From positions 1 through 64,000 of the forward strand of contig PAPT01000039.1 of the NCBI GenBank assembly GCA_002708995.1: 64,000 nt of DNA, given 5' to 3'. This DNA is from Geminicoccus sp. GTDB taxonomy: Bacteria; Pseudomonadota; Alphaproteobacteria; UBA7985. The notes beneath the pieces are model-generated. The model had not been told where the DNA came from, did not search any database, and saw nothing but the letters and a program-made list of their open reading frames with translations. The position numbers and the translations under genes were made by a program. Below, piece by piece: positions 1 to 64,000 of the stretch; position 1 is the first letter of the stretch; every line of letters starts with the position of its first letter.

Positions 1-650
1 ACCGGGTCACGGGCCAGCGCCCCACCCCCGGCGACCTCGAAGCCCATACGGCTGCGCGCCTGCACCGCCGCAGGGCCGCTGGCGGGATGACACAGTGCTG
101 CGCGCAGAATGTCGTGGCCGCGAAAGTTGTGGCCGCGAAAGTCGTGGCGCCCCCGCCCCTCGCCCGCGCGGAGGTAGAGCCCCTGCGCCTTCCAGCTGCG
201 GAACAGTAACGGCCGGGCCTGCGCAGTATCGAACACGAGGACAGCGATGTCGGTGACGGCGGCGGACAGGTCGGCCTGCGCCAGCGGGCTGGTTGGCGTG
301 GTCAGGGCCGGTTCGCTGGCCTCGCCCAAACCCCGACCCAGATCCCGACCTAGACCCAAGCCCAGCCAGCTGTGATGGCGCCTGCGCAGACCCTCGGCCA
401 GCAGCGGCACGGCGGCTTCGGCGGTCACCGGGTGCGGGGGCTGTTGGTCCTGTGCGGAATGCGCCAGCTCGAGCAGCAGTGCTAGCGCGGCCCCAGTGCC
501 CTCGCCTACGATCAGGTGGAACAGCGCGCTTACCGGCTGGCCCGTGCGCTCTTCCAGCACCGCGAGAACCCGCGCGCTGAGCGCGACGGTCGCCGGATCC
601 CCGGAAATGGACAGGATGCGCGCTGGCGGCGCAGTGGCAGACATGGACAT
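1..650 (-). CDS. patatin-like protein lacking catalytic residues (partial, runs off left edge)
   Basis: The frame opens with tandem ATGs at 650 and 644 (MSMSATAP), preceded by a GAGG 5 nt upstream, and stays open to base 1. The N-terminal half aligns by eye with patatin phospholipases: beta-strand ILSIS at residues 12-16, then the helix ARVLAVLEERTGQPVSALF, then the nucleophile elbow. However, the glycine-rich oxyanion segment (normally GGGxRG) reads GDPAT at 17-21, the serine motif GTSTG reads GEGTG at 49-53 so the nucleophile is Gly51, and the usual DGG near the visible end reads AGGG. All three catalytic elements are therefore altered, so I infer a non-hydrolytic homologue. A 5-residue tandem repeat lies at about bases 111-150. 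It follows the STAS gene on the same strand. The C-terminus is outside the window. Confidence 0.72.
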   Translation of the reverse strand, partial: MSMSATAPPARILSISGDPATVALSARVLAVLEERTGQPVSALFHLIVGEGTGAALALLLELAHSAQDQQPPHPVTAEAAVPLLAEGLRRRHHSWLGLGLGRDLGRGLGEASEPALTTPTSPLAQADLSAAVTDIAVLVFDTAQARPLLFRSWKAQGLYLRAGEGRGRHDFRGHNFRGHDILRAALCHPASGPAAVQARSRMGFEVAGGGALARDP

Positions 651-820
651 GAACCTCGCCCGGACAGCATGGAAAACTTATTGCGCCCACAACTGCCATT
701 TGCGGCAGCGGCCGGCGCCCTTCTGCAGACCTACAAATGTCATGCCGGAACAAAGGCAGCCGCTGGATTGGCGCGGGCGCGCACGGGAAGCGACCGGACC
801 GTGGTGGCCTCGCGAGAACG

Positions 821-1249
821 CTATTCCGAGGAGGATTTGGCGGCGCGCACCAGCGCCACGGGCAGGCTGGGGGCGATATCGAGCAGGGTGTCGAAGCCGG
901 TGACGTTCAGAATGTCGGAAACCATCTCGTTGGGCGCGGCAAAGATCAGGCTTGACCGGCCGCGCGCCAGCCTGACCAGCTGCACCATGACCTGCAGCCT
1001 GGTCGAGGACACAGTTGCGAACCCGCCGAGGTCGACGATCACGGCCCGGCCGCCGTTGACTAGCGGCAGCAGGCGGTCTTCGAAGGCAGCGCTGGTGGCG
1101 CGGTTGGTTTTGCCCCAGGGCCGGAGCAGGAGGAAGCCGTCGACCGCCTTTTTGGCCATGCTCAGCGGGCCGAGCGGACGCCGTCGGGGGCCTGCTGCAC
1201 CGCTGTCGGCCAGGGGTGGACCGCCGTTCATGCTGTCGCCATCAATCAT
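821..1249 (-). CDS. STAS-domain protein (anti-sigma factor antagonist type)
   Basis: 142 residues. A roughly 30-residue Pro/Gly-rich leader is followed by a STAS core from about residue 37. The strand-helix element VDLGGFATVSSTRLQVMVQL (72-91) matches the position of the phosphorylatable serine in SpoIIAA/RsbV-type antagonists, with SS at 81-82. I chose the ATG at 1249 because it overlaps the natural stop of the upstream ATPase reading frame as ATGA (1249-1246), a classic coupling junction. An upstream in-frame ATG at 1330 lies inside that gene. STAS proteins normally bind the HATPase switch kinase encoded next to them; here that kinase gene is frameshifted, so the partner switch may be inactive. 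Confidence 0.72.
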   Translation of the reverse strand: MIDGDSMNGGPPLADSGAAGPRRRPLGPLSMAKKAVDGFLLLRPWGKTNRATSAAFEDRLLPLVNGGRAVIVDLGGFATVSSTRLQVMVQLVRLARGRSSLIFAAPNEMVSDILNVTGFDTLLDIAPSLPVALVRAAKSSSE

Positions 1250-1702
1250 GGGGTGACCCGCAGGCTCGGGCGATTGCGGCCACGGCTGCGGCGGTAGCGC
1301 AGGCCGCTGCACAGGTGGCGGAGCAGGCAAAGGCCCTGCCCCAACGGGGCGTTGAGACTGGCGTTGAGACTCCCGCTGCAGGCCCCCGCCGGACCGTCAC
1401 CCGCGTGGGGTCGAAGCCTGGTCCCCAATCCTCGACCTGGCGAAAATAGTACCTGCCTGAGCCCCGGAAGCCTTCCCGGCCGCCCCGCCGGAGACCGCGA
1501 CCACCCCCCGGACCGGGCAGCGGCCGCCGGTGGCACCATAGCCGTGCTCGATGATGTTACTGATGCCCTCGTCCAGCCCGACTTGCAGCGTGCCTAGCCC
1601 CCGCGTCGGCCCGCGATAATGCGCACCCAGCGCTTCGAGGCGGCGGTTCAGCCCCGGCAATCCGGCCGCAGTGTCGTGCATTGTGAGATCGAAGACGACC
1701 AT
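1246..1702 (-). pseudogene. anti-sigma factor-type HATPase (RsbW/SpoIIAB-like), frameshifted twice
   Basis: Starting at ATG 1702 (MVVFDLTMHD), the first frame carries the N-box of the GHKL fold, LDEGISNIIEHGYG (residues 43-56). It then runs to a premature stop at 1397. The next conserved block, VEDWGPGFDPTRVTV (G1 box), is read in a second minus frame at about 1436-1390. The last block, GQGLCLLRHLCSGLRYRR, typical of the G2 and C-terminal strand, is read in the third frame and stops at 1246. That stop overlaps the STAS start as ATGA. Two indels are therefore needed to restore about 150 residues. A 12-bp tandem duplication (about 1348-1371) lies between the second and third blocks but is frame-neutral. 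It could be a real pseudogene or two assembly errors. Confidence 0.68.
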
Positions 1703-1911
1703 AACCTTCAGCCCTGACTGCCATTCGCAACGGAAGACTAAACCTTTGTGCAATAAAGTGCATTTGTTATTGCACTTTCCGATCGCAAGCATGAAGGCCT
1801 GCTGTCCCTCCCCTGTGACAGCAAGGATCAAACCCGAAGGCTTTTGACGGGGATGAAAGGCAGGCACAGCGCAGCGCCGCACGCCACAGGACGGGACCAG
1901 ACGGGCTGGGC

Positions 1912-3048
1912 TCAGGTCTCCATCTCGTCGCGGAACGAGGTACCGATCAGGGCGCGAATGATATGGTAGTGGTCCTCGAACATCCGCTGCGGGTCGAGCT
2001 GGTGGAACGGCAGCCAGAACGCGACCAGCCGCTGCTCGCTGCCCCGCACCTGCGGCAGGCTGGTGCTGTCGCGCAGCTGGATCAGATGGGCGTGGGCGAT
2101 GGTCCGCCCCCGCGCCGAGCGCTTGGGATAGTCGAACACGTCGGTCGAGCGGATCGAGCCGCGGAGCACGGCCTCTGGCACCTTGATCCGCGTATCCTCA
2201 CGCAGCTCGCGAATGACGCCGTCCTCGAGGCTTTCGTCCTCGCGCACGAAGCCGCCGGGCAAGGCCGTCAGTCCCAGCCCCGGGCGGGTATTGCGCTCGA
2301 TCAGCAGCACGTGCCCGGACTGGACCACCACGGCGGCAACGGTGACAAAGGTCGGCGGATATGGCGATTCGGCCCAGCCCGACTTATAGTTCTGGATGAA
2401 GCGGTCCTCCTCGACCACGTTGGCCAGCTCGGGCTGCGCCATGAAATCGCGGAGCAGCCGGATCACCGGTTCAGGGGTGACTTTGCGCAGGGTCTCCAGC
2501 ACCGGCGTGCTATCGTCGCTGAGGTCGCCGCCGGCGTCGAAGATTGCCCGGCGCAGGTCGGTGGCGTTGATGCCGCGATAGTTGTCACAGTCGATGCTCT
2601 GCCACTCGGGGAACAGGCGCAGGTAGTAGGAGCTCTCGTCCTTGGAATGCCCGATCAGAGCGATTTCCGGGTCGGGCCGCTCGGGCTCGATCCGCGCCAT
2701 GACCCGCTGCACGGCAACCCGGATATTGGTGATCCATGCAGGGTCGTTATAGAGCACGTCCATCAGCGGCACGATCTGAATGCGGGCGTTGTCGGCTTCA
2801 TCGAAGCTGGCCCGGATCATGGCGGCGCGCTCGTTGTGGGTGAAGGGGTTCATCGGCGTGCGTGGCTGCAGCGCCGAGCCGAGCAGCAGCACAACGTGGC
2901 GCGCCTGCTCCAACGCGCGGCGGATCACCGACTGGTGGCCGAAATGGAAGGGCTGGGCGCGAAGGATGAAGACCGCGACGTCCGGGCGGAAGTAAGCGTC
3001 AGTGGTTGCGGCGTCGGCGACGGGCGCCTCTCTCGATGGGGTCGTCAT
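1912..3048 (-). CDS. bifunctional NMN adenylyltransferase / Nudix hydrolase
   Basis: 378 residues with two domains. Residues about 24-195 are a NadM-type nucleotidyltransferase: HFGH at 35-38 is the HxGH adenylylation motif, and LIGHSKDESSYY (131-142) is typical of the NadM/Nudix fusion family. Residues about 232-365 are a Nudix domain, with the box beginning GGFVREDE (265-272) and REL (280-282); the second box glutamate is Asp (RELRED). The family makes NAD from NMN and ATP and hydrolyses ADP-ribose-type nucleotides, linking NAD synthesis with salvage. Start ATG at 3048 gives MTTPSREAP. It is transcribed alone; the next minus-strand gene upstream begins at 3880. Confidence 0.9.
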   Translation of the reverse strand: MTTPSREAPVADAATTDAYFRPDVAVFILRAQPFHFGHQSVIRRALEQARHVVLLLGSALQPRTPMNPFTHNERAAMIRASFDEADNARIQIVPLMDVLYNDPAWITNIRVAVQRVMARIEPERPDPEIALIGHSKDESSYYLRLFPEWQSIDCDNYRGINATDLRRAIFDAGGDLSDDSTPVLETLRKVTPEPVIRLLRDFMAQPELANVVEEDRFIQNYKSGWAESPYPPTFVTVAAVVVQSGHVLLIERNTRPGLGLTALPGGFVREDESLEDGVIRELREDTRIKVPEAVLRGSIRSTDVFDYPKRSARGRTIAHAHLIQLRDSTSLPQVRGSEQRLVAFWLPFHQLDPQRMFEDHYHIIRALIGTSFRDEMET

Positions 3049-3172
3049 GGGGCCAACAAGCTCCTTGCAGGCAGATCGGGTGCACCGGTCTATCCAGTGC
3101 GTCTCCCTTATTTCTGCCGCAGGGCCGTAAGGTCAACGGTGCGGGCGATTCCGCGAACACCGGGGCTGCGGG

Positions 3173-3880
3173 CTAGGGCCGCTTTCGGCGGTGAATCCAG
3201 CCGTTTTCGACCCGGTCCAGATAGCCCCGGGTGCGGCCCTGCACCTGCCCGCAAAAGGTTTCAATGTCGTCGGCAACCTCTTCCCAATCGCGGTCGGAGC
3301 GGATGGTCGGCCCGAACTGAATGATCTTCCTGTCGTAGTGCATGGTTACCAGCAGCAGCGGTACGTCTGCGCCTTTGGCGATGTAGTAGAAGCCCTTCTT
3401 GAGTGTCGACGTGGGTGAGCGCGTACCCTCCGGTGTCAGCCCGAGGATGGCCCGATCACCGGCATCGCGGAAGGCTTTGACGGCGGATTCGACCTGTCCA
3501 TGGGCAGCCGTGCGCTCGATTGCGATCGCGCCGGTCCAGCGCAGGAATGCGCCGAAGCCGTATTTGAAGACATCGCCCTTGATCATGTACTTCATGTCGA
3601 CGCGGAACAGGAAAAAGATCCAGACGGCGAGGATGAAGTCAACGTTCGAGGTGTGGGGCATTAGGATAGCGACGAACTTGCCGCGATCAGGCAGCGTCCC
3701 CAGCACCCGCCAGCCCATCAACCGCAGGCCCCAGACGCCGATGAACCGAAACGGGCGGAAGCCCCGCTTAATCGGAATGATAACCGGGAAACGGTTGATA
3801 CCGTCCAGCGGTTCCAGCGTTTCCGGGTCGGTATCCAGCGGAAAGACCCAGGGCTTGCCGGTATCATCCTGTGCACTCAC
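3173..3880 (-). CDS. 1-acylglycerol-3-phosphate-type acyltransferase
   Basis: 235 residues. The catalytic HX4D motif is PHTSNVD, with H76 and D81. The acceptor-binding motif TPEGTRS lies at 149-155. These are motifs I and III of the PlsC/LPLAT superfamily. The divergent length and the N-terminal acidic segment suggest a general lysophospholipid acyltransferase rather than the housekeeping PlsC. One hydrophobic stretch around residues 82-95 may anchor it to the inner membrane. It is likely monocistronic, with 124 bp upstream of the start and 124 bp between its stop and the start of the NadM/Nudix gene. The substrate cannot be told from sequence. Confidence 0.82.
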   Translation of the reverse strand: MSAQDDTGKPWVFPLDTDPETLEPLDGINRFPVIIPIKRGFRPFRFIGVWGLRLMGWRVLGTLPDRGKFVAILMPHTSNVDFILAVWIFFLFRVDMKYMIKGDVFKYGFGAFLRWTGAIAIERTAAHGQVESAVKAFRDAGDRAILGLTPEGTRSPTSTLKKGFYYIAKGADVPLLLVTMHYDRKIIQFGPTIRSDRDWEEVADDIETFCGQVQGRTRGYLDRVENGWIHRRKRP

Positions 3881-4008
3881 GAACGCCCCTCCCCCTCACA
3901 GTGCTCGGCTTTGCGCTCTTTAGTCGCTTGCCCGTGGTCGTTGGCCCCTTGTTGTAGGCGGCTTTGCCCTGGGCAGCAATTCACCCGCACCGGTTGTTTC
4001 GATCGGAC

Positions 4009-4821
4009 TCAGGCCAGCCCCATAAGCCCACGGGCGCCATCCCAGACCAGCTTGCTCGCGGTGACGAAAAGCGCCCCTTCCATCAGCACGAAGAAAGGCC
4101 GCTGCGGCACCATCCGGTGCAGGAACACTCCGAGGATCATCCCCGCTGCCGCGAACGGCAGCAGCACCAGCGACAGGCTCAGGGTGCTGACCGGAAACTG
4201 TCCAATGGCAAAATAAAACGGCAGTTTGATGATGTTAACGATGGTGAAGGTCAGGATCGTCGTCGCCTGAAACGTCGTCTTATCGAAGTTAAAGCGCAGC
4301 AGATAGGCCGCCGCTGCTGGCCCGCCGGCATGGGCAATGGTGCTGGTGATGCCGAGCAGACCGCCAAGGATCCAGCCCACCAGCCCCCCGGGCCGCGGGG
4401 TATGCGTGCGCCCCTCTGCGTCGGTCGCCACCAACCGCAGACGCCGCAGGATGCCCCAGCGGTGCGCGAGGACGTAGTAGCAGACAAGGGCGAGCAGGAT
4501 GCGCAGCATATCCGCATCGACCACGGTGAACAGCAGCGTGCCAAGGATCACCCCGGCGAGCATGGGCAGCACCAGCGACCGCGCGGTCGACGCATCCCAC
4601 TGCTGCCAGAAAGCGCGCAGGCCGAGCATGTCCATGGCGTTGAGCAGCGGCAGCATCACCGCCGCCGCCAGCGCCGGGCTGGACGCCAGCGCCAGCAGCG
4701 GCGTGGAAACCACGTTCAGGCCGGAGCCAAAGCCCCCCTTGGACACGCCCATAAGCAGGACAGCGACCAGCGCGAGGGTCCAGAACTGGCCGTCCTGGCC
4801 AAGCAGAAGAAAGTCAGACAC
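4009..4821 (-). CDS. TauE/SafE family sulfite exporter-like permease
   Basis: An integral membrane protein with about eight hydrophobic helices in two homologous halves. The first half carries MGVSKGGFGSGLN, the TauE/SafE signature with conserved Gly and Lys; the second half has GGLLGITSTIAHAGGPAAA. The family exports sulfite, sulfoacetate or other organosulfur anions, but the substrate here is unknown. I placed the start at GTG 4821 (VSDFLLLG) because the first transmembrane segment begins about 10 residues later and the preceding GGCGGGG could serve as ribosome site. An ATG at 4866 would add 15 residues with no visible ribosome site. Confidence 0.82.
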   Translation of the reverse strand: MSDFLLLGQDGQFWTLALVAVLLMGVSKGGFGSGLNVVSTPLLALASSPALAAAVMLPLLNAMDMLGLRAFWQQWDASTARSLVLPMLAGVILGTLLFTVVDADMLRILLALVCYYVLAHRWGILRRLRLVATDAEGRTHTPRPGGLVGWILGGLLGITSTIAHAGGPAAAAYLLRFNFDKTTFQATTILTFTIVNIIKLPFYFAIGQFPVSTLSLSLVLLPFAAAGMILGVFLHRMVPQRPFFVLMEGALFVTASKLVWDGARGLMGLA

Positions 4822-4926
4822 GGCCCCGCCGATCACTGTGAAACAACAACTGTACCGACATTGCACAGGGCGGGGTCGAGGTCGAGGGCTGCCCGGTGCC
4901 TGCGGGCAGAACCAGCGGCCGGACGC

Positions 4927-5391
4927 CTACCCCGCAGAGGCCTGTTCGAGCTTCCCACCGAGGTGCTCGGCCAGCGCATCGAAAAACCGCTCGGTAAACC
5001 GCTGCGCTGTGCCGGTCATCATTTTGGCGCCAAAGCGCGCGATCGGACCGTCGGTGACGGCGGTAATGGCGTAGGCCAGTTCGGTGCCGCTCGCGATGTC
5101 ATCCAGCTGCACGTCCGCGATGCCCTTGGCCATGCCGGCAACACCACCCGACCCCTCGCCCTCGAGCCGGTAGGTGCGGGCTGTGTCGAGCTCGACCAGT
5201 CGGATGCTGCCCGTGAACAGGGCTTTGATCGGGCCGATGCGGCCGCCGACTTCGATGGCATAAAGGCCCTCACCGGTGTGCTCGAAGCGCTCGCACCCCG
5301 GAATGCAGGCCTGAAGTACAGCCGGATCGTTCAGCGCTTCCCAGACGGCGGCGCGGTCGGCCCGAAGCCGCGATGAACCGGAAAATTCCAT
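4927..5391 (-). CDS. CoxG-like SRPBCC protein
   Basis: 154 residues, the usual length of the carbon-monoxide-dehydrogenase subunit G (CoxG) family. It opens MEFSGSSRLRADRAAVWEALNDP and contains the CIPGCE motif (residues 33-38), both characteristic. The START/SRPBCC fold binds hydrophobic ligands; CoxG is thought to tether or mature molybdenum hydroxylases, and relatives carry menaquinone. No cox or other molybdenum hydroxylase gene is next to it here, so the partner enzyme must be elsewhere or the protein has another role. It is transcribed away from the dehalogenase gene. Confidence 0.82.
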   Translation of the reverse strand: MEFSGSSRLRADRAAVWEALNDPAVLQACIPGCERFEHTGEGLYAIEVGGRIGPIKALFTGSIRLVELDTARTYRLEGEGSGGVAGMAKGIADVQLDDIASGTELAYAITAVTDGPIARFGAKMMTGTAQRFTERFFDALAEHLGGKLEQASAG

Positions 5392-5615
5392 GCTGTTCCT
5401 TCGTCAGTTCCTGCGCCTTTACCGCCCCTAAAGCAGCGGTCGCATGGCTCTGAGATGGGCAGCGGGGCACAGTAGAACAAGAGAGAACCGCGCGGCCCGG
5501 TCGGCGGCGCCCGCGCTCGCAGGGGCTTCCGGGGCTAGGCCTTGGCGCTCCGCTGTGCTCTGCTGAGCGCTGGAACACGCGAACGAACACCACAGCCCGA
5601 AAGCCGCCCGACGCC
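5392..5615. other. divergent intergenic region coxG-like / dehalogenase
   Basis: A 224-bp GC-rich spacer between two divergent starts (5391 minus, 5616 plus). It must hold both promoters, but I cannot identify a convincing -35/-10 pair, operator palindrome or terminator in it. Confidence 0.4.
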
Positions 5616-6530
5616 ATGACCGACCCAAGCGCCATCAGCCCCGACCCCCTGCCCCACGGCTATATCGACGTGCTCGACCACCGCATGGCCGTGGTCGACC
5701 TGCCCGCGACCGCCGCCGCCCGTCCCGGGCGCACCCTGCTGTTTCAGCACGGCAACCCGACCAGCAGTTATCTCTGGCGCAATATCATGCCCCACCTGAC
5801 CCACCACGGCCGGTGCGTGGCCGTGGACCTGATCGGCATGGGGCATTCGGACAAGCTCGCCGACAGCGGGCCGGAGCGCTATTCCTTCGCCGAGCACGCG
5901 CGCTTTCTCGACGCAGCGCTCGAGGCGCTGGCGGTCGGCGATGACCTGATCTGGGTGATCCACGACTGGGGTTCTGCGCTGGGGTTCCACTGGGCCTGGC
6001 GGCACAGCGAGCGGGTCAGCGGCATCGCCTATATGGAGGCCTTGGTCGCCCCGGTGCCGAGCTGGGAGGACTGGAACGAAGCCTCGCGCCGGGTGTTCCA
6101 GGGCTTCCGCTCGGAAAGCGGCGAAGCCATGGTGCTGGAGAAGAATATCTTCGTCGAACGCGTCCTGCCGGGCTCGATCCTGCGCGAGCTGAGCGAGGCG
6201 GAAATGGCGGCCTATCTCGCGCCCTTCGCCAACGCGGGCGAAGACCGCCGGCCGACGCTGTCGTGGCCGCGGCAGATCCCGATTGCCGGAGAACCGGCCG
6301 AGGTGGTGTCCGTCGCGGCCGACTACGCCGACTGGCTCTCGCAGTCCGACGTGCCCAAACTGTTCATCAACGCCGAACCGGGTGCGATCCTGACCGGCGA
6401 TATGCGGGCGCTGTGCCGCCGGTTCCCTAACCAGCGCGAAGTCACGGTCGCGGGTTCGCACTTCATTCAGGAAGACAGCCCCGCGGACATCACCGCTGCG
6501 ATCGACGACTGGATCACGAACGAGACCTGA
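5616..6530 (+). CDS. dhaA: haloalkane dehalogenase (DhaA/HLD-II type)
   Basis: 304 residues, an alpha/beta hydrolase. The oxyanion segment [12 protein letters not shown] places the halide-binding Asn at 47. The nucleophile elbow [11 protein letters not shown] has Asp117, not Ser, followed by the halide-binding Trp118, which separates dehalogenases from esterases. Glu141 in AYMEALV is the catalytic acid of subfamily HLD-II, and His282 in AGSHFIQED completes the Asp-His-Glu triad. The enzyme would hydrolyse carbon-halogen bonds of haloalkanes to alcohols in the cytoplasm. No dehalogenase regulator or haloacid pathway gene is adjacent, so its natural substrate is open. All catalytic residues are intact. 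Confidence 0.9.
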
Positions 6531-6564
6531 GCACCCCCCTTCAGCCCCCCCCCGGCCTCAGGGC

Positions 6565-6595
6565 AATAAAAAAAGTCGGGCACCAACGCCCCCGA
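6565..6595 (-). terminator. rho-independent terminator of small lipoprotein gene
   Basis: Read on the minus strand, an imperfect stem (TCGGGGGC paired with GTGCCCGA, one mismatch, one G-T) is followed immediately by seven T residues (A-run 6568-6574 on the plus strand). It lies about 50 bp past the stop of the lipoprotein gene. Confidence 0.6.
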
Positions 6596-6643
6596 AAGAG
6601 CTTCGGCACCCGGCGTCCAAACTCTGCCTTACGGCCGCTGCGC

Positions 6644-6973
6644 TTAGTAGTGGTAGCGCGGGCAGTAGGAGTTTGCGCTGATCAGACCACCAACGCCGGC
6701 ACCGGCGATACCGGAGAGCAGCAGCTCATCACGGTTGATCGGGCCAGCCCAGTCGAGAACTTCATCAGCCAGCGCGTAAGCGGCGAGGCCGGCAAGGCCT
6801 CCAACCAGCGCACCGGGTACAACGCAGTTACCGGTCGGGTGTACGTAGTAGGTCTCAGCTGCATGGTCACCGTCGCCATGGGACTCAGCGTACATGGGCA
6901 TGTAAGCCGGGGTCACGCAGGCACCCAAACCCAGCATGCTCAAACCAGCGGCAGCGATTGCAATCTTTTTCAT
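6644..6973 (-). CDS. small glycine-rich lipoprotein
   Basis: 109 residues. A signal peptide MKKIAIAAAGLSMLGLGAC ends in lipobox LGAC with Cys19, so the mature protein is lipidated. The mature part has two hydrophobic Gly/Ala-rich stretches (GALVGGLAGLAAYALA and LLLSGIAGAGVGGLISA) separated by a polar linker, a pattern of glycine-zipper membrane hairpins. It ends with an aromatic tail. A GGAG ribosome site precedes the ATG, and a terminator follows. I do not recognise a named family; an outer-membrane-associated structural or stress lipoprotein is plausible by pattern only. Confidence 0.72.
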   Translation of the reverse strand: MKKIAIAAAGLSMLGLGACVTPAYMPMYAESHGDGDHAAETYYVHPTGNCVVPGALVGGLAGLAAYALADEVLDWAGPINRDELLLSGIAGAGVGGLISANSYCPRYHY

Positions 6974-7411
6974 GACTAAGTGATCTCCATCTCCACGAGT
7001 GCTCTTGTGATATGCCCCAATACCCGCTGGGTAGCAACCAAATTGACTCGCATAATTTTCTAATAAACAGGCCGGTGACGATACCGCTTTTGATGCGGCG
7101 CTTGGCCTCGAGTTCTATGGCATAGCCATCAGAACGCAAGCTGAGGACCGATAACGAGGCTATTTAAGGGAAAAATGTGTAAAAACCATGGTGCCGGGGC
7201 CTGCGTTTACCGACACTGGTCGCAGAACTTACGAATCGAAACTTTGAACAGATCAGATTTTAGGGATTTATTCTGATTATGTAAGAATTCGCAGGCGAAC
7301 CGAATAGGCGATGCTTTTGATTAGCCATCTGGCAGGCGGGTTGCTGTCATCCTGACCAGCGTCTTCAATCGGGTTTGGGCAGCCCGTGACGGGGATCTCA
7401 ACTGGACCAGA
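6974..7411. other. gene-poor, AT-richer intergenic region
   Basis: 438 bp with no supported gene. It is noticeably richer in A and T than its surroundings. It must contain the promoter of the minus-strand lipoprotein. A small inverted repeat, ATCAGA at 7252-7257 and TCTGAT at 7272-7277, could be an operator, but nothing links it to a regulator. I see no tRNA or recognisable riboswitch. Confidence 0.45.
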
Positions 7412-7762
7412 TTGCACCATGCCCGCCGCCAAGCCAACGTCATTGAACCACCCTGCACGCCTGCCACGGCGTGTGCTTGTGCCGTCGTGCTCAGGCTGGG
7501 GCTCAGCCTGCTCGGCGCCGACGCCACCGCGCAGACCCGCGCCACCCTGGTCCCGGCACCCGAAGAGGCGAGCAACACTATCCTCGTACTGGACTACTCG
7601 AACTTCATTTGGCGTCAGATCGAGGGTGTCCCGAAGATAGGAATCGTCCGCAACATCATCGAGAGCAATCTGGCTGAGTGGACCCAGTCGACCCAGCCGC
7701 GACCGAAGCCGCAACCCATCAGCCCAGCCTCAAGGGCGGGTCGTAGAGCGACATGGGTCTGA
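7412..7762 (+). pseudogene. remnant of secreted von Willebrand factor A domain protein
   Basis: After a hydrophobic signal-like segment (VVLRLGLSLLGADATAQT), the frame reads NTILVLDYSNFIWRQIEG and VPKIGIVRNIIESNLAEW. This is the first strand and helix of a bacterial VWA domain, which usually reads close to LDASGSMWGQIEG. The metal-site motif DxSxS is DYSNF here, so the second serine is lost, and the glycine before QIEG is Arg. Homology ends after about 40 residues; the remainder of the domain is missing. The intact plus-strand terminator at 7814 supports a formerly expressed gene. I infer a decaying fragment. Confidence 0.5.
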
Positions 7763-7813
7763 ATGGCTCGATTTCGACCACGTTCTAACCGAAGAACGAG
7801 GTCGGAACTGGGA

Positions 7814-7848
7814 GCGATGGCGCCGGCTGCCATCGCCCCCTCTTTTTT
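7814..7848 (+). terminator. strong rho-independent terminator
   Basis: A perfect 8-bp stem GCGATGGC / GCCATCGC (7814-7821 and 7829-7836) with a 7-nt loop is followed by CCCCTCTTTTTT. It is oriented for plus-strand transcripts, that is, for the VWA remnant upstream. Confidence 0.75.
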
Positions 7849-7877
7849 GTGGCAACGCACGCCCCGCGGCGTGAAAC

Positions 7878-8945
7878 TCAGGCCGCCAGCCGTATGACGC
7901 GGGCCGTGTGGAAGCCCACATCCCCATTCAGCAGATTGAAAGTGGTCAGGGACTTGGCGTAGGCGCCGATGCCGTAGTCCAGCGTCATACCCATACCGCC
8001 GTGCAGCTGGATGCTCTCTTCGGCCACAAGCGTCGCTGCCCGGCCAATTTTGGCCTTGGCCATGGACGCGGCGCGCAGCAGCGCGTCTCCGGACTGCAGA
8101 TTGGCCTGATTGGCCGCCCAGATCGCCATCGAACGGGCGTCCTGCACCTCCATGTTCATATCCACCAGCCGGAACTGCAGCGCCTGAAACGCGGCCAGCG
8201 GACGGCCGAACTGCTTGCGCACGCTGAGATATTCGCGGGTCATTTCAGCCGCCGCCTGCATGATGCCAACGGCCATTGCGCATTCGGCAATCACCCGGCG
8301 AGCGTTTGCAGCCTCGATTTCGGCAAAGCCGATGCCCTCGATCCGGCTTGCAGGCACCGCCTCCAGTCGCAGGTCGGTGAAGGGTCGCCCGTCCTGCAGC
8401 GGATAGTCGAACCGGGTCACGCCGTCGTCGTCCAGCGCCACGCGGTAAAGCCCCACGGCGCCCGCCTCGTCCAACGCCGATACCAGCGCGTGGGTCAGTC
8501 CGGCGACATTGGCGACCAGTGTTTTCTCACCGCTCAAGTGGCCTTGGCCATCGACCCGGCACCCGACCGGTTTCAGGCTGTGGCGCTGCCCGCGCTCGAA
8601 CAGGGCCAGCGTATGCGCCGATGCGGCTTCCACCACGTCAGGCACGCCCTGCCCCAGCGCACAGACCGCCGTCATGGCGTCCAGCACCGGCTCGAGCACC
8701 AGCCCCGGGCCCAGCGCCTCCCCGACCACCAGCGCATCGAAGGCATCACCACCCAGCCCGCCGAGATCCTCAGGCACCTGCACAAGGCTCAGGCCGAGGT
8801 CATCCAGCTCTGCTGCTACGGCGGGGTCATGGCCGGCCGCGTTGGCGAGATAGCCCTTGCGCTGGTCGAGCGCGTAGCGGTCGGCGACAAAGCGGCTGAC
8901 GGTTTCCTGCAGCAGGCGCTGGTCGTCACTGAGGCCAAAATCCAT
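7878..8945 (-). CDS. acyl-CoA dehydrogenase, small subunit type
   Basis: 355 residues starting MDFGLSDDQRLLQETVSRF, a typical acyl-CoA dehydrogenase N-terminus. The C-terminal domain contains RKQFGRPLAAFQALQFRLVDM (about 240-260) and the FAD-contact segment QLHGGMGMTLDYGIG. It lacks the common IQR C-terminal motif and the mid-domain is compact. The enzyme would introduce the alpha-beta double bond into acyl-CoA, passing electrons to ETF. It is the last gene of a four-gene beta-oxidation operon. Pairs of one short and one longer dehydrogenase often form alpha2beta2 heterotetramers with one active site per pair; that arrangement is an inference here. Confidence 0.88.
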   Translation of the reverse strand: MDFGLSDDQRLLQETVSRFVADRYALDQRKGYLANAAGHDPAVAAELDDLGLSLVQVPEDLGGLGGDAFDALVVGEALGPGLVLEPVLDAMTAVCALGQGVPDVVEAASAHTLALFERGQRHSLKPVGCRVDGQGHLSGEKTLVANVAGLTHALVSALDEAGAVGLYRVALDDDGVTRFDYPLQDGRPFTDLRLEAVPASRIEGIGFAEIEAANARRVIAECAMAVGIMQAAAEMTREYLSVRKQFGRPLAAFQALQFRLVDMNMEVQDARSMAIWAANQANLQSGDALLRAASMAKAKIGRAATLVAEESIQLHGGMGMTLDYGIGAYAKSLTTFNLLNGDVGFHTARVIRLAA

Positions 8946-8999
8946 GGTGATCGTTCCTGTTTCGTCGGGTGTCAGGTGGCGCGGGTCAGGTAGCCGGGG

Positions 9000-10196
9000 T
9001 CAGGCGCTGAGCATGGCCTTGGCGATGATGGTTCGCTGGATCTCATTGGAGCCACCGAAAATCGAAACCTTGCGCATGTTCAGGTAAGTCGGCGCTGCGC
9101 CGGCGGCGTAGTCCGGCCCCAGCGGCGGCTCGTTGCGACCGTGGAGAACCAGACCTTGCTGCTCCACGGCGGCGGCCGGACCGACGGCTTCCATGATCAG
9201 GCGGCTGAGCCGCTGGTTCAGGTCCGAACCCCGGATTTTCAACATCCCAGCGAAGGTCAGGTCGGCTTGGTTGGCCGGGTCGGCCAGCACCCGCAGGTTG
9301 GTGATATCGAGCGCGGTCAAGTCCATTTCTAGCTCTGCAACCTGCTGTGCGAACAGAGGGTCGTTGATCAGCGCACCGTCGCCCTCAGTCTGCTCCATTC
9401 CAGCGATGGCCTTGAGCCGGTTCAGCTGTTCACGGGCCGCGCCGATCTGGGCGATGCCGAAGCGCTCGTGTGCGAGCAGGAACTTGGCGTAATCCCAGCC
9501 CTTGTTCTCCTCGCCCACGAGGTTTTCGGCAGGAATACGGACGTTGTCGAAGAAGACCTCGTTCACCTCGTGATAGTTGTCTAGCAGCACGATCGGCTTC
9601 ACTTCGATCCCTGGCGTATCCATGTCGAGCAGCATGAAGGAAATCCCCTTCTGCGGCTTACACTCGCTGTCGGTGCGGGTGAGGATGAACATCTTGTCCG
9701 CGTGCTGGGCGTAGGTGGTCCAGGTCTTATGACCATTGAGCACCCATTCGTCGCCGTCGCGCACGGCCGAGGTCTTGAGAGACGCCAGATCGGAACCCGA
9801 ACCGGGCTCGGAAAAGCCCTGACACCACCAGTCCTCGATGCTGGCGATCCGGGGAAGGTAGCGTTCCTGCTGCTCTCGCGAGCCGAAGGCCTGCAGCACC
9901 GGTCCCACCATGCTGACCCCAAAGGCCAGCCGCCGTGGGCAGTGGTGAGCGGCTGCGACTTCCTCAAAAATTTGGTTGCGGAGCGCGCTCCAGCCCAGAC
10001 CACCCCACTCAGGCGCCCAGTTCGGCACGGCCCAGCCACGGGCGTATAGCGCCCGGTGATAGTCGACGATTTCACCCTTTGTCAGACGATGGCCAAGGCG
10101 GGTCTTTTCACGGGTTTCGCGGTCGACCTGGGTCTCGCAGAAGGCGACAACCTCGTCGCGGAATTTCAGGTCTTCGCTGGAAAAAGTCAGGTCCAT
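9000..10196 (-). CDS. acyl-CoA dehydrogenase, large subunit type
   Basis: 398 residues. It has the signature QGFSEPGSGSDLASLKT (FAD-binding strand, about 151-167), the conserved NGHKTWTTYA segment, and C-terminal FGGSNEIQRTIIAK. The mammalian medium-chain catalytic Glu position in that last motif is Gly, and a Glu is available in LLAHERFG, as in many bacterial heteromeric or long-chain enzymes. It catalyses the first oxidative step of beta-oxidation with ETF as acceptor. It lies 54 bp upstream of the smaller dehydrogenase and 41 bp after the thiolase, so all are co-transcribed. Chain-length preference is not evident. Confidence 0.9.
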   Translation of the reverse strand: MDLTFSSEDLKFRDEVVAFCETQVDRETREKTRLGHRLTKGEIVDYHRALYARGWAVPNWAPEWGGLGWSALRNQIFEEVAAAHHCPRRLAFGVSMVGPVLQAFGSREQQERYLPRIASIEDWWCQGFSEPGSGSDLASLKTSAVRDGDEWVLNGHKTWTTYAQHADKMFILTRTDSECKPQKGISFMLLDMDTPGIEVKPIVLLDNYHEVNEVFFDNVRIPAENLVGEENKGWDYAKFLLAHERFGIAQIGAAREQLNRLKAIAGMEQTEGDGALINDPLFAQQVAELEMDLTALDITNLRVLADPANQADLTFAGMLKIRGSDLNQRLSRLIMEAVGPAAAVEQQGLVLHGRNEPPLGPDYAAGAAPTYLNMRKVSIFGGSNEIQRTIIAKAMLSA

Positions 10197-10237
10197 GGTC
10201 TAGTTCCAGTCTTCAATTTTTGTCTATTGTGGCTCGG

Positions 10238-11437
10238 TCATGCGATTTCGAACAGGCCCGCAGCGCCCATGCCGCCACCCACGCACATGGTGATGACAGT
10301 GAAGCGTTCGCCCCGGCGCTTGGCTTCAAGCAGGGCGTGGCCGACCAGCCGCGCGCCAGTCATGCCGTAAGGGTGGCCGATGGCGATCGACGAGCCATTC
10401 ACGTTCAGCTGCTCGTCGGGGATACCCAGCCGGTCGCGGCAGTAAAGCACCTGCACCGCGAAGGCCTCGTTGAGTTCCCACACGCCGATGTTGTCCAGGC
10501 TCAGCCCATGCGCATCGAGCAGCTTGGGCACGGCAAACACGGGGCCGATGCCCATTTCGTCCGGTTCGCAGCCTGCCACGGCAATCCCGCGGTAGAAACC
10601 CAGTGGCTCGATGCCGCGTCGTTCAGCCTCAGCGCGCTCCATCACCACGGTCGCCGCTGCGCCGTCGGAGAGCTGGGAGGCATTTCCGGCCGTGATCGTG
10701 CCACCTTCCACTACGGTCTTGAGGCCGGAAACCTGCTCGAAGGTGGAAGGCCGCAGGCCCTCGTCGCGATCGATGGTGATCTCGGCGTCGGTGACGGTGC
10801 CGGTTTCCCGGTCCATGACCTTCTTGGTCACGGTCATGGCGATGACCTCGTCGGCCAGACGCCCGGCCTCGTTCGCCGCGATGGCGCGGGTCTGCGAATT
10901 AGCGCCGTAGCGGTCCATATCCTCGCGCGACACGCCGTAGCGCGCGGCGACGGTCTCAGCTGTCTGCAGCATGGGCATGAAGTAGTCCGGCGCGTTGCTC
11001 AGCACTGTTGGATCGAGCAGGCGGTGGGTGTTCTGGTGCTCATTCTGCACCAGCGAGATCGACTCAACCCCGCCGCCGACCACGGTGGTCATCCCATCGG
11101 CAACGATCTGCTTGGCGGCTGTGGCAATGGCCATCATCCCCGAGGAGCACTGGCGGTCCAGCGTCATACCCGACACCGATACCGGCAGCCCGGCAGCGAG
11201 CGCGCCCGACCGGCCGATATTCAGCCCCGAAGAGCCCTGCGGCATGGCACAGCCCATCACGCAGTCGTCGACTTCAGCACCATCGATCCCGGCGCGCTCG
11301 ACGGCCGCCGCGATGGCCGCCCCGGCGAGGGCAGGCGCGCCGGTGTCGTTGAAGGCACCGCGATAGGCCTTGCCGATGGGGGTCCGGGCGAAGGAGGCGA
11401 TGACCGCCTCGCGTGCACCAATGTTAAAGTGCGCCAT
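10238..11437 (-). CDS. fadA: acetyl-CoA C-acyltransferase (3-ketoacyl-CoA thiolase)
   Basis: 399 residues, the normal thiolase length. The nucleophilic Cys97 is in LDRQCSSGM; His355 is in [10 protein letters not shown]; the second catalytic Cys385 is in [11 protein letters not shown]. All are intact. It cleaves 3-ketoacyl-CoA with CoA to acetyl-CoA and the shortened acyl-CoA. It sits 48 bp downstream of the multifunctional hydratase/dehydrogenase, as in fadBA-type operons. A role in acetoacetyl-CoA metabolism is possible, but the neighbours favour degradative thiolase. Confidence 0.93.
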
Positions 11438-11485
11438 GGTTCAGGTCTCCTGAGGCTGCTGGGACGGCGGTACGCGGCGAGGCCC

Positions 11486-13627
11486 TCAGGCCGCGCGCGC
11501 CTTGCTCCACTGTTCAAAGGTCTGGCCCTCGGCAACCAGCTGCTTCAGCAGCGCCGAAGGCTTCCACGCATGATCACCGGTCCGGGCGTAGGCTGCCTCG
11601 ATCCGCTCGAGGCTGGCTGCCAGCCCCTCGGCGTCGGCGCGGAACATGGGCCCACCCCGGAAGGCCGGGTAGCCGTAGCCGAAAATGTAGGTGATATCGA
11701 TGTCGACCGGCCGCATGGCGATGCTCTCTTCGAGGATTTTGGCCCCCTCGTTGGTCATCAGGTCGGTCAGGGCATTAAGGATCTCTTCGTCGCTGAAGTC
11801 GCGCCGCTCGATGCCCTTGCGCGCACTCTCGGCCAGCACCAGCGCTGTCACCGCGGCATTGGGTATGGGCTTGCGCGAGCCTTCGATATAGTCGAAGTAG
11901 CCGCCGCCAGTCTTCTGCCCCAGCCGACCCATTTCAACCACGCGGTCGCCGATCTCGACGTAGCGCTCGTTGCCCGAACGGGTCGCCGCCTGCTCCTGCC
12001 GGATGCGGTAGCCGACATCCAGCCCAGCAAGGTCGGACATGGCAAATGGCCCCATGGGCATGCCGAATTCGGTCCAGACGCGGTCGATCTGCTCGGGCAT
12101 GCAGCCGTCTTCGAGCAGGATCGACGCCCAGCGCAGATACTGGTGCAGGATGCGGTTGCCGACGAAGCCGTCGCAGACCCCGACCAGCACCGAGACCTTG
12201 CCCAGCCGCTTGCCCGTGAGCATGGCCGTCAGGATCACGTCGTCAGCTGTTTCGGCACCGCGTACGTTCTCCAGTAGCCGCATGACGTTGGCGGGGGAGA
12301 AGAAGTGCATGCCGACCACATCCTGCGGCCGGTCGGTGACGCTGGCGATTTCGTCGATATCCAGCGTCGACGTGTTGGTGGCCAGCACACAGCCCGGCTT
12401 ACAAATGGCGTCCAGTCGGGTGAAGATATCCTTCTTCACACCCATGTTCTCGAACACCGCCTCGATCACCAGATCGACCTCGGCCAGCGTCTGCATGTCG
12501 GTGGTACCGGTGAGCAGCGCCATGCGCTCTTCGACATTAGCCTCGGTCATCCGGCCCTTTTTGGCGCTGTTTTCATAGTTTTTTCGGCACAGGTTCAGAC
12601 CGCGTTCGAGCGCCTCTTCGGTCTGCTCGACCACGGTGACCGGGATCCCGGCGTTGGCGAAGCACATGGCGATGCCCCCGCCCATGGTCCCAGCGCCGAT
12701 CACGGCAGCGCGGGCGACGTCCCGCGGCTTAGCAGCCGGGGCCAGCCCGGGGATCTTGGCGACTTCACGCTCACCGAAGAAGGCGTGGATCAGGCCCTTG
12801 GACTGATCGCTGGTCAGACCGCGCATGAAAATATCACGCTCCAGCTTCAGGCCTTCGGCGAAGGGAAGCGTCAGCCCACCCTGCACGGCCTCCAGCGAGA
12901 GTAGCGGCGAGATCTGGCCGCGCGATCGGGCCACGATGGCGGCTTCGGCGGCTTCGAAATAGCCCTCAGGCACGCTCGGCGAAGGAAGCTCGCCCACGCG
13001 GGTCCATTCACCCGCCGCGGCGAGTTCGCGCGCGCGCGTGACAGCGGCGGCGACGCAGTCTTCATCGACGGCCTCGACGATGCCGGCAGAAAGCGCCCGC
13101 GCGGCGCTGATCGGCTTGCCGGTGGTGCTGAGTTCCACCACAATCTCGACCCCAGCGAGGCGCGGCATGCGCTGCGTCCCACCCGCGCCGGGAATGACGC
13201 CCAGATGCACTTCGGGGAAGCCGACCTTGGCCTTGGGGTGGGCGATGCGGGCGTGACAGCCCAGCGTCAGTTCCAGCCCACCACCCAGCGCGAAGCCGTT
13301 AACGGCGGCAACGACCGGCTTGCTGGCACCTTCGATCTGGTCGATGACTTCATTGAGGCCCGGTTCCGCAATCGGCTTGCCGAATTCGGTGATATCCGCC
13401 CCGGCTACAAAGGCCCGGCCGCCACCGGTCAGCACGGCGCCAACCACACTGCCGTTAGCCTCCAGCGCGTCGATTGCGGCGATCAGGCCGACCCGGACCG
13501 CGTGGCCCAGCGCATTGACCGGCGGATTATTGATGGTGATGAGCAGCACATCGTCCTGCGCCTGCCAGCTGACCGGGTTGGAATCGGGCACCGTGCGGGC
13601 ATCCTGCGCGGCGACGTTCTGCGTCAT
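11486..13627 (-). CDS. fadJ: fatty acid oxidation multifunctional enzyme: enoyl-CoA hydratase / 3-hydroxyacyl-CoA dehydrogenase
   Basis: 713 residues, the usual size of bacterial and peroxisomal-type multifunctional enzymes. The N-terminal crotonase domain (about 20-200) has the oxyanion elements [15 protein letters not shown] and [16 protein letters not shown], and the acid-base Glu in [16 protein letters not shown]. The central NAD-binding domain has [19 protein letters not shown] (about 312-330), followed by [10 protein letters not shown] and [11 protein letters not shown] of the 3-hydroxyacyl-CoA dehydrogenase. It performs steps two and three of beta-oxidation. It is first in the operon, with a ribosome site AGAGGAAA and a 20-bp palindromic operator upstream. 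I use fadJ for the architecture; fadB would be equally acceptable. Confidence 0.92.
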
Positions 13628-13659
13628 GGGGTCGGGTTTCCTCTGATTAACAACTCTAT

Positions 13660-13692
13660 GGTAAAATGCACGTTTTACCCAAGGAGAGTCAA
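13660..13692 (-). promoter_or_regulatory. palindromic operator and likely promoter of the fad operon
   Basis: A perfect inverted repeat, GGTAAAA-TGCACG-TTTTACC (13660-13679), lies 32 bp upstream of the fadJ start. On the minus strand a -35-like TTGACT (13692-13687) and a weak CATTTT at about 18-bp spacing bracket it, so a bound repressor would cover the spacer and -10 region. The half-site length and spacing suit a dimeric TetR- or GntR-type repressor responding to acyl-CoA. No regulator gene is adjacent, so the protein is unknown. Confidence 0.62.
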
Positions 13693-13724
13693 GAAGCCGT
13701 CACTGGCCGTTTGCAGGACTCTGA

Positions 13725-14534
13725 TCAGCGTACCGCTGCCTTGATCGCACCAAGGCTGTCGTTCGGCGCCTCGCCGTGGGCGAAATGGCCGATGTCCCAC
13801 AGCGTGATGACCCGTGCGCCTTCGATCCCCTCTGCTACGGCGAGGCCGTTCTTGGGTGCGGTCATGCGGTCGCGCTGGGAGACGATGACGGTGGTCTTGG
13901 CAGTGATCCGGGAGAGCGCTTCACCGCCGCCTGCATAGGCATTGCTGGCCGCCAGATCGATGCCCAGCGTGCCATCGGCGACCCGGGGCATGACCATGCG
14001 CTTGGCTGTGCCCTTGGCCCAAGTGCCCGCCGCGATGTTGCCCCCGGTGTGCCCGGCCGGGCCGTGGCCCCAGTCCATCATCAAGTCGACGGCCTTCTCC
14101 TCCCGGTCAGCGGCGGCGCGCAGCAGTTCGGGGTGGACGGGCATGGCGGCGGTCGGACCAGTCAGCACCAGCTGGTCAACCCGGTCGCCGTGGCGAGATG
14201 CAAGCTCGATGGCGATCAGGGAGCCCATGGAGTGGCCAACCAGCGTCGCGCTGTCGATACCAGCAGCGTCCATGAAATCGATCAGCCAGTCGGCCATGGC
14301 CTCGATTGAGGTCAGCGGCTCGCCGCCCGAGACGCGCGCACCGACGCCGTGTCCGGGTAGATCGACGGCGTAGAGGTTCCAGCCGTGGAAGGCGAAGTAC
14401 CGCGACTGGTAGCCCCAGACCGAGTGATCGCAGCCCGAGCCGTGGATGAAGATGATGTTGGGCTGGCCGTCCTTGGCCCCCTGCCCGGCATCGAAATAGA
14501 GCGCCGTCGCCCCGCGAACTTCAACTGATTTCAT
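13725..14534 (-). CDS. alpha/beta hydrolase
   Basis: 269 residues. The oxyanion HGSGCDHSVW (31-40) and nucleophile elbow LVGHSMGSLIA with Ser102 identify an alpha/beta hydrolase; the catalytic His is in WDIGHFAHGEAP near the C-terminus. DLPGHGVG after strand 4 is typical of the MhpC/esterase group. It starts with ATG at 14534 (MKSVEVRG). The substrate cannot be deduced. It lies upstream of the fad operon on the same strand but is separated from it by the operator region, so it is probably a separate unit. Confidence 0.82.
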   Translation of the reverse strand: MKSVEVRGATALYFDAGQGAKDGQPNIIFIHGSGCDHSVWGYQSRYFAFHGWNLYAVDLPGHGVGARVSGGEPLTSIEAMADWLIDFMDAAGIDSATLVGHSMGSLIAIELASRHGDRVDQLVLTGPTAAMPVHPELLRAAADREEKAVDLMMDWGHGPAGHTGGNIAAGTWAKGTAKRMVMPRVADGTLGIDLAASNAYAGGGEALSRITAKTTVIVSQRDRMTAPKNGLAVAEGIEGARVITLWDIGHFAHGEAPNDSLGAIKAAVR

Positions 14535-14568
14535 GCTCGTCTTCGTTTCTGTCTGTATTTCTGGCCTC

Positions 14569-14586
14569 GAGAACGGGCCGGTTCTC
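14569..14586. promoter_or_regulatory. short perfect inverted repeat between metY-type gene and hydrolase
   Basis: GAGAAC-GGGCCG-GTTCTC, with 6-bp arms and a 6-nt centre, lies 35 bp upstream of the hydrolase start and just past the sulfhydrylase stop. There is no T-run on either strand, so it fits an operator better than a terminator. The role is not established. Confidence 0.35.
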
Positions 14587-14599
14587 TGTCGCCTCAGCC

Positions 14600-15916
14600 T
14601 CAGCCCTTGGCGTCGCCGGCGACGGCGCGCTGACTGGTGCGCAGGCTCGCGCGCAGGTCGTCGATGATGTCATCCACGTGCTCGATCCCGACCGACAGCC
14701 GGATCATGTCGTCGGGTACACCGGCGAGCTTGCGCTGCTCGGGGCCGAGTTGCAGGTGCGTGGTCGAGGCCGGGTGCACGAGCAGGGTCTTGGCGTCACC
14801 GACGTTGGAGACGTGACTGGCCAGCCGGGCGCTGTTGATCAGGGCCTTGCCAGCCTCGAACCCGCCCTTGACCCCGAACACGATCATCGAAGTCGCGCCC
14901 TCGGGCAGCTGACGCTGGGCGACTTCGTGGTCGCGGTGGTCGGGCATGTCCGGGTGCCGGACCCAGGCGACGGCTTCGTGGTTGGCGAGGAAGTCGAGCA
15001 CCGCGCGGGCGTTGGCAATGTGCCGCTCCATGCGCAGCGACAGCGTTTCCATGCCCTGGATCAGGTAAAACGCGCTCTGCGCCGACAGCACGGTGCCGAA
15101 GTCGCGCAGGCCCTCGGTGCGGGCGCGGGCGATGAAGGCCGAGGGGCCGAAGTGCTCGGCGTAGGCCATGCCCGGGTAGCCGGGATAGGGCTCGGTCAGG
15201 GTCGGGAACTTGTCCGAGGACGCCCAGTCGAAGTTACCCGCATCGACAATGAAACCACCCATGGCGATGCCGTGACCACCGATCCACTTGGTCGCCGAGT
15301 GTATGACGATGTTGGCGCCATCCTCGAACGGACGGTAGAGCGGCGGCGGGGTGAAGGTGCTGTCGACCACCAGCGGCAGGCCCGCTTCCTGCGCCACCCC
15401 AGCGACGGCGGCAACGTCGAGCACGTCCAGACCGGGGTTGCCGACGACCTCGCCGAAGATCATGCGGGTATTGGGCTGGATCGCGGCGCGGATGGCGTCG
15501 ATGTCCGAGCCATCGACGAAGGTGGTGATGATGCCAAAGCGCGGCAGAGTCAGCTTCATCAGGTTGATGGACCCGCCGTAGAGCGCCTTGGTCGCCACGA
15601 TATGATCACCCGCCGATAGCAGGGTGGCGATGGTCAGGAACACCGCAGCGTGGCCCGAGGACAGACCCAGCGCCCCGACCCCGCCTTCTAGCGCCGCAAT
15701 ACGCTCTTCAGCGGCAGCAACCGTGGGGTTGCTGATCCGGGAATAGAGGTGCCCCCCGATCTCGAGGTTATTGAGCGAGGCGGCCTGCTCGGTGTCTTCA
15801 TAGACATAGGCGTTGGTCTGGTAGATCGGCACGGCCTGCGCGCCGTTGCGCGGATCCCGCGTCTGACCGGCGTGCAGTGCCAGGGTTTCAGTTCGCAACT
15901 TGGAGGCTTCGACCAT
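14600..15916 (-). CDS. metY: O-acetylhomoserine sulfhydrylase
   Basis: 438 residues, long for the Cys/Met metabolism PLP family and typical of O-acetylhomoserine aminocarboxypropyltransferase. It opens with ETLALHAGQTRDPRNGAQAVPIYQTNAYVY. The PLP-binding lysine is in IHSATKWIGGHG, and SSGHAAVFLTI contacts the cofactor phosphate. It converts O-acetylhomoserine and sulfide to homocysteine (direct sulfhydrylation) in methionine synthesis. The start is ATG 15916. I looked for a SAM-II-type riboswitch in the 80-bp leader and did not find the conserved core. A single-gene unit is likely. Confidence 0.92.
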   Translation of the reverse strand: MVEASKLRTETLALHAGQTRDPRNGAQAVPIYQTNAYVYEDTEQAASLNNLEIGGHLYSRISNPTVAAAEERIAALEGGVGALGLSSGHAAVFLTIATLLSAGDHIVATKALYGGSINLMKLTLPRFGIITTFVDGSDIDAIRAAIQPNTRMIFGEVVGNPGLDVLDVAAVAGVAQEAGLPLVVDSTFTPPPLYRPFEDGANIVIHSATKWIGGHGIAMGGFIVDAGNFDWASSDKFPTLTEPYPGYPGMAYAEHFGPSAFIARARTEGLRDFGTVLSAQSAFYLIQGMETLSLRMERHIANARAVLDFLANHEAVAWVRHPDMPDHRDHEVAQRQLPEGATSMIVFGVKGGFEAGKALINSARLASHVSNVGDAKTLLVHPASTTHLQLGPEQRKLAGVPDDMIRLSVGIEHVDDIIDDLRASLRTSQRAVAGDAKG

Positions 15917-15996
15917 GGCGGGAATTTCCCTCGAATTCAGGTGACGGAGACGGCACTATCCCTAGCGCCTCAGGCCCGGCTTGGGCAAGGTTCAAC

Positions 15997-16893
15997 TCAG
16001 AAACTGCGACCCGCTGCCATGCGCAGGAGCTGCCCGCACCAATAGGCGAGCGCGGCGGGACGCTCGAGGTGGAAGAGGTGGCTGCCCTCGATCTGAAGGC
16101 TCAGCCAGTCGGGCCGACCCTGCAGCGCCTCGAAGCCGCGACGGAAGGGGCTGCGGGCGTGGGCGCTGGCGTTGATGAAGCCGCGCGGCCGAATGGTATC
16201 GATAGCGGCCATGGCGGCGGGGCTCAGCTCTTCCTCGAAGGCCCGCAGCGCGTGGGGCTGCATGACCGCGCGCGCCGCCTCGGCCCGCACCCCGCTCAGC
16301 CCCCAGATCGCCGGATCGGGCGGCTGGGCCAGACCATCGACCGCCGCAGCCCGGATGGCCTCAGGGCCTGAACTGCCCTCGGACTGCGCAAAGATAGAAG
16401 CGCCCAGCTCCGGCAGGAAGGCGTCGATCAGCAGCAGGCCCTTGACCCGCTCACCCAGCGTGACAGCGGCTTCGAGCATGGGAAAGGCGCCGAACGAATG
16501 TCCCAGCAGCACAACGTTCTCGGCCTCGGGCGGGATACCGGCGAGCACGGCCTCGGCGTGTGCCTGCAGGCCTGCATCCGGGTTGTGCCCGGGCCAGGTG
16601 GTCACAGCAAGGCTCTGCAGATGTGCGCCGTGCCCGCGCATGCAGGCGCAGAAGGGGTCCCATTGCTGCGGCCGGCTCCAGGCGCCGGGGCTGATCTGCA
16701 AATGAAAAGACTGCGGCCAGCCCTCACCGGCGTCCCGGCCGGATTTGGGACGTGGCGTCGTGTGGACTTGGGTTGGCTCGCCTCTCCCCGCGATGGTTTC
16801 GGCTCCTGCCTGTTCTGATGGCCCTGCGGCTATGGTCCTTACCCCCTTATGTCCGCGTTTGTGCAGTCTTCGCCGTCTTCGCAGACTTTGCAC
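15997..16893 (-). CDS. alpha/beta hydrolase with uncertain N-terminus
   Basis: The conserved part begins at about base 16700: LQISPGAWSRPQQWDPF (the HGAW-like oxyanion region with SPGAW), then TWPGHNPDAG, then VVLLGHSFGAFPMLEAA with the nucleophile Ser in GHSFG, and a C-terminal IEGSHLFHLERP supplying His. It resembles small serine hydrolases of the RsbQ/esterase group. The open frame extends upstream to a GTG at 16893, but its first 60 residues are Arg- and Gly-rich, lie in repetitive DNA and look non-coding. The true start is therefore likely downstream, with no good ATG before the core; an alternative start or a small upstream indel is possible. Confidence 0.68.
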   Translation of the reverse strand: MQSLRRRRRLHKRGHKGVRTIAAGPSEQAGAETIAGRGEPTQVHTTPRPKSGRDAGEGWPQSFHLQISPGAWSRPQQWDPFCACMRGHGAHLQSLAVTTWPGHNPDAGLQAHAEAVLAGIPPEAENVVLLGHSFGAFPMLEAAVTLGERVKGLLLIDAFLPELGASIFAQSEGSSGPEAIRAAAVDGLAQPPDPAIWGLSGVRAEAARAVMQPHALRAFEEELSPAAMAAIDTIRPRGFINASAHARSPFRRGFEALQGRPDWLSLQIEGSHLFHLERPAALAYWCGQLLRMAAGRSF

Positions 16894-16948
16894 ACTTTAC
16901 GGCTTGTCCCGCTTGTACGTCACGCGCGCCTACGGGGCCAGAGCCAAG

Positions 16949-17018
16949 GCTGGGCTGGGCTGGGCTGGGATGGAATGAACTGTGTTGGACTGGGATGGAC
17001 TGGGATGGGCTCAGCTCA
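16949..17018. repeat. period-5 tandem repeat (TGGGC/TGGGA/TGGAC)
   Basis: About 14 successive pentamers of the type TGGGC, TGGGA or TGGAC, degenerate in the middle, fill the spacer just past the fghA stop (17025). A shorter 9-bp-period pyrimidine-rich stretch precedes it at about 16868-16905. The repeats are outside any convincing coding sequence. Confidence 0.7.
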
Positions 17019-17024
17019 AGGTGA

Positions 17025-17873
17025 TCAGAGCCGGGCCAGCTCGCGCGCGTGGTGGCGGATGTGATCGTCGAAGAAGCTGCCCACGAAGAAGTAGGAATGA
17101 TCGTACCCGGCGTGACGGCGGATTTCGCCCTGCTGCCCGGAGCCGGCGAAGGCCTGCTCGAGCGCCTCGGTGCGTAGCCCGCTTTCCTGCCAGGGGTCGT
17201 CTTCGCCCTGATCCACCAGCACCGGTCCGGGGAAGGTCTGGCTGCGGTAAAGCACGCTGGCGTCGTGCTCGGCCCACCGGGACTGGTCATCACCCAAATA
17301 GGCGCCGAAGCAGGTCTGGCCCCAATCCACCTGCATGGGCGCGGCGATGGGGGCGAAGGCGGACAGCGACTTGAACAGGCCCGGATGGCGCAGGGCGAGG
17401 GTCAGCGCCCCGTGCCCGCCCATGGAATGCCCGCTGACCCCCAGCCGGTTGGTGTCGACGGGCAGGTTTTCACGGACCACGGCGATCAGGTCGCGGGTGA
17501 TGTAGGTCTCCATCTGGAAGTGCGGCGCCCAGGGGGCCTGGGTCGCATCAACGTAGAAGCCCGCGCCCTGCCCGAGGTCGTAGCGCTCGTCGTCGGCGAC
17601 GCCCTCACCGCGCGGCGAGGTATCGGGGGCGATGAACACCAGCCCGGCCTCTGCGGCGTAGCGCTGCACGCCGGACTTGATGGTGACGTTATCCTCGGTG
17701 CAGGTCAGCCCGGAGAGGAACACCAGCCCGGGCAGGCGCTCGCCCGGCGCCAGCGTTGCGGCGGCTGGCGGCAGGAACACCGCGACCCGCATCGGGGTGC
17801 CGGTGGCCGCGCTGTCGTGCTCGAACGTGATCTGACGGCCGCCGAAGCAGCCGCATTCGCTGATGATGTTCAT
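17025..17873 (-). CDS. fghA: S-formylglutathione hydrolase
   Basis: 282 residues, the standard length of FghA/esterase D. The start MNIISECGCFGGRQITFEHDS is characteristic. FLSGLTCTEDN forms the oxyanion region and the nucleophile Ser is in LGVSGHSMGGHGAL. DQGEDDPW supplies the catalytic Asp, and the HAGYDHSYFFV segment the His. It hydrolyses S-formylglutathione to formate and glutathione, the second step of glutathione-dependent formaldehyde oxidation. It follows the class III alcohol dehydrogenase gene by 47 bp on the same strand and is co-transcribed with it. Confidence 0.95.
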   Translation of the reverse strand: MNIISECGCFGGRQITFEHDSAATGTPMRVAVFLPPAAATLAPGERLPGLVFLSGLTCTEDNVTIKSGVQRYAAEAGLVFIAPDTSPRGEGVADDERYDLGQGAGFYVDATQAPWAPHFQMETYITRDLIAVVRENLPVDTNRLGVSGHSMGGHGALTLALRHPGLFKSLSAFAPIAAPMQVDWGQTCFGAYLGDDQSRWAEHDASVLYRSQTFPGPVLVDQGEDDPWQESGLRTEALEQAFAGSGQQGEIRRHAGYDHSYFFVGSFFDDHIRHHARELARL

Positions 17874-17920
17874 CGGGTGGTCTCGTCGTTTCCAGAGGTG
17901 TTATCGGGGTTGTCTGCCGA

Positions 17921-19033
17921 TCAGAATTCGATGACCGAGCGGATCGACTTGCCCTCGTGCATGAGATCGAAGGCGTCGTTGATCTGATCCAGCGGCATGC
18001 GGTGGGTGATCAGATCGTCGATGTTGATCGTCCCTTCCATATACCAGTCGACGATCTTCGGCACGTCCGTGCGTCCCTTGGCACCACCAAAGGCCGTGCC
18101 GCGCCAGTTGCGGCCCGTGACCAGCTGGAAGGGCCGCGTCGAAATCTCCGCGCCCGCCGGTGCCACGCCGATGATGATCGACGTGCCCCAGCCCTTGTGG
18201 CAGCACTCGAGGGCGTCGCGCATGACGTCGACGTTGCCGATGCACTCGAAGGAATAATCGGCCCCGCCCTTGGTTAGGCTGACCAGATAGGGCACGAGGT
18301 CGCCCTCGACCTCCGTGGGGTTGACGAAGTGGGTCATGCCGAACTGCGCGGCGATGGCGCGGCGCCCGGGGTTGATGTCGACACCAACGATGATGTCGGC
18401 ACCGGCTAAGCGCGCGCCCTGGATGACATTGAGGCCGATACCGCCGAGCCCGAACACCACGACATTGTCCCCGGGCTGGACCTTCGCGGTTTTGGTGACG
18501 GCACCGATGCCGGTGGTCACCCCGCAACCGATGTAGCAGATCTTGTCGAAGGGGGCGTCTTCCCGGACCTTGGCGACGGCGATTTCCGGCAGCACCGAGA
18601 AATTCGAGAAGGTCGAGGTGCCCATATAGTGGAACAGCTTCTCGCCTCCGGCCGAAAACCGCGATGAATGGTCGGGCATCAGCCCCTGGCCCTGGGTTTC
18701 ACGGATCGACTGACACAGGTTAGTCTTGCCGGAGGTGCAGTAGTCGCACTCGCGGCACTCGGGCGTATAGAGCGGAATGACGTGATCGCCCTTCTTGAGC
18801 GAGCGCACACCGGGGCCGACATCGACGACGACGCCGGCGCCTTCGTGCCCGAGAACGGCCGGAAAGATGCCCTCAGGGTCGGCTCCAGAGAGGGTGAAGG
18901 CGTCGGTGTGGCACACCCCGGTGGCCCGCATTTCAATCATAACCTCGCCCTCGCGCGGGCCTTCGACCTGAATGGTGGTGACTTCCAACGGCTTGCCGGC
19001 CTGGACGGCGACGGCGGCTCTGCTCTCAACCAT
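17921..19033 (-). CDS. frmA: S-(hydroxymethyl)glutathione dehydrogenase, class III alcohol dehydrogenase
   Basis: 370 residues. The catalytic zinc ligands are in [10 protein letters not shown] and LGHEGAGVV. The structural zinc site is the four-cysteine lobe starting [15 protein letters not shown]. The NAD-binding Rossmann motif is [17 protein letters not shown], and [10 protein letters not shown] supplies the acidic residue. These match GSH-dependent formaldehyde dehydrogenase (FrmA/AdhC/FlhA). It oxidises S-hydroxymethylglutathione, formed spontaneously from formaldehyde, to S-formylglutathione. Its products feed FghA downstream. In this genome formaldehyde could come from demethylation of methylated amines, for example by the dehydrogenase at 34.6 kb. 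Confidence 0.95.
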
Positions 19034-19464
19034 GAACGGACTCCCTAAGTTTGAGGCAAGTTTCTCAGGTTGCGATCATGCCTGCAGGCCCCGGGCCTGA
19101 CAAGCGGGCGCGGTCTCCCTTTGCGCTCAAAACGCTGCGCTGTGAGCGCGTTGGAGCTCATCACGCCAAATGACCCTCAAAGTCCTTCGGCAGGATGAGG
19201 ATCAACTCCGCTTGGTGAGCGTCAACTGAAGCGACACTCAAAGCGAAACGTATTGAGTTTCAACGGATAGGTGGCGCGCTCGGGCCTAGGCCGCTTCGCG
19301 GCCTTCGGCCCTCCCACGCGCATTTTCAGTGAGAATGCGAAAAGACGTCAGGCCGCGTTTAACGCGGCCTGTCCGTTTGACTGCGCGGGGGAGATTTGTA
19401 AGCCGCGAAGCGGCGTCAAATCGAGCACGCCACCATCAACTGCTTGGGAGTAGGGCCAAAACCC
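19034..19464. other. intergenic region with stem-loops
   Basis: 431 bp between divergently remote genes (frmA start at 19033, mce stop at 19465). The right half is filled by the palindrome-rich element at 19261-19440. The left part, with the frmA promoter, shows no obvious operator; two short repeats of the type ACYCTCAAAG occur at about 19171 and 19233. No gene is supported. Confidence 0.5.
19261..19440. repeat. REPIN-like / MITE-like inverted repeat element
   Basis: Two imperfect inverted arms of about 40 bp (19267-19306 and 19398-19438) share the order GGTGGCGYGCTCG, a short spacer, then the palindrome GCCGCTTCGCGGC. The right arm carries the reverse complement, GCCGCGAAGCGGC (19402-19414). 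Between them lies a third perfect hairpin AGGCCGCG-TTTAA-CGCGGCCT (19350-19370). Two inverted REP units around a hairpin are the structure called REPIN. No open frame or transposase is in it. Confidence 0.6.
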
Positions 19465-19869
19465 TCAAACCTGCTCCAGCTCGATCAGTGTTCCGCTGAA
19501 GTCCTTAGGGTGCAGGAACAACACAGGCTTACCATGCGCGCCGATCTTCGGTTCACCATCACCGAGCACCCGGGCGCCGACGGCCAGCAAGCGGTCCCGC
19601 GCAGCGCCGATATCCTCGACCTCGTAGCACAGGTGATGCATCCCGCCCGCTGGGGTTTTCTCGAGGAACCGGGCGATCGGACTGTCCTCACCCAGCGGCT
19701 CCAGCAACTCGATCTTGGTATTCGGCAGGGTGACGAAAACCACCGTGACGCCGTGCTCCGGCAGCAGCTGGGGCGCGGAGACCTCAGCGCCCAGCGTCCC
19801 AGCGTAGACTTCGGCCGCTGCCGCCAGATCAGGCACGGCAATGGCTACGTGGTTGAGCCGTCCCAGCAT
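19465..19869 (-). CDS. mce: methylmalonyl-CoA epimerase
   Basis: 134 residues, the family length. It opens MLGRLNHVAIAVPDL, where His7 is a metal ligand of the vicinal-oxygen-chelate fold. IELLEPLGEDSPIARFLEK and GGMHHLCYEVEDI follow, with the second metal His, and GTLIELEQV ends with the ligand Glu. It interconverts (R)- and (S)-methylmalonyl-CoA in propionyl-CoA catabolism. I took ATG 19869 rather than the upstream extension because GGGAGG lies directly before it. It is the last gene of the nuo-birA-coaX-rnj string, an arrangement seen in other alphaproteobacteria. Confidence 0.92.
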   Translation of the reverse strand: MLGRLNHVAIAVPDLAAAAEVYAGTLGAEVSAPQLLPEHGVTVVFVTLPNTKIELLEPLGEDSPIARFLEKTPAGGMHHLCYEVEDIGAARDRLLAVGARVLGDGEPKIGAHGKPVLFLHPKDFSGTLIELEQV

Positions 19870-19995
19870 GCTTTCCTGCCTCCCTTGTCGGTTGATAGGC
19901 ACGCGACCCGCGCCCGCAGCAACCACTATCGCCCGCCAGCAAGCGCCAGTTAGGCCACCAAAGGGGCCGCCTTCCAGCCTGCGCCGGCCGTCGCC

Positions 19996-21672
19996 TCAGA
20001 CCCGCAGCACCGACACTGTCACCAATGGCCGCTTACCGATATTATCCTTACAGAATTTCCGCAGCGCTTTGAACACCACCGCTTCGATGGCGTCATCGGA
20101 TTGCCGGTCTGACCGGTTCATGCGGTCGACCGCGTCCCAGGCCCAGTCCGCCGCCTCGTCCTCGATCTCGTCCTCTTCTAGGGTTTCGAACACACCCTGC
20201 GAAGACATGACCGGATCAGCCACCAGGTTACCACGCGCATTGACCGCCACGGCGACGTTGATCGTGCCGTTGTGCATCATCCGCTTGCGCAGACGCATGA
20301 CCTCGCTCTCCAGCGGGATCAATCTGCTGCCATCCAGCCCGAATACATCGAGCTCCAGCCGCTGCACGATCTCGGCCTCCTGCCCCTCGCGCAGACGGAT
20401 CACGTCGCCATCACCGGGGGCCAGCGCCTGCCCGACCTGGCAGGTCAGGGCCAGCTTGGCGTTGGCCAGCTGGTGGCGTGCCTCACCGTGAACCGCGAGC
20501 GCGACCTTCGGCTGGGTCCACTGGTACATCTGCATCAGCTCATCCCGCTGCGGGTGGCCGGTGACGTGCACGTTCAGACCGTCCTCACCATCGGCGAGCA
20601 CATTCACGCCCAGCGCCGCCAACTGATTGCGCACCCGGTTGATATCGACCTCGTTACCCGGGATTTCCCGGCTCGAATAGATCACGGTGTCACCGGCATC
20701 GAGAAAGGCGTCGTGATGCTCATTGCGCGCCAGCTTGGACAGCGCCGCCCGCGGCTCGCCCTGCGTACCGGTCACCAGCATCAGCACCTCTTCGCGCGGT
20801 AGCCGGCCGATGGCGTCCTCGCCAACCACGTCGGGGAAGGACTGCAGATAGCCGTTTTCCTTGGAAACCTCGTAGAGCCGGTGCAACGACCGCCCCACCA
20901 GCGCCAGCCGCCGCCCCGTGGCCTGCGCCACTCGGGCCACCGTACTCACCCGCGCGACGTTGGTGGCGAAGCAGGTGACGGCAACCCGGCCGGTGGCCTT
21001 CTCCACCAGATCGAGCAGACCGGGATAGACCTCGGCCTCTGACCCGCTGTGGCCCTCTTCGAGCGCGTTGGTTGAGTCGCAGACCAGCGCCAGCACACCC
21101 TCCCGGCCCAGTTCAGCCAGCCGGTCGCTGTCGATCATCCGGCCCAGCTGCGGGTCGTGGTCGATCTTCCAGTCCCCGGTGTGGATCACCCGACCCGCCG
21201 GGGTGGTGATGGACAGGGCGCAAGCCTCCGGGATCGAATGGGTCACCGGGACAAATTCGACATTGAAAACGCCGATATCCGCGCTCTCGCCCTGGGGCAC
21301 GCGGTGCAGCACCATCTCGCGGCCACCGTAGCTGTCGACCTTGCGCTCGATCATCGAAGCCGCGAAGGGCGTGGCGTAGACCGGGCAGTCGAGCTCCTCG
21401 ATCAGATGCGGTATCGCCCCGATATGGTCTTCGTGGGCGTGGGTGATGGCGAGGCCAACGATCTCACCGCCCCCGTCGAGCAGCGGGCCAATATCGGCGA
21501 CAAGCACGTCCATGCCCGGGGTGCTGAGGTCGCCGAAGGCCACCCCGCAATCCACGATCAGCCACTGATTGCGGTGCCCGTAGGCGTAAAGGTTCATGCC
21601 AATTTCTCCGCAGCCACCCAGGGCTACGAACAGAATTTCATCCTTGGCAGGTTTTGTCAGGCGTCCAGCCAT
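19996..21672 (-). CDS. rnj: ribonuclease J
   Basis: 558 residues. The metallo-beta-lactamase motif is THAHEDHIGAIPHL with H78, H80, D82 and H83. The beta-CASP insertion follows, with CDSTNALEEGHSGSE and HVTGHPQRDELMQMYQW. It has 5'-to-3' exonuclease and endonuclease activity and acts in mRNA decay and rRNA maturation in the cytoplasm. The start ATG 21672 (MAGRLTKPAKDEILF) has GGAG upstream; a longer frame to 21762 is unsupported. It is downstream of coaX in the same string of genes. Confidence 0.93.
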   Translation of the reverse strand: MAGRLTKPAKDEILFVALGGCGEIGMNLYAYGHRNQWLIVDCGVAFGDLSTPGMDVLVADIGPLLDGGGEIVGLAITHAHEDHIGAIPHLIEELDCPVYATPFAASMIERKVDSYGGREMVLHRVPQGESADIGVFNVEFVPVTHSIPEACALSITTPAGRVIHTGDWKIDHDPQLGRMIDSDRLAELGREGVLALVCDSTNALEEGHSGSEAEVYPGLLDLVEKATGRVAVTCFATNVARVSTVARVAQATGRRLALVGRSLHRLYEVSKENGYLQSFPDVVGEDAIGRLPREEVLMLVTGTQGEPRAALSKLARNEHHDAFLDAGDTVIYSSREIPGNEVDINRVRNQLAALGVNVLADGEDGLNVHVTGHPQRDELMQMYQWTQPKVALAVHGEARHQLANAKLALTCQVGQALAPGDGDVIRLREGQEAEIVQRLELDVFGLDGSRLIPLESEVMRLRKRMMHNGTINVAVAVNARGNLVADPVMSSQGVFETLEEDEIEDEAADWAWDAVDRMNRSDRQSDDAIEAVVFKALRKFCKDNIGKRPLVTVSVLRV

Positions 21673-21780
21673 AAGTCTCCTTTGGCACCGCTGGTGTCCG
21701 CAGTGCCATGTTGAAAGCACCCGGTGGCCACGCATGGGAGGCGCGGTCCGGGCTCTCTTCATTGTGACGCGATCAATTTT

Positions 21781-22566
21781 CTAGGCCTGCGTCTTAGCCC
21801 AATCCGAGTATAGCGCCGCCAATCCCTTGACGGTGAAATCCGAGTCGATGTGGTCGAACACATCGGTGCCGTCCGAAAACATCACGGCCAAACCGCCCGT
21901 CGCCACCACCGGCGCGCTGGGCATGTTCAATTCTTTGCGTAAGCGCTGGATCAGCCCCTCGATCATGCCGACATAACCCCAGAACAGGCCCGACTGCATG
22001 CAGGCGACCGTGTCCTGGCCGAGGACCTGGCCCGGCCGCTGGATGTCGATCCGCGGGAGCCTCGCTGCTGCCTGATACAGGGCTTCGGCGGAAAGGTTAA
22101 CCCCCGGTGCGATCACACCTCCAATGTAAGCACCGTCTGCACCAACCACGTCCAGCGTGGTCGCGGTGCCGAAATCCACCACGATCGCAGGCCCCTGCCC
22201 CAGGACCGACTGCACAGCGCGGGTGTTGACCAGCCGGTCAGCACCGACGTGGTCGGGCCGGTCGACGCGGATATCGAAGTTCAGCGGCACCGCCGGTTCA
22301 CCGACCACCAGCGGCAGGGTGCCGAAGTAGACCTCGGCCAGCTGGCGCAGGCCGAACAGGGCAGCCGGGCGCACCGAAGAGATGATCACCGCTTCAACAT
22401 GCTCGGGCTTGTAACCACCCTGCTCCATCAGCGCGCGCAGCCAGACCCCGTCTTCGTCGGCGGTCCGGCGGTCGTCGGCCGTCCGCCGCCAGGAGCGCAG
22501 CGGCGTTTCCCCGTCCATGAGCGTGAAGACGACGTTGGTGTTTCCGGAATCGATGGCAAGCAACAT
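21781..22566 (-). CDS. coaX: type III pantothenate kinase
   Basis: 261 residues. The N-terminal phosphate-binding motif is MLLAIDSGNTNVVF (1-14); RPDHVGADRLVN and VVDFGTATTLDVVG are the other ASKHA-fold signatures of CoaX. It phosphorylates pantothenate, the first step of CoA synthesis, and is insensitive to CoA feedback in characterised members. The start was set at ATG 22566; nine more upstream residues are possible but lack support. A repeat-rich spacer of 159 bp separates it from birA. Confidence 0.93.
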   Translation of the reverse strand: MLLAIDSGNTNVVFTLMDGETPLRSWRRTADDRRTADEDGVWLRALMEQGGYKPEHVEAVIISSVRPAALFGLRQLAEVYFGTLPLVVGEPAVPLNFDIRVDRPDHVGADRLVNTRAVQSVLGQGPAIVVDFGTATTLDVVGADGAYIGGVIAPGVNLSAEALYQAAARLPRIDIQRPGQVLGQDTVACMQSGLFWGYVGMIEGLIQRLRKELNMPSAPVVATGGLAVMFSDGTDVFDHIDSDFTVKGLAALYSDWAKTQA

Positions 22567-22626
22567 GGCCTTATCCAACTTCTGTGTGATCAACGCCCGA
22601 CTGCTGGCGCGGGGCGCCCAAGGGGA

Positions 22627-22692
22627 GGCGTGGGCGTAAGCGTGGGCGTGGGCGTAAGCGCAGGCGTAAACGTAGGCGTCGGCGCAGGCTTG
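22627..22692. repeat. hexanucleotide repeat (GGCGTR/AGCGTR)n in birA-coaX spacer
   Basis: Eleven successive hexamers of the consensus RGCGYR, such as GGCGTG, GGCGTA, AGCGTG and AGCGCA, cover 66 bp. On the minus strand it can be read as a Thr-Pro repeat, but that short frame has no homologue I recognise and no support, so I treat it as a non-coding repeat. Confidence 0.75.
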
Positions 22693-22725
22693 GTCATCGT
22701 GACAGTCTCAATCACGGGTTCAGTC

Positions 22726-23565
22726 TCAGTCACCGCTGCCGCCGCCGCCGCCGAGCAGCCCGACGTCACCGGCAACAATTGGTTCGATCGTCCCATCCGA
22801 GTGCCGCAACCGCATCACCCCGGTCTGCTCATCAAGGCCGATGAACACCCCGGTCTTGTGCTGCCCGGGGCCGAGCCGGACGGTGATTTCCTGATTCAGA
22901 TACATGGCCTTGGCCTGCCAGTCGCGGAACAGGGGTGTACGCGGCGCCTGCATACGGTCAAAACCGGCGGTTGTCGAATCCCAGGCTTCGATCAGCCCGC
23001 GGATCACCGGCTTCTCCGGGCCATGATAACCAAGACGGCGCAGGCTTTCAGCGCGATAGACCGCGCCCTCGAGCTGCGGCGCGTGGGCCAGATTGACCCC
23101 CATGCCCAGCACCAGCGTGGGCACGCCCTGCGGCGTGGCTGCCGTCTCCAGCAGCAGACCGCCGATCTTCGCACCCCGAACAAAGACATCGTTGGGCCAC
23201 TTCAGCCCGACCTCGGCATCGTCAAAGCCGCAAACCTCGACCAGCACCCGCGCCAGCGAAAGCCCGGCAGCGTAGCTGAGCGCAAACCAGTCGGTCTGCG
23301 GGGCGGTGGGGAAGTGCACGAAGCTGACGGCAAGATTGCCGCGGTTGGTGCTCCAGCTGCCGGCACCGCGCCCCCGGCCGCGCCCGGCGGTCTGCTCGCC
23401 CGCCATGATCAGCGTCGGGGTGGTGATTTCTCCGGCACGGAGCAGGGTCAGAGCCTCGTCACTGGTCGAGCCCAGGCTTTCATAAAAGCGCCCCTGCCAG
23501 CGCGCTGGCAGGTCGGCCTGAGACAGGTCGAAGAGGCTGTCGACCGTGGTTCGATCCTCGGTCAG
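22726..23565 (-). CDS. birA: biotin--[acetyl-CoA-carboxylase] ligase
   Basis: About 279 residues, without the N-terminal DNA-binding domain, so a monofunctional ligase. The core starts with ESLGSTSDEALTLL. The biotinyl-AMP loop is AGEQTAGRGRGRGAGSW, and the biotin-binding strand is VGLKWPNDVFVRGAKIGGLLLE. It attaches biotin to acyl-CoA carboxylases. In frame there is no ATG, GTG or TTG between the core and deep inside nuoN. The best candidate is CTG at 23565, overlapping the nuoN stop as CTGA. The next ATG would remove the first 40 conserved residues. The C-terminus ends with a Gly-rich tail. Confidence 0.86.
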   Translation of the reverse strand: MTEDRTTVDSLFDLSQADLPARWQGRFYESLGSTSDEALTLLRAGEITTPTLIMAGEQTAGRGRGRGAGSWSTNRGNLAVSFVHFPTAPQTDWFALSYAAGLSLARVLVEVCGFDDAEVGLKWPNDVFVRGAKIGGLLLETAATPQGVPTLVLGMGVNLAHAPQLEGAVYRAESLRRLGYHGPEKPVIRGLIEAWDSTTAGFDRMQAPRTPLFRDWQAKAMYLNQEITVRLGPGQHKTGVFIGLDEQTGVMRLRHSDGTIEPIVAGDVGLLGGGGGSGD

Positions 23566-24992
23566 GCGAAGACACCCGCCGCCGTGTTGGCCCAGCCAAC
23601 GACGAACGACACCACCACGATGAACAGCAGCACCGACAGCGCCGAGAGCCCGTAGACCGCGCGCAGGGTAAAGCCCGCGTCGTCGAAGGTGCCTTCCTCC
23701 GGCAGATCGTCGAAGAAGGACACCTTGATGATGCGGATGTAGTAGAAGGCTGAAATCACCGAGGTCAGCAGGCCGATCACCGCCAGCCACCAGAAGCCAG
23801 CCTCGACCGCAGCCGTGAACACGAGGAACTTACCGAAGAAGCCCGCCAGCGGCGGAATCCCCGCCATCGAGAAAAAGATCACCAGCAGCGCCAGCGCCAT
23901 CGGCAGCCGCTCCTGCGACAGGCCGGCCAGGTCGCTGATCGCCTCGACCGGCTCACCGCTACGCTTCATCGACAGGATCAGGGCAAAGGCGCCGAGGTTC
24001 ATGATGACGTAAGTGGCCAGATACACCAGACAGCCGGCAACCCCGGCCTCGCTTCCGGCCGCGACACCGACCAGGGCAAACCCCATGTGACCGATCGAGG
24101 AATAGGCCATCAGCCGCTTGATGTTGCTCTGCCAGATCGCAGCCAGCGAGCCCCAGACCATCGACACCACGGCGAGCAGGATCACAATTTGCCGCCAGCT
24201 GTCAGCGATATCGGCGAAGGGCTCCAGCATGACCCGGATCACCAGCGCGAAGGCGCCCATTTTCGAGGCCGTCGCGAGGAAGGCCGTAACCGGGGTCGGA
24301 GCGCCCTGGTAGACATCGGGGGTCCACATATGGAAGGGCGCTGCAGAAATCTTGAACGCCAGCCCGGCCATGAGGAACACCAGCCCGATGATCAGCCCGA
24401 AGGACGGCTCACCGGCGATACCCGCCGCCACAGCCTCGAAGCCTGTGCCGCCCGCGTAGCCGTAGACCAGCGACATGCCGTAGAGCAGGATGCCCGAGGA
24501 CAGGGCGCCAAGCACGAAGTACTTCAGCCCGGCCTCAGACGCGCGCAGGTTATCCCGGCGCAGGGCTGCGAGCACGTAAGCCGACAGCGACGACAGCTCG
24601 ATCCCCAGATAGACGGTCATCAGATCCTGTGAAGACACCATGACCGAAAGGCCGGTGGCGGCGTAGACCATCAGCACCGGCATTTCGAAGCGGCGGAAGG
24701 TATCGGCGCTGAAGGTCAGCGCCATCAGCGTCGCTACGCCCGAACCGGCGAAAATCACCACCTTGCTGAAGCGGGCAAAGGCGTCGTTGACGAACAGGCT
24801 GTTAAAGCCATTGCCGGTCGGCGCGACGATGGCCAGCGCGGCGGCGGCAAACATCAGCAGCGCGGCCGCGACGGTGATCACGCCGAAATCGCGGTTGCCG
24901 CGGAAGGCGCCCCAGAGCAGCAGCACCATGCCCATGACGGCGAGCACCAGCTCGGGCAGGATCACCGCAAGGTCAGCAGAAAACGCACTCAT
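23562..24992 (-). CDS. nuoN: NADH-quinone oxidoreductase subunit N
   Basis: 476 residues, an antiporter-like membrane subunit with about 14 helices. The LYGMSLVYGYAGGTGF region and the conserved PFHMWTPDVYQGAP segment identify NuoN. It has the lysine- and glutamate-bearing helices that conduct protons in the membrane arm of complex I. It is the last nuo gene and its stop overlaps the start region of birA. Confidence 0.95.
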   Translation of the reverse strand: MSAFSADLAVILPELVLAVMGMVLLLWGAFRGNRDFGVITVAAALLMFAAAALAIVAPTGNGFNSLFVNDAFARFSKVVIFAGSGVATLMALTFSADTFRRFEMPVLMVYAATGLSVMVSSQDLMTVYLGIELSSLSAYVLAALRRDNLRASEAGLKYFVLGALSSGILLYGMSLVYGYAGGTGFEAVAAGIAGEPSFGLIIGLVFLMAGLAFKISAAPFHMWTPDVYQGAPTPVTAFLATASKMGAFALVIRVMLEPFADIADSWRQIVILLAVVSMVWGSLAAIWQSNIKRLMAYSSIGHMGFALVGVAAGSEAGVAGCLVYLATYVIMNLGAFALILSMKRSGEPVEAISDLAGLSQERLPMALALLVIFFSMAGIPPLAGFFGKFLVFTAAVEAGFWWLAVIGLLTSVISAFYYIRIIKVSFFDDLPEEGTFDDAGFTLRAVYGLSALSVLLFIVVVSFVVGWANTAAGVFA

Positions 24993-25014
24993 GGTTCAGG
25001 CTCCGTTCCGAGGC

Positions 25015-26538
25015 TCACTGCGAAGCCGCGACAGCGGCCCCGGCCGCGTCGGCTTCAACAAAAGGCACCAGCAGCGCGTCAACCGACGACGCCATGATAT
25101 CGAGGAAAGGCATGGGCCAGACACCCATCCAGATGACGAGAATGACCAGCGGCGCGAAGATGATGATCTCGCGCGGGGTCATATCGAGCAGCGCGCGTAG
25201 GTCGTCCTTCTCCAGCTTGCCGAACACCACCCGGCGGTAGAGCAGCAGCATGTAGGTGGCGCCGAGCACGATGCCCGAGGCTGCGAGGGTGCCGATCCAC
25301 ATGCGGTCCTGGAAGGCGCCGAACAGGGTCATGAATTCACCAACGAAGCCGGCGGTTCCGGGCAGGCCGACCGAAGCCATCATGAACGCCATGAACACGA
25401 TCGCGTAGCGCGGCATGGTCTCGACGATCCCGCCATAGCGCGAGATCATCCGCGTGTGCAGGCGGTCGTAGACGACACCGACGATGAGGAACAGCGCGGC
25501 AGAAATCACGCCGTGGCTCAGCATCTGGAAAATCGCGCCGTTGACCCCCAGCCCATTGAGCGAGAAGATCCCCAGCGTGACGTAACCCATGTGCGCGACC
25601 GAGGAATAGGCGATCAGCTTTTTCATATCCTCCTGCGCCAGCGCCACGATCGAGGTGTAGACGATGGCGATGATCGACAGGATCTGCACGAACAGGCTCA
25701 TGGCCTCGGAGGCTTCGGGCAGCATGGGCAGGGAGAAGCGCAGAAAGCCGTAGCCGCCCATCTTGAGCAGCACGCCGGCCAGGATCACCGAGCCCGCCGT
25801 TGGGGCTTCCACGTGGGCATCAGGCAGCCAGGTGTGCACCGGCCACATGGGCATTTTCACCGCGAACGAGGCGAAGAACGCCAGCCACAGCCAGATTTGC
25901 AGGTTCAGCGCGAAGCCCAGATCGCCCTCGATCAGCACGGTGATATCCGCCGTTCCCTGGGTGAACAGCAGGGTCATGATCGCGACCAGCATCAGCACCG
26001 AGCCGACCAGCGTGTAGAGGAAGAACTTGAAGGCCGAGTAGACCCGGCGCGGACCACCCCAGACGCCGATGATCAGGAACATCGGGATCAGCACGGCCTC
26101 GAAGAACACGTAAAACAGCACCAGATCCAGCGCGACGAAGGTGCCGATCATCAGCGCTTCGAGCACCAGAAAGGCGACCATGTATTCCTTGACCCGAGTC
26201 TTCACCGCGCTCCAGGCCGAGAGGATGCACAGCGGCGTGAGCAAGGTCGAGAGCAGCACGAACAGCACCGAAATCCCGTCCACACCAACGCGGTAAGCAA
26301 TATTGTACTGCGCCAGCCAGGTGTATTCCTCGGTGAACTGGAAGCCCGGGTCCTGGCGGTCAAAACCGGTCCAGAGCAGCAGCGAGAGCAGGAACACGAC
26401 GACCGAATTGGCCAGCGCAACCTGCTTGGCGTTGCGGGCGACGGTCTCGTCATCACCGCGCGCGAGCAGCAGGATCGCGAGCGCACCGATCAGCGGCAGG
26501 GCGATGAGAATGGAAAGAAACGGCAGGTTTTCCATCAT
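25015..26538 (-). CDS. nuoM: NADH-quinone oxidoreductase subunit M
   Basis: 507 residues, a 14-helix antiporter-like subunit. The [22 protein letters not shown] motif is diagnostic (trans-membrane lysine helix plus the HTWLPDAH loop). [21 protein letters not shown]-like sequence ([16 protein letters not shown]) is NuoM-specific, with the key Glu in the FFEA segment. It forms the second proton channel of the complex I membrane arm. A 22-bp gap separates it from nuoN; it is preceded by nuoL. Confidence 0.95.
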
Positions 26539-26559
26539 GGTATCCTCGGTCCTTCCCGC

Positions 26560-28623
26560 TTAATTGCCGCCGCCGAGAAGCTGGCCGAAGAAGCCGCTTC
26601 CGAGCAGGAACAGGGTAATAATCGCCACCAGACCGGCGACCATGACGAAGCCGTAGTGGTAGATGTAGCCGGTCTGCATCGAGCTGAAGAACCGCGCCAG
26701 CAGCTGGCTGGCGCTGGCGACCCCATTGGGGCCGAAGCGGTCGATGATGCCACCATCGCCAACCTTCCACAGGAACCGGCCGAAGGACTGGATGGGGCGA
26801 ACAAAGATGAAATCATAGAGCTCGTCGAAGAACCACTTGCGGCGGAAGAACGTGTCGACCCAGCTGAAGGTCGAGGCGATCCGCTTGGGCACGTCCGGCA
26901 TCACCAGATAGAACAGCGCACTCAGCCCGAGGCCGGAGACCGCCATCACCAGCGGTAGGACTTTCACCCACGCCGCAGACTTGTGCATCTTATCGATCAG
27001 GTCGTGGTCCTTGACCACCGAACCCGCCCAGAAGGTCGCGCCGTCGGTCGCTTCCTTGGCGTGCTTGCCCGCCTCGTAGGCGTGGTGCCCGCCCTCCATG
27101 AACCATGGGTAGGCGACGCCGCCTGCGAGCAGGGCACCGATGGCGAGAATCACCAGCGGGCCGATCATCACCAGCGGGCTCTCGTGGGCGTGGTCGAAGG
27201 TGTGTTGGTCCGCCCGGGTCGGGCCGTGGAAGGTCAGGAACAGCAGGCGGCCGGAGTAGAAGGCGGTCAGGAACGCCGCCGTGATCCCAGCCCAGAAGGC
27301 GAAGTTACCGACCAGCGAATGGGCTGCGTGCGCGGCCTCGAGGATGGCATCCTTGGAATAGAAGCCTGCAAAGCCGAACCCGGCGGGGCCGAACAGGAAC
27401 GGGATCCCGATCCCGGCCAGCGCCAGCGAACCAATCCACATGTAGGCGTAGGTCACGGGCACCTTGCGCCAGATCCCGCCCATTTTGCGCATATCCTGCT
27501 CGTGGTGCATGGCGTGGATGACCGAACCGGCCCCGAGGAACAGCAGCGCCTTGAAGAAGGCGTGGGTCATCAGGTGGAAGATCGCAGCATCGTAGGCCCC
27601 GACACCGGCGGCGAAGAACATGTAGCCCAGCTGAGAACAGGTCGAGTAGGCGATGACGCGCTTGATATCGAACTGGGTCAGGCCGACCGTAGCGGCGAAA
27701 ATCGCTGTGATCGCGCCGATCACGGTGACGAAGTCGAGCACCAGCGGCGCCAGCTCGAAAAGCGGCGACAGGCGCGCAACCATGAACACCCCGGCCGTGA
27801 CCATGGTCGCGGCGTGGATCAGCGCGGAGACCGGCGTCGGGCCTTCCATCGCGTCGGGAAGCCAGGTGTGGAGCAGGAACTGCGCCGACTTGCCCATGGC
27901 GCCCATGAACAGCAGGAAGCAGATCACGTTGACCGAGGTCTGGAACGAGAAGCCGAACAGGCCTGGCAGCAGGTGGTCTGCATCGACATGGCTGGCCACT
28001 TCGAGCACGCCATCGGCGCCGGAGAAGGCCACCGATCCGGTCAGCATGAAGGCGCCGAAAATCCCCAGCGCGAAGCCGAAATCACCCACGCGGTTGACGA
28101 TGAAGGCCTTCATCGCCGCGGCGTTGGCCGAAGGCTTGTGGTACCAGAACCCGATCAGCAGGTAGGAACTCAGCCCCACCCCTTCCCAGCCGAAGAACAG
28201 CTGGATCAGGTTATCGGCGGTGACCAGCATCAGCATGGCGAAGGTGAACAGGCTCAGATAGGCCTGAAATCGCGGGATCGACTTGTCCTCGGACATGTAG
28301 CCGGCCGAGTAGATGTGCACGATCGAGGAGACGACCGTCACCACCACCAGCATCACGGCGGTCAGGGTGTCGATGCGCAATGCCCACGCGGTGGCGAAGT
28401 CACCCGAGGCGAACCAGGTGAACAGCGGGACGACGTAGGCTTCCTTGTGGTTCAGCCCGACCTGGACGAAGACCCAGACCGACAGCAGCGCCGACAGCAC
28501 CATGACCCCGGAGGTCAGGATCTGTGCGCCGCGGTCGCCCAGACGCTTGTCCGCGAACCCGGTAAGGATCGCAGCCAGCAGGGGCAGAAAGACGATGGCT
28601 TTTTCGATAGCGAAATCAAACAC
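26560..28623 (-). CDS. nuoL: NADH-quinone oxidoreductase subunit L
   Basis: 687 residues, the distal antiporter-like subunit with its long C-terminal lateral helix. LFFGWEGVGLSSYLLIGFWY (about 148-167) and FLLHTWLPDAMEGPTPVSAL are diagnostic. It makes the far proton channel, and its lateral helix (about residues 560-610) couples the other subunits. The C-terminal part after residue 500 is partly hydrophilic, as usual. Spacing to nuoK is 9 bp. Confidence 0.96.
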   Translation of the reverse strand: MFDFAIEKAIVFLPLLAAILTGFADKRLGDRGAQILTSGVMVLSALLSVWVFVQVGLNHKEAYVVPLFTWFASGDFATAWALRIDTLTAVMLVVVTVVSSIVHIYSAGYMSEDKSIPRFQAYLSLFTFAMLMLVTADNLIQLFFGWEGVGLSSYLLIGFWYHKPSANAAAMKAFIVNRVGDFGFALGIFGAFMLTGSVAFSGADGVLEVASHVDADHLLPGLFGFSFQTSVNVICFLLFMGAMGKSAQFLLHTWLPDAMEGPTPVSALIHAATMVTAGVFMVARLSPLFELAPLVLDFVTVIGAITAIFAATVGLTQFDIKRVIAYSTCSQLGYMFFAAGVGAYDAAIFHLMTHAFFKALLFLGAGSVIHAMHHEQDMRKMGGIWRKVPVTYAYMWIGSLALAGIGIPFLFGPAGFGFAGFYSKDAILEAAHAAHSLVGNFAFWAGITAAFLTAFYSGRLLFLTFHGPTRADQHTFDHAHESPLVMIGPLVILAIGALLAGGVAYPWFMEGGHHAYEAGKHAKEATDGATFWAGSVVKDHDLIDKMHKSAAWVKVLPLVMAVSGLGLSALFYLVMPDVPKRIASTFSWVDTFFRRKWFFDELYDFIFVRPIQSFGRFLWKVGDGGIIDRFGPNGVASASQLLARFFSSMQTGYIYHYGFVMVAGLVAIITLFLLGSGFFGQLLGGGN

Positions 28624-28632
28624 GGCTGAGCC

Positions 28633-28941
28633 CTACCCCTTCATCGAGTTGATGTCTTCGATCTCGATGTTCCCCCGGTTTCGGAAGAACACCACGAGGA
28701 TCGCGAGCCCGATGGCGGCCTCAGCCGCAGCGACAGTCAGGATCAGCAGCGCAAAAATCTGCCCGGTCAGGTCGCCCAGTTCGGTGGAAAAGGCGATCAG
28801 GTTGACGTTGACCGACAGCAGGATCAGTTCGACAGACATCAGGATGATGATGACGTTCCGCCGGTTGAGCAAAATGCCGAACAGGCCGATGGTCAGCAGC
28901 AGCGCTGCCACGACCAGATAGTGTTCGAGCGTTATAGCCAT
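28633..28941 (-). CDS. nuoK: NADH-quinone oxidoreductase subunit K
   Basis: 102 residues with three transmembrane helices. It carries [20 protein letters not shown] (helix 2, with the conserved Glu) and [17 protein letters not shown] (helix 3, with the second Glu), both needed for proton translocation next to NuoJ. Start ATG 28941, [13 protein letters not shown], is standard for the family. Confidence 0.96.
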
Positions 28942-29014
28942 TGTTTTCGTTTCATCTCCGTGGCGCGGGCTGGCCCCGTTTTCCGGGTGGGGCAGACGCG
29001 CGGTGTTTGTCGCT

Positions 29015-29038
29015 AGTCAGTCAATCAGTCAGTCAGTC
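29015..29038. repeat. AGTC tetranucleotide repeat between nuoJ and nuoK
   Basis: Six AGTC/AATC units run through 29015-29038 (AGTCAGTCAATCAGTCAGTC and a further AGTC) in an unusually long 121-bp spacer of an otherwise tight operon. There is no coding potential. Confidence 0.75.
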
Positions 29039-29062
29039 GTTTCGTGCCGTTTGGCGGCTGCC

Positions 29063-29680
29063 TCAGCCGATGCCCTTGCCCGATTCAACCTTGCGCAGGG
29101 CCACGGCTTCTTGGCGGCTGCGCTCGATCTGTTGCGGAATGGACTGGCGCTTGACCCCGTCGCGGCTGCGCAGGGTCAGGGTGATGGCACCGATCATGGC
29201 GACCAGCAGCACCAGACCCGACATCTGGAACAGCAGGAAGTAATCAGTGTACAGGATCTGCCCCAGCGCCTCGGTGACGTTCACGCCCTCGGGCTGCGGG
29301 TTGGTCGCGGGGGCCGGGTTTTCCGGGCGGAAGGCGCGCGTGGTGACAACCAGCACCAGCTCGGCCAGCACCGCCAGCCCGACCAGAACCCCGACCACGC
29401 CAAAGCGTTTCACGCCCTGGAACAGCCGGTTTTCACCCACGTGCAGCATCATCACCACGAACAGGAACAGCACCGCGACCGCGCCGACGTAGACGATGAC
29501 CAGGATCATTGCCACGAACTCCGCCCCGCGCAGCACGAACAGCGCCGAAGCCGAGAAGAAGGCGAGGATGAGGAAGAGCACCGAGTGCACGGCGTTGCGC
29601 GAGGTGACAACCATCAGCGCGGAGGCGATGGTCGCCGCCGCGAAGAGGTAGAAGGCCAGGCCCGTGATGATCTCTGCCAT
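29063..29680 (-). CDS. nuoJ: NADH-quinone oxidoreductase subunit J
   Basis: 205 residues with five transmembrane helices. SRNAVHSVLFLILAFFSASALFVLRG-type sequence (I see RNAVHSVLFLILAFFSASAL) and the helix-3 segment FVAMILVIVYVGAVAVLFLFVVMML, with its conserved Tyr-Val-Gly pi-bulge, identify NuoJ. The C-terminal 50 residues are hydrophilic and poorly conserved. It is part of the E-channel of complex I. Confidence 0.95.
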   Translation of the reverse strand: MAEIITGLAFYLFAAATIASALMVVTSRNAVHSVLFLILAFFSASALFVLRGAEFVAMILVIVYVGAVAVLFLFVVMMLHVGENRLFQGVKRFGVVGVLVGLAVLAELVLVVTTRAFRPENPAPATNPQPEGVNVTEALGQILYTDYFLLFQMSGLVLLVAMIGAITLTLRSRDGVKRQSIPQQIERSRQEAVALRKVESGKGIG

Positions 29681-29758
29681 AGTTCTTTACATTCCTGCAG
29701 CCGGACGTTGGAGGGTCAGATCAGGTCGTTCGTCTTGGTCCGGTCGACTGCCGCCCGC

Positions 29759-30250
29759 TCAGCGGTAGGCGGCATCCTGCGCGATGTTGGCGGCGATGAG
29801 GTGCTCCCACCGATCGCCGTTATCGAGCAGCTTGTCCTTGTTGTAGTAGAGCTCCGCCCGGGTCTCGGTGGAGAATTCGTAGTTGGGCCCCTGCACGATG
29901 GCATCGACCGGGCAGGCTTCCTGGCAATAGCCACAGTAGATGCACTTGGTCATGTCGATGTCGTAACGGGTCGTGCGGCGGGAGCCGTCTTCGCGCGGCT
30001 CGGCCTCGATGGTAATGGCCTGCGCGGGGCAGATGGCTTCGCACAGCTTGCAGGCGATGCAGCGCTCTTCGCCGGTCGGGTAGCGGCGCAGCGCGTGCTC
30101 CCCGCGGAAGCGCGGGCTCAGCACGCCCTTCTCGTAAGGATAGTTCACGGTGACCCGGCGGCCGGTGAACATGGTCCACAGCGTCAGGGCCATGCCACGG
30201 ACAAGCTCGAGCAACAGCAGGCTACGGATGGAACGGAAGAGGACTGACAT
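29759..30250 (-). CDS. nuoI: NADH-quinone oxidoreductase subunit I
   Basis: 163 residues. Two 4Fe-4S ferredoxin motifs, [12 protein letters not shown] (C64, C67, C70, C74) and [12 protein letters not shown] (C103, C106, C109, C113), carry clusters N6a and N6b that connect the electron-input arm to the quinone module. The N-terminal amphipathic segment (residues 1-35) attaches it to the membrane. It is 18 bp after nuoH. Confidence 0.97.
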
Positions 30251-30268
30251 GAACCAGCGCCTTTTCGA

Positions 30269-31282
30269 TTAGAGGCCGAAGCCGACGATGACGCCGGCGG
30301 TGAGAACGACCCAGAACAGCGACAGCGGAAGGAACACTTTCCAGCCCAGACGCATCAGTTGGTCGTAGCGGTAGCGCGGGACGGTCGCGCGAACCCAGAG
30401 GAAGACAAAGGCGATCAGCGAGGTCTTGAGCACGAACCAGATCGGCTGCATCCAAACATCGTCTAAGAACCAGAAGCCAAAGGGCGACAGGTAGCCGCCG
30501 AGGAACAGGACCACGGTCATGGCCGACATCAGCAGGATGTTGGCGTATTCACCGAGGAAGAACAGCGCGAACTGCATCGACGAGTATTCGAGGAAGTAAC
30601 CGGCGACCAGCTCGGACTCGCCTTCGGGCAGGTCAAAGGGCGCACGGTTGGTCTCGGCCAGCGCCGAAATGAAAAACACCACGAACATCGGGAAGTGCGG
30701 GATGGCGAACCAAAGCCCCTTCTGCGCCTCGACAATGTTGCCAAGGTTAAAGCCACCTGCGCCCACAGTGATCACCACGGTGATGATGATCAGGCCCATG
30801 GAAACCTCGTAGGAGACCATCTGTGCTGCCGAGCGCAGCGCGCCAAGGAAAGGGTACTTCGAGTTCGAGGCCCAGCCGGACATGATGATGCCGTAGACCC
30901 CCAGCGAGGAAATCGCGAACAGGTACAGCAGGCCGAGATTGATATCCGCGATGGCGAAATTCTCGGTGATCGGGATCACCGCCCAGGCCAGCATGGCCAG
31001 CGCGAAGGTCAGCATGGGCGCGAGGAAGAACACGACCTTGTTCGCCCCGGCGGGCAGGATCACTTCCTTGAACATCAGCTTGAGCGCGTCGGCCCAGGGC
31101 TGCAGCACCCCGAACGGCCCGACCACGTTCGGCCCGTGGCGGAACTGCGCGGCCGCGATGACCTTGCGCTCGGCGAGGGTCATGTAGGCCACGCCCAGGA
31201 TGACCGGCACCACCACCACGAGGATGGTGAGCAGGATCTTGACCGCCGGCCAGACGGTGTTGAGCAGAAGGTCCATGATCAT
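30269..31282 (-). CDS. nuoH: NADH-quinone oxidoreductase subunit H
   Basis: 337 residues with eight transmembrane helices. The first cytoplasmic loop [23 protein letters not shown] is diagnostic and lies beside the quinone cavity. [22 protein letters not shown] is the second conserved loop with its acidic residues. It forms the quinone chamber with NuoB and NuoD. The start may be ATG 31282 or the one two codons later. The gap after nuoG is 6 bp. Confidence 0.96.
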
Positions 31283-31288
31283 GCTGAC

Positions 31289-33367
31289 TTACTCCGCCGC
31301 TTCACGCGCCTGATCGAGCGAACCGGCCAGATAAACCTCGGTGCACTCGGCCATGGTCTGGGATGTTCGTGAAATCGGACAGGTCATGTAGTAGTTGCCG
31401 ACGGCAGCCTCGAAGGGGGCATCGGAAAGGTCGCCTGCAGCGCCCGGCAGCGCCCATTCCACCGGCGCGATCTGGTCGATCCCGCCAATGTGCGGCACCG
31501 CCTGGATCAGGCTCTGACGCAGGCCCTCGAGGTCATCGAAGACTAGCGGCTGGCCGAGCGCGCCGGACAGCGCGCGCAGGATGGTCCAGTCTTCGCGGGC
31601 ATCACCGGGGGCGAAGGTCGCCAGCCGCGTGGTCTGTACGCGGCCCTCGGTGTTGACGAAGAGGCCGTTTTTCTCGGTGTAGGCCGAACCGGGCAGGATC
31701 ACGTCAGCGACCGAAGCCCCCGCGTCGCCGTGGTGGCCCTGGTAGACCACAAAGGTCTCGCGCAGCGCCTCAGTATCAAACTCGTCTGCGCCGAGCAGGT
31801 AGACCATGTCGATCTCGCCCGCCTGCGCCCCGGCAAGGATGCCGGCCATATCGCGACCGCCTTCGCCGGGCAGGAAGCCCATGTCGAGGCCTGCGACCCG
31901 CGCCGCAGCGGTGTGGAGCACGTTGAAGCCGTTGAAGTCGTCCTGGATAACGCCGAATTTTTCGGCGATCTGACCGGCGAGGTTGAGCACGGCCGCGCCG
32001 TCTTCGCGGGTCAGGGCACCCTGCCCGACGATAATGACGGGCTTGCTGGCCGCCTTCAGCGCCTTGGCCGCCGCAACCTTGCCCGCGAGGATCTCGCTCA
32101 GGGTGTGCGGGCCGGCGCCGACCCAGTCGGTCTGGTAGCTCAGGTCGTGGGGCGCACCCACGCCGAAGACCTGCAGTTCACCGGTCAGGAACCGCTTGCG
32201 GATGCGCGCGTTGATCAGCGGCGCTTCCCAGCGGGGGTTGGAGCCGATCAGCAGGATGGCGTCTGCCTCTTCCAGCCCGGCGATGGTGGTGTTGAAGCGC
32301 CAGCCCGAGGCGTTGCCGCCGGTCGCCAGCGCTGCGCCGTCCTGGCGGCAGTCGAGGTTCTTGACCCCCTTGGCGTCCATCAGCGACTTGAGCGCGAACA
32401 TGCTTTCCGCGTCGCACTGGTCGCCCGCGATGGCGGCGATCCGATCTGCGGCGGTTTCTTTGAACTTCGCGGCGATGGCGGCGAAGGCGTCGTCCCAGCT
32501 CGCCGGGCGCAGGCGGCCGTTGCTGCGCACGTAGGGCTGGTCGAGGCGCTGGCGGCTCAGGCCGTCGATGGCGTGGCGGGACTTGTCCGCGATCCACTCT
32601 TCGTTGACGTCCTCGTGCAGGCGCGGCAGCACCCGCAGTACCGAGCGACCGCGCGCGTCGATGCGAATGTTGGCACCCACGGCGTCCATGGCGTCGATCG
32701 AGGAGGTCTTGCGCAGCTCCCACGGGCGCGCGGTAAAGGCATAGGGCTTGGAGGTCAGCGCACCAACGGGGCAGATATCCACGAGGTTGCCCGACATCTC
32801 CGACTGCACCGCCCGCTCGATGGTCGAGATTTCCGCGTGCTCACCCCGGTTGAGCAGGCCGATGTCCTCGGTCCCCGCGACTTCGGTGGCGAAGCGCACG
32901 CAGCGGGTGCACTGAATACAGCGGGTCATTATCGTCTTGATCAGCGGCCCCATGTACTTTTCTTCGACCGCGCGCTTGTTTTCGGCAAAGCGGGAGCCGT
33001 CGCGGCCAAAGGCCTGCGCCTGATCCTGCAGGTCGCACTCGCCACCCTGATCGCAAATCGGGCAGTCCAGCGGGTGGTTGAGAAGCAGGAACTCCATCAC
33101 GCCTTCGCGCGCCTTCTTCACCTTGTCGGTGCGGGTGTGGACCATGAGGCCGTCGCTGCACGGCAGCGCACAGGAGGCGGCGGGCTTGGGCGCACGGCCG
33201 CGCTGGTCTTCGACTTCGACTAGACACATGCGGCAGTTGCCGGCTACCGACAGACGGTCGTGGTAGCAGAACCGGGGGATCTCAGCCCCGGCGAGTTCCG
33301 CGACCTGAAGAACGCTCATCCCGTGTTCGAATTCGACTTCAACACCGTCCACGATAGCTTTGGGCAT
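31289..33367 (-). CDS. nuoG: NADH-quinone oxidoreductase subunit G
   Basis: 692 residues. The N-terminal 2Fe-2S ferredoxin domain has C34, C45, C48 and C70. The His-Cys 4Fe-4S motif begins at H98 with C102, C105 and C111. Cluster N4 uses CIQCTRC (C150, C153, C156) plus the Cys in VDICPVGAL. A molybdopterin-oxidoreductase-like C-terminal region without catalytic function follows. The start is ATG 33367 (MPKAIVDGVEVEF); 26 residues of upstream open frame are not conserved. It is the first nuo gene in this cluster: nuoA-F, which normally precede it, are absent. Its own promoter must lie in the 154-bp spacer upstream. Confidence 0.96.
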   Translation of the reverse strand: MPKAIVDGVEVEFEHGMSVLQVAELAGAEIPRFCYHDRLSVAGNCRMCLVEVEDQRGRAPKPAASCALPCSDGLMVHTRTDKVKKAREGVMEFLLLNHPLDCPICDQGGECDLQDQAQAFGRDGSRFAENKRAVEEKYMGPLIKTIMTRCIQCTRCVRFATEVAGTEDIGLLNRGEHAEISTIERAVQSEMSGNLVDICPVGALTSKPYAFTARPWELRKTSSIDAMDAVGANIRIDARGRSVLRVLPRLHEDVNEEWIADKSRHAIDGLSRQRLDQPYVRSNGRLRPASWDDAFAAIAAKFKETAADRIAAIAGDQCDAESMFALKSLMDAKGVKNLDCRQDGAALATGGNASGWRFNTTIAGLEEADAILLIGSNPRWEAPLINARIRKRFLTGELQVFGVGAPHDLSYQTDWVGAGPHTLSEILAGKVAAAKALKAASKPVIIVGQGALTREDGAAVLNLAGQIAEKFGVIQDDFNGFNVLHTAAARVAGLDMGFLPGEGGRDMAGILAGAQAGEIDMVYLLGADEFDTEALRETFVVYQGHHGDAGASVADVILPGSAYTEKNGLFVNTEGRVQTTRLATFAPGDAREDWTILRALSGALGQPLVFDDLEGLRQSLIQAVPHIGGIDQIAPVEWALPGAAGDLSDAPFEAAVGNYYMTCPISRTSQTMAECTEVYLAGSLDQAREAAE

Positions 33368-33521
33368 GACGACACTCGGCTGTAGTGAAGCGGGGCAGAC
33401 TCTCCCCCGCATACTTCGGCCGTAAAAAACACCCCGCAGGGTCAAATCTCAAGCCTTAGTTTGTCACAGCAGCGCCCCCTGCGTGCACGGCAGTTTTACG
33501 CCTGAGGCATTGCCTTTGCAG

Positions 33522-34514
33522 TCAGAATCTGAAAGCGAAGCCGATGTTTCCGTTGAGATCGGTGGACTCACCGCGTTCAACGACCCACGGAGAAGCCGCC
33601 GCGTCGTGCAGCAACTGGGTCACCCCGACCTTGCCCTGAAGCTCGAAATTGCGGCTCAGCGGCAGCACCAGACCGGCCCCAACGCCCATGGATTTCAGCC
33701 CCGCCGACGCGGTGAAGGCATCCAGACCCGAGGCCGCAGCCTCGCTCGCCGAGATGCCGAAATGCTGGTTCATATAGGCGTCATCGGCAATGGTCACGTC
33801 TGCCCGAAAGGCCAAGTCGACGTTACGGCCCCCGCCCAGACGACCCAGCGGCGTGTAAAACGTCATACCGAACTGCGCCTCGTAGCCCTCACGCGGGTTC
33901 TCGAACAGCTCGGGCGCCCAGACCTGCCCCAGCACCTTCACGTCGACGGACAGGGTTTCGACCCCGGCGCTGCCCCAGGCACCGGCCGTGATGGACGGGA
34001 GCAGGCGGTCGAGGCCCTCGCGCGGTCCTTCAGCCTTGATCTCAGGGAGCAGATTGCCGGCAATACCCAACTTCAGCATCGGCATATCCAGCAGTGGGAT
34101 GTCGATCGAGCCCATGGTCTGCAGCGGCGAGCGAGCGCTGAAACCGTTGCTGTAGTCCGAGGCCAGCCCGTAGTTCGGGATCAAGTCCCCCGAGCCTTCG
34201 AAACTCGGCTTGATGCCGACGACCAGACCCAGCGGGCGACCGCGCAGGAAACCCGGCACCCACGGCGCGGTGTTGTTGTTGCTCGGCACCGGATTGAGGT
34301 CGAAGGCCGGGTCGCGCAGGGTCACGGTCTGCGCGCTGGCGGGAGTGCTGAGCGCCATGGCCAGCGCCGCCAGCCCGACAAAGGCTCCGCTGCACACCAG
34401 ATTCGAGGGAGCCCGGGAGACCAAGGCACGGCGACAGAAGCGGAAAAAAATGCTGTTTTGCAACGCGTTAAAACTATTCACACACGGCTCCAGTACCCGA
34501 TTGACCCCGCGCAC
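33522..34514 (-). CDS. MipA/OmpV family outer membrane protein
   Basis: Up to 330 residues. A signal peptide (GAFVGLAALAMALSTPASAQ) ends near residue 62 if the GTG at 34514 is the start; the TTG at residue 31 would give a more usual leader length. The mature part has the MipA/OmpV pattern: VVGIKPSFEGSGDLIPNY, SITAGAWGSAGVETLS-type strands, the ADDAYMNQHFGISASEAAASGL block and AASPWVVERGESTDLNGNIGFAFRF ending in Phe, as in outer-membrane barrels. The function is structural; some relatives bind MltA. A weak hairpin with a T-run lies about 65 bp past its stop. Confidence 0.78.
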   Translation of the reverse strand: MRGVNRVLEPCVNSFNALQNSIFFRFCRRALVSRAPSNLVCSGAFVGLAALAMALSTPASAQTVTLRDPAFDLNPVPSNNNTAPWVPGFLRGRPLGLVVGIKPSFEGSGDLIPNYGLASDYSNGFSARSPLQTMGSIDIPLLDMPMLKLGIAGNLLPEIKAEGPREGLDRLLPSITAGAWGSAGVETLSVDVKVLGQVWAPELFENPREGYEAQFGMTFYTPLGRLGGGRNVDLAFRADVTIADDAYMNQHFGISASEAAASGLDAFTASAGLKSMGVGAGLVLPLSRNFELQGKVGVTQLLHDAAASPWVVERGESTDLNGNIGFAFRF

Positions 34515-34615
34515 TGGCTCAACCCCGAAGAATCAAGCTCAGCCCAGTCCAGCCCCGCCTTCCTTGGCCCGCAAACCGGGCTGAATTGGGGCTGGTCAGG
34601 CTCCTGCGGCCAAAA

Positions 34616-37093
34616 TCAGGCACGCAGGTGCTCGTTGTTGGGGTCAAAGGGGCTGTGCGGGATGATCTTCGCCGGGCGCAGGCCGTCGAGCACGCGGATG
34701 TAGCAGGACGCGCCCACCTCAGCCCGCTCGGCATCCATGTAGCCCAACAGCAGCGACTTGTTGACGTAGTGACCGAAGCCGCCCGCCGTGCCGCGTCCCA
34801 CGACTTTATCGCCCATGATGATCGGCTCGTTGCCGAAGCAGTCCGCGTCATCAGCATCGACTTCAATGGTGACGTAGCTGAGCTTGGCGCCGTCGGCGCT
34901 TTCCTGCGCCAGCGCATCGCGGCCGATGAATTCGCCCTTGTTCATGCGCACGAACGGGCTCAGGCCCGCCTGCAGGATCGAGTTCTCGGCGTTCAGATCG
35001 GTGCCCCACATGCGGTAGGATTTCTCCAGCCGCATCGAATCCATAGCGCGCAGGCCGACCAACTGGATGTCGTACTTCTTCCCCGCTTCCATGATCGCGT
35101 CGTAGAGGTGGAGCTGGTACTCGATCGGGTGGTGCAGTTCCCAGCCCAGCGAGCCGACGAAGTTGACCCGCAGCGCCCGGACCTTGGGCGCGAAGCCGAC
35201 GGTCATTTCCTTGGCCGTCAACCACTTGAAGCCCTCGTTGGAAACGTCGCCATCGGCGAGCTGCTCGAGCAGACGGCGGGCATCAGGCCCAGCGAGCACG
35301 AACACGCCGTACTGGGTGGTGACATCGTTGATGTAGACCGAGCCGTCCTTGGGCGCGGACTTGAGCAGGTAGTCGAGGTCATAGTCGTGCGCCGCGCCGC
35401 CGGAGATGGCGTAGAAGCGCTCGCCCAGCTGCCCATCGGTGAGCTTGGTGATGGTGAATTCCGAGCGCACCGAACCGCTGCGGTTCAGGGCGTGGGCGAG
35501 GCGGACCGACCCCTGCTTCTGCGGGATCGCGTTGGCGACCAGCCCGTCGAGGAAGCCGCGTGCGCCGGGGCCTTCGATCTCGAACTTGGAGAAGCCGGAA
35601 AGCTCCAGCAGCCCGACCCGCTCGCGCATGCCCATGACCTCGCGCTTGACCGGCTCCCACCAGTTCGAGCGGCGGTAGGAGTAGGTATCGCTTGGCTCTT
35701 CGCCGTTCCGGGCAAACCAGTTCGGGCGTTCCCAGCCGAAGCGCGCGCCCATGACCGCGCCGGCGTCCTTGAGACGCTGGTGGCAGGGGACGGTCCGTGC
35801 TTCACGGCCCGCAGGGCGTTCTTCCATGGGGAAGTGATTGACGAAGACGTGGCTGTAGGCCTCTTCGTTTTTGAGCTTGGTAAAGTGCTTGGTGACTACT
35901 CCGAAACGGCGTGGATCGACGCCGATCATGTCCACCGTGGGTTCGCCGTCGACGATCCAGTTAGCCAGCTGCCAGCCCGCACCGCCTGCGGCCGTAACGC
36001 CGAAGGAGTGGGCTTCGGAAATCCACATGTTGGGGATGCCAAAGGCCGGTCCGACCATGGGGTTGCCGTCGGGGGCGTAGGAAATTGGGCCGTTGACGAT
36101 CTGCTTGATACCACCGTTTTCGAACGACGGCACCCGCTCCATGCAGGTTTCGACGTGGGGAATGAGGCGCTCGAGATCGCCCTCGAACAGGTCTTTTTCG
36201 AACCAGTCCGGCACACCGTCGGCGAAGCGCGCCGGGGCGCCCTCCTCATAGGGGCCCAGGATCCAGCCACCGCGTTCCTCGCGCAGGTACCAGGAGCTGT
36301 CGGACTGACGCAGCACGGGCAGCTCCTTGTTGCCCTGCGCGCGGTAGTCGACCAGCACCGGGTCTTCACCGGTCACAATGTACTGGTGCTCGACCGGGAT
36401 CGCCGGGATTTCCAGCCCGACCTTGAGCGCGGTTTCGCGCGCGTAGTTGCCGGTGGCACAGATGACGTGCTCACAAGTGATGGTGCCGGTCTCTTCGGGG
36501 TTGTCGTAGGACTGGTAAGTGATGACCCACTCGCCCGCGTCCGTGCGCTCCATATCGGTCATGACCGTGCGCTGGAAGATCTGCCCGCCCATGGCGCGCG
36601 CGCCCTTGGCCAGCGACTGGGTGAGGTCCACCGGTGCGATGTGACCATCAGAGGGGTGCCAGAGCGCGCCAACCAGACCGTCGGTGTTGATCAGCGGCCA
36701 CAGGTTCTTGATTTCCTCGACCGTCAGCATGTGGCTTTCCACGCCGATGGTGTCCGCGGTGCAGCGGTACCAGTGGTACTCGTCCATCCGCTGCTTGTTC
36801 ATGGCCAGGCGCAGGTTACCGGTGTTGTGGAAGCTCACCGCCTGCCCGGTTTCATCCTCGAGGGTGCGGTAAAACTCGACCGAATACTGGTGCAGCTGGC
36901 CGACCGAATAGGACACGTTGAACAGCGGCAGCAGCCCCGCAGCGTGCCAGGTCGACCCGGCCGTCAGCTCCGTGCGCTCGAGCAGGACGCAGTCACCCCA
37001 GCCTTTTTTGGCCAGATGGTAGAGGGCCGATACGCCGACGACGCCTCCGCCGATAACAACGACGCGGGCCGTGCTTGGGATACCAGAAGCCAT
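34616..37093 (-). CDS. FAD-dependent dimethylglycine/sarcosine dehydrogenase-like protein with GcvT domain
   Basis: 825 residues. The N-terminal FAD domain has VVVIGGGVVGVSAL (11-24), and GSTWHAAG (46-53) places His50 where mitochondrial dimethylglycine dehydrogenase links FAD covalently. A central FAO_M region follows, then a C-terminal aminomethyltransferase (GcvT) fold from about residue 440, with LLELSGFSKFEIEGPGA and VNFVGSLGWELHHP. The family demethylates dimethylglycine, sarcosine or related amines, passing the methyl group to tetrahydrofolate or releasing formaldehyde; electrons go to ETF. The exact substrate is not certain. It is divergent from an EamA transporter. Confidence 0.9.
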   Translation of the reverse strand: MASGIPSTARVVVIGGGVVGVSALYHLAKKGWGDCVLLERTELTAGSTWHAAGLLPLFNVSYSVGQLHQYSVEFYRTLEDETGQAVSFHNTGNLRLAMNKQRMDEYHWYRCTADTIGVESHMLTVEEIKNLWPLINTDGLVGALWHPSDGHIAPVDLTQSLAKGARAMGGQIFQRTVMTDMERTDAGEWVITYQSYDNPEETGTITCEHVICATGNYARETALKVGLEIPAIPVEHQYIVTGEDPVLVDYRAQGNKELPVLRQSDSSWYLREERGGWILGPYEEGAPARFADGVPDWFEKDLFEGDLERLIPHVETCMERVPSFENGGIKQIVNGPISYAPDGNPMVGPAFGIPNMWISEAHSFGVTAAGGAGWQLANWIVDGEPTVDMIGVDPRRFGVVTKHFTKLKNEEAYSHVFVNHFPMEERPAGREARTVPCHQRLKDAGAVMGARFGWERPNWFARNGEEPSDTYSYRRSNWWEPVKREVMGMRERVGLLELSGFSKFEIEGPGARGFLDGLVANAIPQKQGSVRLAHALNRSGSVRSEFTITKLTDGQLGERFYAISGGAAHDYDLDYLLKSAPKDGSVYINDVTTQYGVFVLAGPDARRLLEQLADGDVSNEGFKWLTAKEMTVGFAPKVRALRVNFVGSLGWELHHPIEYQLHLYDAIMEAGKKYDIQLVGLRAMDSMRLEKSYRMWGTDLNAENSILQAGLSPFVRMNKGEFIGRDALAQESADGAKLSYVTIEVDADDADCFGNEPIIMGDKVVGRGTAGGFGHYVNKSLLLGYMDAERAEVGASCYIRVLDGLRPAKIIPHSPFDPNNEHLRA

Positions 37094-37224
37094 GGCAATT
37101 TCACCTTTTTGAGTGACACGAAGGGTTGGCTATGGTCCTTAACACCAGTTGGACCCCTTCGCCCAGAGGCTTTGCGTCGCTGTTCTTTCAGACTGCGCCG
37201 TCTGCTCTGACCCGGAAAATATCG

Positions 37225-38130
37225 ATGGCTGTACCCGCCCAGAATTTTCTCGTCGGGATGGGATTCATGATCACGGCCACCATTTTCTGGTCGGGTCTGG
37301 ATGCATCCGCGAAATACCTCGTCGACCTGCGCGGCATGCCGCCGCTGCTGGTGGTCTGGGTGCGCCTGAGCGCGGGTCTGGTCACGTCGTACTTTCTTGG
37401 CGCGCTGATGGAGCGCCGCTGGGATATCTGGCGGGTCAATCGGCCCTTGAGACAGTTCTGGCGCTCGTTCTGCATGGCGGGTACGACGGTCTGCAACTTC
37501 ACCGCGCTGGGTCACCTGCCGGTAACCACCACCATCTCCATTTTCTTCGCCGCGCCGCTGATCATTGCGGCGCTGTCGCAATTCGTTCTCGGCGAGCGGG
37601 TCGGGCGCATGCGCTGGACGGCAATTCTGGTCGGCTTCTGCGGGATCGGGGTGATCATGCAGCCCTGGGGCGACGGCTTCTCGCCGTGGATGCTGTGCTC
37701 GGTCGGTGCGGCGACCTTCTTTGCGCTGATGCAGCTTTCCACCCGACAGCTCGCCGGACACGACAGTGCGGGTTCGGCCGTGTTCTACACCACCGCCGTC
37801 GGGGCCATCGCGCTGACGCCGGTGATCTTCTTCGTCGATGGACAGCTGGTCGGCCCGGGTAACAACGCCGGCTGGGCGCTCCTGATCCTCGTCGGCGGGA
37901 TATTCGGGACCGGCGGGCACGTCTTCAACGTGCTGGCCATGCACTACGCCGGGCCGGTGCGGGTGGCGCCGTTCTTCTTCTTCTCGATCATCTGGATGAT
38001 CATCTTCCAGACCCTGTTCTTCGGCGGAAACATCGACCCGCTGACGCTGGTTGGGGCGAGCATCGTCATCGCCAGCGGCCTGTTCGTATTCTGGCGCGAA
38101 GCGCGCGCGAGCAGGCTCGGGCGCAGCTGA
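37225..38130 (+). CDS. EamA/DMT family transporter
   Basis: About 301 residues with ten predicted helices in two EamA halves; the first begins FLVGMGFMITATIFWSGLDASAKYL, the second near FSPWMLCSVGAATFFALMQL. FFFFSIIWMIIFQTLFFGG-type sequence ends the second half. These are metabolite exporters or importers. I chose ATG 37225, which has GGAAAA upstream. An ATG at 37132 with AAGGG before it would add 31 residues of poor codon usage. It diverges from the dehydrogenase gene and could move a substrate or product of that enzyme, but this is only context. Confidence 0.82.
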   Translation: MAVPAQNFLVGMGFMITATIFWSGLDASAKYLVDLRGMPPLLVVWVRLSAGLVTSYFLGALMERRWDIWRVNRPLRQFWRSFCMAGTTVCNFTALGHLPVTTTISIFFAAPLIIAALSQFVLGERVGRMRWTAILVGFCGIGVIMQPWGDGFSPWMLCSVGAATFFALMQLSTRQLAGHDSAGSAVFYTTAVGAIALTPVIFFVDGQLVGPGNNAGWALLILVGGIFGTGGHVFNVLAMHYAGPVRVAPFFFFSIIWMIIFQTLFFGGNIDPLTLVGASIVIASGLFVFWREARASRLGRS

Positions 38131-38140
38131 CCGGATCAGA

Positions 38141-38767
38141 TCAGATCAGGCCCCAGCGGCGCATCTCGGCGCGGCTCATCCAGTAAATGTCCTCGGACGG
38201 GGCCGCCTCGACCTGAAAGTCGTAGAAGCCTGGATCGACCCCCAGATCGCGATAGATGTCGCGGTAGACCCGCTCGAGCCGCGCGGGGATGTCGTCTGGG
38301 GAGGAATAGACCGCGCCCTGCCACGTCTGGGACCAGGCGTGAACCCCGACCTGCCCACCCGGCTCCACGGTGCGCCCGACCCCGCCGAGAAACAGCATGA
38401 CCCCGCCCGAGGCGATGCGGCCGTTGCCGGGAACCAGCGTGTTCCAGCCCTGAGCGCGCAGAAAGCGGGTCGCTGCCTGGGTGTCCACCAGATCGAATGT
38501 GCCGGGGATATCGGTCAGCACCAGCGTGCGCACGCTGGGATAGGCGCGCGCCAGTCGGCGCAGTTTGCAGTTCGCCTCCCCCATCATGGTGCCGCGGAGA
38601 TACGCCACATCGCTGCCATCTGGCACGGCTATCATCAGACTATCCAGCGGCGCCTCACACTGGCTGCGCTGTTGCGTCCAGCTCACGAGCCCATAGACCG
38701 CCGCCAGCCCCAGGCCGGCGAGGATCAGAAACTCGAAGGGTCGGAATGCAAAGGGTCTTCGTGCCAT
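38141..38767 (-). CDS. periplasmic Clp-fold-like protein (COG3904 type)
   Basis: 208 residues. An N-terminal hydrophobic segment (FEFLILAGLGLAAVYGLV, about residues 11-28) anchors or exports it. YLRGTMMGEANCKLRRLARAYP and TLVLTDIPGTFDLVDT resemble the oxyanion strand of ClpP/crotonase-like predicted periplasmic proteins, and RIASGGVMLFLGGVGRTVEPGGQVGVHAW contains the serine-like position and the HxW after it. The C-terminal IYWMSRAEMRRWGLI is typical of the family, whose role is unknown. ATG 38767 was chosen; a longer upstream frame is antisense to the CesT-like gene. Confidence 0.68.
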   Translation of the reverse strand: MARRPFAFRPFEFLILAGLGLAAVYGLVSWTQQRSQCEAPLDSLMIAVPDGSDVAYLRGTMMGEANCKLRRLARAYPSVRTLVLTDIPGTFDLVDTQAATRFLRAQGWNTLVPGNGRIASGGVMLFLGGVGRTVEPGGQVGVHAWSQTWQGAVYSSPDDIPARLERVYRDIYRDLGVDPGFYDFQVEAAPSEDIYWMSRAEMRRWGLI

Positions 38768-38932
38768 GGCCTGCAGATGGGGCTTCCTTCCCCCGTCGGC
38801 AAGCGCCAGCGCTGCGCTGCACCCAGCAGCGGTTGAGCCCGCCACCGGGCGTTGCATGAGTCCGCAGAATGTGCGACGCAGGCGCCAAAGCCACAGGAAT
38901 TGAAGCACCGCTTCAGAGCACCGGAGACCCGA

Positions 38933-39373
38933 ATGAGCTACCCATCCCCTGCACACGCTCTTGCCGCCATCGCCAAAGAGCTCGGTGCAGAAGGCCTGCA
39001 ATTCGATGAAACTGGGCTTGCCCGCATCAACATCGGCAAGAACGTCGTCGTCGCCTTCGGGCAGGGCGTGCGAAGTGATTGCCTCGATTTTCTCGCTGAA
39101 ATCCCGCTGAAGATCGACCAGCTGAGCAAGGAAACCGCCTGTCAGCTGCTGCTGGAGAACTTCCGCACCGGGGGGCCGGGCCTGCCGAGCTTCAGCATCA
39201 ACCCCTCCGACGGCTCGGTGCTGATGACCAACAGTCTGCCGGTGCACCGCCTCAGCATCGAGGAAATCATGGACAGCTTCCGGCGCTTCACCGCCGTGGT
39301 GGTCCACTTCAACGGCGAGGGCCTGCACCAGCTACGCGAGGGGAGCACCCCCGACGATGCAACCATCAACTGA
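38933..39373 (+). CDS. CesT/Tir chaperone-like protein (orphan type III secretion chaperone fold)
   Basis: 146 residues, acidic, the size of class I type III secretion chaperones. It begins with a helix (ALAAIAKELGA), then a strand with LQFDETGLARINIG, an FLAEIPLKI strand, a helix with LLLENFR, then FSINPSDGSVLMTNSLPVHRLS and a terminal helix EEIMDSFRRFTAVVVHF. That order and the DGSVLMTNSLP segment fit the CesT/SycE family. No secretion apparatus or effector gene is in the window. It is 15 bp before kdsA, so it may be read together with the Kdo genes. The assignment is by pattern and length only. Confidence 0.5.
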   Translation: MSYPSPAHALAAIAKELGAEGLQFDETGLARINIGKNVVVAFGQGVRSDCLDFLAEIPLKIDQLSKETACQLLLENFRTGGPGLPSFSINPSDGSVLMTNSLPVHRLSIEEIMDSFRRFTAVVVHFNGEGLHQLREGSTPDDATIN

Positions 39374-39388
39374 CCGTCCGGCCGGGCC

Positions 39389-40237
39389 ATGAGCGTCGAC
39401 CTCGGCCCCTTTGCCATCGGCGGCGGCCAGCCGCTGGTGCTGATCGCCGGACCCTGTCAGGCGGAATCGCCAGAGGCTATGGCAGCAATCGCCGCCGCGC
39501 TTGACCAGATCGCCACCCGTCTCGACCTGCCGCTGATCTTCAAAGCCTCCTTCGACAAGGCCAACCGCACCAGCGCTGACGCCCCGCGCGGCATGGGCTT
39601 GGACGCGACCCTGCGCGCCTTCGACGGCATCCGCCGCAGGACCGGGCGCCCGGTCCTTACCGACGTGCACCTACCCGAGCACTGCGCGCGCGTCGCCGAG
39701 GTCGTTGACGTGCTGCAGATCCCGGCCTTCCTGTGCCGCCAGACCGACCTGCTCGAAGCCGCCGCCCGCACCGGCCGCGCCCTGCATATCAAGAAGGGGC
39801 AGTTTCTCGCGCCCTGGGACATGGAGCACGTCGCGGCCAAGTGCGCAAACGCCGGCAACCAGCGCCTGATCCTGTGCGACCGCGGCACCAGCTTTGGCTA
39901 CAACACGCTGGTCAGCGACTTTCGCGGCCTGCCGACCATGCGGGCGCTTGGCTACCCCGTGACCTTCGACGCCACCCATTCGGTGCAGCAGCCCGGTGGA
40001 CAGGTTGGGCGTTCCGGCGGGCAGCGGGAGTTTGTCCCCACCCTCGCCCGCGCGGCGGTGGCAGTCGGTGTCGACGGCCTGTTCATCGAGACCCACCCCG
40101 ACCCCGATGCAGCGCTGTCCGACGGCCCGAACATGGTGCCGCTGGCGCATATGGCGGCGCTGCTCGAAGACCTGCTGACCATCGACGCCGTCGCCCGGTC
40201 ACGGCCGGCGGATCGTCTGGATCTGAGCACGTGGTAA
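39389..40237 (+). CDS. kdsA: 3-deoxy-8-phosphooctulonate synthase (Kdo8P synthase)
   Basis: 282 residues. VLIAGPCQAES places Cys23 where metal-dependent Kdo8P synthases have a metal ligand; metal-independent enzymes have Asn there, so this is the metallo type. FKASFDKANRTS binds phosphoenolpyruvate, CDRGTSFGYN and FDATHSVQQPGG supply further substrate and metal ligands, and IETHPDPD the last. It condenses arabinose-5-phosphate with PEP in Kdo synthesis for lipopolysaccharide. The stop overlaps the kdsB start by 7 bp. Confidence 0.95.
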   Translation: MSVDLGPFAIGGGQPLVLIAGPCQAESPEAMAAIAAALDQIATRLDLPLIFKASFDKANRTSADAPRGMGLDATLRAFDGIRRRTGRPVLTDVHLPEHCARVAEVVDVLQIPAFLCRQTDLLEAAARTGRALHIKKGQFLAPWDMEHVAAKCANAGNQRLILCDRGTSFGYNTLVSDFRGLPTMRALGYPVTFDATHSVQQPGGQVGRSGGQREFVPTLARAAVAVGVDGLFIETHPDPDAALSDGPNMVPLAHMAALLEDLLTIDAVARSRPADRLDLSTW

Positions 40238-41022
40238 AGGCGGTGATCATCGTCCCGGCGCGGATGCAAGCCAGCCGCTTCCCAGGCAAGATGCTGGCGC
40301 CGCTCGCCGGTCGCCCAGTGGTAGCCTACACCGTGCAGGCCGCCTGCGCCGTCGCCGGGGTCGAGGCCGTCTACGTCGCCACCGACGACGCGCTGATCGC
40401 CGAAGCCGCCAGAACCGCCGGGGTCCGGTCGCTGATGACCGATCCGGCCTGCCGCAACGGCACCGAGCGCGTGGCTCAGGCCTACGCCGCCCTGACCGCC
40501 GAGGGCCTGCAGGCCGACGTGATCATCAACCTGCAGGGTGATGCACCCCTGACCCCCGCGTGGGTGGTCGAGGACATCATCGCCGCCTTCGACGACCCGG
40601 CGGTCTCCGTCGCCACCCCGGTAGTGCGCTGCACGCCCGAGACCCTCGCCCACTTCCGCGCAGACCGTGCGCGCGGGCAGGTCGGCGGCACCACGGCCGT
40701 GATCAGCGCCAGCGGCCGCGCCCTGTATTTCTCCAAGGAAGTCCTGCCCTTTGACGGCCAGTCCGGGGGCATGGACGTCTGGCACCACGTCGGCCTCTAC
40801 GCCTTCCGCCCCGCAGCGCTAGCCGACTACGCCCGCCTTCCCCAAGGGCCGCTGGAGACTACCGAAGGCCTCGAACAGCTGCGCTTCCTCGAAAACGACC
40901 TGCCCGTGCGCTGCGTCCCGGTGGAGAGCCGCGGCTTCCGGTTCTGGGAGGTCAACAATCCTGAAGACATCGCCCGGATCGAGGCATTGCTGTCGGAGAA
41001 GGGTGACCCCAATGGCCTCTGA
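40231..41022 (+). CDS. kdsB: CMP-Kdo synthetase
   Basis: 263 residues. IIVPARMQASRFPGKMLAPL is the nucleotide-binding signature of cytidylyltransferases, and INLQGDAPLTP carries the metal-binding Asp. VGLYAFRPAAL and LEQLRFLEN are Kdo-site segments. It activates Kdo as CMP-Kdo. The start is GTG 40231, overlapping the kdsA stop codon region, since any upstream ATG would lie inside kdsA in a different frame. Its 3' end overlaps kdsD by 11 bp, so the three genes are translationally coupled. Confidence 0.93.
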   Translation: MVKAVIIVPARMQASRFPGKMLAPLAGRPVVAYTVQAACAVAGVEAVYVATDDALIAEAARTAGVRSLMTDPACRNGTERVAQAYAALTAEGLQADVIINLQGDAPLTPAWVVEDIIAAFDDPAVSVATPVVRCTPETLAHFRADRARGQVGGTTAVISASGRALYFSKEVLPFDGQSGGMDVWHHVGLYAFRPAALADYARLPQGPLETTEGLEQLRFLENDLPVRCVPVESRGFRFWEVNNPEDIARIEALLSEKGDPNGL

Positions 41023-42094
41023 GCGGGCTGAAACCGGGTCCGCCGCGGCAGCGCTTGAGACCGGGCGTCGGGTCATCCGCGCCGAACGCGCCGGGCTGGA
41101 CGCGCTGGCCGACAGCCTCGACCCCGCCTTTGCTGAAGCTGTGGCGCTGATCGGCGGGGCCACGGGGCGGCTGATTGTCTGCGGGGTCGGCAAATCCGGT
41201 CACGTCGCGCGGAAGGTTTCCTCGACCTTCGCCAGCACCGGCACGCCGTCGTTCTTCCTGCACGCTGCCGAAGCCGGGCACGGCGACCTCGGCATCATCG
41301 GCTCAGGCGACGCGGTGCTGATCCTGTCCAACTCGGGCCAGTCGCGGGAACTGCTGCCGGTGCTGCAATTCATCCAGCGCCGGGGCCTGCCGCTGATCGC
41401 GGTTACCAGCGACGCGGGCTCCGATCTGGCGCAGGCCGCTGGATGCCTGCTGCGGCTGCCGCCGGTCGCCGAAGCCGACCCGGCCATCCCTGCCCCCACG
41501 ACATCCGCGCTGCTGATGCTGGCGCTGGGCGATGCGCTCGCCGCCGCGCTGTGGCATGGGCGCGGATTCAGCGCCGATGATTTCTCCCGCCTGCACCCCT
41601 CCGGTCGCCTTGGCGCAGCGCTGGCCCGGGTCGGCGACCTGCTCGACGGCCTGCCCCCGGCGCCGCAAGTGGCCCTTGAGGCCAGCCTGCGCGAGATTGC
41701 CGAAGCGATCACGCGGGGCGGTCTGGGCTGCGCGCTGGTGACTGATCGCGACACTGCCCCCAACACCGCCCCCAACAGCCGGGCCGCCACCGGGGCCGAC
41801 ACCATTGCCGCCGCTGTCACCGGGCTGATCACCGACGGCGACCTGCGCCGCGCGCTGCTGCGCGATCCGCCGCGCGTAGGCGAGGCCGCAGTGTTGGCGC
41901 GAGACATCATGACCCGCGACCCGCTGACCCTCGATGCCGGGCAGAGCGCCGCCTCGGCACTGGCGCTGATGGAGCAGCGGCAGATTTCCCAGCTGGTGAT
42001 CACCGGTCACGGCGAGCCGGAGTCCGGATCCGCGCGAGAGCATGGGCCTACCATCCTGCACCTGCAGCGCCTGCTGCGCGCGCAGGTCGCCTGA
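41012..42094 (+). CDS. kdsD: arabinose-5-phosphate isomerase
   Basis: About 360 residues. The SIS domain (about 35-200) has VCGVGKSGHVARKVSSTFASTG, ILSNSGQSRELLP and SALLMLALGDALA. Two CBS domains follow; the first has an insertion rich in Ala, Asn and Thr (residues about 245-265). It converts ribulose-5-phosphate to arabinose-5-phosphate for KdsA. Start ATG 41012 with GAGAAGG before it was preferred over GTG 41003. The Kdo8P phosphatase gene (kdsC) is not in the cluster. Confidence 0.94.
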   Translation: MASERAETGSAAAALETGRRVIRAERAGLDALADSLDPAFAEAVALIGGATGRLIVCGVGKSGHVARKVSSTFASTGTPSFFLHAAEAGHGDLGIIGSGDAVLILSNSGQSRELLPVLQFIQRRGLPLIAVTSDAGSDLAQAAGCLLRLPPVAEADPAIPAPTTSALLMLALGDALAAALWHGRGFSADDFSRLHPSGRLGAALARVGDLLDGLPPAPQVALEASLREIAEAITRGGLGCALVTDRDTAPNTAPNSRAATGADTIAAAVTGLITDGDLRRALLRDPPRVGEAAVLARDIMTRDPLTLDAGQSAASALALMEQRQISQLVITGHGEPESGSAREHGPTILHLQRLLRAQVA

Positions 42095-42132
42095 GGCGCA
42101 CCTCACCCCACCAAACTTCGGCCTCTTTAAGC

Positions 42133-42168
42133 GCAAAAAAAATGCGTGGAACCGGCATGGTCCCACGC
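42133..42168 (-). terminator. rho-independent terminator of the liv cluster
   Basis: On the minus strand a 10-bp stem, GCGTGGGACC with GGTTCCACGC (one G-T, loop of 5), is followed by ATTTTTTTT. It lies 80 bp beyond the substrate-binding-protein stop. Confidence 0.9.
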
Positions 42169-42248
42169 ACTTCAAACGCTTTGGATTGTCCCGGGCACCC
42201 AGTCCCGCCTGCCGTCAGGAGCAGGGCCGACCGGGGCACGGACAAATC

Positions 42249-43451
42249 TTAGTCGCGCAGCTTCTCGACAAAGCTCCACTGACCGCCCTGAATCTGGCTC
42301 AGGTAAACGGCAGAGGAACCGGTACGACCGCCTTCACCGAAGCTGATGGTGTCACCGGTGAAGATGTTCGGCACTTCGATGCTCTCCATGGCAGCGGTCA
42401 GGCTCTCAGGGGTGAGATCCGGGCCAGCGGCCTGCAGCGCAGCAGCCGTGATCATCGCGGCGTTGTGACCCAGCAGCGCAGCACCGGTCACCAGCGGCGC
42501 GCCGGTGACCTGCAGGAAGGTAGCCTCGAACTTGGCAGCCTCTGCGTGCAGGGGGTTGAGGTCAGGGTTCTTGGCATCGTTCATGCCGATCCACGAACCA
42601 GCAGCGTACAGGCCTTCGAGGGCCTCGAGTACGCCAGCCTGTGCACCCAGCAGGATGACCGCTTCTTCGAAAATTGCGGTCGAACCGACGATCGGCATGG
42701 GCAGGCCCATGGCAGCAGAGGTCGCCTTGATGCTGATGGCTTCAGGGAAGTTCACGCCGAGGTAAACGGCGTTACAGCCTGCGCCAGCGAGCTTGGTCAG
42801 GGTACCGACGTAGTCGGAATCGCCAGGCTGGTGCGCTGCGGTTGCGGCAACTTCAACGCCGGCCATAGCGGCACCGGACTCAACGCCCTCAAGGATCTCG
42901 TAACCGAAGTCGGTGTCGAGGTAGATGACACAAGGCATGTTCGCACCACCGGCAGCGAAGTGACCAACGGCCGCTTCAACCTGATCGTAGTAGCTGGACA
43001 GGGCGCCGAAACGCTCTGGCATGCCGTCACCGGCGGTGCCGGACATGGAGCGTGCAGCGGTCATGGGCAGCAGGTTCGGAACGTTGAATTCGCCCTGAAT
43101 CGGCAGCACCGCGTTGTTGTGCGGGGTACCGAGCGCGAGCAGCATCGCGAAGATACCGTCGTCAACGACCAGCTTACGACCGGCTTCGGTCGCCTTTGGC
43201 ACGAGGTAGGAGCTGTCTTCAACCAGCAGCTCGATCTGTCGGCCATGGATACCGCCCTGCGCGTTCACACCAGCGAAGTAGATCTTGGCCGCACCGGTCG
43301 AACCTGCGCCCCAAGGCTGCAGCGGACCGGACAGTGGGGTGTGTGAACCCAGCAGAATGGTGTCGTCGGTGACCCCCTGCTGAGCGTGAGCCGAGGCCGC
43401 AAAGGCCAGGCCGGCGAGTGCAGCCGTAGCTGCCGTCAAAATGCGCTTCAT
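42249..43451 (-). CDS. livJ: branched-chain amino acid-type ABC transporter substrate-binding protein
   Basis: 400 residues. A cleavable signal peptide (MKRILTAATAALAGLAFAASAHA) leads to GVTDDTILLGSHTPLSGPLQPWG, the opening of periplasmic-binding-fold LivJ/receptor-family proteins. It has no lipobox, so it is a soluble periplasmic protein. It delivers ligand to LivHMGF. Gene order puts it last, 94 bp after an acyl-CoA ligase. The ligand may be an aromatic or aliphatic acid rather than Leu/Ile/Val, given the enclosed ligase. It is followed by a strong terminator. Confidence 0.9.
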   Translation of the reverse strand: MKRILTAATAALAGLAFAASAHAQQGVTDDTILLGSHTPLSGPLQPWGAGSTGAAKIYFAGVNAQGGIHGRQIELLVEDSSYLVPKATEAGRKLVVDDGIFAMLLALGTPHNNAVLPIQGEFNVPNLLPMTAARSMSGTAGDGMPERFGALSSYYDQVEAAVGHFAAGGANMPCVIYLDTDFGYEILEGVESGAAMAGVEVAATAAHQPGDSDYVGTLTKLAGAGCNAVYLGVNFPEAISIKATSAAMGLPMPIVGSTAIFEEAVILLGAQAGVLEALEGLYAAGSWIGMNDAKNPDLNPLHAEAAKFEATFLQVTGAPLVTGAALLGHNAAMITAAALQAAGPDLTPESLTAAMESIEVPNIFTGDTISFGEGGRTGSSAVYLSQIQGGQWSFVEKLRD

Positions 43452-43545
43452 GATTATTCCTCCCAAATCCTGCAACGCGTGAGTGCCGCGGACCACATAC
43501 GTCCCAGATCGCGGCCATAGGGTTTAATTACGACATTCCGCCGAT

Positions 43546-45429
43546 TTAGTACATGTCTTCGATCAGCGCAGCGTACTTCTTTTCCACCGTCTGCCGCTTG
43601 AGCTTCAGCGTCGGCGTGAGTTCTTCATCTTCTGCCGTGAGCAGCTGATCGATGAGCCGGATCTTCTTGATCTGTTCAACCTGGGCGAACTTGCCGTTGA
43701 CCTTCTCCACTTCGGCTTCGATCAGCGCCACCACTTCGGGGGCGGCACAGAGGCTGGCAAAATTGGAGAAGCTGACCTTGGCATCGGTCGCGTACTTCTC
43801 CACGTTTTCCTGATCGATCATGACCAGCGCGGTCAGGTACTTGCGCCGGTCACCGATGACGATGGCGTCGGTGATGTAGGGTGAGAACTTGAGCTCGTTC
43901 TCGATCTCGGCCGGGGCAACGTTCTTGCCGCCCTCGGTGATGATGATGTCCTTGATCCGGCCGGTGATGCGAACGTAGCCCTCATCGTCAATCTCACCGA
44001 CGTCACCGGTGCGGAAGTAGCCGTCGCCGGTGAACTCGGCCGCCGTCTTTTCGGGCAGGTTGATGTACCCGGCAAAGATCAGGTCGGACTGCACCTGGAT
44101 TTCACCACTATCGGGATCGGTGCGCACGTTGGTGCCGGGGATGGCGCGGCCGATGGTCCCGACCTTGGTGCCCTTGGGCGTGTTCACGATGCCGGCGGCG
44201 ACGGTTTCGCTCATGCCCCAGCCTTCGTAGATGCGCACGCCCAGCGCCCAGTACCAGCGCAGCAGCTCGGGCGAAATCGGCGCAGCACCGGAGACACAGC
44301 GGGTGACGCTGTTCAGCCCGATCATGGTGCGCACGTTGGAGAGCACGAGCCGGTTAGCAAGCCAGCGCTCGGCGGCGATCAGCGGCGGCACCGGCTGATT
44401 AACCTGCGCATACTTAGCCCAGCGCTCACCCGCGCGCAGCGCCCAGCTGAACATGACCTGCGCCGGACGGGTTGCATCCTTCATCCGCAGATTGACCGAG
44501 CTGTAAATCTTCTCCCACACCCGCGGCACGCCGTTCATGATTTCGGGTGAGACTTCGCGGATGTTGTCGAACACGGTCTGCACGCTCTCGGCGAAGCAGA
44601 CGTTGAGCCCGTGTGCAATCTGCAGGTAGGCGCCGAGGCTGCGCTCGTAGATGTGCGCCAGCGGCAGGTAGGAAATCATCGACGCGCCCGGGGTCGGTTC
44701 GAACACCGCATCGGCATATTGCATGGCCGCGATAATGTTTCGGGAGGTGATCATGGTGCCCTTGGGCTTGCCGGTCGTGCCACTGGTGTAGACCAGCAGG
44801 CAGACGTCATCGGTCTGCGAGCCCGCGACGGCGTCATCGAGGTGGTTGGGGTTTTCCGCAACAAAGGCTCGGCCCTCGTCCAGCAACTGGTCCCAGCTGA
44901 TGATCTTGGGGTGATCGAGCCCTTCCAGCCCGTCCATGTCGAAGACCACGACCAGCCCGAGGTCCGGGACCCGCGCTTCGATTTCCAGGAACTTGTCGAG
45001 TTGCTCGTCGTTCTCGACGAACAGCGCTTGCAGACCAGCGTCGGTGATAATGTGCTCACACTGGGTCGGCGCATCGGTCTGGTAGATGCCGGCGACGGTC
45101 CCGCCCAGACACTGGCCGGCCATGTCGGCGTAGACCCACTCCTTGCGGTTCTCGGACAGAATGCCGACCCGGCAGCCTCGGCCCAGCCCCCGGGCGGCAA
45201 GCCCGCCGGCCACCGTCGCGACCGTCTCGCGGTAGTGGTTCCAGCTGTAGCGGTGCCAGATGCCCAGATGCTTTTCCATGTGCGCGGTCTTGTCACCCAG
45301 CGCCCGGGTCCGCGCGAGGAAAAGCTTGCTCAGTGTGTCGCAGCCATCGAACTCAAGCGGACTGTCCGAGCTTGCGCCCGGCGAGCGGAGCCGCAGGGGC
45401 TCAAGGGAAATGGGGGCTGAACCGTCCAT
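43546..45429 (-). CDS. long-chain acyl-CoA synthetase (AMP-forming)
   Basis: 627 residues. The P-loop is LLVYTSGTTGKPKGTMIT, the A3 motif is YEGWGMSETVAAGIVN, and the A8 region FRTGDVGEIDDEGYVRITGRIKD precedes EGGKNVAPAEIEN. The length and these motifs place it in the long-chain acyl-CoA ligase group. Start ATG 45429 has a GGGAGAAAG site upstream; an upstream GTG adds 24 non-conserved residues. It sits inside the liv cluster, and such ligases often act on the imported ligand to trap it as CoA thioester. Confidence 0.9.
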   Translation of the reverse strand: MDGSAPISLEPLRLRSPGASSDSPLEFDGCDTLSKLFLARTRALGDKTAHMEKHLGIWHRYSWNHYRETVATVAGGLAARGLGRGCRVGILSENRKEWVYADMAGQCLGGTVAGIYQTDAPTQCEHIITDAGLQALFVENDEQLDKFLEIEARVPDLGLVVVFDMDGLEGLDHPKIISWDQLLDEGRAFVAENPNHLDDAVAGSQTDDVCLLVYTSGTTGKPKGTMITSRNIIAAMQYADAVFEPTPGASMISYLPLAHIYERSLGAYLQIAHGLNVCFAESVQTVFDNIREVSPEIMNGVPRVWEKIYSSVNLRMKDATRPAQVMFSWALRAGERWAKYAQVNQPVPPLIAAERWLANRLVLSNVRTMIGLNSVTRCVSGAAPISPELLRWYWALGVRIYEGWGMSETVAAGIVNTPKGTKVGTIGRAIPGTNVRTDPDSGEIQVQSDLIFAGYINLPEKTAAEFTGDGYFRTGDVGEIDDEGYVRITGRIKDIIITEGGKNVAPAEIENELKFSPYITDAIVIGDRRKYLTALVMIDQENVEKYATDAKVSFSNFASLCAAPEVVALIEAEVEKVNGKFAQVEQIKKIRLIDQLLTAEDEELTPTLKLKRQTVEKKYAALIEDMY

Positions 45430-45507
45430 GGTCTGTCTTTCTCCCGTCGTGTTCGTCGCGTCTGTCGTTGCACTTACCGGACGCGCGCCAAGCGCGCACA
45501 CCAGCGG

Positions 45508-46350
45508 TTAGCGCCAGGTCTTTTTCCGCTTCCAGCGCTTGTCTTCACGCCCGCTCTCTGCGGTTTCAGCACTGCTTTCGCCCATGCCGAGGTAGAATTC
45601 CTGCACGTCCTTGCTCTTCACCAGCTCGGTGCAGGGGCCATCCATCACGATTCGGCCCAGTTCGAGCACATAGCCGTAGTCTGCGTGCTCAAGCGCAACG
45701 CTGGCGTTCTGCTCGACCAGCAGCATGGTCACGCCGCGCTCCCGGTTCAGGCGAGTGATGATGGCGAAGATTTCCTGCACCAGCAAGGGCGAGAGCCCCA
45801 GCGAAGGCTCGTCGAGCAGCATGATGCTCGGCGACGACAGCAACGCCCGGCCGATCGCCAGCATCTGCTGTTGCCCGCCTGAGAGCAGGACGGCGCGCTG
45901 ATCCGCGCGTTCGCGCAGGATCGGGAAGTAGTCGTAGACCGCTTCGATATCGCGCTCGACCGCATCCTTGTTCGAGCGCAGGTAGGCGCCCATAAGCAGG
46001 TTTTCCCGCACCGAGAGGAAAGGGAAGACTTCCCGACCCTCGGGCACGTGGGCGATGCCCTGCGCGGCCACGCGGTCGGGCCGGAAACCGGTGATGTCCT
46101 GCCCCTTGAGCAGCACCCGGCCCTTGTCGGGCTCGAGAATGCCGGAAATGGTCTTGAGTGTGCTCGACTTGCCCGCACCGTTGGCACCGAGCAACGTCAC
46201 CAACGCGCCCTCCTTCACCTCGATCGACAGGCCTTTCACCGCCTGAATCGGGCCGTAGTAGGTCTCGATGTTCTCGACGCTCAGCACCGTTGTGGCCGGG
46301 GCTTCGGTCGCCTTTCTCGCCGTCTTTTTGGTTGCCGTTTTGGCCATCAT
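45508..46350 (-). CDS. livF: branched-chain amino acid-type ABC transporter ATPase (LivF type)
   Basis: 280 residues. Walker A is GANGAGKSS, the signature is LSGGQQQML and Walker B is IMLLDEPSLGL, followed by the H-loop equivalent (LLVEQNASVAL). A Lys/Ala-rich 20-residue N-terminal leader precedes the core and a charged C-terminal tail follows. It energises uptake with LivG. The start ATG overlaps the livG stop (ATGA at 46350-46347), which fixes it, and GGAGGG lies just before. Confidence 0.94.
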   Translation of the reverse strand: MMAKTATKKTARKATEAPATTVLSVENIETYYGPIQAVKGLSIEVKEGALVTLLGANGAGKSSTLKTISGILEPDKGRVLLKGQDITGFRPDRVAAQGIAHVPEGREVFPFLSVRENLLMGAYLRSNKDAVERDIEAVYDYFPILRERADQRAVLLSGGQQQMLAIGRALLSSPSIMLLDEPSLGLSPLLVQEIFAIITRLNRERGVTMLLVEQNASVALEHADYGYVLELGRIVMDGPCTELVKSKDVQEFYLGMGESSAETAESGREDKRWKRKKTWR

Positions 46351-47144
46351 GTCCCTCCTGCTGCGCGTCGGTTGGCGTCTGCGCCGAGGTAGGCTTCGAT
46401 CACGGCCAGGTCGGATTGAACCTCCTGCACTGTGCCGCTGGCGAGGAACCGACCCTGGTTGATCGCGAGCACGTGGTCGCTGACCTTGTTCACGAGGCTC
46501 ATGTCGTGTTCGACCATGATCACGGTGATGCCGAGCAGCTTGCGGATATCCTTGATCCAGTAGACCAGATCCTGCGTCTCCTCGACCGACAGGCCCGAGG
46601 CGGGCTCGTCGAGCAGCAGCAGCTTGGGTTCGGTGCAAAGCGCCCGGGCAATTTCCACCACCTTGCGCACGCCGTAGGGTAGGCCGTTGATCAGGCTGTC
46701 GCGGTAGGGCTGGAGGTCGAGGAAATCGATGACTTCTTCGACCTTGTGCCGGTGCTCGCGTTCAGCCTGCTTGATCCCCGGCATGAACAGCATGTCCTGC
46801 CAGAAGCGCGAGCCGGCGTGGGTCGCGCGGCCGATCAGCAGGTTCTGCAGCACGCTGGCGTTCTCGAACAGCTCGATGTTCTGGAACGTGCGGGCAATGC
46901 CCAGCGAGGCGATTTGCTCAGCGGGCAGCGAGGTGATGTCCTGCCCGTCGAAGCTCAACCGGCCACGGGTCATGGCGTAGAGGCGGGAGATGGCGTTGAA
47001 GATCGTGGTCTTGCCGGCGCCGTTCGGCCCGATGATGGTGAAGATAGAGCCGCGCTCGACCGCGAAGGTCAGACCATCGACCGCCTTGATACCGCCGAAG
47101 TGGATGGCGAGGTCGTCGGCCTCGAAGATGTTGTCATTGCTCAT
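46347..47144 (-). CDS. livG: branched-chain amino acid-type ABC transporter ATPase (LivG type)
   Basis: 265 residues. Walker A is GPNGAGKTT and Walker B LLLLDEPASGL; the signature motif is replaced by LPYGVRKVVEIARAL, as is normal for LivG. IARTFQNIELFENASVLQNLLIG is the Q-loop region of the family. It pairs with LivF on the cytoplasmic face of LivHM. It has 21 bp after livM and overlaps livF. Confidence 0.95.
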   Translation of the reverse strand: MSNDNIFEADDLAIHFGGIKAVDGLTFAVERGSIFTIIGPNGAGKTTIFNAISRLYAMTRGRLSFDGQDITSLPAEQIASLGIARTFQNIELFENASVLQNLLIGRATHAGSRFWQDMLFMPGIKQAEREHRHKVEEVIDFLDLQPYRDSLINGLPYGVRKVVEIARALCTEPKLLLLDEPASGLSVEETQDLVYWIKDIRKLLGITVIMVEHDMSLVNKVSDHVLAINQGRFLASGTVQEVQSDLAVIEAYLGADANRRAAGGT

Positions 47145-47165
47145 GTCAGCTGTCCCCTCCCCGCC

Positions 47166-48560
47166 TCAATGCAACCGGTCGGTCTTGGAATAGGCGCGCT
47201 GGCGACGGAAGGTGTTGCGCCGGTAGAAGGGGAAGAAGTCGAAGTAGGCCGATGACTTGCGATACCGGGCGAACAGGCCCAGCGGCTCGTAGGACAGGAT
47301 CACGATCAGCAGCAGGCCGAACAGAATATCACCCAGGACCGCGACCCCGGCGAGATAGTCCGCGACCCCGCCGAAGAACAGCCGGATCTGGTCGCCGAAG
47401 CCTTCTGCCACGTAGGTTTTCTTGCCCGACAGGAAGTCTTCGGTAAACGGCATGCCGGCGTGCAGGGCGTGGGCGATGTCTTCAAAGTTGATGATGTATT
47501 CGAACAGGATGAAGCGAAGGCCGATGTAGGCGATGGCGCCCAGAATGGCGCCGTGGATCGAGCCCAGTCCGCCGACCACGACGATCAGCAGCAGCACGAT
47601 GCTTTCCACCAGCGTGATCGAGCCGTCGCCGACCTTGCCGGCCTGAAACTCGCCGTCGATCGAATAGGCAAACAGGATGCCGGCAATCGCCGTGAACCCG
47701 GCGCTGATCGCCATGGCCAGACACTTGCCGTGCTTGACGTCGATGCCCATGCAGCGCGCCGAAACCTCGCTGTCGCGGATGGCGACCAGCCCGCGGCCCA
47801 ACGGGCTGCGGGTGATGTTGCGGGTGATCCAGATGCCGACCATCAGCAGCACGAGGCTGACGTAGTAGAGGTGCAGGCCGTGGGCCGCGACGCGCAGCTG
47901 CGGCGCTTCGGCCCGACCGGCGATCACCACGTCGAACTGGATCAGGGCGTTGTAAAGCCCCTGCAGCCAGCTCAGCGGGTTCCACCACACAACCCGCTCG
48001 AACAGGCTGACTTCGACCCGCAGCAGGTCCATGACCCCCAGCCAGAACGTGTGCACCCAGGTGTCGCTGACCACCAGCTTGTCGACGGCGAAACCGCCGA
48101 CGTTGGTCAGCATGCCGTTGACCAGCTCAAAGAACAGCAGCGAGGCGATGGACAGGAAAATCCCGGTCATCCGCAGCGCCGGTCGGGCGACGAGATAGCC
48201 AATACCGGCGACGATGATCGTGGTGATCAGGCCGCTGATAATCGCCCAGATGCCGAAGGTATCCGCGCCCACAAGATTGAGCAGATAGTGATAGAGATAG
48301 GCCCCCAGCAGCATGAAGGCCGCGTGTCCGAGGCTGACCACCCCGGTGAAGCCGGTCAGGATCATCATGCCCAGCCCGGCGATTGAGAAGATCAGAATTT
48401 TGGTGCCGAAGTCGAGCAGGGTCGACCCGCCGCCCGAGCTCAGCATCACCATCGGCGCAAGCATGAACACAGCCAGCACGATCAGATAATCGCGCACTGC
48501 GAGGCTGTCCCGGAACAGGTTGATGTCGGCGTTGTAGCTTTGCTTGAACTGAAACCGCAT
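47166..48560 (-). CDS. livM: branched-chain amino acid-type ABC transporter permease (LivM type)
   Basis: 464 residues, long for LivM because of a hydrophobic N-terminal region and a 150-residue central loop. The conserved core has GLGMMILTGFTGVVSLGHAAFMLLGAYL and RCMGIDVKHGKCLAMAISAGFTAIAG. It forms one half of the membrane channel. I chose ATG 48560 (MRFQFKQSYNADINLF), with GGGGAG upstream; the open frame above that is antisense to livH. Confidence 0.92.
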   Translation of the reverse strand: MRFQFKQSYNADINLFRDSLAVRDYLIVLAVFMLAPMVMLSSGGGSTLLDFGTKILIFSIAGLGMMILTGFTGVVSLGHAAFMLLGAYLYHYLLNLVGADTFGIWAIISGLITTIIVAGIGYLVARPALRMTGIFLSIASLLFFELVNGMLTNVGGFAVDKLVVSDTWVHTFWLGVMDLLRVEVSLFERVVWWNPLSWLQGLYNALIQFDVVIAGRAEAPQLRVAAHGLHLYYVSLVLLMVGIWITRNITRSPLGRGLVAIRDSEVSARCMGIDVKHGKCLAMAISAGFTAIAGILFAYSIDGEFQAGKVGDGSITLVESIVLLLIVVVGGLGSIHGAILGAIAYIGLRFILFEYIINFEDIAHALHAGMPFTEDFLSGKKTYVAEGFGDQIRLFFGGVADYLAGVAVLGDILFGLLLIVILSYEPLGLFARYRKSSAYFDFFPFYRRNTFRRQRAYSKTDRLH

Positions 48561-48576
48561 GATCCGCTCCCCGCCC

Positions 48577-49593
48577 TCAGACTTTCTTGACCTGAATCTG
48601 CGAGACCAGACCACCGGGCCGCAGGAACAGGATCGCCAACAGGAACAGGATCGGCGCATTCACGCCGACGAAGGACGGCACACCAGGCGCGCCCTGCAAC
48701 ATCTGGTGGGTGATGCCGAGCAAGATGGCCGCGAGGATCGCGCCGGTAATCGAGCCAAAGCCGCCGGCAATCGCCGCGGCATAGGCGAGGATACCGCCCT
48801 GCAGGGTCAGGCCCACAGCGCTGTTCACGCGGGCGGTATCGTTGAGCGCGAACAGGATCCCGGCGCAGGCCGTCAGCGCGCCCGCGATCCCCCAGACCAG
48901 CGTGTTCAGCCGCGGCACCGGTATGCCCATGTAATAGGCCGCCATCTGGTTCTGGCTGCTCGCCTGCACAGCGACGCCGACCTTGGTGCGGTTGAGGAAC
49001 AGCACCACGGCAACCAGCAGCAACGGCACGGCGATCAGGGTGATCAGCTCGGAGATGTCGATGTTGAAAAAGCCGAGGTCGAAGTTATAGCGCTTGGCCA
49101 GCGGGAAGGGCACGCTTGCAGCCGCGTCCGGCTTGACGATCACGTCCAGCCCGTTGCGGATGATGAAGCCCAGCGCGATGGTGATGATGACGATGGCCAG
49201 CGGCGACTGCCCGGCGAGGTTGCGGAAAATCAGCAGGTCCGCACCGATCGAAAAGCCGATCATCAGCACGATGGTCAGAACCGCCGATATCAGCCACGGT
49301 ACCAGCATGGACCAGGGGCCGTCGGGATAGACGCCGTAGACCATTTCCGGGCCGGTCCACTGGGTCAGCACCAGCATGATGAAAATCGACAGGGCCATGA
49401 AATCGCCCTGCGCGAAGTTGACGATTTCCGTAGTGCGGTAGATGAGTACGAAGGCGAGCGCGATGACCGCGAGGATCATGCCCTCAAGCAGGCCAGCGAC
49501 CAGAAGCCGGGGTAGATTTTGTAGGTAGAACGTCCAGTTTCCGCCGATGAGATCCTGAAAAAACCATTCTGAAACCGCGGAAAAAAGTTCCAC
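48577..49593 (-). CDS. livH: branched-chain amino acid-type ABC transporter permease (LivH type)
   Basis: About 338 residues with eight or more helices. It contains ALAFVLIYRTTEIVNFAQGDFMALS, the EAA-like coupling region of LivH, and RLNTLVWGIAGALTACAGIL. It pairs with LivM. The start is placed at GTG 49593 because GGGAGG lies 9 nt before it; a GTG-less extension to 49632 is possible. It is the first gene of the liv operon on this strand. Confidence 0.9.
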   Translation of the reverse strand: MELFSAVSEWFFQDLIGGNWTFYLQNLPRLLVAGLLEGMILAVIALAFVLIYRTTEIVNFAQGDFMALSIFIMLVLTQWTGPEMVYGVYPDGPWSMLVPWLISAVLTIVLMIGFSIGADLLIFRNLAGQSPLAIVIITIALGFIIRNGLDVIVKPDAAASVPFPLAKRYNFDLGFFNIDISELITLIAVPLLLVAVVLFLNRTKVGVAVQASSQNQMAAYYMGIPVPRLNTLVWGIAGALTACAGILFALNDTARVNSAVGLTLQGGILAYAAAIAGGFGSITGAILAAILLGITHQMLQGAPGVPSFVGVNAPILFLLAILFLRPGGLVSQIQVKKV

Positions 49594-49840
49594 CGAGCGC
49601 AACCTCCCAATTGCCTTGAAAGCCCTTACCACCAGACTGCGGCCCCTTAGAGCACAAGTGCGCTCGGCATCTCAAGAGGTATGTTTATCAGATTGATACC
49701 GAATCGTGACCTTCAATCACAGGCCTGAAGCATCGCACAAAAAATGGGCTGTATCGGCCGAAGTCGCTCAGTTCAGGGTGCAAGCGCAGCGGAAAAATGG
49801 GCACCTACCCCAATGTCTCAAACTCACTTAGAGTGGTCCC
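49594..49840. other. divergent promoter region liv operon / acyl-CoA synthetase
   Basis: A 247-bp spacer between divergent operons. It is AT-richer in the middle (about 49680-49745) and must carry two promoters, but I cannot pick out reliable -35/-10 boxes. No operator palindrome like that of the fad operon is visible. Confidence 0.4.
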
Positions 49841-51499
49841 ATGACGATAAACGCGCCGAACCGAGCCCTGCTGAGCGCCCAGCCCTACACCGAGCTGGTG
49901 CGCGGTTTTCAGTGGCAGATCCCGGAGACCTTCAACATCGGCGCGGCGACAACCGGATTCTGGGCCAAGGCCGACCCGGACCGGATCGCGATCATCGACG
50001 AGCAGGAAGACGGCAGCATCCGCGAGTGGAGCTTTCTGGCCCTCGACCGGCTGGCCAACCGCTTCGCCAATGCGCTGACCGCTGCTGGCGCGCGGGTGGG
50101 AGACCGCATCGGCGTGCATCTGCCCCAGCGGGTAGAAACCGCCGCCGCTCACCTCGGCGCGCTCAAAGCCGGTCTGATCACCGTGCCGTTGTTTGAGCTG
50201 TTCGGCGAAGACGCGCTCAACTTCCGCCTGCGCACCGCCGAGGCCCGGTTTCTGGTGACCAGTGCGACCGGAGCAGCTCTGATAGACCGCGATAACCTGC
50301 CCTCGCTCACAGCGGTGATTTCCGTCGACGGCGCCTCGGACCACGCCCTGAGCTGGACTGATTTTGTCTACCCGGCCCGGGATCAATTCGAGGCGCTGGC
50401 CACCCGCGCCGACGACCGCGCCTTCATCATCTTCACCAGCGGCACCGAAGGCCCGCCCAAGGGTGCGGTGCACGCGCATCGGGTGGTGCTCGGCCACCTG
50501 CCCGGGGTCGAGATGCCACAAAACTTCATGCCCCAGCCTGGCGACCGCTTCTGGACCCCGGCGGACTGGTCGTGGATCGGCGGCCTGCTCGACGTGCTCA
50601 TGCCCGCGCTCTATTTCGGGGTGCCGGTGATCGCCCGGCGCTTCGCAAAGTTTGACCCCGAAGCCGCCTTTGACCTCATGGCGCGGCACCGGGTCAGAAA
50701 CGCCTTCCTACCGCCTACCGCATTGAAATTCATGGCGAAATCCATCGAACGCCCGGTGGCAGGTGTCGAATTGCGCTCGATTGGCAGCGGCGGCGAGCGG
50801 CTCGGCGCACCGCTGCAGGAATGGTCACAGACGGTCTTCGGCCGCCCCGTGAACGAGTTCTACGGCCAGACCGAAGTTAACCTGATCATCTCCAACTGCC
50901 ATGAAATCATGGACATCAAACCTGGCTTCATGGGCCGGGCCGTGCCCGGGCACTACGTTGCGATTGTCGATGATAAAGGGGTAGTCCTACCTGCTGGCGA
51001 AGTCGGTAATTTTGCCGTCCGGCGACCCGACCCGGTGCTGTTCCTCGAATACTTCCGCCTGCCCGACAAGACCGCAGAGAAGTTTGTCGGTGACTGGTGC
51101 ATCCTCGGCGACCGGGGCTACCGAGACCGTGACGGCTACTTCTGGTTCGAAGGCCGGAATGACGACGTCATTTCCTCGGCGGGCTACCGCATAGGCCCGT
51201 CTGAGATCGAGGAATGCCTGCAGACCCACAGCGCCGTGCAGCTCTCCGGCGTCATCGGCCGTGATGACGCTGATCGTGGTGAAATCGTCGTCGCCTACGT
51301 CGTCGTTGCTAAGGGGATCACCGCCGACAAGGCGCTGAAGGACAAGCTGAAGGACCACGTGCGCTCACGCCTGTCCAGGCACGCCTACCCGCGCGAAATT
51401 TGCTTCATCGACGATTTGCCCATGACTATTACCGGCAAGATCCAGCGCGGGGTTCTGCGACAGATGGACCGGCGACGCGGCCATGATGGCGAGATGTAG
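49841..51499 (+). CDS. AMP-dependent acyl-CoA synthetase (medium-chain or benzoate-CoA ligase-like)
   Basis: 552 residues. The P-loop is FIIFTSGTEGPPKGAVHAH; NEFYGQTEVNLIISNC is the A5 motif; DRGYRDRDGYFWFEGRNDDVISSAGYRIGP is the hinge and A8 region; TITGKIQRGVLR ends with the catalytic lysine. The family includes medium-chain and benzoate-type ligases (AcsM/BCL group). It forms acyl-CoA from a carboxylate, ATP and CoA. It starts opposite livH and probably serves the same substrates as the importer, an inference from position. Confidence 0.9.
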   Translation: MTINAPNRALLSAQPYTELVRGFQWQIPETFNIGAATTGFWAKADPDRIAIIDEQEDGSIREWSFLALDRLANRFANALTAAGARVGDRIGVHLPQRVETAAAHLGALKAGLITVPLFELFGEDALNFRLRTAEARFLVTSATGAALIDRDNLPSLTAVISVDGASDHALSWTDFVYPARDQFEALATRADDRAFIIFTSGTEGPPKGAVHAHRVVLGHLPGVEMPQNFMPQPGDRFWTPADWSWIGGLLDVLMPALYFGVPVIARRFAKFDPEAAFDLMARHRVRNAFLPPTALKFMAKSIERPVAGVELRSIGSGGERLGAPLQEWSQTVFGRPVNEFYGQTEVNLIISNCHEIMDIKPGFMGRAVPGHYVAIVDDKGVVLPAGEVGNFAVRRPDPVLFLEYFRLPDKTAEKFVGDWCILGDRGYRDRDGYFWFEGRNDDVISSAGYRIGPSEIEECLQTHSAVQLSGVIGRDDADRGEIVVAYVVVAKGITADKALKDKLKDHVRSRLSRHAYPREICFIDDLPMTITGKIQRGVLRQMDRRRGHDGEM

Positions 51500-51543
51500 C
51501 GTCTCTCTAAGCTATTGTATTATATTGATTTTTTTGAGGTTTT

Positions 51544-52548
51544 TCAGAAGAAGCGCCCAGCCCGGACCTCATCAAGTCCAGCCTCGATCTGGGCACGCAG
51601 CGTCATTAGCTCCGGCTGAATTTCAAAGAACGCAAACTTGTCTTCGACCGTCTCGGTGATCAGAAACGCCTCGTGCTCCGGCATCAGCCAGGCCGCAAAA
51701 CTCTCGGCAAAATCTTCGGTCGGCGAAGTCGCGGCATAGTCATTGACGAAATCGGTGCCGTAGTCCTCGAACAGCGTGCCTTCGAAGGCCAGCTCCAGCG
51801 CGTCTTCTCCGTACCAGTCCCAGAACCCGCGATAGAAGTCGAACAGGTAACTGCCCGGCATGAAGCAGGCTTCACCGTCGAACACGCCCGATGCCGCGCT
51901 GCAATCTGCTTCAACCTCCACCAACAGGGCTTCGTATTCGGTGTCGGACATCTCCATGTCGGTGTAGGAGTCGAGTAGCGCGCTGTCGTAAGTGACCTGG
52001 GTCTCGTTGAGGGTCAGGATATGGGCGTACTCGTGGATGATCGTGCTCAGCAGCTCATCGAACACAGAGCGGTCCAGCAGATTCAGATCCTGCAGGTTGA
52101 TGCCGTATTCCCAGCTGCGCCCCTGATCGTCGAGGGTGGCGACAAAGGCCAGCGTGTCGGTGCGGCCATCCTGTGCGAGGATAAAACGCTCGATCCTGAA
52201 TTCGTCGGCATCGGGGATCAGCGCACGGGAAATGGTCCAGAGTCGGTCGTGGAGTCCGGCGTTTCGAACCCGGGCCGGCGCCCGCAGCAGGACACAGCCG
52301 AGGATGCCCTCCCCCAGATCCGCGCCAATGGGCAGGTAGACCATGGTCGCCACTTCACGGCGGTCGATGCCGCATTCAGCGCCCGTGGCGACAAAGTCGT
52401 CTGCAGCTTCGCCCTGGCTGGCGCCGGAGGCGCGGGGGTTGTTGGCCGCGGAGGGGAGCATGCTCACTTCGGGCAGCGACGTATGATCGCAGCCGGCCAA
52501 GGTCAGCGCAGCACCCAAAAAAATTATGCGAATCAATGCCTTAATCAC
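51544..52548 (-). CDS. lipoprotein with HExxH metalloprotease-like motif
   Basis: 334 residues. A lipobox AGC ends the signal peptide at Cys20 (MIKALIRIIFLGAALTLAGC). HEYAH (172-176) is an HExxH zinc motif, and SPTEDFAESFAAWL downstream gives a Glu-containing helix of the type seen in membrane-anchored zinc metallopeptidases. The protein is very acidic, rich in Asp and Glu. The family is not one I can name, and the zinc site is inferred. It converges with the acyl-CoA synthetase, 44 bp apart. Confidence 0.72.
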   Translation of the reverse strand: MIKALIRIIFLGAALTLAGCDHTSLPEVSMLPSAANNPRASGASQGEAADDFVATGAECGIDRREVATMVYLPIGADLGEGILGCVLLRAPARVRNAGLHDRLWTISRALIPDADEFRIERFILAQDGRTDTLAFVATLDDQGRSWEYGINLQDLNLLDRSVFDELLSTIIHEYAHILTLNETQVTYDSALLDSYTDMEMSDTEYEALLVEVEADCSAASGVFDGEACFMPGSYLFDFYRGFWDWYGEDALELAFEGTLFEDYGTDFVNDYAATSPTEDFAESFAAWLMPEHEAFLITETVEDKFAFFEIQPELMTLRAQIEAGLDEVRAGRFF

Positions 52549-52617
52549 GGCTTATGTCCCCGACCCGTTTTACCAGCAGCCTTAGACGATCTGGCTGGGC
52601 AAGCAAGGGCGGAGCAT

Positions 52618-52649
52618 AAAAAAGCGGCGTTCCCGGTTGAGAACGCCGC
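52618..52649 (-). terminator. rho-independent terminator of xerC operon
   Basis: A perfect 9-bp stem GCGGCGTTC / GAACGCCGC (52624-52632 and 52641-52649, loop of 8) is followed on the minus strand by six T residues. It lies about 65 bp past the xerC stop. Confidence 0.9.
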
Positions 52650-52713
52650 ATAGTGTCAGATAAGAGGGGGCCCTGTTCGGGCCACTGATCTGAAAGCCTT
52701 CGAGCCGGAGACC

Positions 52714-53712
52714 CTACTGCGTGCTGGCCGCACGCGGGTGGGCATCGCGGTAGGTCTGCAGCAGACGCTCGGTATCGACGTCGGTGTAACGCTGCGTGGT
52801 CGACAGTGCCGAGTGACCGAGCAGCTCCTGAATGGCGCGTAGGTCGGCGCCGTTGCCCAGCAGGTGCGTGGCGTAGGAGTGGCGCAGCGCGTGCGGCGTA
52901 GTGCCTTCGGGCAGGTTCAGGCGAACCCGCAGCTCCTGCAGGCGCTTCTGAATCATCCGTGGGGACAGGCGACCGCCGCGGGCACCGCGGAACAGCTGCA
53001 TGGTCGGATCTTCAGCGAAAGGACAGGCTTCGCGGTACTGCCGGATGGCGTCCGCAACGGTGTTCAGGAACGGAACCTGCCGCGCCTTGTTGCCCTTACC
53101 GAGGATGGTCAGCGCGCCGGTTTCCTGCGCACGGGTCACGTCATCGGTGTTCAGCTCGAGCGCTTCGGAAATCCGCAGGCCACAACCGTAGAGCAGCATC
53201 AGGATCGCGCGGTCGCGCAGGTCGATCCAGCGGTCACCGGGGCGACGGGTCTTGTCGCCGGCGAGGCTGTCAAAGGCCTTGAACAGGTCGGTGACCTCGG
53301 AAATGGTCAGCGCCTTGGGCACAACCGTCGGCTGCTTGGGGTTGCGGATCGACAGAACCGCATCGTTTTCCATGTAGCCCTGACGAGCGGTCCAGCGGAA
53401 GTAAGACCGCACAACCGACAGCGCACGGGCGATCGAAGCCGGCGACTTGCCGTCTTCGCTTTCGTGGCTGAGCCAGGCGCGCATGTCGCGCGAGGACAGG
53501 CTCTCCAGGTGATCACGGGTCAGCGTGGCGCCGACGTGATCGCTGAGGAATTCTACAAAGGCGCGCATGTCGCGCTGGTAGGCGTCCATGGTGTGACGCG
53601 ATGCGCGGCGCTCGGTTTCGAGCCAGCCGACCCATTCCATGACTTTGGACGCTGTGTCGTTGTCCACGCGCGAGAGAGTGTCGGCCAAACGCCGCTGTTC
53701 TGGGGTGCTCAT
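52714..53712 (-). CDS. xerC: tyrosine recombinase XerC
   Basis: 332 residues. The N-terminal SAM-like core-binding domain (about 20-110) is followed by the catalytic domain: Arg180 in GCGLRISEAL, the lysine in GKGNKARQVP, HALRH with His275 and Arg278 region (274-278), His300 in LLGH and Tyr309 in TTQRYT. All residues for chromosome dimer resolution at dif are intact. It overlaps DUF484 by 4 bp (ATGA), an arrangement common in Proteobacteria. Confidence 0.95.
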   Translation of the reverse strand: MSTPEQRRLADTLSRVDNDTASKVMEWVGWLETERRASRHTMDAYQRDMRAFVEFLSDHVGATLTRDHLESLSSRDMRAWLSHESEDGKSPASIARALSVVRSYFRWTARQGYMENDAVLSIRNPKQPTVVPKALTISEVTDLFKAFDSLAGDKTRRPGDRWIDLRDRAILMLLYGCGLRISEALELNTDDVTRAQETGALTILGKGNKARQVPFLNTVADAIRQYREACPFAEDPTMQLFRGARGGRLSPRMIQKRLQELRVRLNLPEGTTPHALRHSYATHLLGNGADLRAIQELLGHSALSTTQRYTDVDTERLLQTYRDAHPRAASTQ

Positions 53713-54455
53713 AGTCTGTCAAATTCCCGGCTGAGGGCAGCGCCAGCGGCGCCACACAAGATTGAAATAAGGTCGTCGGCCTGTTCAGGAGAGAATGCTC
53801 CCGTTTCCCGTGTGCCAAAGGCGAGGACAGCAGGCCGGCGTTGCATGCCGATACTCAGGCGGTAAAGCGCGGAGGATTGCACCTCGTCCGCATGATCGAC
53901 AAAAATAATGGCTTCCTGTCCGGCAACCGGGGACAGGAGGCAGTCTTGATCGCCCATCAGGCGCTCGACCGACCCGGGGGTCAGCCGTCGGAACTGCTCG
54001 ACATGAAATTCGCCGGTCTCGTTCCGGTTGGCCTCGATACCGAGGACAACGAAGGGCACTTCAAAACGGTGCCCGAAGGTGTCCAGAATCGTGGCCACCA
54101 CTGCCGGGATCGAAGAAACCCGGATCAGCTGCAGGAAAACCGAGCGCAGTTCGTCCAAATGAGACTGATTTTCGCGCCCTGCCCTGATCAGGCTGAGGTG
54201 GTTGGTCTTGAGTGATTCATAGCGACGGCGGAAATGCGTCGCCTGAGCGGCGGAAAAGTCCACGACGTTATTCTCGTTCGACATCGCACGCGAAGCGCTC
54301 TCCAGAAGCTCCGGATGGTCGGACAGAAACGTCGGGTTTTCCTGCAGGAAGGTCCGAACAGCGCCCGGCGAAAGCGCCGAAGCTGCTTGGGTCGCTGAGG
54401 ACAGTCCGGCAGTCGCACCACCGGTTATGTTCCCCTGGTTATTCATCATGGGCAA
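53709..54455 (-). CDS. DUF484 family protein
   Basis: Up to 248 residues, starting near tandem methionines MPMMNNQG. The FLQENPTFLSDHPELLESA segment is the DUF484 opening, and IFVDHADEVQSSALYRLSIGMQ is in the GAF-like domain. Genes of this family are regularly next to xerC and overlap it, as here. The function is unknown; a GAF-type sensor is inferred from fold similarity. The first 30 residues, rich in Gly, Thr and Ser, are not conserved. Confidence 0.9.
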   Translation of the reverse strand: MPMMNNQGNITGGATAGLSSATQAASALSPGAVRTFLQENPTFLSDHPELLESASRAMSNENNVVDFSAAQATHFRRRYESLKTNHLSLIRAGRENQSHLDELRSVFLQLIRVSSIPAVVATILDTFGHRFEVPFVVLGIEANRNETGEFHVEQFRRLTPGSVERLMGDQDCLLSPVAGQEAIIFVDHADEVQSSALYRLSIGMQRRPAVLAFGTRETGAFSPEQADDLISILCGAAGAALSREFDRL

Positions 54456-54695
54456 AATTTCCCATCACACCATTAAATGCGACAGACGCTAGCGCCTGCC
54501 TGTTCAAAATGAGTCGTGGCTCCGGTTTGAAATGCGGACCGTTACCACTTTGAGTTTCAGCTTGGAAATTGCTGTCAGGAAACTGACCTTTTGCAACTGC
54601 CGTGCCGAACCCGCGTAATCCATGCGCAATACAGCACAATTATGCTGCTTTCGCACGATCCTCCCCCGAGGATTTCATGGTCTAACCCTATATTG

Positions 54696-55352
54696 TCAAA
54701 GGATAGATTGTCCTGTCCTGCCCCAGTCCGACAAAAAGTCATCCAGACCTTTCGAAGTCAGCGGGTGCTGGTACATATCCCAGAGAACCCGCGGCGGCAG
54801 AGTGCCCACGTCTGCGCCCATTTCCGCAGCGCGCTCTACGTGGCGCGGCGTGCGGATAGAGGCGACGAGAATTTCGGTGCTGTACTGCGGATAGGCGTCG
54901 TAGATGTCCTTGATGCTCTCGATCAGCTCCATCCCGTCCATGCCCATGTCATCAAGGCGCCCGACGAAGGGTGAGATGAAGGTCGCGCCAGCCTTGGCAG
55001 CGAGCAGGGCCTGAGCCGCAGAGAAGCAGAGGGTTACGTTCACCATGGTGCCCTGCGAGGACAGGGTCTTGCAGGTGCGCAGACCGTCGACGGTCAGCGG
55101 CACCTTCACGGCGATGTTGTCCGCAATCTTGGCGAGCTTCTGGCCTTCTTCTATCATGGTGTCGTAGTCGGTCGCCGTCACTTCAGCCGAAACGGGACCG
55201 GGAACAACGTCCGCAATCTCCTTGGTGACTTCAAGGATGTTGCGACCGGACTTAGCGATCAGCGAAGGATTTGTGGTGACTCCATCGACCATTCCGGTGA
55301 CAACGAGTTTCTCCAGCTCGGTCACGTCGGCCGTATCCACGAAAAAGCGCAT
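54696..55352 (-). CDS. transaldolase / fructose-6-phosphate aldolase family protein
   Basis: 218 residues, the short FSA/TalC-type class. [16 protein letters not shown] opens it; [14 protein letters not shown] is family-typical. The Schiff-base Lys83 is in [36 protein letters not shown] and [12 protein letters not shown] complete the active site. It either transfers dihydroxyacetone or splits fructose-6-phosphate; most alphaproteobacterial members are annotated transaldolase. The start ATG 55352 fits family lengths; four upstream residues are possible. It is divergent from priA. Confidence 0.92.
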
Positions 55353-55360
55353 TAGCTGCC

Positions 55361-55411
55361 TCAAAATATGATAATCAAATATGCGCTGAAATTGCGCGAC
55401 TCAAATATGCG
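55361..55411. repeat. three copies of a TCAAATATGCG-type direct repeat between fsa-type gene and priA
   Basis: TCAAAATATG at 55361-55370 and the 11-mer TCAAATATGCG at 55375-55385 and again at 55401-55411, all in the same orientation, spaced 14 and 26 bp apart. They lie in the divergent promoter region of the transaldolase gene and priA and could be protein-binding sites. Confidence 0.6.
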
Positions 55412-55497
55412 TGCCTACATAACAAATCGGCCCGGTAATGAAATCATATAACTTGAAGTTCACCCCATAACCAGCTGCAATCTATCAGTTTCGTTGC

Positions 55498-57702
55498 ATG
55501 ACTACAACACGAATCTCCGTTTTATTACCACTTCCCTTCCCCGGACCCTTTGATTATGCGGTCCCGGAGGGAACATATGTGGAACCGGGAAATGTGGTTC
55601 GAGTCCCCCTCGGGCCGCGAACGGCACTGGGCGTGGTCTGGGACCGAGACGAAACTGCCTCTGAGGTCGATGAATCCAAGTTAAAATCCATTACACAGGT
55701 TCTTTCGGCCCAGCCCATCCCCGACTTTCACCGCAAATTTGTCGACTGGGTCGCCCGCTACACCCTGAGCGCGCCGGGAGCCGTGCTGCGCATGACCCTG
55801 TCAGCGCCCGACGGCCTGCTCCCACCCACGGCCGAGCGCTGGGTCCGGGTCGTCCCCGACCAGAGCCCGCCGAAGGGCTACCGCGAGACACCCGCGCGCG
55901 CCACGGTGCTGGCCCTGCTCGGCGACAGTCGGGAGGGCGCGCTGCACCGCCCGGCCGCGATCCAGCGCAGCGGCGTTTCACCCACGGTGCTCGACGGCCT
56001 GATCAAGCTCGGCCTCGTTGAAGCCTTCGAGCGCCGCCCCCGAGGGCGCTGGCCGGTGCCAAAGCTTCGCCGCGACACCTTCGCGCTCAGTCAGGGACAG
56101 CAAGAGGCCGCAGACCGGCTGGTCGCCGATCATGCGCAGGGCTTCGGCGTCTCCCTGATCGACGGGGTTACCGGCTCGGGTAAGACCGAGGTTTATTTCG
56201 ACGTGCTCGACCGTCTGCTCGCCGACCGGGCCAACACAGGCCAGATTCTGGTCATGCTGCCGGAAATTGCGCTGACCGGGCAGTGGCTCAGCCGCTTCAA
56301 GCAGCGCTTCGGCTGCGCCCCGGCGCTGTGGCACTCGGATCTGACCAGCAAGCAGCGCGCTGAGACCTGGCGCGCGGTCGCCGAAGGCGAGGCCCGGGTC
56401 GTGGTCGGCGCGCGTTCGGCGCTGTTCCTGCCCTTCCGTGAGCTGGAGATGATCATCCTCGACGAGGAGCACGACGGCAGCTTCAAGCAGGAAGACGGCG
56501 TGGTCTATCAGGCGCGGGATATGGCCGTGGTCCGGGCCAACATCGCCGACTGTCCCATCGTTCTGGCCAGCGCCACGCCCTCGCTAGAAACCGTGCTCAA
56601 TGCCAACGAAGGCCGCTACCAGCGCCTGATCCTGCCCAGCCGCCACGGCGGGGCGACCATGCCAACGGTCTCGCTGATCAACCTGCGCGAGGACCGGCCC
56701 AAGCGTGGCACGTGGCTGGCGCCGACGCTGGTCGAGGCCGTTGAGAAGCGGTTGGTGGCGGGCGAACAGAGCCTGCTGTTCCTCAACCGCCGGGGCTATG
56801 CCCCGCTGACGCTGTGCAATGCCTGCGGCCACCGCTATAAATGCCCCTCCTGCGATGCGTGGCTGACCGAGCACCGGCTGGCGCGGCGGCTCGTCTGCCA
56901 CCATTGCGGCTTCCAGTCCAAGTCCAGCAACACCTGTACGGCCTGCGGTGAGGAAGACTCGCTGGTCGCCTGCGGTCCCGGGGTAGAGCGCGTGGGCGAG
57001 GAAGTCGTGCGCCGCTTCCCCGACGCCCGGGTGGCCATCGGCTCCTCGGACACCATGCAGCGCCACTCGATCCGTGAGCTGATTCAGGCGGTGGAGCGCG
57101 GCGAGATCGATATTCTCGTCGGCACCCAGATCCTCGCCAAGGGCTACCACTTCCCCGACCTGACGCTGGTGGGCGTGGTCGATGCCGACCTCTCGCTCTA
57201 CGGCAGCGATATCCGGGCGAGTGAAAAGACCTTCCAGCTGCTGCACCAGGTCGCGGGTCGCGCCGGACGGGCCGAGATCCCGGGCGAAGTCATGCTGCAG
57301 ACCCACGAGCCGGACCATCCGGTGATGCAGGCGCTGATCGCCGACGAGCGCGACGCCTTCTATGACACCGAGCTGGGTCAGCGGGAGATGATGGCCCTGC
57401 CCCCCTTCGGCCGGCTGGCGGCAGTAGTGGTCAGCGACCCGGACGAAGACGGCCTCGACGCCTTCTGCCGCGAACTGGTCCAGCGCCAGCCGCGTGAGCC
57501 TGAGGATGCCGATGGCGTCAAAGTACTCGGCCCTGCGGCCGCCCCGATCGCCGTGGTCCGGGGCAGGCACCGGCGGCGATTTCTGGTGCGCAGTGCACCG
57601 GGGGTGCGACTGCAACCCTACCTCGCCCGCTGGCTGGGCGGCCTGAAGACACCGGGCGCGCTACGCATGCGGGTTGATATCGACCCCTATTCCTTTCTGT
57701 AA
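55498..57702 (+). CDS. priA: primosomal protein N' (PriA helicase)
   Basis: 734 residues. The N-terminal 3'BD domain (about 1-100) precedes Walker A GVTGSGKTEVYF, the DEEH box DEEHDGSFKQ, and the zinc region with cysteine pairs beginning CNACGHRYKCPSC, CHHCG and CTACGEED. VGTQILAKGYHFPDL and VAGRAGRAEIPGEV are helicase motifs V and VI. It restarts stalled replication forks by loading DnaB. Start ATG 55498, MTTTRISVLLPLPFPGPFDY. ATP synthase genes, which follow priA in many alphaproteobacteria, do not follow it here. Confidence 0.95.
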   Translation: MTTTRISVLLPLPFPGPFDYAVPEGTYVEPGNVVRVPLGPRTALGVVWDRDETASEVDESKLKSITQVLSAQPIPDFHRKFVDWVARYTLSAPGAVLRMTLSAPDGLLPPTAERWVRVVPDQSPPKGYRETPARATVLALLGDSREGALHRPAAIQRSGVSPTVLDGLIKLGLVEAFERRPRGRWPVPKLRRDTFALSQGQQEAADRLVADHAQGFGVSLIDGVTGSGKTEVYFDVLDRLLADRANTGQILVMLPEIALTGQWLSRFKQRFGCAPALWHSDLTSKQRAETWRAVAEGEARVVVGARSALFLPFRELEMIILDEEHDGSFKQEDGVVYQARDMAVVRANIADCPIVLASATPSLETVLNANEGRYQRLILPSRHGGATMPTVSLINLREDRPKRGTWLAPTLVEAVEKRLVAGEQSLLFLNRRGYAPLTLCNACGHRYKCPSCDAWLTEHRLARRLVCHHCGFQSKSSNTCTACGEEDSLVACGPGVERVGEEVVRRFPDARVAIGSSDTMQRHSIRELIQAVERGEIDILVGTQILAKGYHFPDLTLVGVVDADLSLYGSDIRASEKTFQLLHQVAGRAGRAEIPGEVMLQTHEPDHPVMQALIADERDAFYDTELGQREMMALPPFGRLAAVVVSDPDEDGLDAFCRELVQRQPREPEDADGVKVLGPAAAPIAVVRGRHRRRFLVRSAPGVRLQPYLARWLGGLKTPGALRMRVDIDPYSFL

Positions 57703-57853
57703 GGTGGGCGCGGACGCCCGACCCAGCCGGCTGAAAAGGCCACCCAATCCGCCAATTCGCCCCAAGATGTCACAGAACGCCAGCGTCTCTGACCAGATTT
57801 CGCCTTAAATCGCCCTCAACAAAGGGACAGTTTCATACAAAGGCGAATTTGAT

Positions 57854-58507
57854 ATGCGCTTCCTCCTTGCCCCCCTGCTGCTGCTGGCCGTCGCTGCGAG
57901 CAGTTCCCTGGCCATTGCCGCCGTCACTGTGTTCCGTGCCCCCGACCTGCTAAACACCGCACCGGATCGGGTACAGGTGCTGATGCTCAGCGGGCCGTCG
58001 CTGGCCTTCGTCCCCGACGAGCAGCGTCTGCGGCTGGCCGTGAGCCACCATGCCAGCGGGGCATCGATGGAGCACAGCTTCGACCTTGAGCGCATCGACC
58101 TCAGCGAGTCCGAGCTGCGCGGCCTGAAGCAGGAAACCGGCGAGAGACTGTGGCTGTATCAGATCGCAGAAGACGACCACGGCCGATACCGGCTGGTGCA
58201 GCAGCAGCTGAACCGCTGGGGCCGGCCGGGGGTGCGGGCAGACTACAGCCTCGACCTCGACGTGATCGTGGCAGGGTGCCTGCTGCCCGATGCGCAGGGC
58301 AGGACCGGCAATGCCGACAAGGCCGGGGCCTTCTGGGTCAGCCTGGATGACGGCGGCAATTTCGAAGCCCTCGCCCACCACGAACACAACGGCGCGCGCA
58401 CGGGCGGCGGTCAGCTGCTGCTCGATCCGGCCAAGGAGGTCCGCAGCCTCGACCAGCAGATGCTGAGCGGTCTAAAGGGTCTGCACCCGGCGCTTCAACT
58501 GTGCTGA
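57854..58507 (+). CDS. secreted protein of unknown function
   Basis: 217 residues with a clear signal peptide (MRFLLAPLLLLAVAASSSLAIAA), so exported to the periplasm or beyond. The mature part is soluble, with acidic and Gln-rich stretches and a few cysteines. I recognise no domain. An AAAGGCG-like site precedes the ATG. Coding codon usage is GC3-rich like its neighbours. It is possibly a lineage-specific protein, related in style (QVLMLSG, QVLMIDQP segments) to the DUF2259-type gene at 59345. Confidence 0.6.
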   Translation: MRFLLAPLLLLAVAASSSLAIAAVTVFRAPDLLNTAPDRVQVLMLSGPSLAFVPDEQRLRLAVSHHASGASMEHSFDLERIDLSESELRGLKQETGERLWLYQIAEDDHGRYRLVQQQLNRWGRPGVRADYSLDLDVIVAGCLLPDAQGRTGNADKAGAFWVSLDDGGNFEALAHHEHNGARTGGGQLLLDPAKEVRSLDQQMLSGLKGLHPALQLC

Positions 58508-58862
58508 ATCAGCGGCAGCGGCCTGCAGGGTAATCAACGGCTCTGCATCGGGCTGCCACGGCGCATCCATCACCACCGTGCCGCAGTTGTCGCTCTTCTC
58601 CCAGAAGCCTTCAATCAGGCCCAGACCGGCCATGGCCTGAAGCTGCGGTGCCGGGTTTGTTCTGTGGTGAAGCCCGTTTGCGAGGATATCCTGACACTGC
58701 TTGCGGAACCCGGCGCACAGAATTTCCACCTCGGTCAGAAAGGCGTCTGCGCGGCAGGGCCCGCAGCGCGTCGCCGCCCTGCGCCGTCGCTCCACCGGTC
58801 AGGTTGGGGCCGAGGGCAAGAGGCAGCACGGGGGTATCGGGCCTGGAAACGAGGGTCAGCAT
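58472..58862 (-). pseudogene. possible frameshifted protein of unknown function
   Basis: From ATG 58862 (MLTLVSRPDT) the frame reads about 40 residues, to GGDALRAL, then runs out of phase. The next minus frame continues with DAFLTEVEILCAGFRKQCQ and GLIEGFWEKSDNCGTVVMD to a stop at 58472. The codon usage of both parts is strongly GC3-biased as in real genes here. Removing one C from the CCC run in GGGCCCTGCC (about 58757) joins them. Either a frameshifted gene or an assembly slip. It overlaps the 3' end of the secreted protein at 57854. I recognise no family. Confidence 0.42.
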
Positions 58863-59083
58863 GGGGGCCTTGGCTCCGTGTCTTATCGGTTTTTTGAGGG
58901 CGGGCGACACGGTATGTCGCGTATCACGCCCTGAACCACGCAAACGCAGTGCTACGCGATAAGGGATAAAAATTGCTGTTTTTCCCATTCAGCGAGTTCT
59001 ATTTTTTGGCTTAAATGAAGAACAAACGTCTCAGAGACAGGAGTCACGTCAAAATGAAAGATGCGCCAACAGCCCCCGGAAAC

Positions 59084-59112
59084 GCAAAAGGCCCCGGCGA
59101 TGCCGAGGCCCT
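59084..59112 (-). terminator. rho-independent terminator after tRNA-Asp
   Basis: A 9-bp stem GGCCTCGGC / GCCGGGGCC (one G-T) with a 3-nt loop at 59090-59110 is followed by TTTTGCGTTT on the minus strand. It lies 22 bp past the tRNA 3' end. Confidence 0.8.
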
Positions 59113-59132
59113 TTGAGCGTCTGTTTTACAAA

Positions 59133-59209
59133 TGGCGCGAGTGACGGGGCTCGAACCCGCGACCCCCGGCGTGACAGGCCGGTACTCTAACCAACTGAGC
59201 TACACCCGC
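59133..59209 (-). tRNA. tRNA-Asp (anticodon GTC)
   Basis: A 77-nt cloverleaf with encoded CCA. Acceptor stem GCGGGTG pairs with CACTCGC, then G-CCA. The D arm reads TAGCTCAGTTGG, the anticodon loop CTGTCAC within stem CCGGC/GCCGG, and the T arm GGTTCGAGCCC. The anticodon GTC decodes GAC/GAT (Asp). It stands alone, with its own terminator. Confidence 0.97.
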
Positions 59210-59344
59210 GCAATTTGTGAGCGCTAAGTAGCCCCGCAATTGCGCGATGTCCATAGGGAAAATCGTCAGACCGGACGCTCTGCCTGGCCCGTGCACAGCA
59301 GCCGCGCAGAGATCGTATCGGAGCCTGCGCTAGAAAGGAAAACC

Positions 59345-60174
59345 ATGAGGCCTTGCTCAAACCCATTCCGGCCCGCCCTGCCAACCCCGGTCGCCGCGCT
59401 GCTGGTCCTCCTCGCAGCGCTGGTTGGTCTGAACACCAGCGTCCGGGCCGCCCTCGCCTCGCCGCTGACGCAAAGCTTTCTGATCGGCTTCAACGCAGAA
59501 GCGAGCCACTTCGCCTTCGTCACCTACCAGACCCCGATGTCGAACAGACCGGCTCGGCCGTGCTCTACGTGCTCGAATTGGCGGGGGATCGCTACGTCGG
59601 CGGCACCCCGCGCGGCTTCGGCGGCATGCAGCTCGACGCCGCGGGCGACATCATCAGCAACACCAAAGACGGGGTTGCCGCCCTGCGTGCGGCGCTGACC
59701 GAGCCGAGGTCTCCCCTCGCCCGCTTCGGCATCGAGCTGGGCAATTATCGCCTCCTGTACCTGCACGCCCCCGGTGAGGTGGCCGGTGAAGCGCCAGCGC
59801 GGGCACAGGTGCTGATGATCGACCAGCCCGGCTGGGCATCGGGTGAGGTGGCGCTGGAGATCGAGAGCTTCGACCTGCCCGGCGCAGGTTTGGGTGACGG
59901 GCTGAGCTGCCGCGATATTCTTTGCAATGCCGAGGCGCGGGGCTATGCGCTGACCCTGCGCCGGGATCAGGGCGCGGTCCAGTTGATCCACCGCGACCGC
60001 AGCCTGCCCCGCTTACGCCGCTGCCTGACCCAATTCGGCATCGCGGCGCTGGTTCTGCCCTTTGACAGCCTGGCGGCTTCGGCACCGGTTGCAGTGGCGG
60101 TGATCCGCTACAGCTTCCCGGGCTTTGAGAGGCCGGGGATCGACTATCTCGCCCTGCCCGTGCCGCTCGAATAG
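59345..60174 (+). pseudogene. secreted DUF2259-like protein with single-base frameshift
   Basis: Start ATG 59345 has GAAAGGAAAA upstream. A signal peptide (about residues 1-36) leads to QSFLIGFNAEASHFAFVTYQTP, which has the DUF2259 pattern (GF..D..YFAF). The frame then closes, but the next frame continues with DVEQTGSAVLYVLELAGDRYVGGTPRG and stays open to 60174. Adding one C to the CCCC run at 59532-59535 gives QTPDVEQTGSAVL in one frame. It is therefore either a real frameshift or a homopolymer error. Otherwise about 275 residues; the function is unknown. It lies just upstream of trmFO. Confidence 0.66.
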
Positions 60175-60241
60175 CGGGGCTGAGCGAACCGCTGTCGCGC
60201 TGCAGGTGACCCGCCGAAGATTTGCGCCTAAACTGCATCAC

Positions 60242-61636
60242 ATGACGACTTCAGACACACTCCACATCATCGGCGGCGGTCTGGCCGGCTCGGAAGCCGC
60301 GTGGCAGGCTGCGCAGGCCGGTCAGCGCGTGGTCCTGTACGAGATGCGACGCGAAGGCGTGCGCACCACCGACGCCCACCAGACCGACCAGCTCGCCGAG
60401 CTGGTCTGCTCTAACTCCTTCCGCTCGGATGACGCTGAGGCCAATGCCGTCGGTGTGATCCACGCCGAGCTGCGCCTGTCGGGCTCGCTGATCATGGCCA
60501 AGGGCGACGAGCACGCGGTCCCGGCCGGCGGCGCGCTGGCCGTTGACCGCCACGGTTTCAGCGGTGCGGTTACCGAGGCGATCGAGGCGCACCCGCTGAT
60601 CGAGCTCAGCCGAGAGGAAATCGACGGCTGGCCACCTGCAGACTGGAAACAGGTCATTATCGCCACCGGTCCGTTGACCTCAGACGGGCTGTCACAGGCA
60701 ATTCTCGAGAAGACCGGCGAAGAGCACCTCGCCTTCTTCGACGCCATCGCCCCGATCGTGCACGCGCATTCGATCAACCGCGAAATCGTCTGGGCGCAGT
60801 CGCGCTACGACAAGGGCAACGCCACCGACTACCTCAACTGTCCGATGGACGAGGCGCAGTACAACGCCTTCATCGACGCGATCCTTGAAGGCGAGAAGAC
60901 CGACTTCAAGGAGTGGGAGGCCAATACCCCCTACTTCGAAGCCTGCCTGCCGATCGAGATCATGGCCGCGCGCGGGCGCGAGACGCTGCGCTTCGGGCCA
61001 ATGAAGCCGGTGGGTCTGACCGATCCGCGCACCGGCAAGGCCGCCCACGCGGTGGTACAGCTGCGACAGGACAACCGTCTAGGCACACTGTGGAACATCG
61101 TCGGCTTCCAGACCAAGCTAAAATACGGCGCGCAGGCCGACGTGCTGCGCATGATCCCAGGGCTGGAGGCGGCTGAATTCGCGCGTCTGGGTGGGATCCA
61201 CCGTAACAGCTTCATCCGCTCCCCCGTGCTGCTGGACGAGCAACTACGGCTGCGCGCGGACCCGCGCGTGCGCTTCGCCGGGCAGATCACCGGGGTCGAG
61301 GGCTATATCGAGAGCGCGGCCATCGGCCTGCTCGCCGGGCGGCTGGCCACCGCCGAGATGGCGGGACGGGCCTGCCCCCTGCCCCCGCCGGAAACCGCCA
61401 TGGGCGCCCTGCTCGGGCACCTGACCAACAACGCCAACCCCGACACCTTCCAGCCCATGAACGTGAACTTCGGGCTGTTCCCGCCCCCGCCACCCTTCGA
61501 GATCACCGCCAACGGCAAGAAGCGGAAGATCAAGGGCCGGGACCGGAAAACCCTGCTCGCGCGGGGCGCTTTGCAGGCCTATCCGGACTACGAGAAAGGC
61601 TACCAGTCGAGCCTAATGACGCAGGAGGCTGCCTGA
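60242..61636 (+). CDS. trmFO: methylenetetrahydrofolate--tRNA-(uracil-5-)-methyltransferase TrmFO
   Basis: 464 residues. [21 protein letters not shown] is the FAD motif at the N-terminus. ELVCSNSFR carries the first conserved Cys, and [15 protein letters not shown] the second; both are used in the transfer. [19 protein letters not shown] ends the protein. It methylates U54 of tRNA using 5,10-methylene-tetrahydrofolate and FAD. ATG 60242 was chosen; an upstream open extension is non-conserved. The stop overlaps the next gene by 1 bp (TGATG). Confidence 0.95.
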
Positions 61637-62349
61637 TGCATCCGATCCAGATCCACCCGCAGAAAACCCTGACGACCCTCAACGCCGCAAGCTTCGGGCT
61701 GAGCGCCCTGATCATCGCGGCGGCCGGCGCTGCTGCGCAGAGCGACAACGCCCTGACCACCCCGAACCGCGGTTCAACCTTCGACTACGCCTGGGACTAT
61801 GGCCAGATCGACCGCTTCACCGTGCTGTCGGTCGAAGGCAACCGGCTGCGCTACCGCCTCGATTCAGACTACGAGGGCGATGGTGAGTTCGACGACTGGT
61901 CAATCCAGTACTATCAACTCGGCGGGCGGCTCTGGCTGTCGTCGCTTAATCCTGAATACGCCATCGTTTATGCCCCGGTCACAGGCGACGCCATGCCCAC
62001 CGAGATCAACGACGGCGACCGCTTCATCGGCCGGTTTACCCAGTTTGCCTCTGACGGCTTCGCGGACTGGAGCGGTACCTTCGACGAGGTCCAGACGACC
62101 TGCGACTACAGCTTCCCGGCCGAGCCATACCCGACCGACTTCGGCGAAACCCGCACCATGGTCATGGCCTGCGAAGACGTGCCGGTATACGCCGACGGGG
62201 TGGCGTCGACCGACCCTGAGGATGTCTACAGCTACAGTGAAACGTGGTCGCTGGAGCTGGGCATGCCAGTGACCCAGTCTTTCGACATCGACCCGAAGAC
62301 CGGCGCCGCCGACAGCGTCTCGCGGCTGGTTGATTTCGACCTGCGCTGA
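61636..62349 (+). CDS. secreted protein of unknown function
   Basis: 237 residues. A long N-terminal export signal (hydrophobic AASFGLSALIIAAAGAAAQ at about 16-35) is followed by an acidic, aromatic-rich mature part with FDYAWDYGQIDRFTVLSVEGNRL and several Trp/Tyr pairs; only two cysteines are seen in the C-terminal half (TTCDYS, MACEDV), suggesting a disulfide. I recognise no family. It starts 1 bp into the trmFO stop (TGATG), so it is translationally coupled. Codon usage is normal. Confidence 0.7.
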   Translation: MHPIQIHPQKTLTTLNAASFGLSALIIAAAGAAAQSDNALTTPNRGSTFDYAWDYGQIDRFTVLSVEGNRLRYRLDSDYEGDGEFDDWSIQYYQLGGRLWLSSLNPEYAIVYAPVTGDAMPTEINDGDRFIGRFTQFASDGFADWSGTFDEVQTTCDYSFPAEPYPTDFGETRTMVMACEDVPVYADGVASTDPEDVYSYSETWSLELGMPVTQSFDIDPKTGAADSVSRLVDFDLR

Positions 62350-62481
62350 GGCGCTGCACCGCCGCCGCACTTCAACCCTGCTCATCAGCGACGATAAGCG
62401 GGTTGGCGATCCGCGCCTGAAACCTTACATCTAGACTTTAGAACGCCGTCATTCGGCACGCAGAAACTGGAGAGATAGACA

Positions 62482-63087
62482 ATGGCAGCCCCTTTTGAGC
62501 TTCCGGCCCTTCCCTACGACGACACCTTCCTCGCGCCAGTCATCGGTCAACCGACCGTGCAGCTGCACCACGGCAAGCACCACGCGACCTATTTCGCCAA
62601 GCTGAACCCGCTGGTCGAAGGCACCGATATGGCCGACATGTCGCTTGAAGAAGTCGTGCGCGTTTCCTTCGGCAAGGCCGACCTCAAGGGCGTGTTCAAC
62701 AACGCTGGTCAGGCCTGGAACCACATCTTCTACTGGAACCAGTTCGCAGGCGGGGCTTCGGGTATCTCCGGCAAGCTCAAGGAAATGGCCGAGCGCGATT
62801 TTGGCTCCGTGGACGGCATGATGGACGCGATCGTCAACACCGGCGCCGGTGTCTTCGGCTCGGGCTGGTCCTGGCTGGCGCTGAGCGACGGCAAGCTAGT
62901 GACTCAGGGTGTCCCCGGCGGTGAGAACCCGCTGGCGCACGGCGCGACCCCGCTGTGCGGCATAGATGTCTGGGAGCACGCCTACTACCTCGACTACCAG
63001 AACCGCCGCCCGGACCACATCAAGGATGTGCTGGAAAAGCTGGTGAACTGGTCGTGGGTCGGCGAGCGCCTCGAAGAGGCACTCTGA
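62482..63087 (+). CDS. sodB: superoxide dismutase (Fe type)
   Basis: 201 residues. Metal ligands are His29 in QLHHGKHH, His81 in QAWNHIFYW, Asp162 and His166 in CGIDVWEHAYY. Gln76 in NNAGQAWNH is the Fe-SOD position; Mn enzymes have it in the C-terminal domain instead. An AACTGGAGAGA site precedes the ATG. It converts superoxide to oxygen and peroxide in the cytoplasm. Fe or cambialistic use cannot be fully separated by sequence. Confidence 0.95.
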   Translation: MAAPFELPALPYDDTFLAPVIGQPTVQLHHGKHHATYFAKLNPLVEGTDMADMSLEEVVRVSFGKADLKGVFNNAGQAWNHIFYWNQFAGGASGISGKLKEMAERDFGSVDGMMDAIVNTGAGVFGSGWSWLALSDGKLVTQGVPGGENPLAHGATPLCGIDVWEHAYYLDYQNRRPDHIKDVLEKLVNWSWVGERLEEAL

Positions 63088-63140
63088 GCCGCAAACGGCA
63101 CGACACCGCCGATGGCTGCTCACTAGCGGGCTTAGGGAGA

Positions 63141-63488
63141 CTATTTCCGCAGCCGCCGGGTTTTTCGCATTCGTGCGTTAAACTCAGGCGGCTGTTTTCG
63201 TATCCACGCGATGAAACCTTCGAAGTCCGGATGCGCCGCCAGCGCGCTCGGGCGCTGCAGCTCGGGGTCGCGGGCCAGCTCCTTGGCGGTGAACAGCGCG
63301 TGCACCTGCTTGTGACAGATGCGGTGCACCCACAGGGCATGCTCCGGCCCGCCGCCTTCGGACTTGGGCAAAAAGTGGTGCTTATCGATGCTCGGCCCCT
63401 TGAGCAGGGGGCGGGCGCAGATCGGGCAATCGCCGAGGTAGCGCGGGTCGGCGCGGTGCGCCTCTAAGCGATCCTTGAACTCAGCCAT
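63141..63488 (-). CDS. HNH-type zinc protein
   Basis: 115 residues. A zinc knuckle CPIC (C21, C24), then KHHFLPKSEGG with His37-38, and VHRICHKQVHALFT with C58 and His63 form an HNH-like core. Short stand-alone HNH proteins like this may be nicking endonucleases or have lost that role. The C-terminal 45 residues are basic. The start ATG 63488 overlaps the stop region of the upstream gene by 8 bp, so the two are coupled. Confidence 0.72.
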   Translation of the reverse strand: MAEFKDRLEAHRADPRYLGDCPICARPLLKGPSIDKHHFLPKSEGGGPEHALWVHRICHKQVHALFTAKELARDPELQRPSALAAHPDFEGFIAWIRKQPPEFNARMRKTRRLRK

Positions 63489-64000
63489 AGCGACCCCGGA
63501 GCCGCGCCCAGGTCAGGCGCAGTGGGAAGGTGCGCGCGACCTGCTCCGGCGCTGGCAGCGCCAGCGGATCGGCCCCGGCCGCCTCAGCCGCGGTGATCAG
63601 TGCGCGGGCCGCCAGCGAGAAGCGCAACGCGGGCAGTGCCTCTTTCCGGGGACGCGGCAGCAGCTTGACGGCGCGATCGAGGTGGAAGGCCGCCTGCCCG
63701 CACAGATCCGCGCCCAGCCGGGCGCGGTCGTCGGGCGACATCTGCTTCAGCTCCCTGCCCTCGGGCCCCGGCAGCACCTGCCGCCCGCGTGCCGCTGCGA
63801 TCTTTGCGCTGAACAACACCTGCAGGACCCCGAACCCGGCGCCGACGTGGTTGGCGGCGTGGTGGTGCGCCTCGTCAGTGACCGATAGCAGTTGCAGGCA
63901 GACCCGCAGCTGGTTACCCCAGCGGGCAGTTGCATCGGCGCGGAGGGCTTCGATATCCGCATAGGGCCGGGTCTCGAGGTCGAGGCCATGGGCATCGATG
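63481..64000 (-). CDS. squalene/phytoene synthase family protein (partial at right edge)
   Basis: 172 C-terminal residues are visible; the frame is open to the window edge. The visible part starts IDAHGLDLETRPYADIEALRA, the linker region between the two aspartate-rich motifs, then HHHAANHVGAGFGVLQVLF and LPRPRKEALPALRFSLAARAL. The family includes phytoene/squalene synthases and the NDUFAF6 complex I assembly group; the lack of an intact second DxxxD in the visible part and the alphaproteobacterial setting favour the NDUFAF6-like group. This is tentative without the N-terminus. Confidence 0.6.
   Translation of the reverse strand, partial: IDAHGLDLETRPYADIEALRADATARWGNQLRVCLQLLSVTDEAHHHAANHVGAGFGVLQVLFSAKIAAARGRQVLPGPEGRELKQMSPDDRARLGADLCGQAAFHLDRAVKLLPRPRKEALPALRFSLAARALITAAEAAGADPLALPAPEQVARTFPLRLTWARLRGRYG

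Follow-up and report, generated by a model that had tools for sequence, protein, structure and literature searches.

In Bacillus subtilis, beta-oxidation is regulated by FadR, a protein of TetR fold that is released by acyl-CoA, and in Rhodopseudomonas palustris the pimFABCDE operon serves the beta-oxidation of dicarboxylates. In the comparative account of PMC5343134, FadR, PsrA, FadP, LiuR and LiuQ are the proteobacterial regulators of such pathways and replace one another between lineages, with FadP confined to the Betaproteobacteria and FadR found in Enterobacteriales, Vibrionales and Shewanella. PsrA, a TetR-family protein of Pseudomonas and other Gammaproteobacteria, is described as recognizing the operator G/CAAAC(N2-4)GTTTG/C (PMC13104628, PMC10304680), and the operators given for it include GAAAC-N4-GTTTC and TTCAAAC-N4-GTTTGAA (PMC13104628; PMC10304680).

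We analyzed a stretch of 64,000 nucleotides from Geminicoccus sp. (referred to as the window), in which an inverted repeat lies in front of a beta-oxidation operon. By analogy, the nearest known design is that of PsrA. Both systems concern a regulon for fatty-acid degradation, a TetR-type protein is proposed here as well, and the AAAY-N4-RTTT core at this locus has the same register as the core AAAC-N4-GTTT in the published PsrA operators. The outer arms differ, being GGT..ACC here and TTC..GAA in those operators. FadP (TetR), FadR (GntR) and LiuR (MerR) likewise have acyl-CoA catabolism regulons with predicted sites, a likeness that we draw from their description in PMC5343134 and not from the motif. 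Judged by these analogies, the system appears to work as those of PsrA, FadR, FadP and LiuR do, so that the type of switch is a familiar one and not a new kind of regulation.

The inverted repeat and the operon behind it

The following features of the window define the locus:

7878..8945, minus strand: acyl-CoA dehydrogenase, PimD-like
9000..10196, minus strand: acyl-CoA dehydrogenase, PimC-like
10238..11437, minus strand: acetyl-CoA C-acyltransferase (thiolase)
11486..13627, minus strand: trifunctional enoyl-CoA hydratase / 3-hydroxyacyl-CoA dehydrogenase, FadB/FadJ-like, 713 aa, first gene of the operon
13660..13679, no strand assigned: putative operator, GGTAAAA-TGCACG-TTTTACC, motif GTRAAAY-N4-RTTTYAC

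The sequence at 13660-13679, GGTAAAATGCACGTTTTACC, is an exact inverted repeat whose fully complementary arms of 7 bp each enclose a spacer of 6 nt (TGCACG). An earlier note on this DNA had described it as a perfect 20-bp palindrome, which overstates its symmetry, since the spacer is itself asymmetric. The interval that was then assigned to it, 13660-13692, does contain the repeat, but the part beyond 13679 consists of 7 bases followed by TTGACT on the minus strand. The distance of 32 nt between the repeat and the ATG of the fadJ-like gene (13627, minus strand) is as had been reported, and the four minus-strand genes listed above, which are separated by gaps of 41-54 bp, do make up a beta-oxidation operon downstream of it.

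The first gene scores below the cut-offs of the NCBIfam FadB and FadJ equivalog models (445.5 of 870 and 436.2 of 869 bits); judged from its sequence, it has the FadB/FadJ architecture and lies outside that equivalog. As in pimFABCDE, a trifunctional enzyme and a thiolase are joined with PimC-like and PimD-like dehydrogenases, although unlike those of pimFABCDE the dehydrogenases of the window do not reach the curated thresholds (465.9 of 623.85 and 188.6 of 652.7). A PimC-like/PimD-like pair of this kind suggests that the substrates of the operon may be dicarboxylic or otherwise special acyl-CoAs and not plain fatty acids.

Within the window the repeat was the sole match at up to 3 mismatches, a loose threshold at which shuffled sequences give 0.32 matches on average, and the window by itself could not settle whether the repeat exceeds chance.

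Recurrence of the site in the genome and the genus

The 2.60-Mb genome to which the window belongs (G000) holds two perfect copies of the repeat, where about 0.0009 would be expected under a mononucleotide model with a GC content of 0.644, and three copies with two mismatches. The other perfect copy (C16:102182-102201) is found 33 bp ahead of a thiolase gene, the first gene of a thiolase-FadB-acyl-CoA dehydrogenase operon, and one of the two-mismatch copies lies 24 bp before etfBA (named from its sequence by eye). The product of etfBA is the flavoprotein that accepts electrons from acyl-CoA dehydrogenases. Two-mismatch sites on contigs C22 and C32 of G000, and most others, are located in or beside genes judged by eye to be unrelated, and these sites were excluded from the site set.

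Each of six genomes of the genus has at least one perfect copy, and from the aligned sites the refined motif GTRAAAY-N4-RTTTYAC was derived. Exact matches were found at 19 places, compared to about 0.1 expected (three in G000, two in G001, five in G002, three in G003, two in G004 and four in G005), and 17 of them precede beta-oxidation units:

fadJ-like operon: G000, G002, G004
thiolase operon, i.e. (ligase)-thiolase-FadB-acyl-CoA dehydrogenase: G000, G002; headed by the ligase in G001, G003, G005
etfBA: G000, G002 (two contigs), G003
SCP2 lipid-carrier gene (96 aa): G001, G002, G003, G004, G005

The remaining two, both in G005, lie inside unrelated genes (named by eye). In all 16 sites for which the distance was measured, the site ends 20-37 bp before the start codon; the seventeenth repeats one of these, the etfB leader of G002, on another contig. 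The same site thus recurs before several unlinked beta-oxidation units, as is expected of the operator of a fatty-acid oxidation regulon. The earlier note had predicted further copies at acyl-CoA genes, and such copies were indeed found at the thiolase operon and etfBA of the same genome and before the units of the related genomes; the adverse outcome that it named, no other copies near fatty-acid genes, was looked for and did not occur.

When one mismatch was allowed, the refined motif gave 37 forward matches in the genus compared to 15 with the reversed control, and the motif before its refinement (up to one mismatch) 13 compared to 4. With up to two mismatches there was no excess in the genus (38 compared to 45 in the control); for this reason no weaker sites can be assigned, and the regulon is a small one. 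Outside the site, similarity among the fadJ, etfB and SCP2 leaders does not exceed that of shuffled sequence, with the exception of one SCP2-etfB pair (p 0.03), which indicates that the motif itself is conserved and that it occurs in at least three independent contexts. The fadJ and thiolase leaders weakly resemble the ligase leader of G005 (p 0.014 and 0.004, respectively), but not that of G003.

In G001, G003 and G005 the leading gene of the thiolase operon encodes an AMP-binding, long-chain acyl-CoA ligase-like protein, and this gene is missing from that position in the window's clade (G000, G002 and G004). The G000 assembly yielded no SCP2 gene, possibly due to an assembly gap, and EtfB was found only in G000, G002 and G003, where again its absence from the other assemblies may reflect gaps. 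The etfB region of G002 is present on contigs C5 and C56 (L143, L144) with identical bases around the site, which is probably an assembly duplication. In five genomes the operator-bearing SCP2 gene adjoins a pair of genes that by eye resemble sarcosine oxidase (L117, L119, L122, L125, L126). G004 is a metagenome-assembled genome labelled Kiloniella sp. MED755. The relatives L011-L014 from the protein search are G004, G003, G005 and G001 by identical 1-kb stretches, and do not count as independent evidence.

The leader of the fadJ-like operon

Around the repeat, the following elements were recognized:

13591..13730, minus strand: leader common to the fadJ-like operon and the C16 thiolase operon, 121 of 141 columns identical (86%)
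13637..13644, minus strand: likely ribosome-binding site AGAGGAAA, read from the sequence, conserved in the leader alignment
13663..13668, minus strand: weak -10 candidate CATTTT (3/6, 18-nt spacing), read from the sequence
13687..13692, minus strand: probable -35 hexamer TTGACT, read from the sequence, 7 nt before the operator

The repeat had been said to overlap a -35/-10-like pair. TTGACT is a fair -35 hexamer, which every fadJ leader of the genus retains, as does the thiolase leader. The claim of a pair is nonetheless too strong, as the sole -10 at 18 nt from TTGACT is the weak CATTTT, located inside the right arm of the operator on the minus strand, and a consensus scan of 13500-13900 detected no sigma-70-like promoter pair, leaving CATTTT unsupported.

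The leader comparison of G000 (INDEPENDENCE) shows that the similarity between the fadJ and thiolase leaders includes the first ten or so codons. The counterpart of the window leader precedes the thiolase gene on C16 (L006, about 8110-8250). At 86% identity, one of the two leaders must have been copied from the other, or both derive from a common source, and the fadJ and thiolase sites of this genome are consequently not independent of each other. G004 has a diverged fadJ leader, in which the spacer is different while both arms have stayed the same. The site is thus conserved against a diverged background, although the fadJ leaders of G001, G003 and G005 keep TTCTTGACTC and lack the operator. 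It follows that control of fadJ through the motif is a feature of one clade only. These other-clade leaders (L012, L013 and L014 just upstream of base 3001; also L248-L250) also keep CCTCCTTGTA, with a 23-nt gap that separates TTGACT from TA.

The motif beyond the genus

A strict form of the motif, which excludes some of the genus variants (e.g. all G005 sites), was present in one of 385 genomes of the class, namely only the window's own, and its control in none. Among 55 other genomes, 38 forward matches with up to one mismatch compared to 50 control matches gave no excess. Two of these 38 are perfect, one within a PhoR-like frame of G012 and one in G017. Neighbors of the sites in G006 (two), G011 (one) and G017 (one) did not match the beta-oxidation, thiolase-operon and etf proteins of the window's genome or their neighbors.

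A protein dimer as the likely reader of the site

Positions 8 and 13 of the site are a pyrimidine and a purine, respectively, in 15 of 15 sites, a count from which the second copy of the G002 etfB site and one identical G002 etfB site were omitted, and all four combinations occur (TG in 5, CA in 4, TA in 3 and CG in 3). Where the core of the published PsrA operators has C, position 8 is therefore relaxed here (C in 7 and T in 8 of the 15 sites), and the base that flanks the core is either A or G. As the two edges combine freely, the half-sites seem to be chosen independently, as they would be by a protein dimer on DNA, whereas pairing in RNA would need matched changes. Together with the recurrence in the genus, this makes it very probable that the inverted repeat serves a beta-oxidation regulon as its operator, and the idea of an operator put forward in the earlier note is supported in substance by the sequence comparisons.

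We propose that a homodimeric repressor would bind GTRAAAY-N4-RTTTYAC over the core promoter, with one subunit on each half-site. By doing so it would shut off the fadJ-like operon, the (ligase)-thiolase-FadB-acyl-CoA dehydrogenase operon, etfBA and the SCP2 gene, and its release would most likely be brought about by acyl-CoA or a fatty acid. The position of the dimer in the core promoter suggests repression, and the bound protein probably acts in this way; we have good confidence in the operator and the regulon taken together with repression. An activator or a dual-acting protein is an unlikely alternative in spite of the fact that PsrA is reported to repress its own gene and to activate rpoS, and that the poor -10 elements of these promoters would suit activation: the site coincides with the putative -10 or follows it, at 20-37 bp from the start codon, and a dimer bound at such a position should block the polymerase.

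The arms can also pair in RNA, and they do so in the predicted fold of the leader (z -1.87), as would be seen if the repeat were a terminator of the upstream hydrolase gene or a structure in the leader of the fadJ message. We regard this as very improbable and rejected a hairpin, terminator or Rfam element, given that a scan revealed no terminator-like site, that 10 of 200 shuffled sequences were equally stable and that Rfam gave no match. Moreover, the C..A edge of the spacer is unpaired in the sense strand, the pyrimidine and purine edges mix freely in the 15 sites, and the motif is found in front of four units whose upstream genes differ. Least probable of all is a neutral origin, by which the two copies in the genome would be alike only through the copying of a leader between operons. 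Such copying does account for the similarity of the fadJ and C16 leaders over their 141 columns (86%), but it fails for etfB and SCP2, whose leaders share the motif amid unrelated flanks in both clades of the genus; pure chance was rejected on the basis of the genome and genus counts.

A candidate regulator of the TetR family

The survey for the protein that could read this operator covered the TetR family (PF00440) in the six genus genomes and yielded 31 genes, three of which are in G000. One of these (contig C12; L186:4410-5036, minus strand; G000:C12:4413-5036) belongs to a group that is present in all six genomes, with orthologues that are 73-96% identical. In the 55 other genomes its relatives reach at best 35% identity over more than 100 residues. 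A match of about 62-63% in G019 is confined to the DNA-binding part. That this G019 protein (63% identical over 62 residues of this part) brings the motif along was rejected, since six genomes of its kind have zero exact matches and 10 one-mismatch matches compared to 26 in the control.

By domain and fold, the C12 protein is a TetR protein: its TetR_N domain scores 52.7 bits (cut-off 24), and its AlphaFold2 model (pLDDT 84.8) has the TetR fold. The C-terminal domain is AefR-like (PF14246). The recognition helix is unchanged in all six orthologues, and one position after it varies between H and Y/F. Curated models do not identify the protein as PsrA (NF053516, 27.2 bits with a cut-off of 300), Bacillus FadR, BetI or RutR. 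Bacillus subtilis FadR (3whb) is among its fold matches, but the C12 protein differs from it in scoring 35.4 bits against NF053878 (cut-off 200) and in its AefR-like C-terminus. The best sequence and fold matches are NalC, MexL, FrrA and AefR, with NalC (8ke8) first by fold (Z 19.5, rmsd 2.6, 197 aligned); identities are nevertheless 20-26%, and none of these is by its title a regulator of fatty-acid oxidation. The fold search, which places the protein near NalC, FrrA and AefR, is uninformative as to the ligand.

Upstream regions were scored for 28 of the 31 TetR genes (two lie at contig ends and one has no locus). Members of the C12 group in G001, G005 and G003 rank first, second and third of the 28, and in each a degenerate site lies near the beginning of the gene (empirical p 0.005, 0.011 and 0.021, respectively, against random stretches of fetched genus loci); as the three sequences are related, they amount together to little more than one observation. 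In the window's clade the left arm is degenerate and only the half-site GGTTTTACT precedes the gene; the bases TTTTACTTT are kept in all six genomes. The gene is remote from all targets, its neighbors encoding an alpha/beta hydrolase, a CxxCxxCC protein, an M15-type peptidase and an L,D-transpeptidase-like protein.

The earlier note had left the choice between a TetR and a GntR protein to footprinting or co-occurrence. Co-occurrence, and the degenerate site at a TetR gene in three of six genomes, favor the former, and the genus-specific C12 protein is the most likely candidate, although we consider the case for it evenly balanced. That another regulator uses the same operator, either of another TetR group or of the MerR/LiuR, GntR or MarR type, is quite possible, if on balance somewhat doubtful. 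The C12 gene is unlinked to the targets, with a mere half-site in the window's clade; two further TetR groups, a BetI-like one and a third, are widespread in the genus; and the searches were confined to the TetR family. On the other hand, the remaining TetR groups have no comparable promoter site. MerR activators typically bind the promoter spacer, unlike the sites at etfB and SCP2, which lie after the -10-like region. The AAAY-N4-RTTT core also shares the register of the core in the published operators of PsrA, a TetR protein.

Taking the C12 protein as the reader, we tentatively suggest that uncultured marine Alphaproteobacteria have an undescribed regulator of fatty-acid oxidation, a TetR protein specific to the genus and equipped with an AefR-like sensor domain, which would have taken over from PsrA, FadP or FadR. 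It would use GGTRAAAY-N4-RTTTYACC, and would control the fadJ operon only in the clade in which this operon and the thiolase operon share a copied leader with its operator. Among the titles and abstracts listed by a literature search, none described the motif or the C12 protein, which does not prove that no description exists. A palindrome noticed by eye has in this way become a defined regulon with a short list of targets and one protein as the leading candidate, in bacteria known here solely from metagenome assemblies. If true, this would be another independent rewiring of beta-oxidation control in the Proteobacteria, with regulon growth made visible by leader copying.

A separate palindrome, GGTCAAA-N6-TTTGACC, is present at the BetI-like TetR gene of G001 (C17, about 7704-7723; L178, L140), and is possibly that regulator's own operator.
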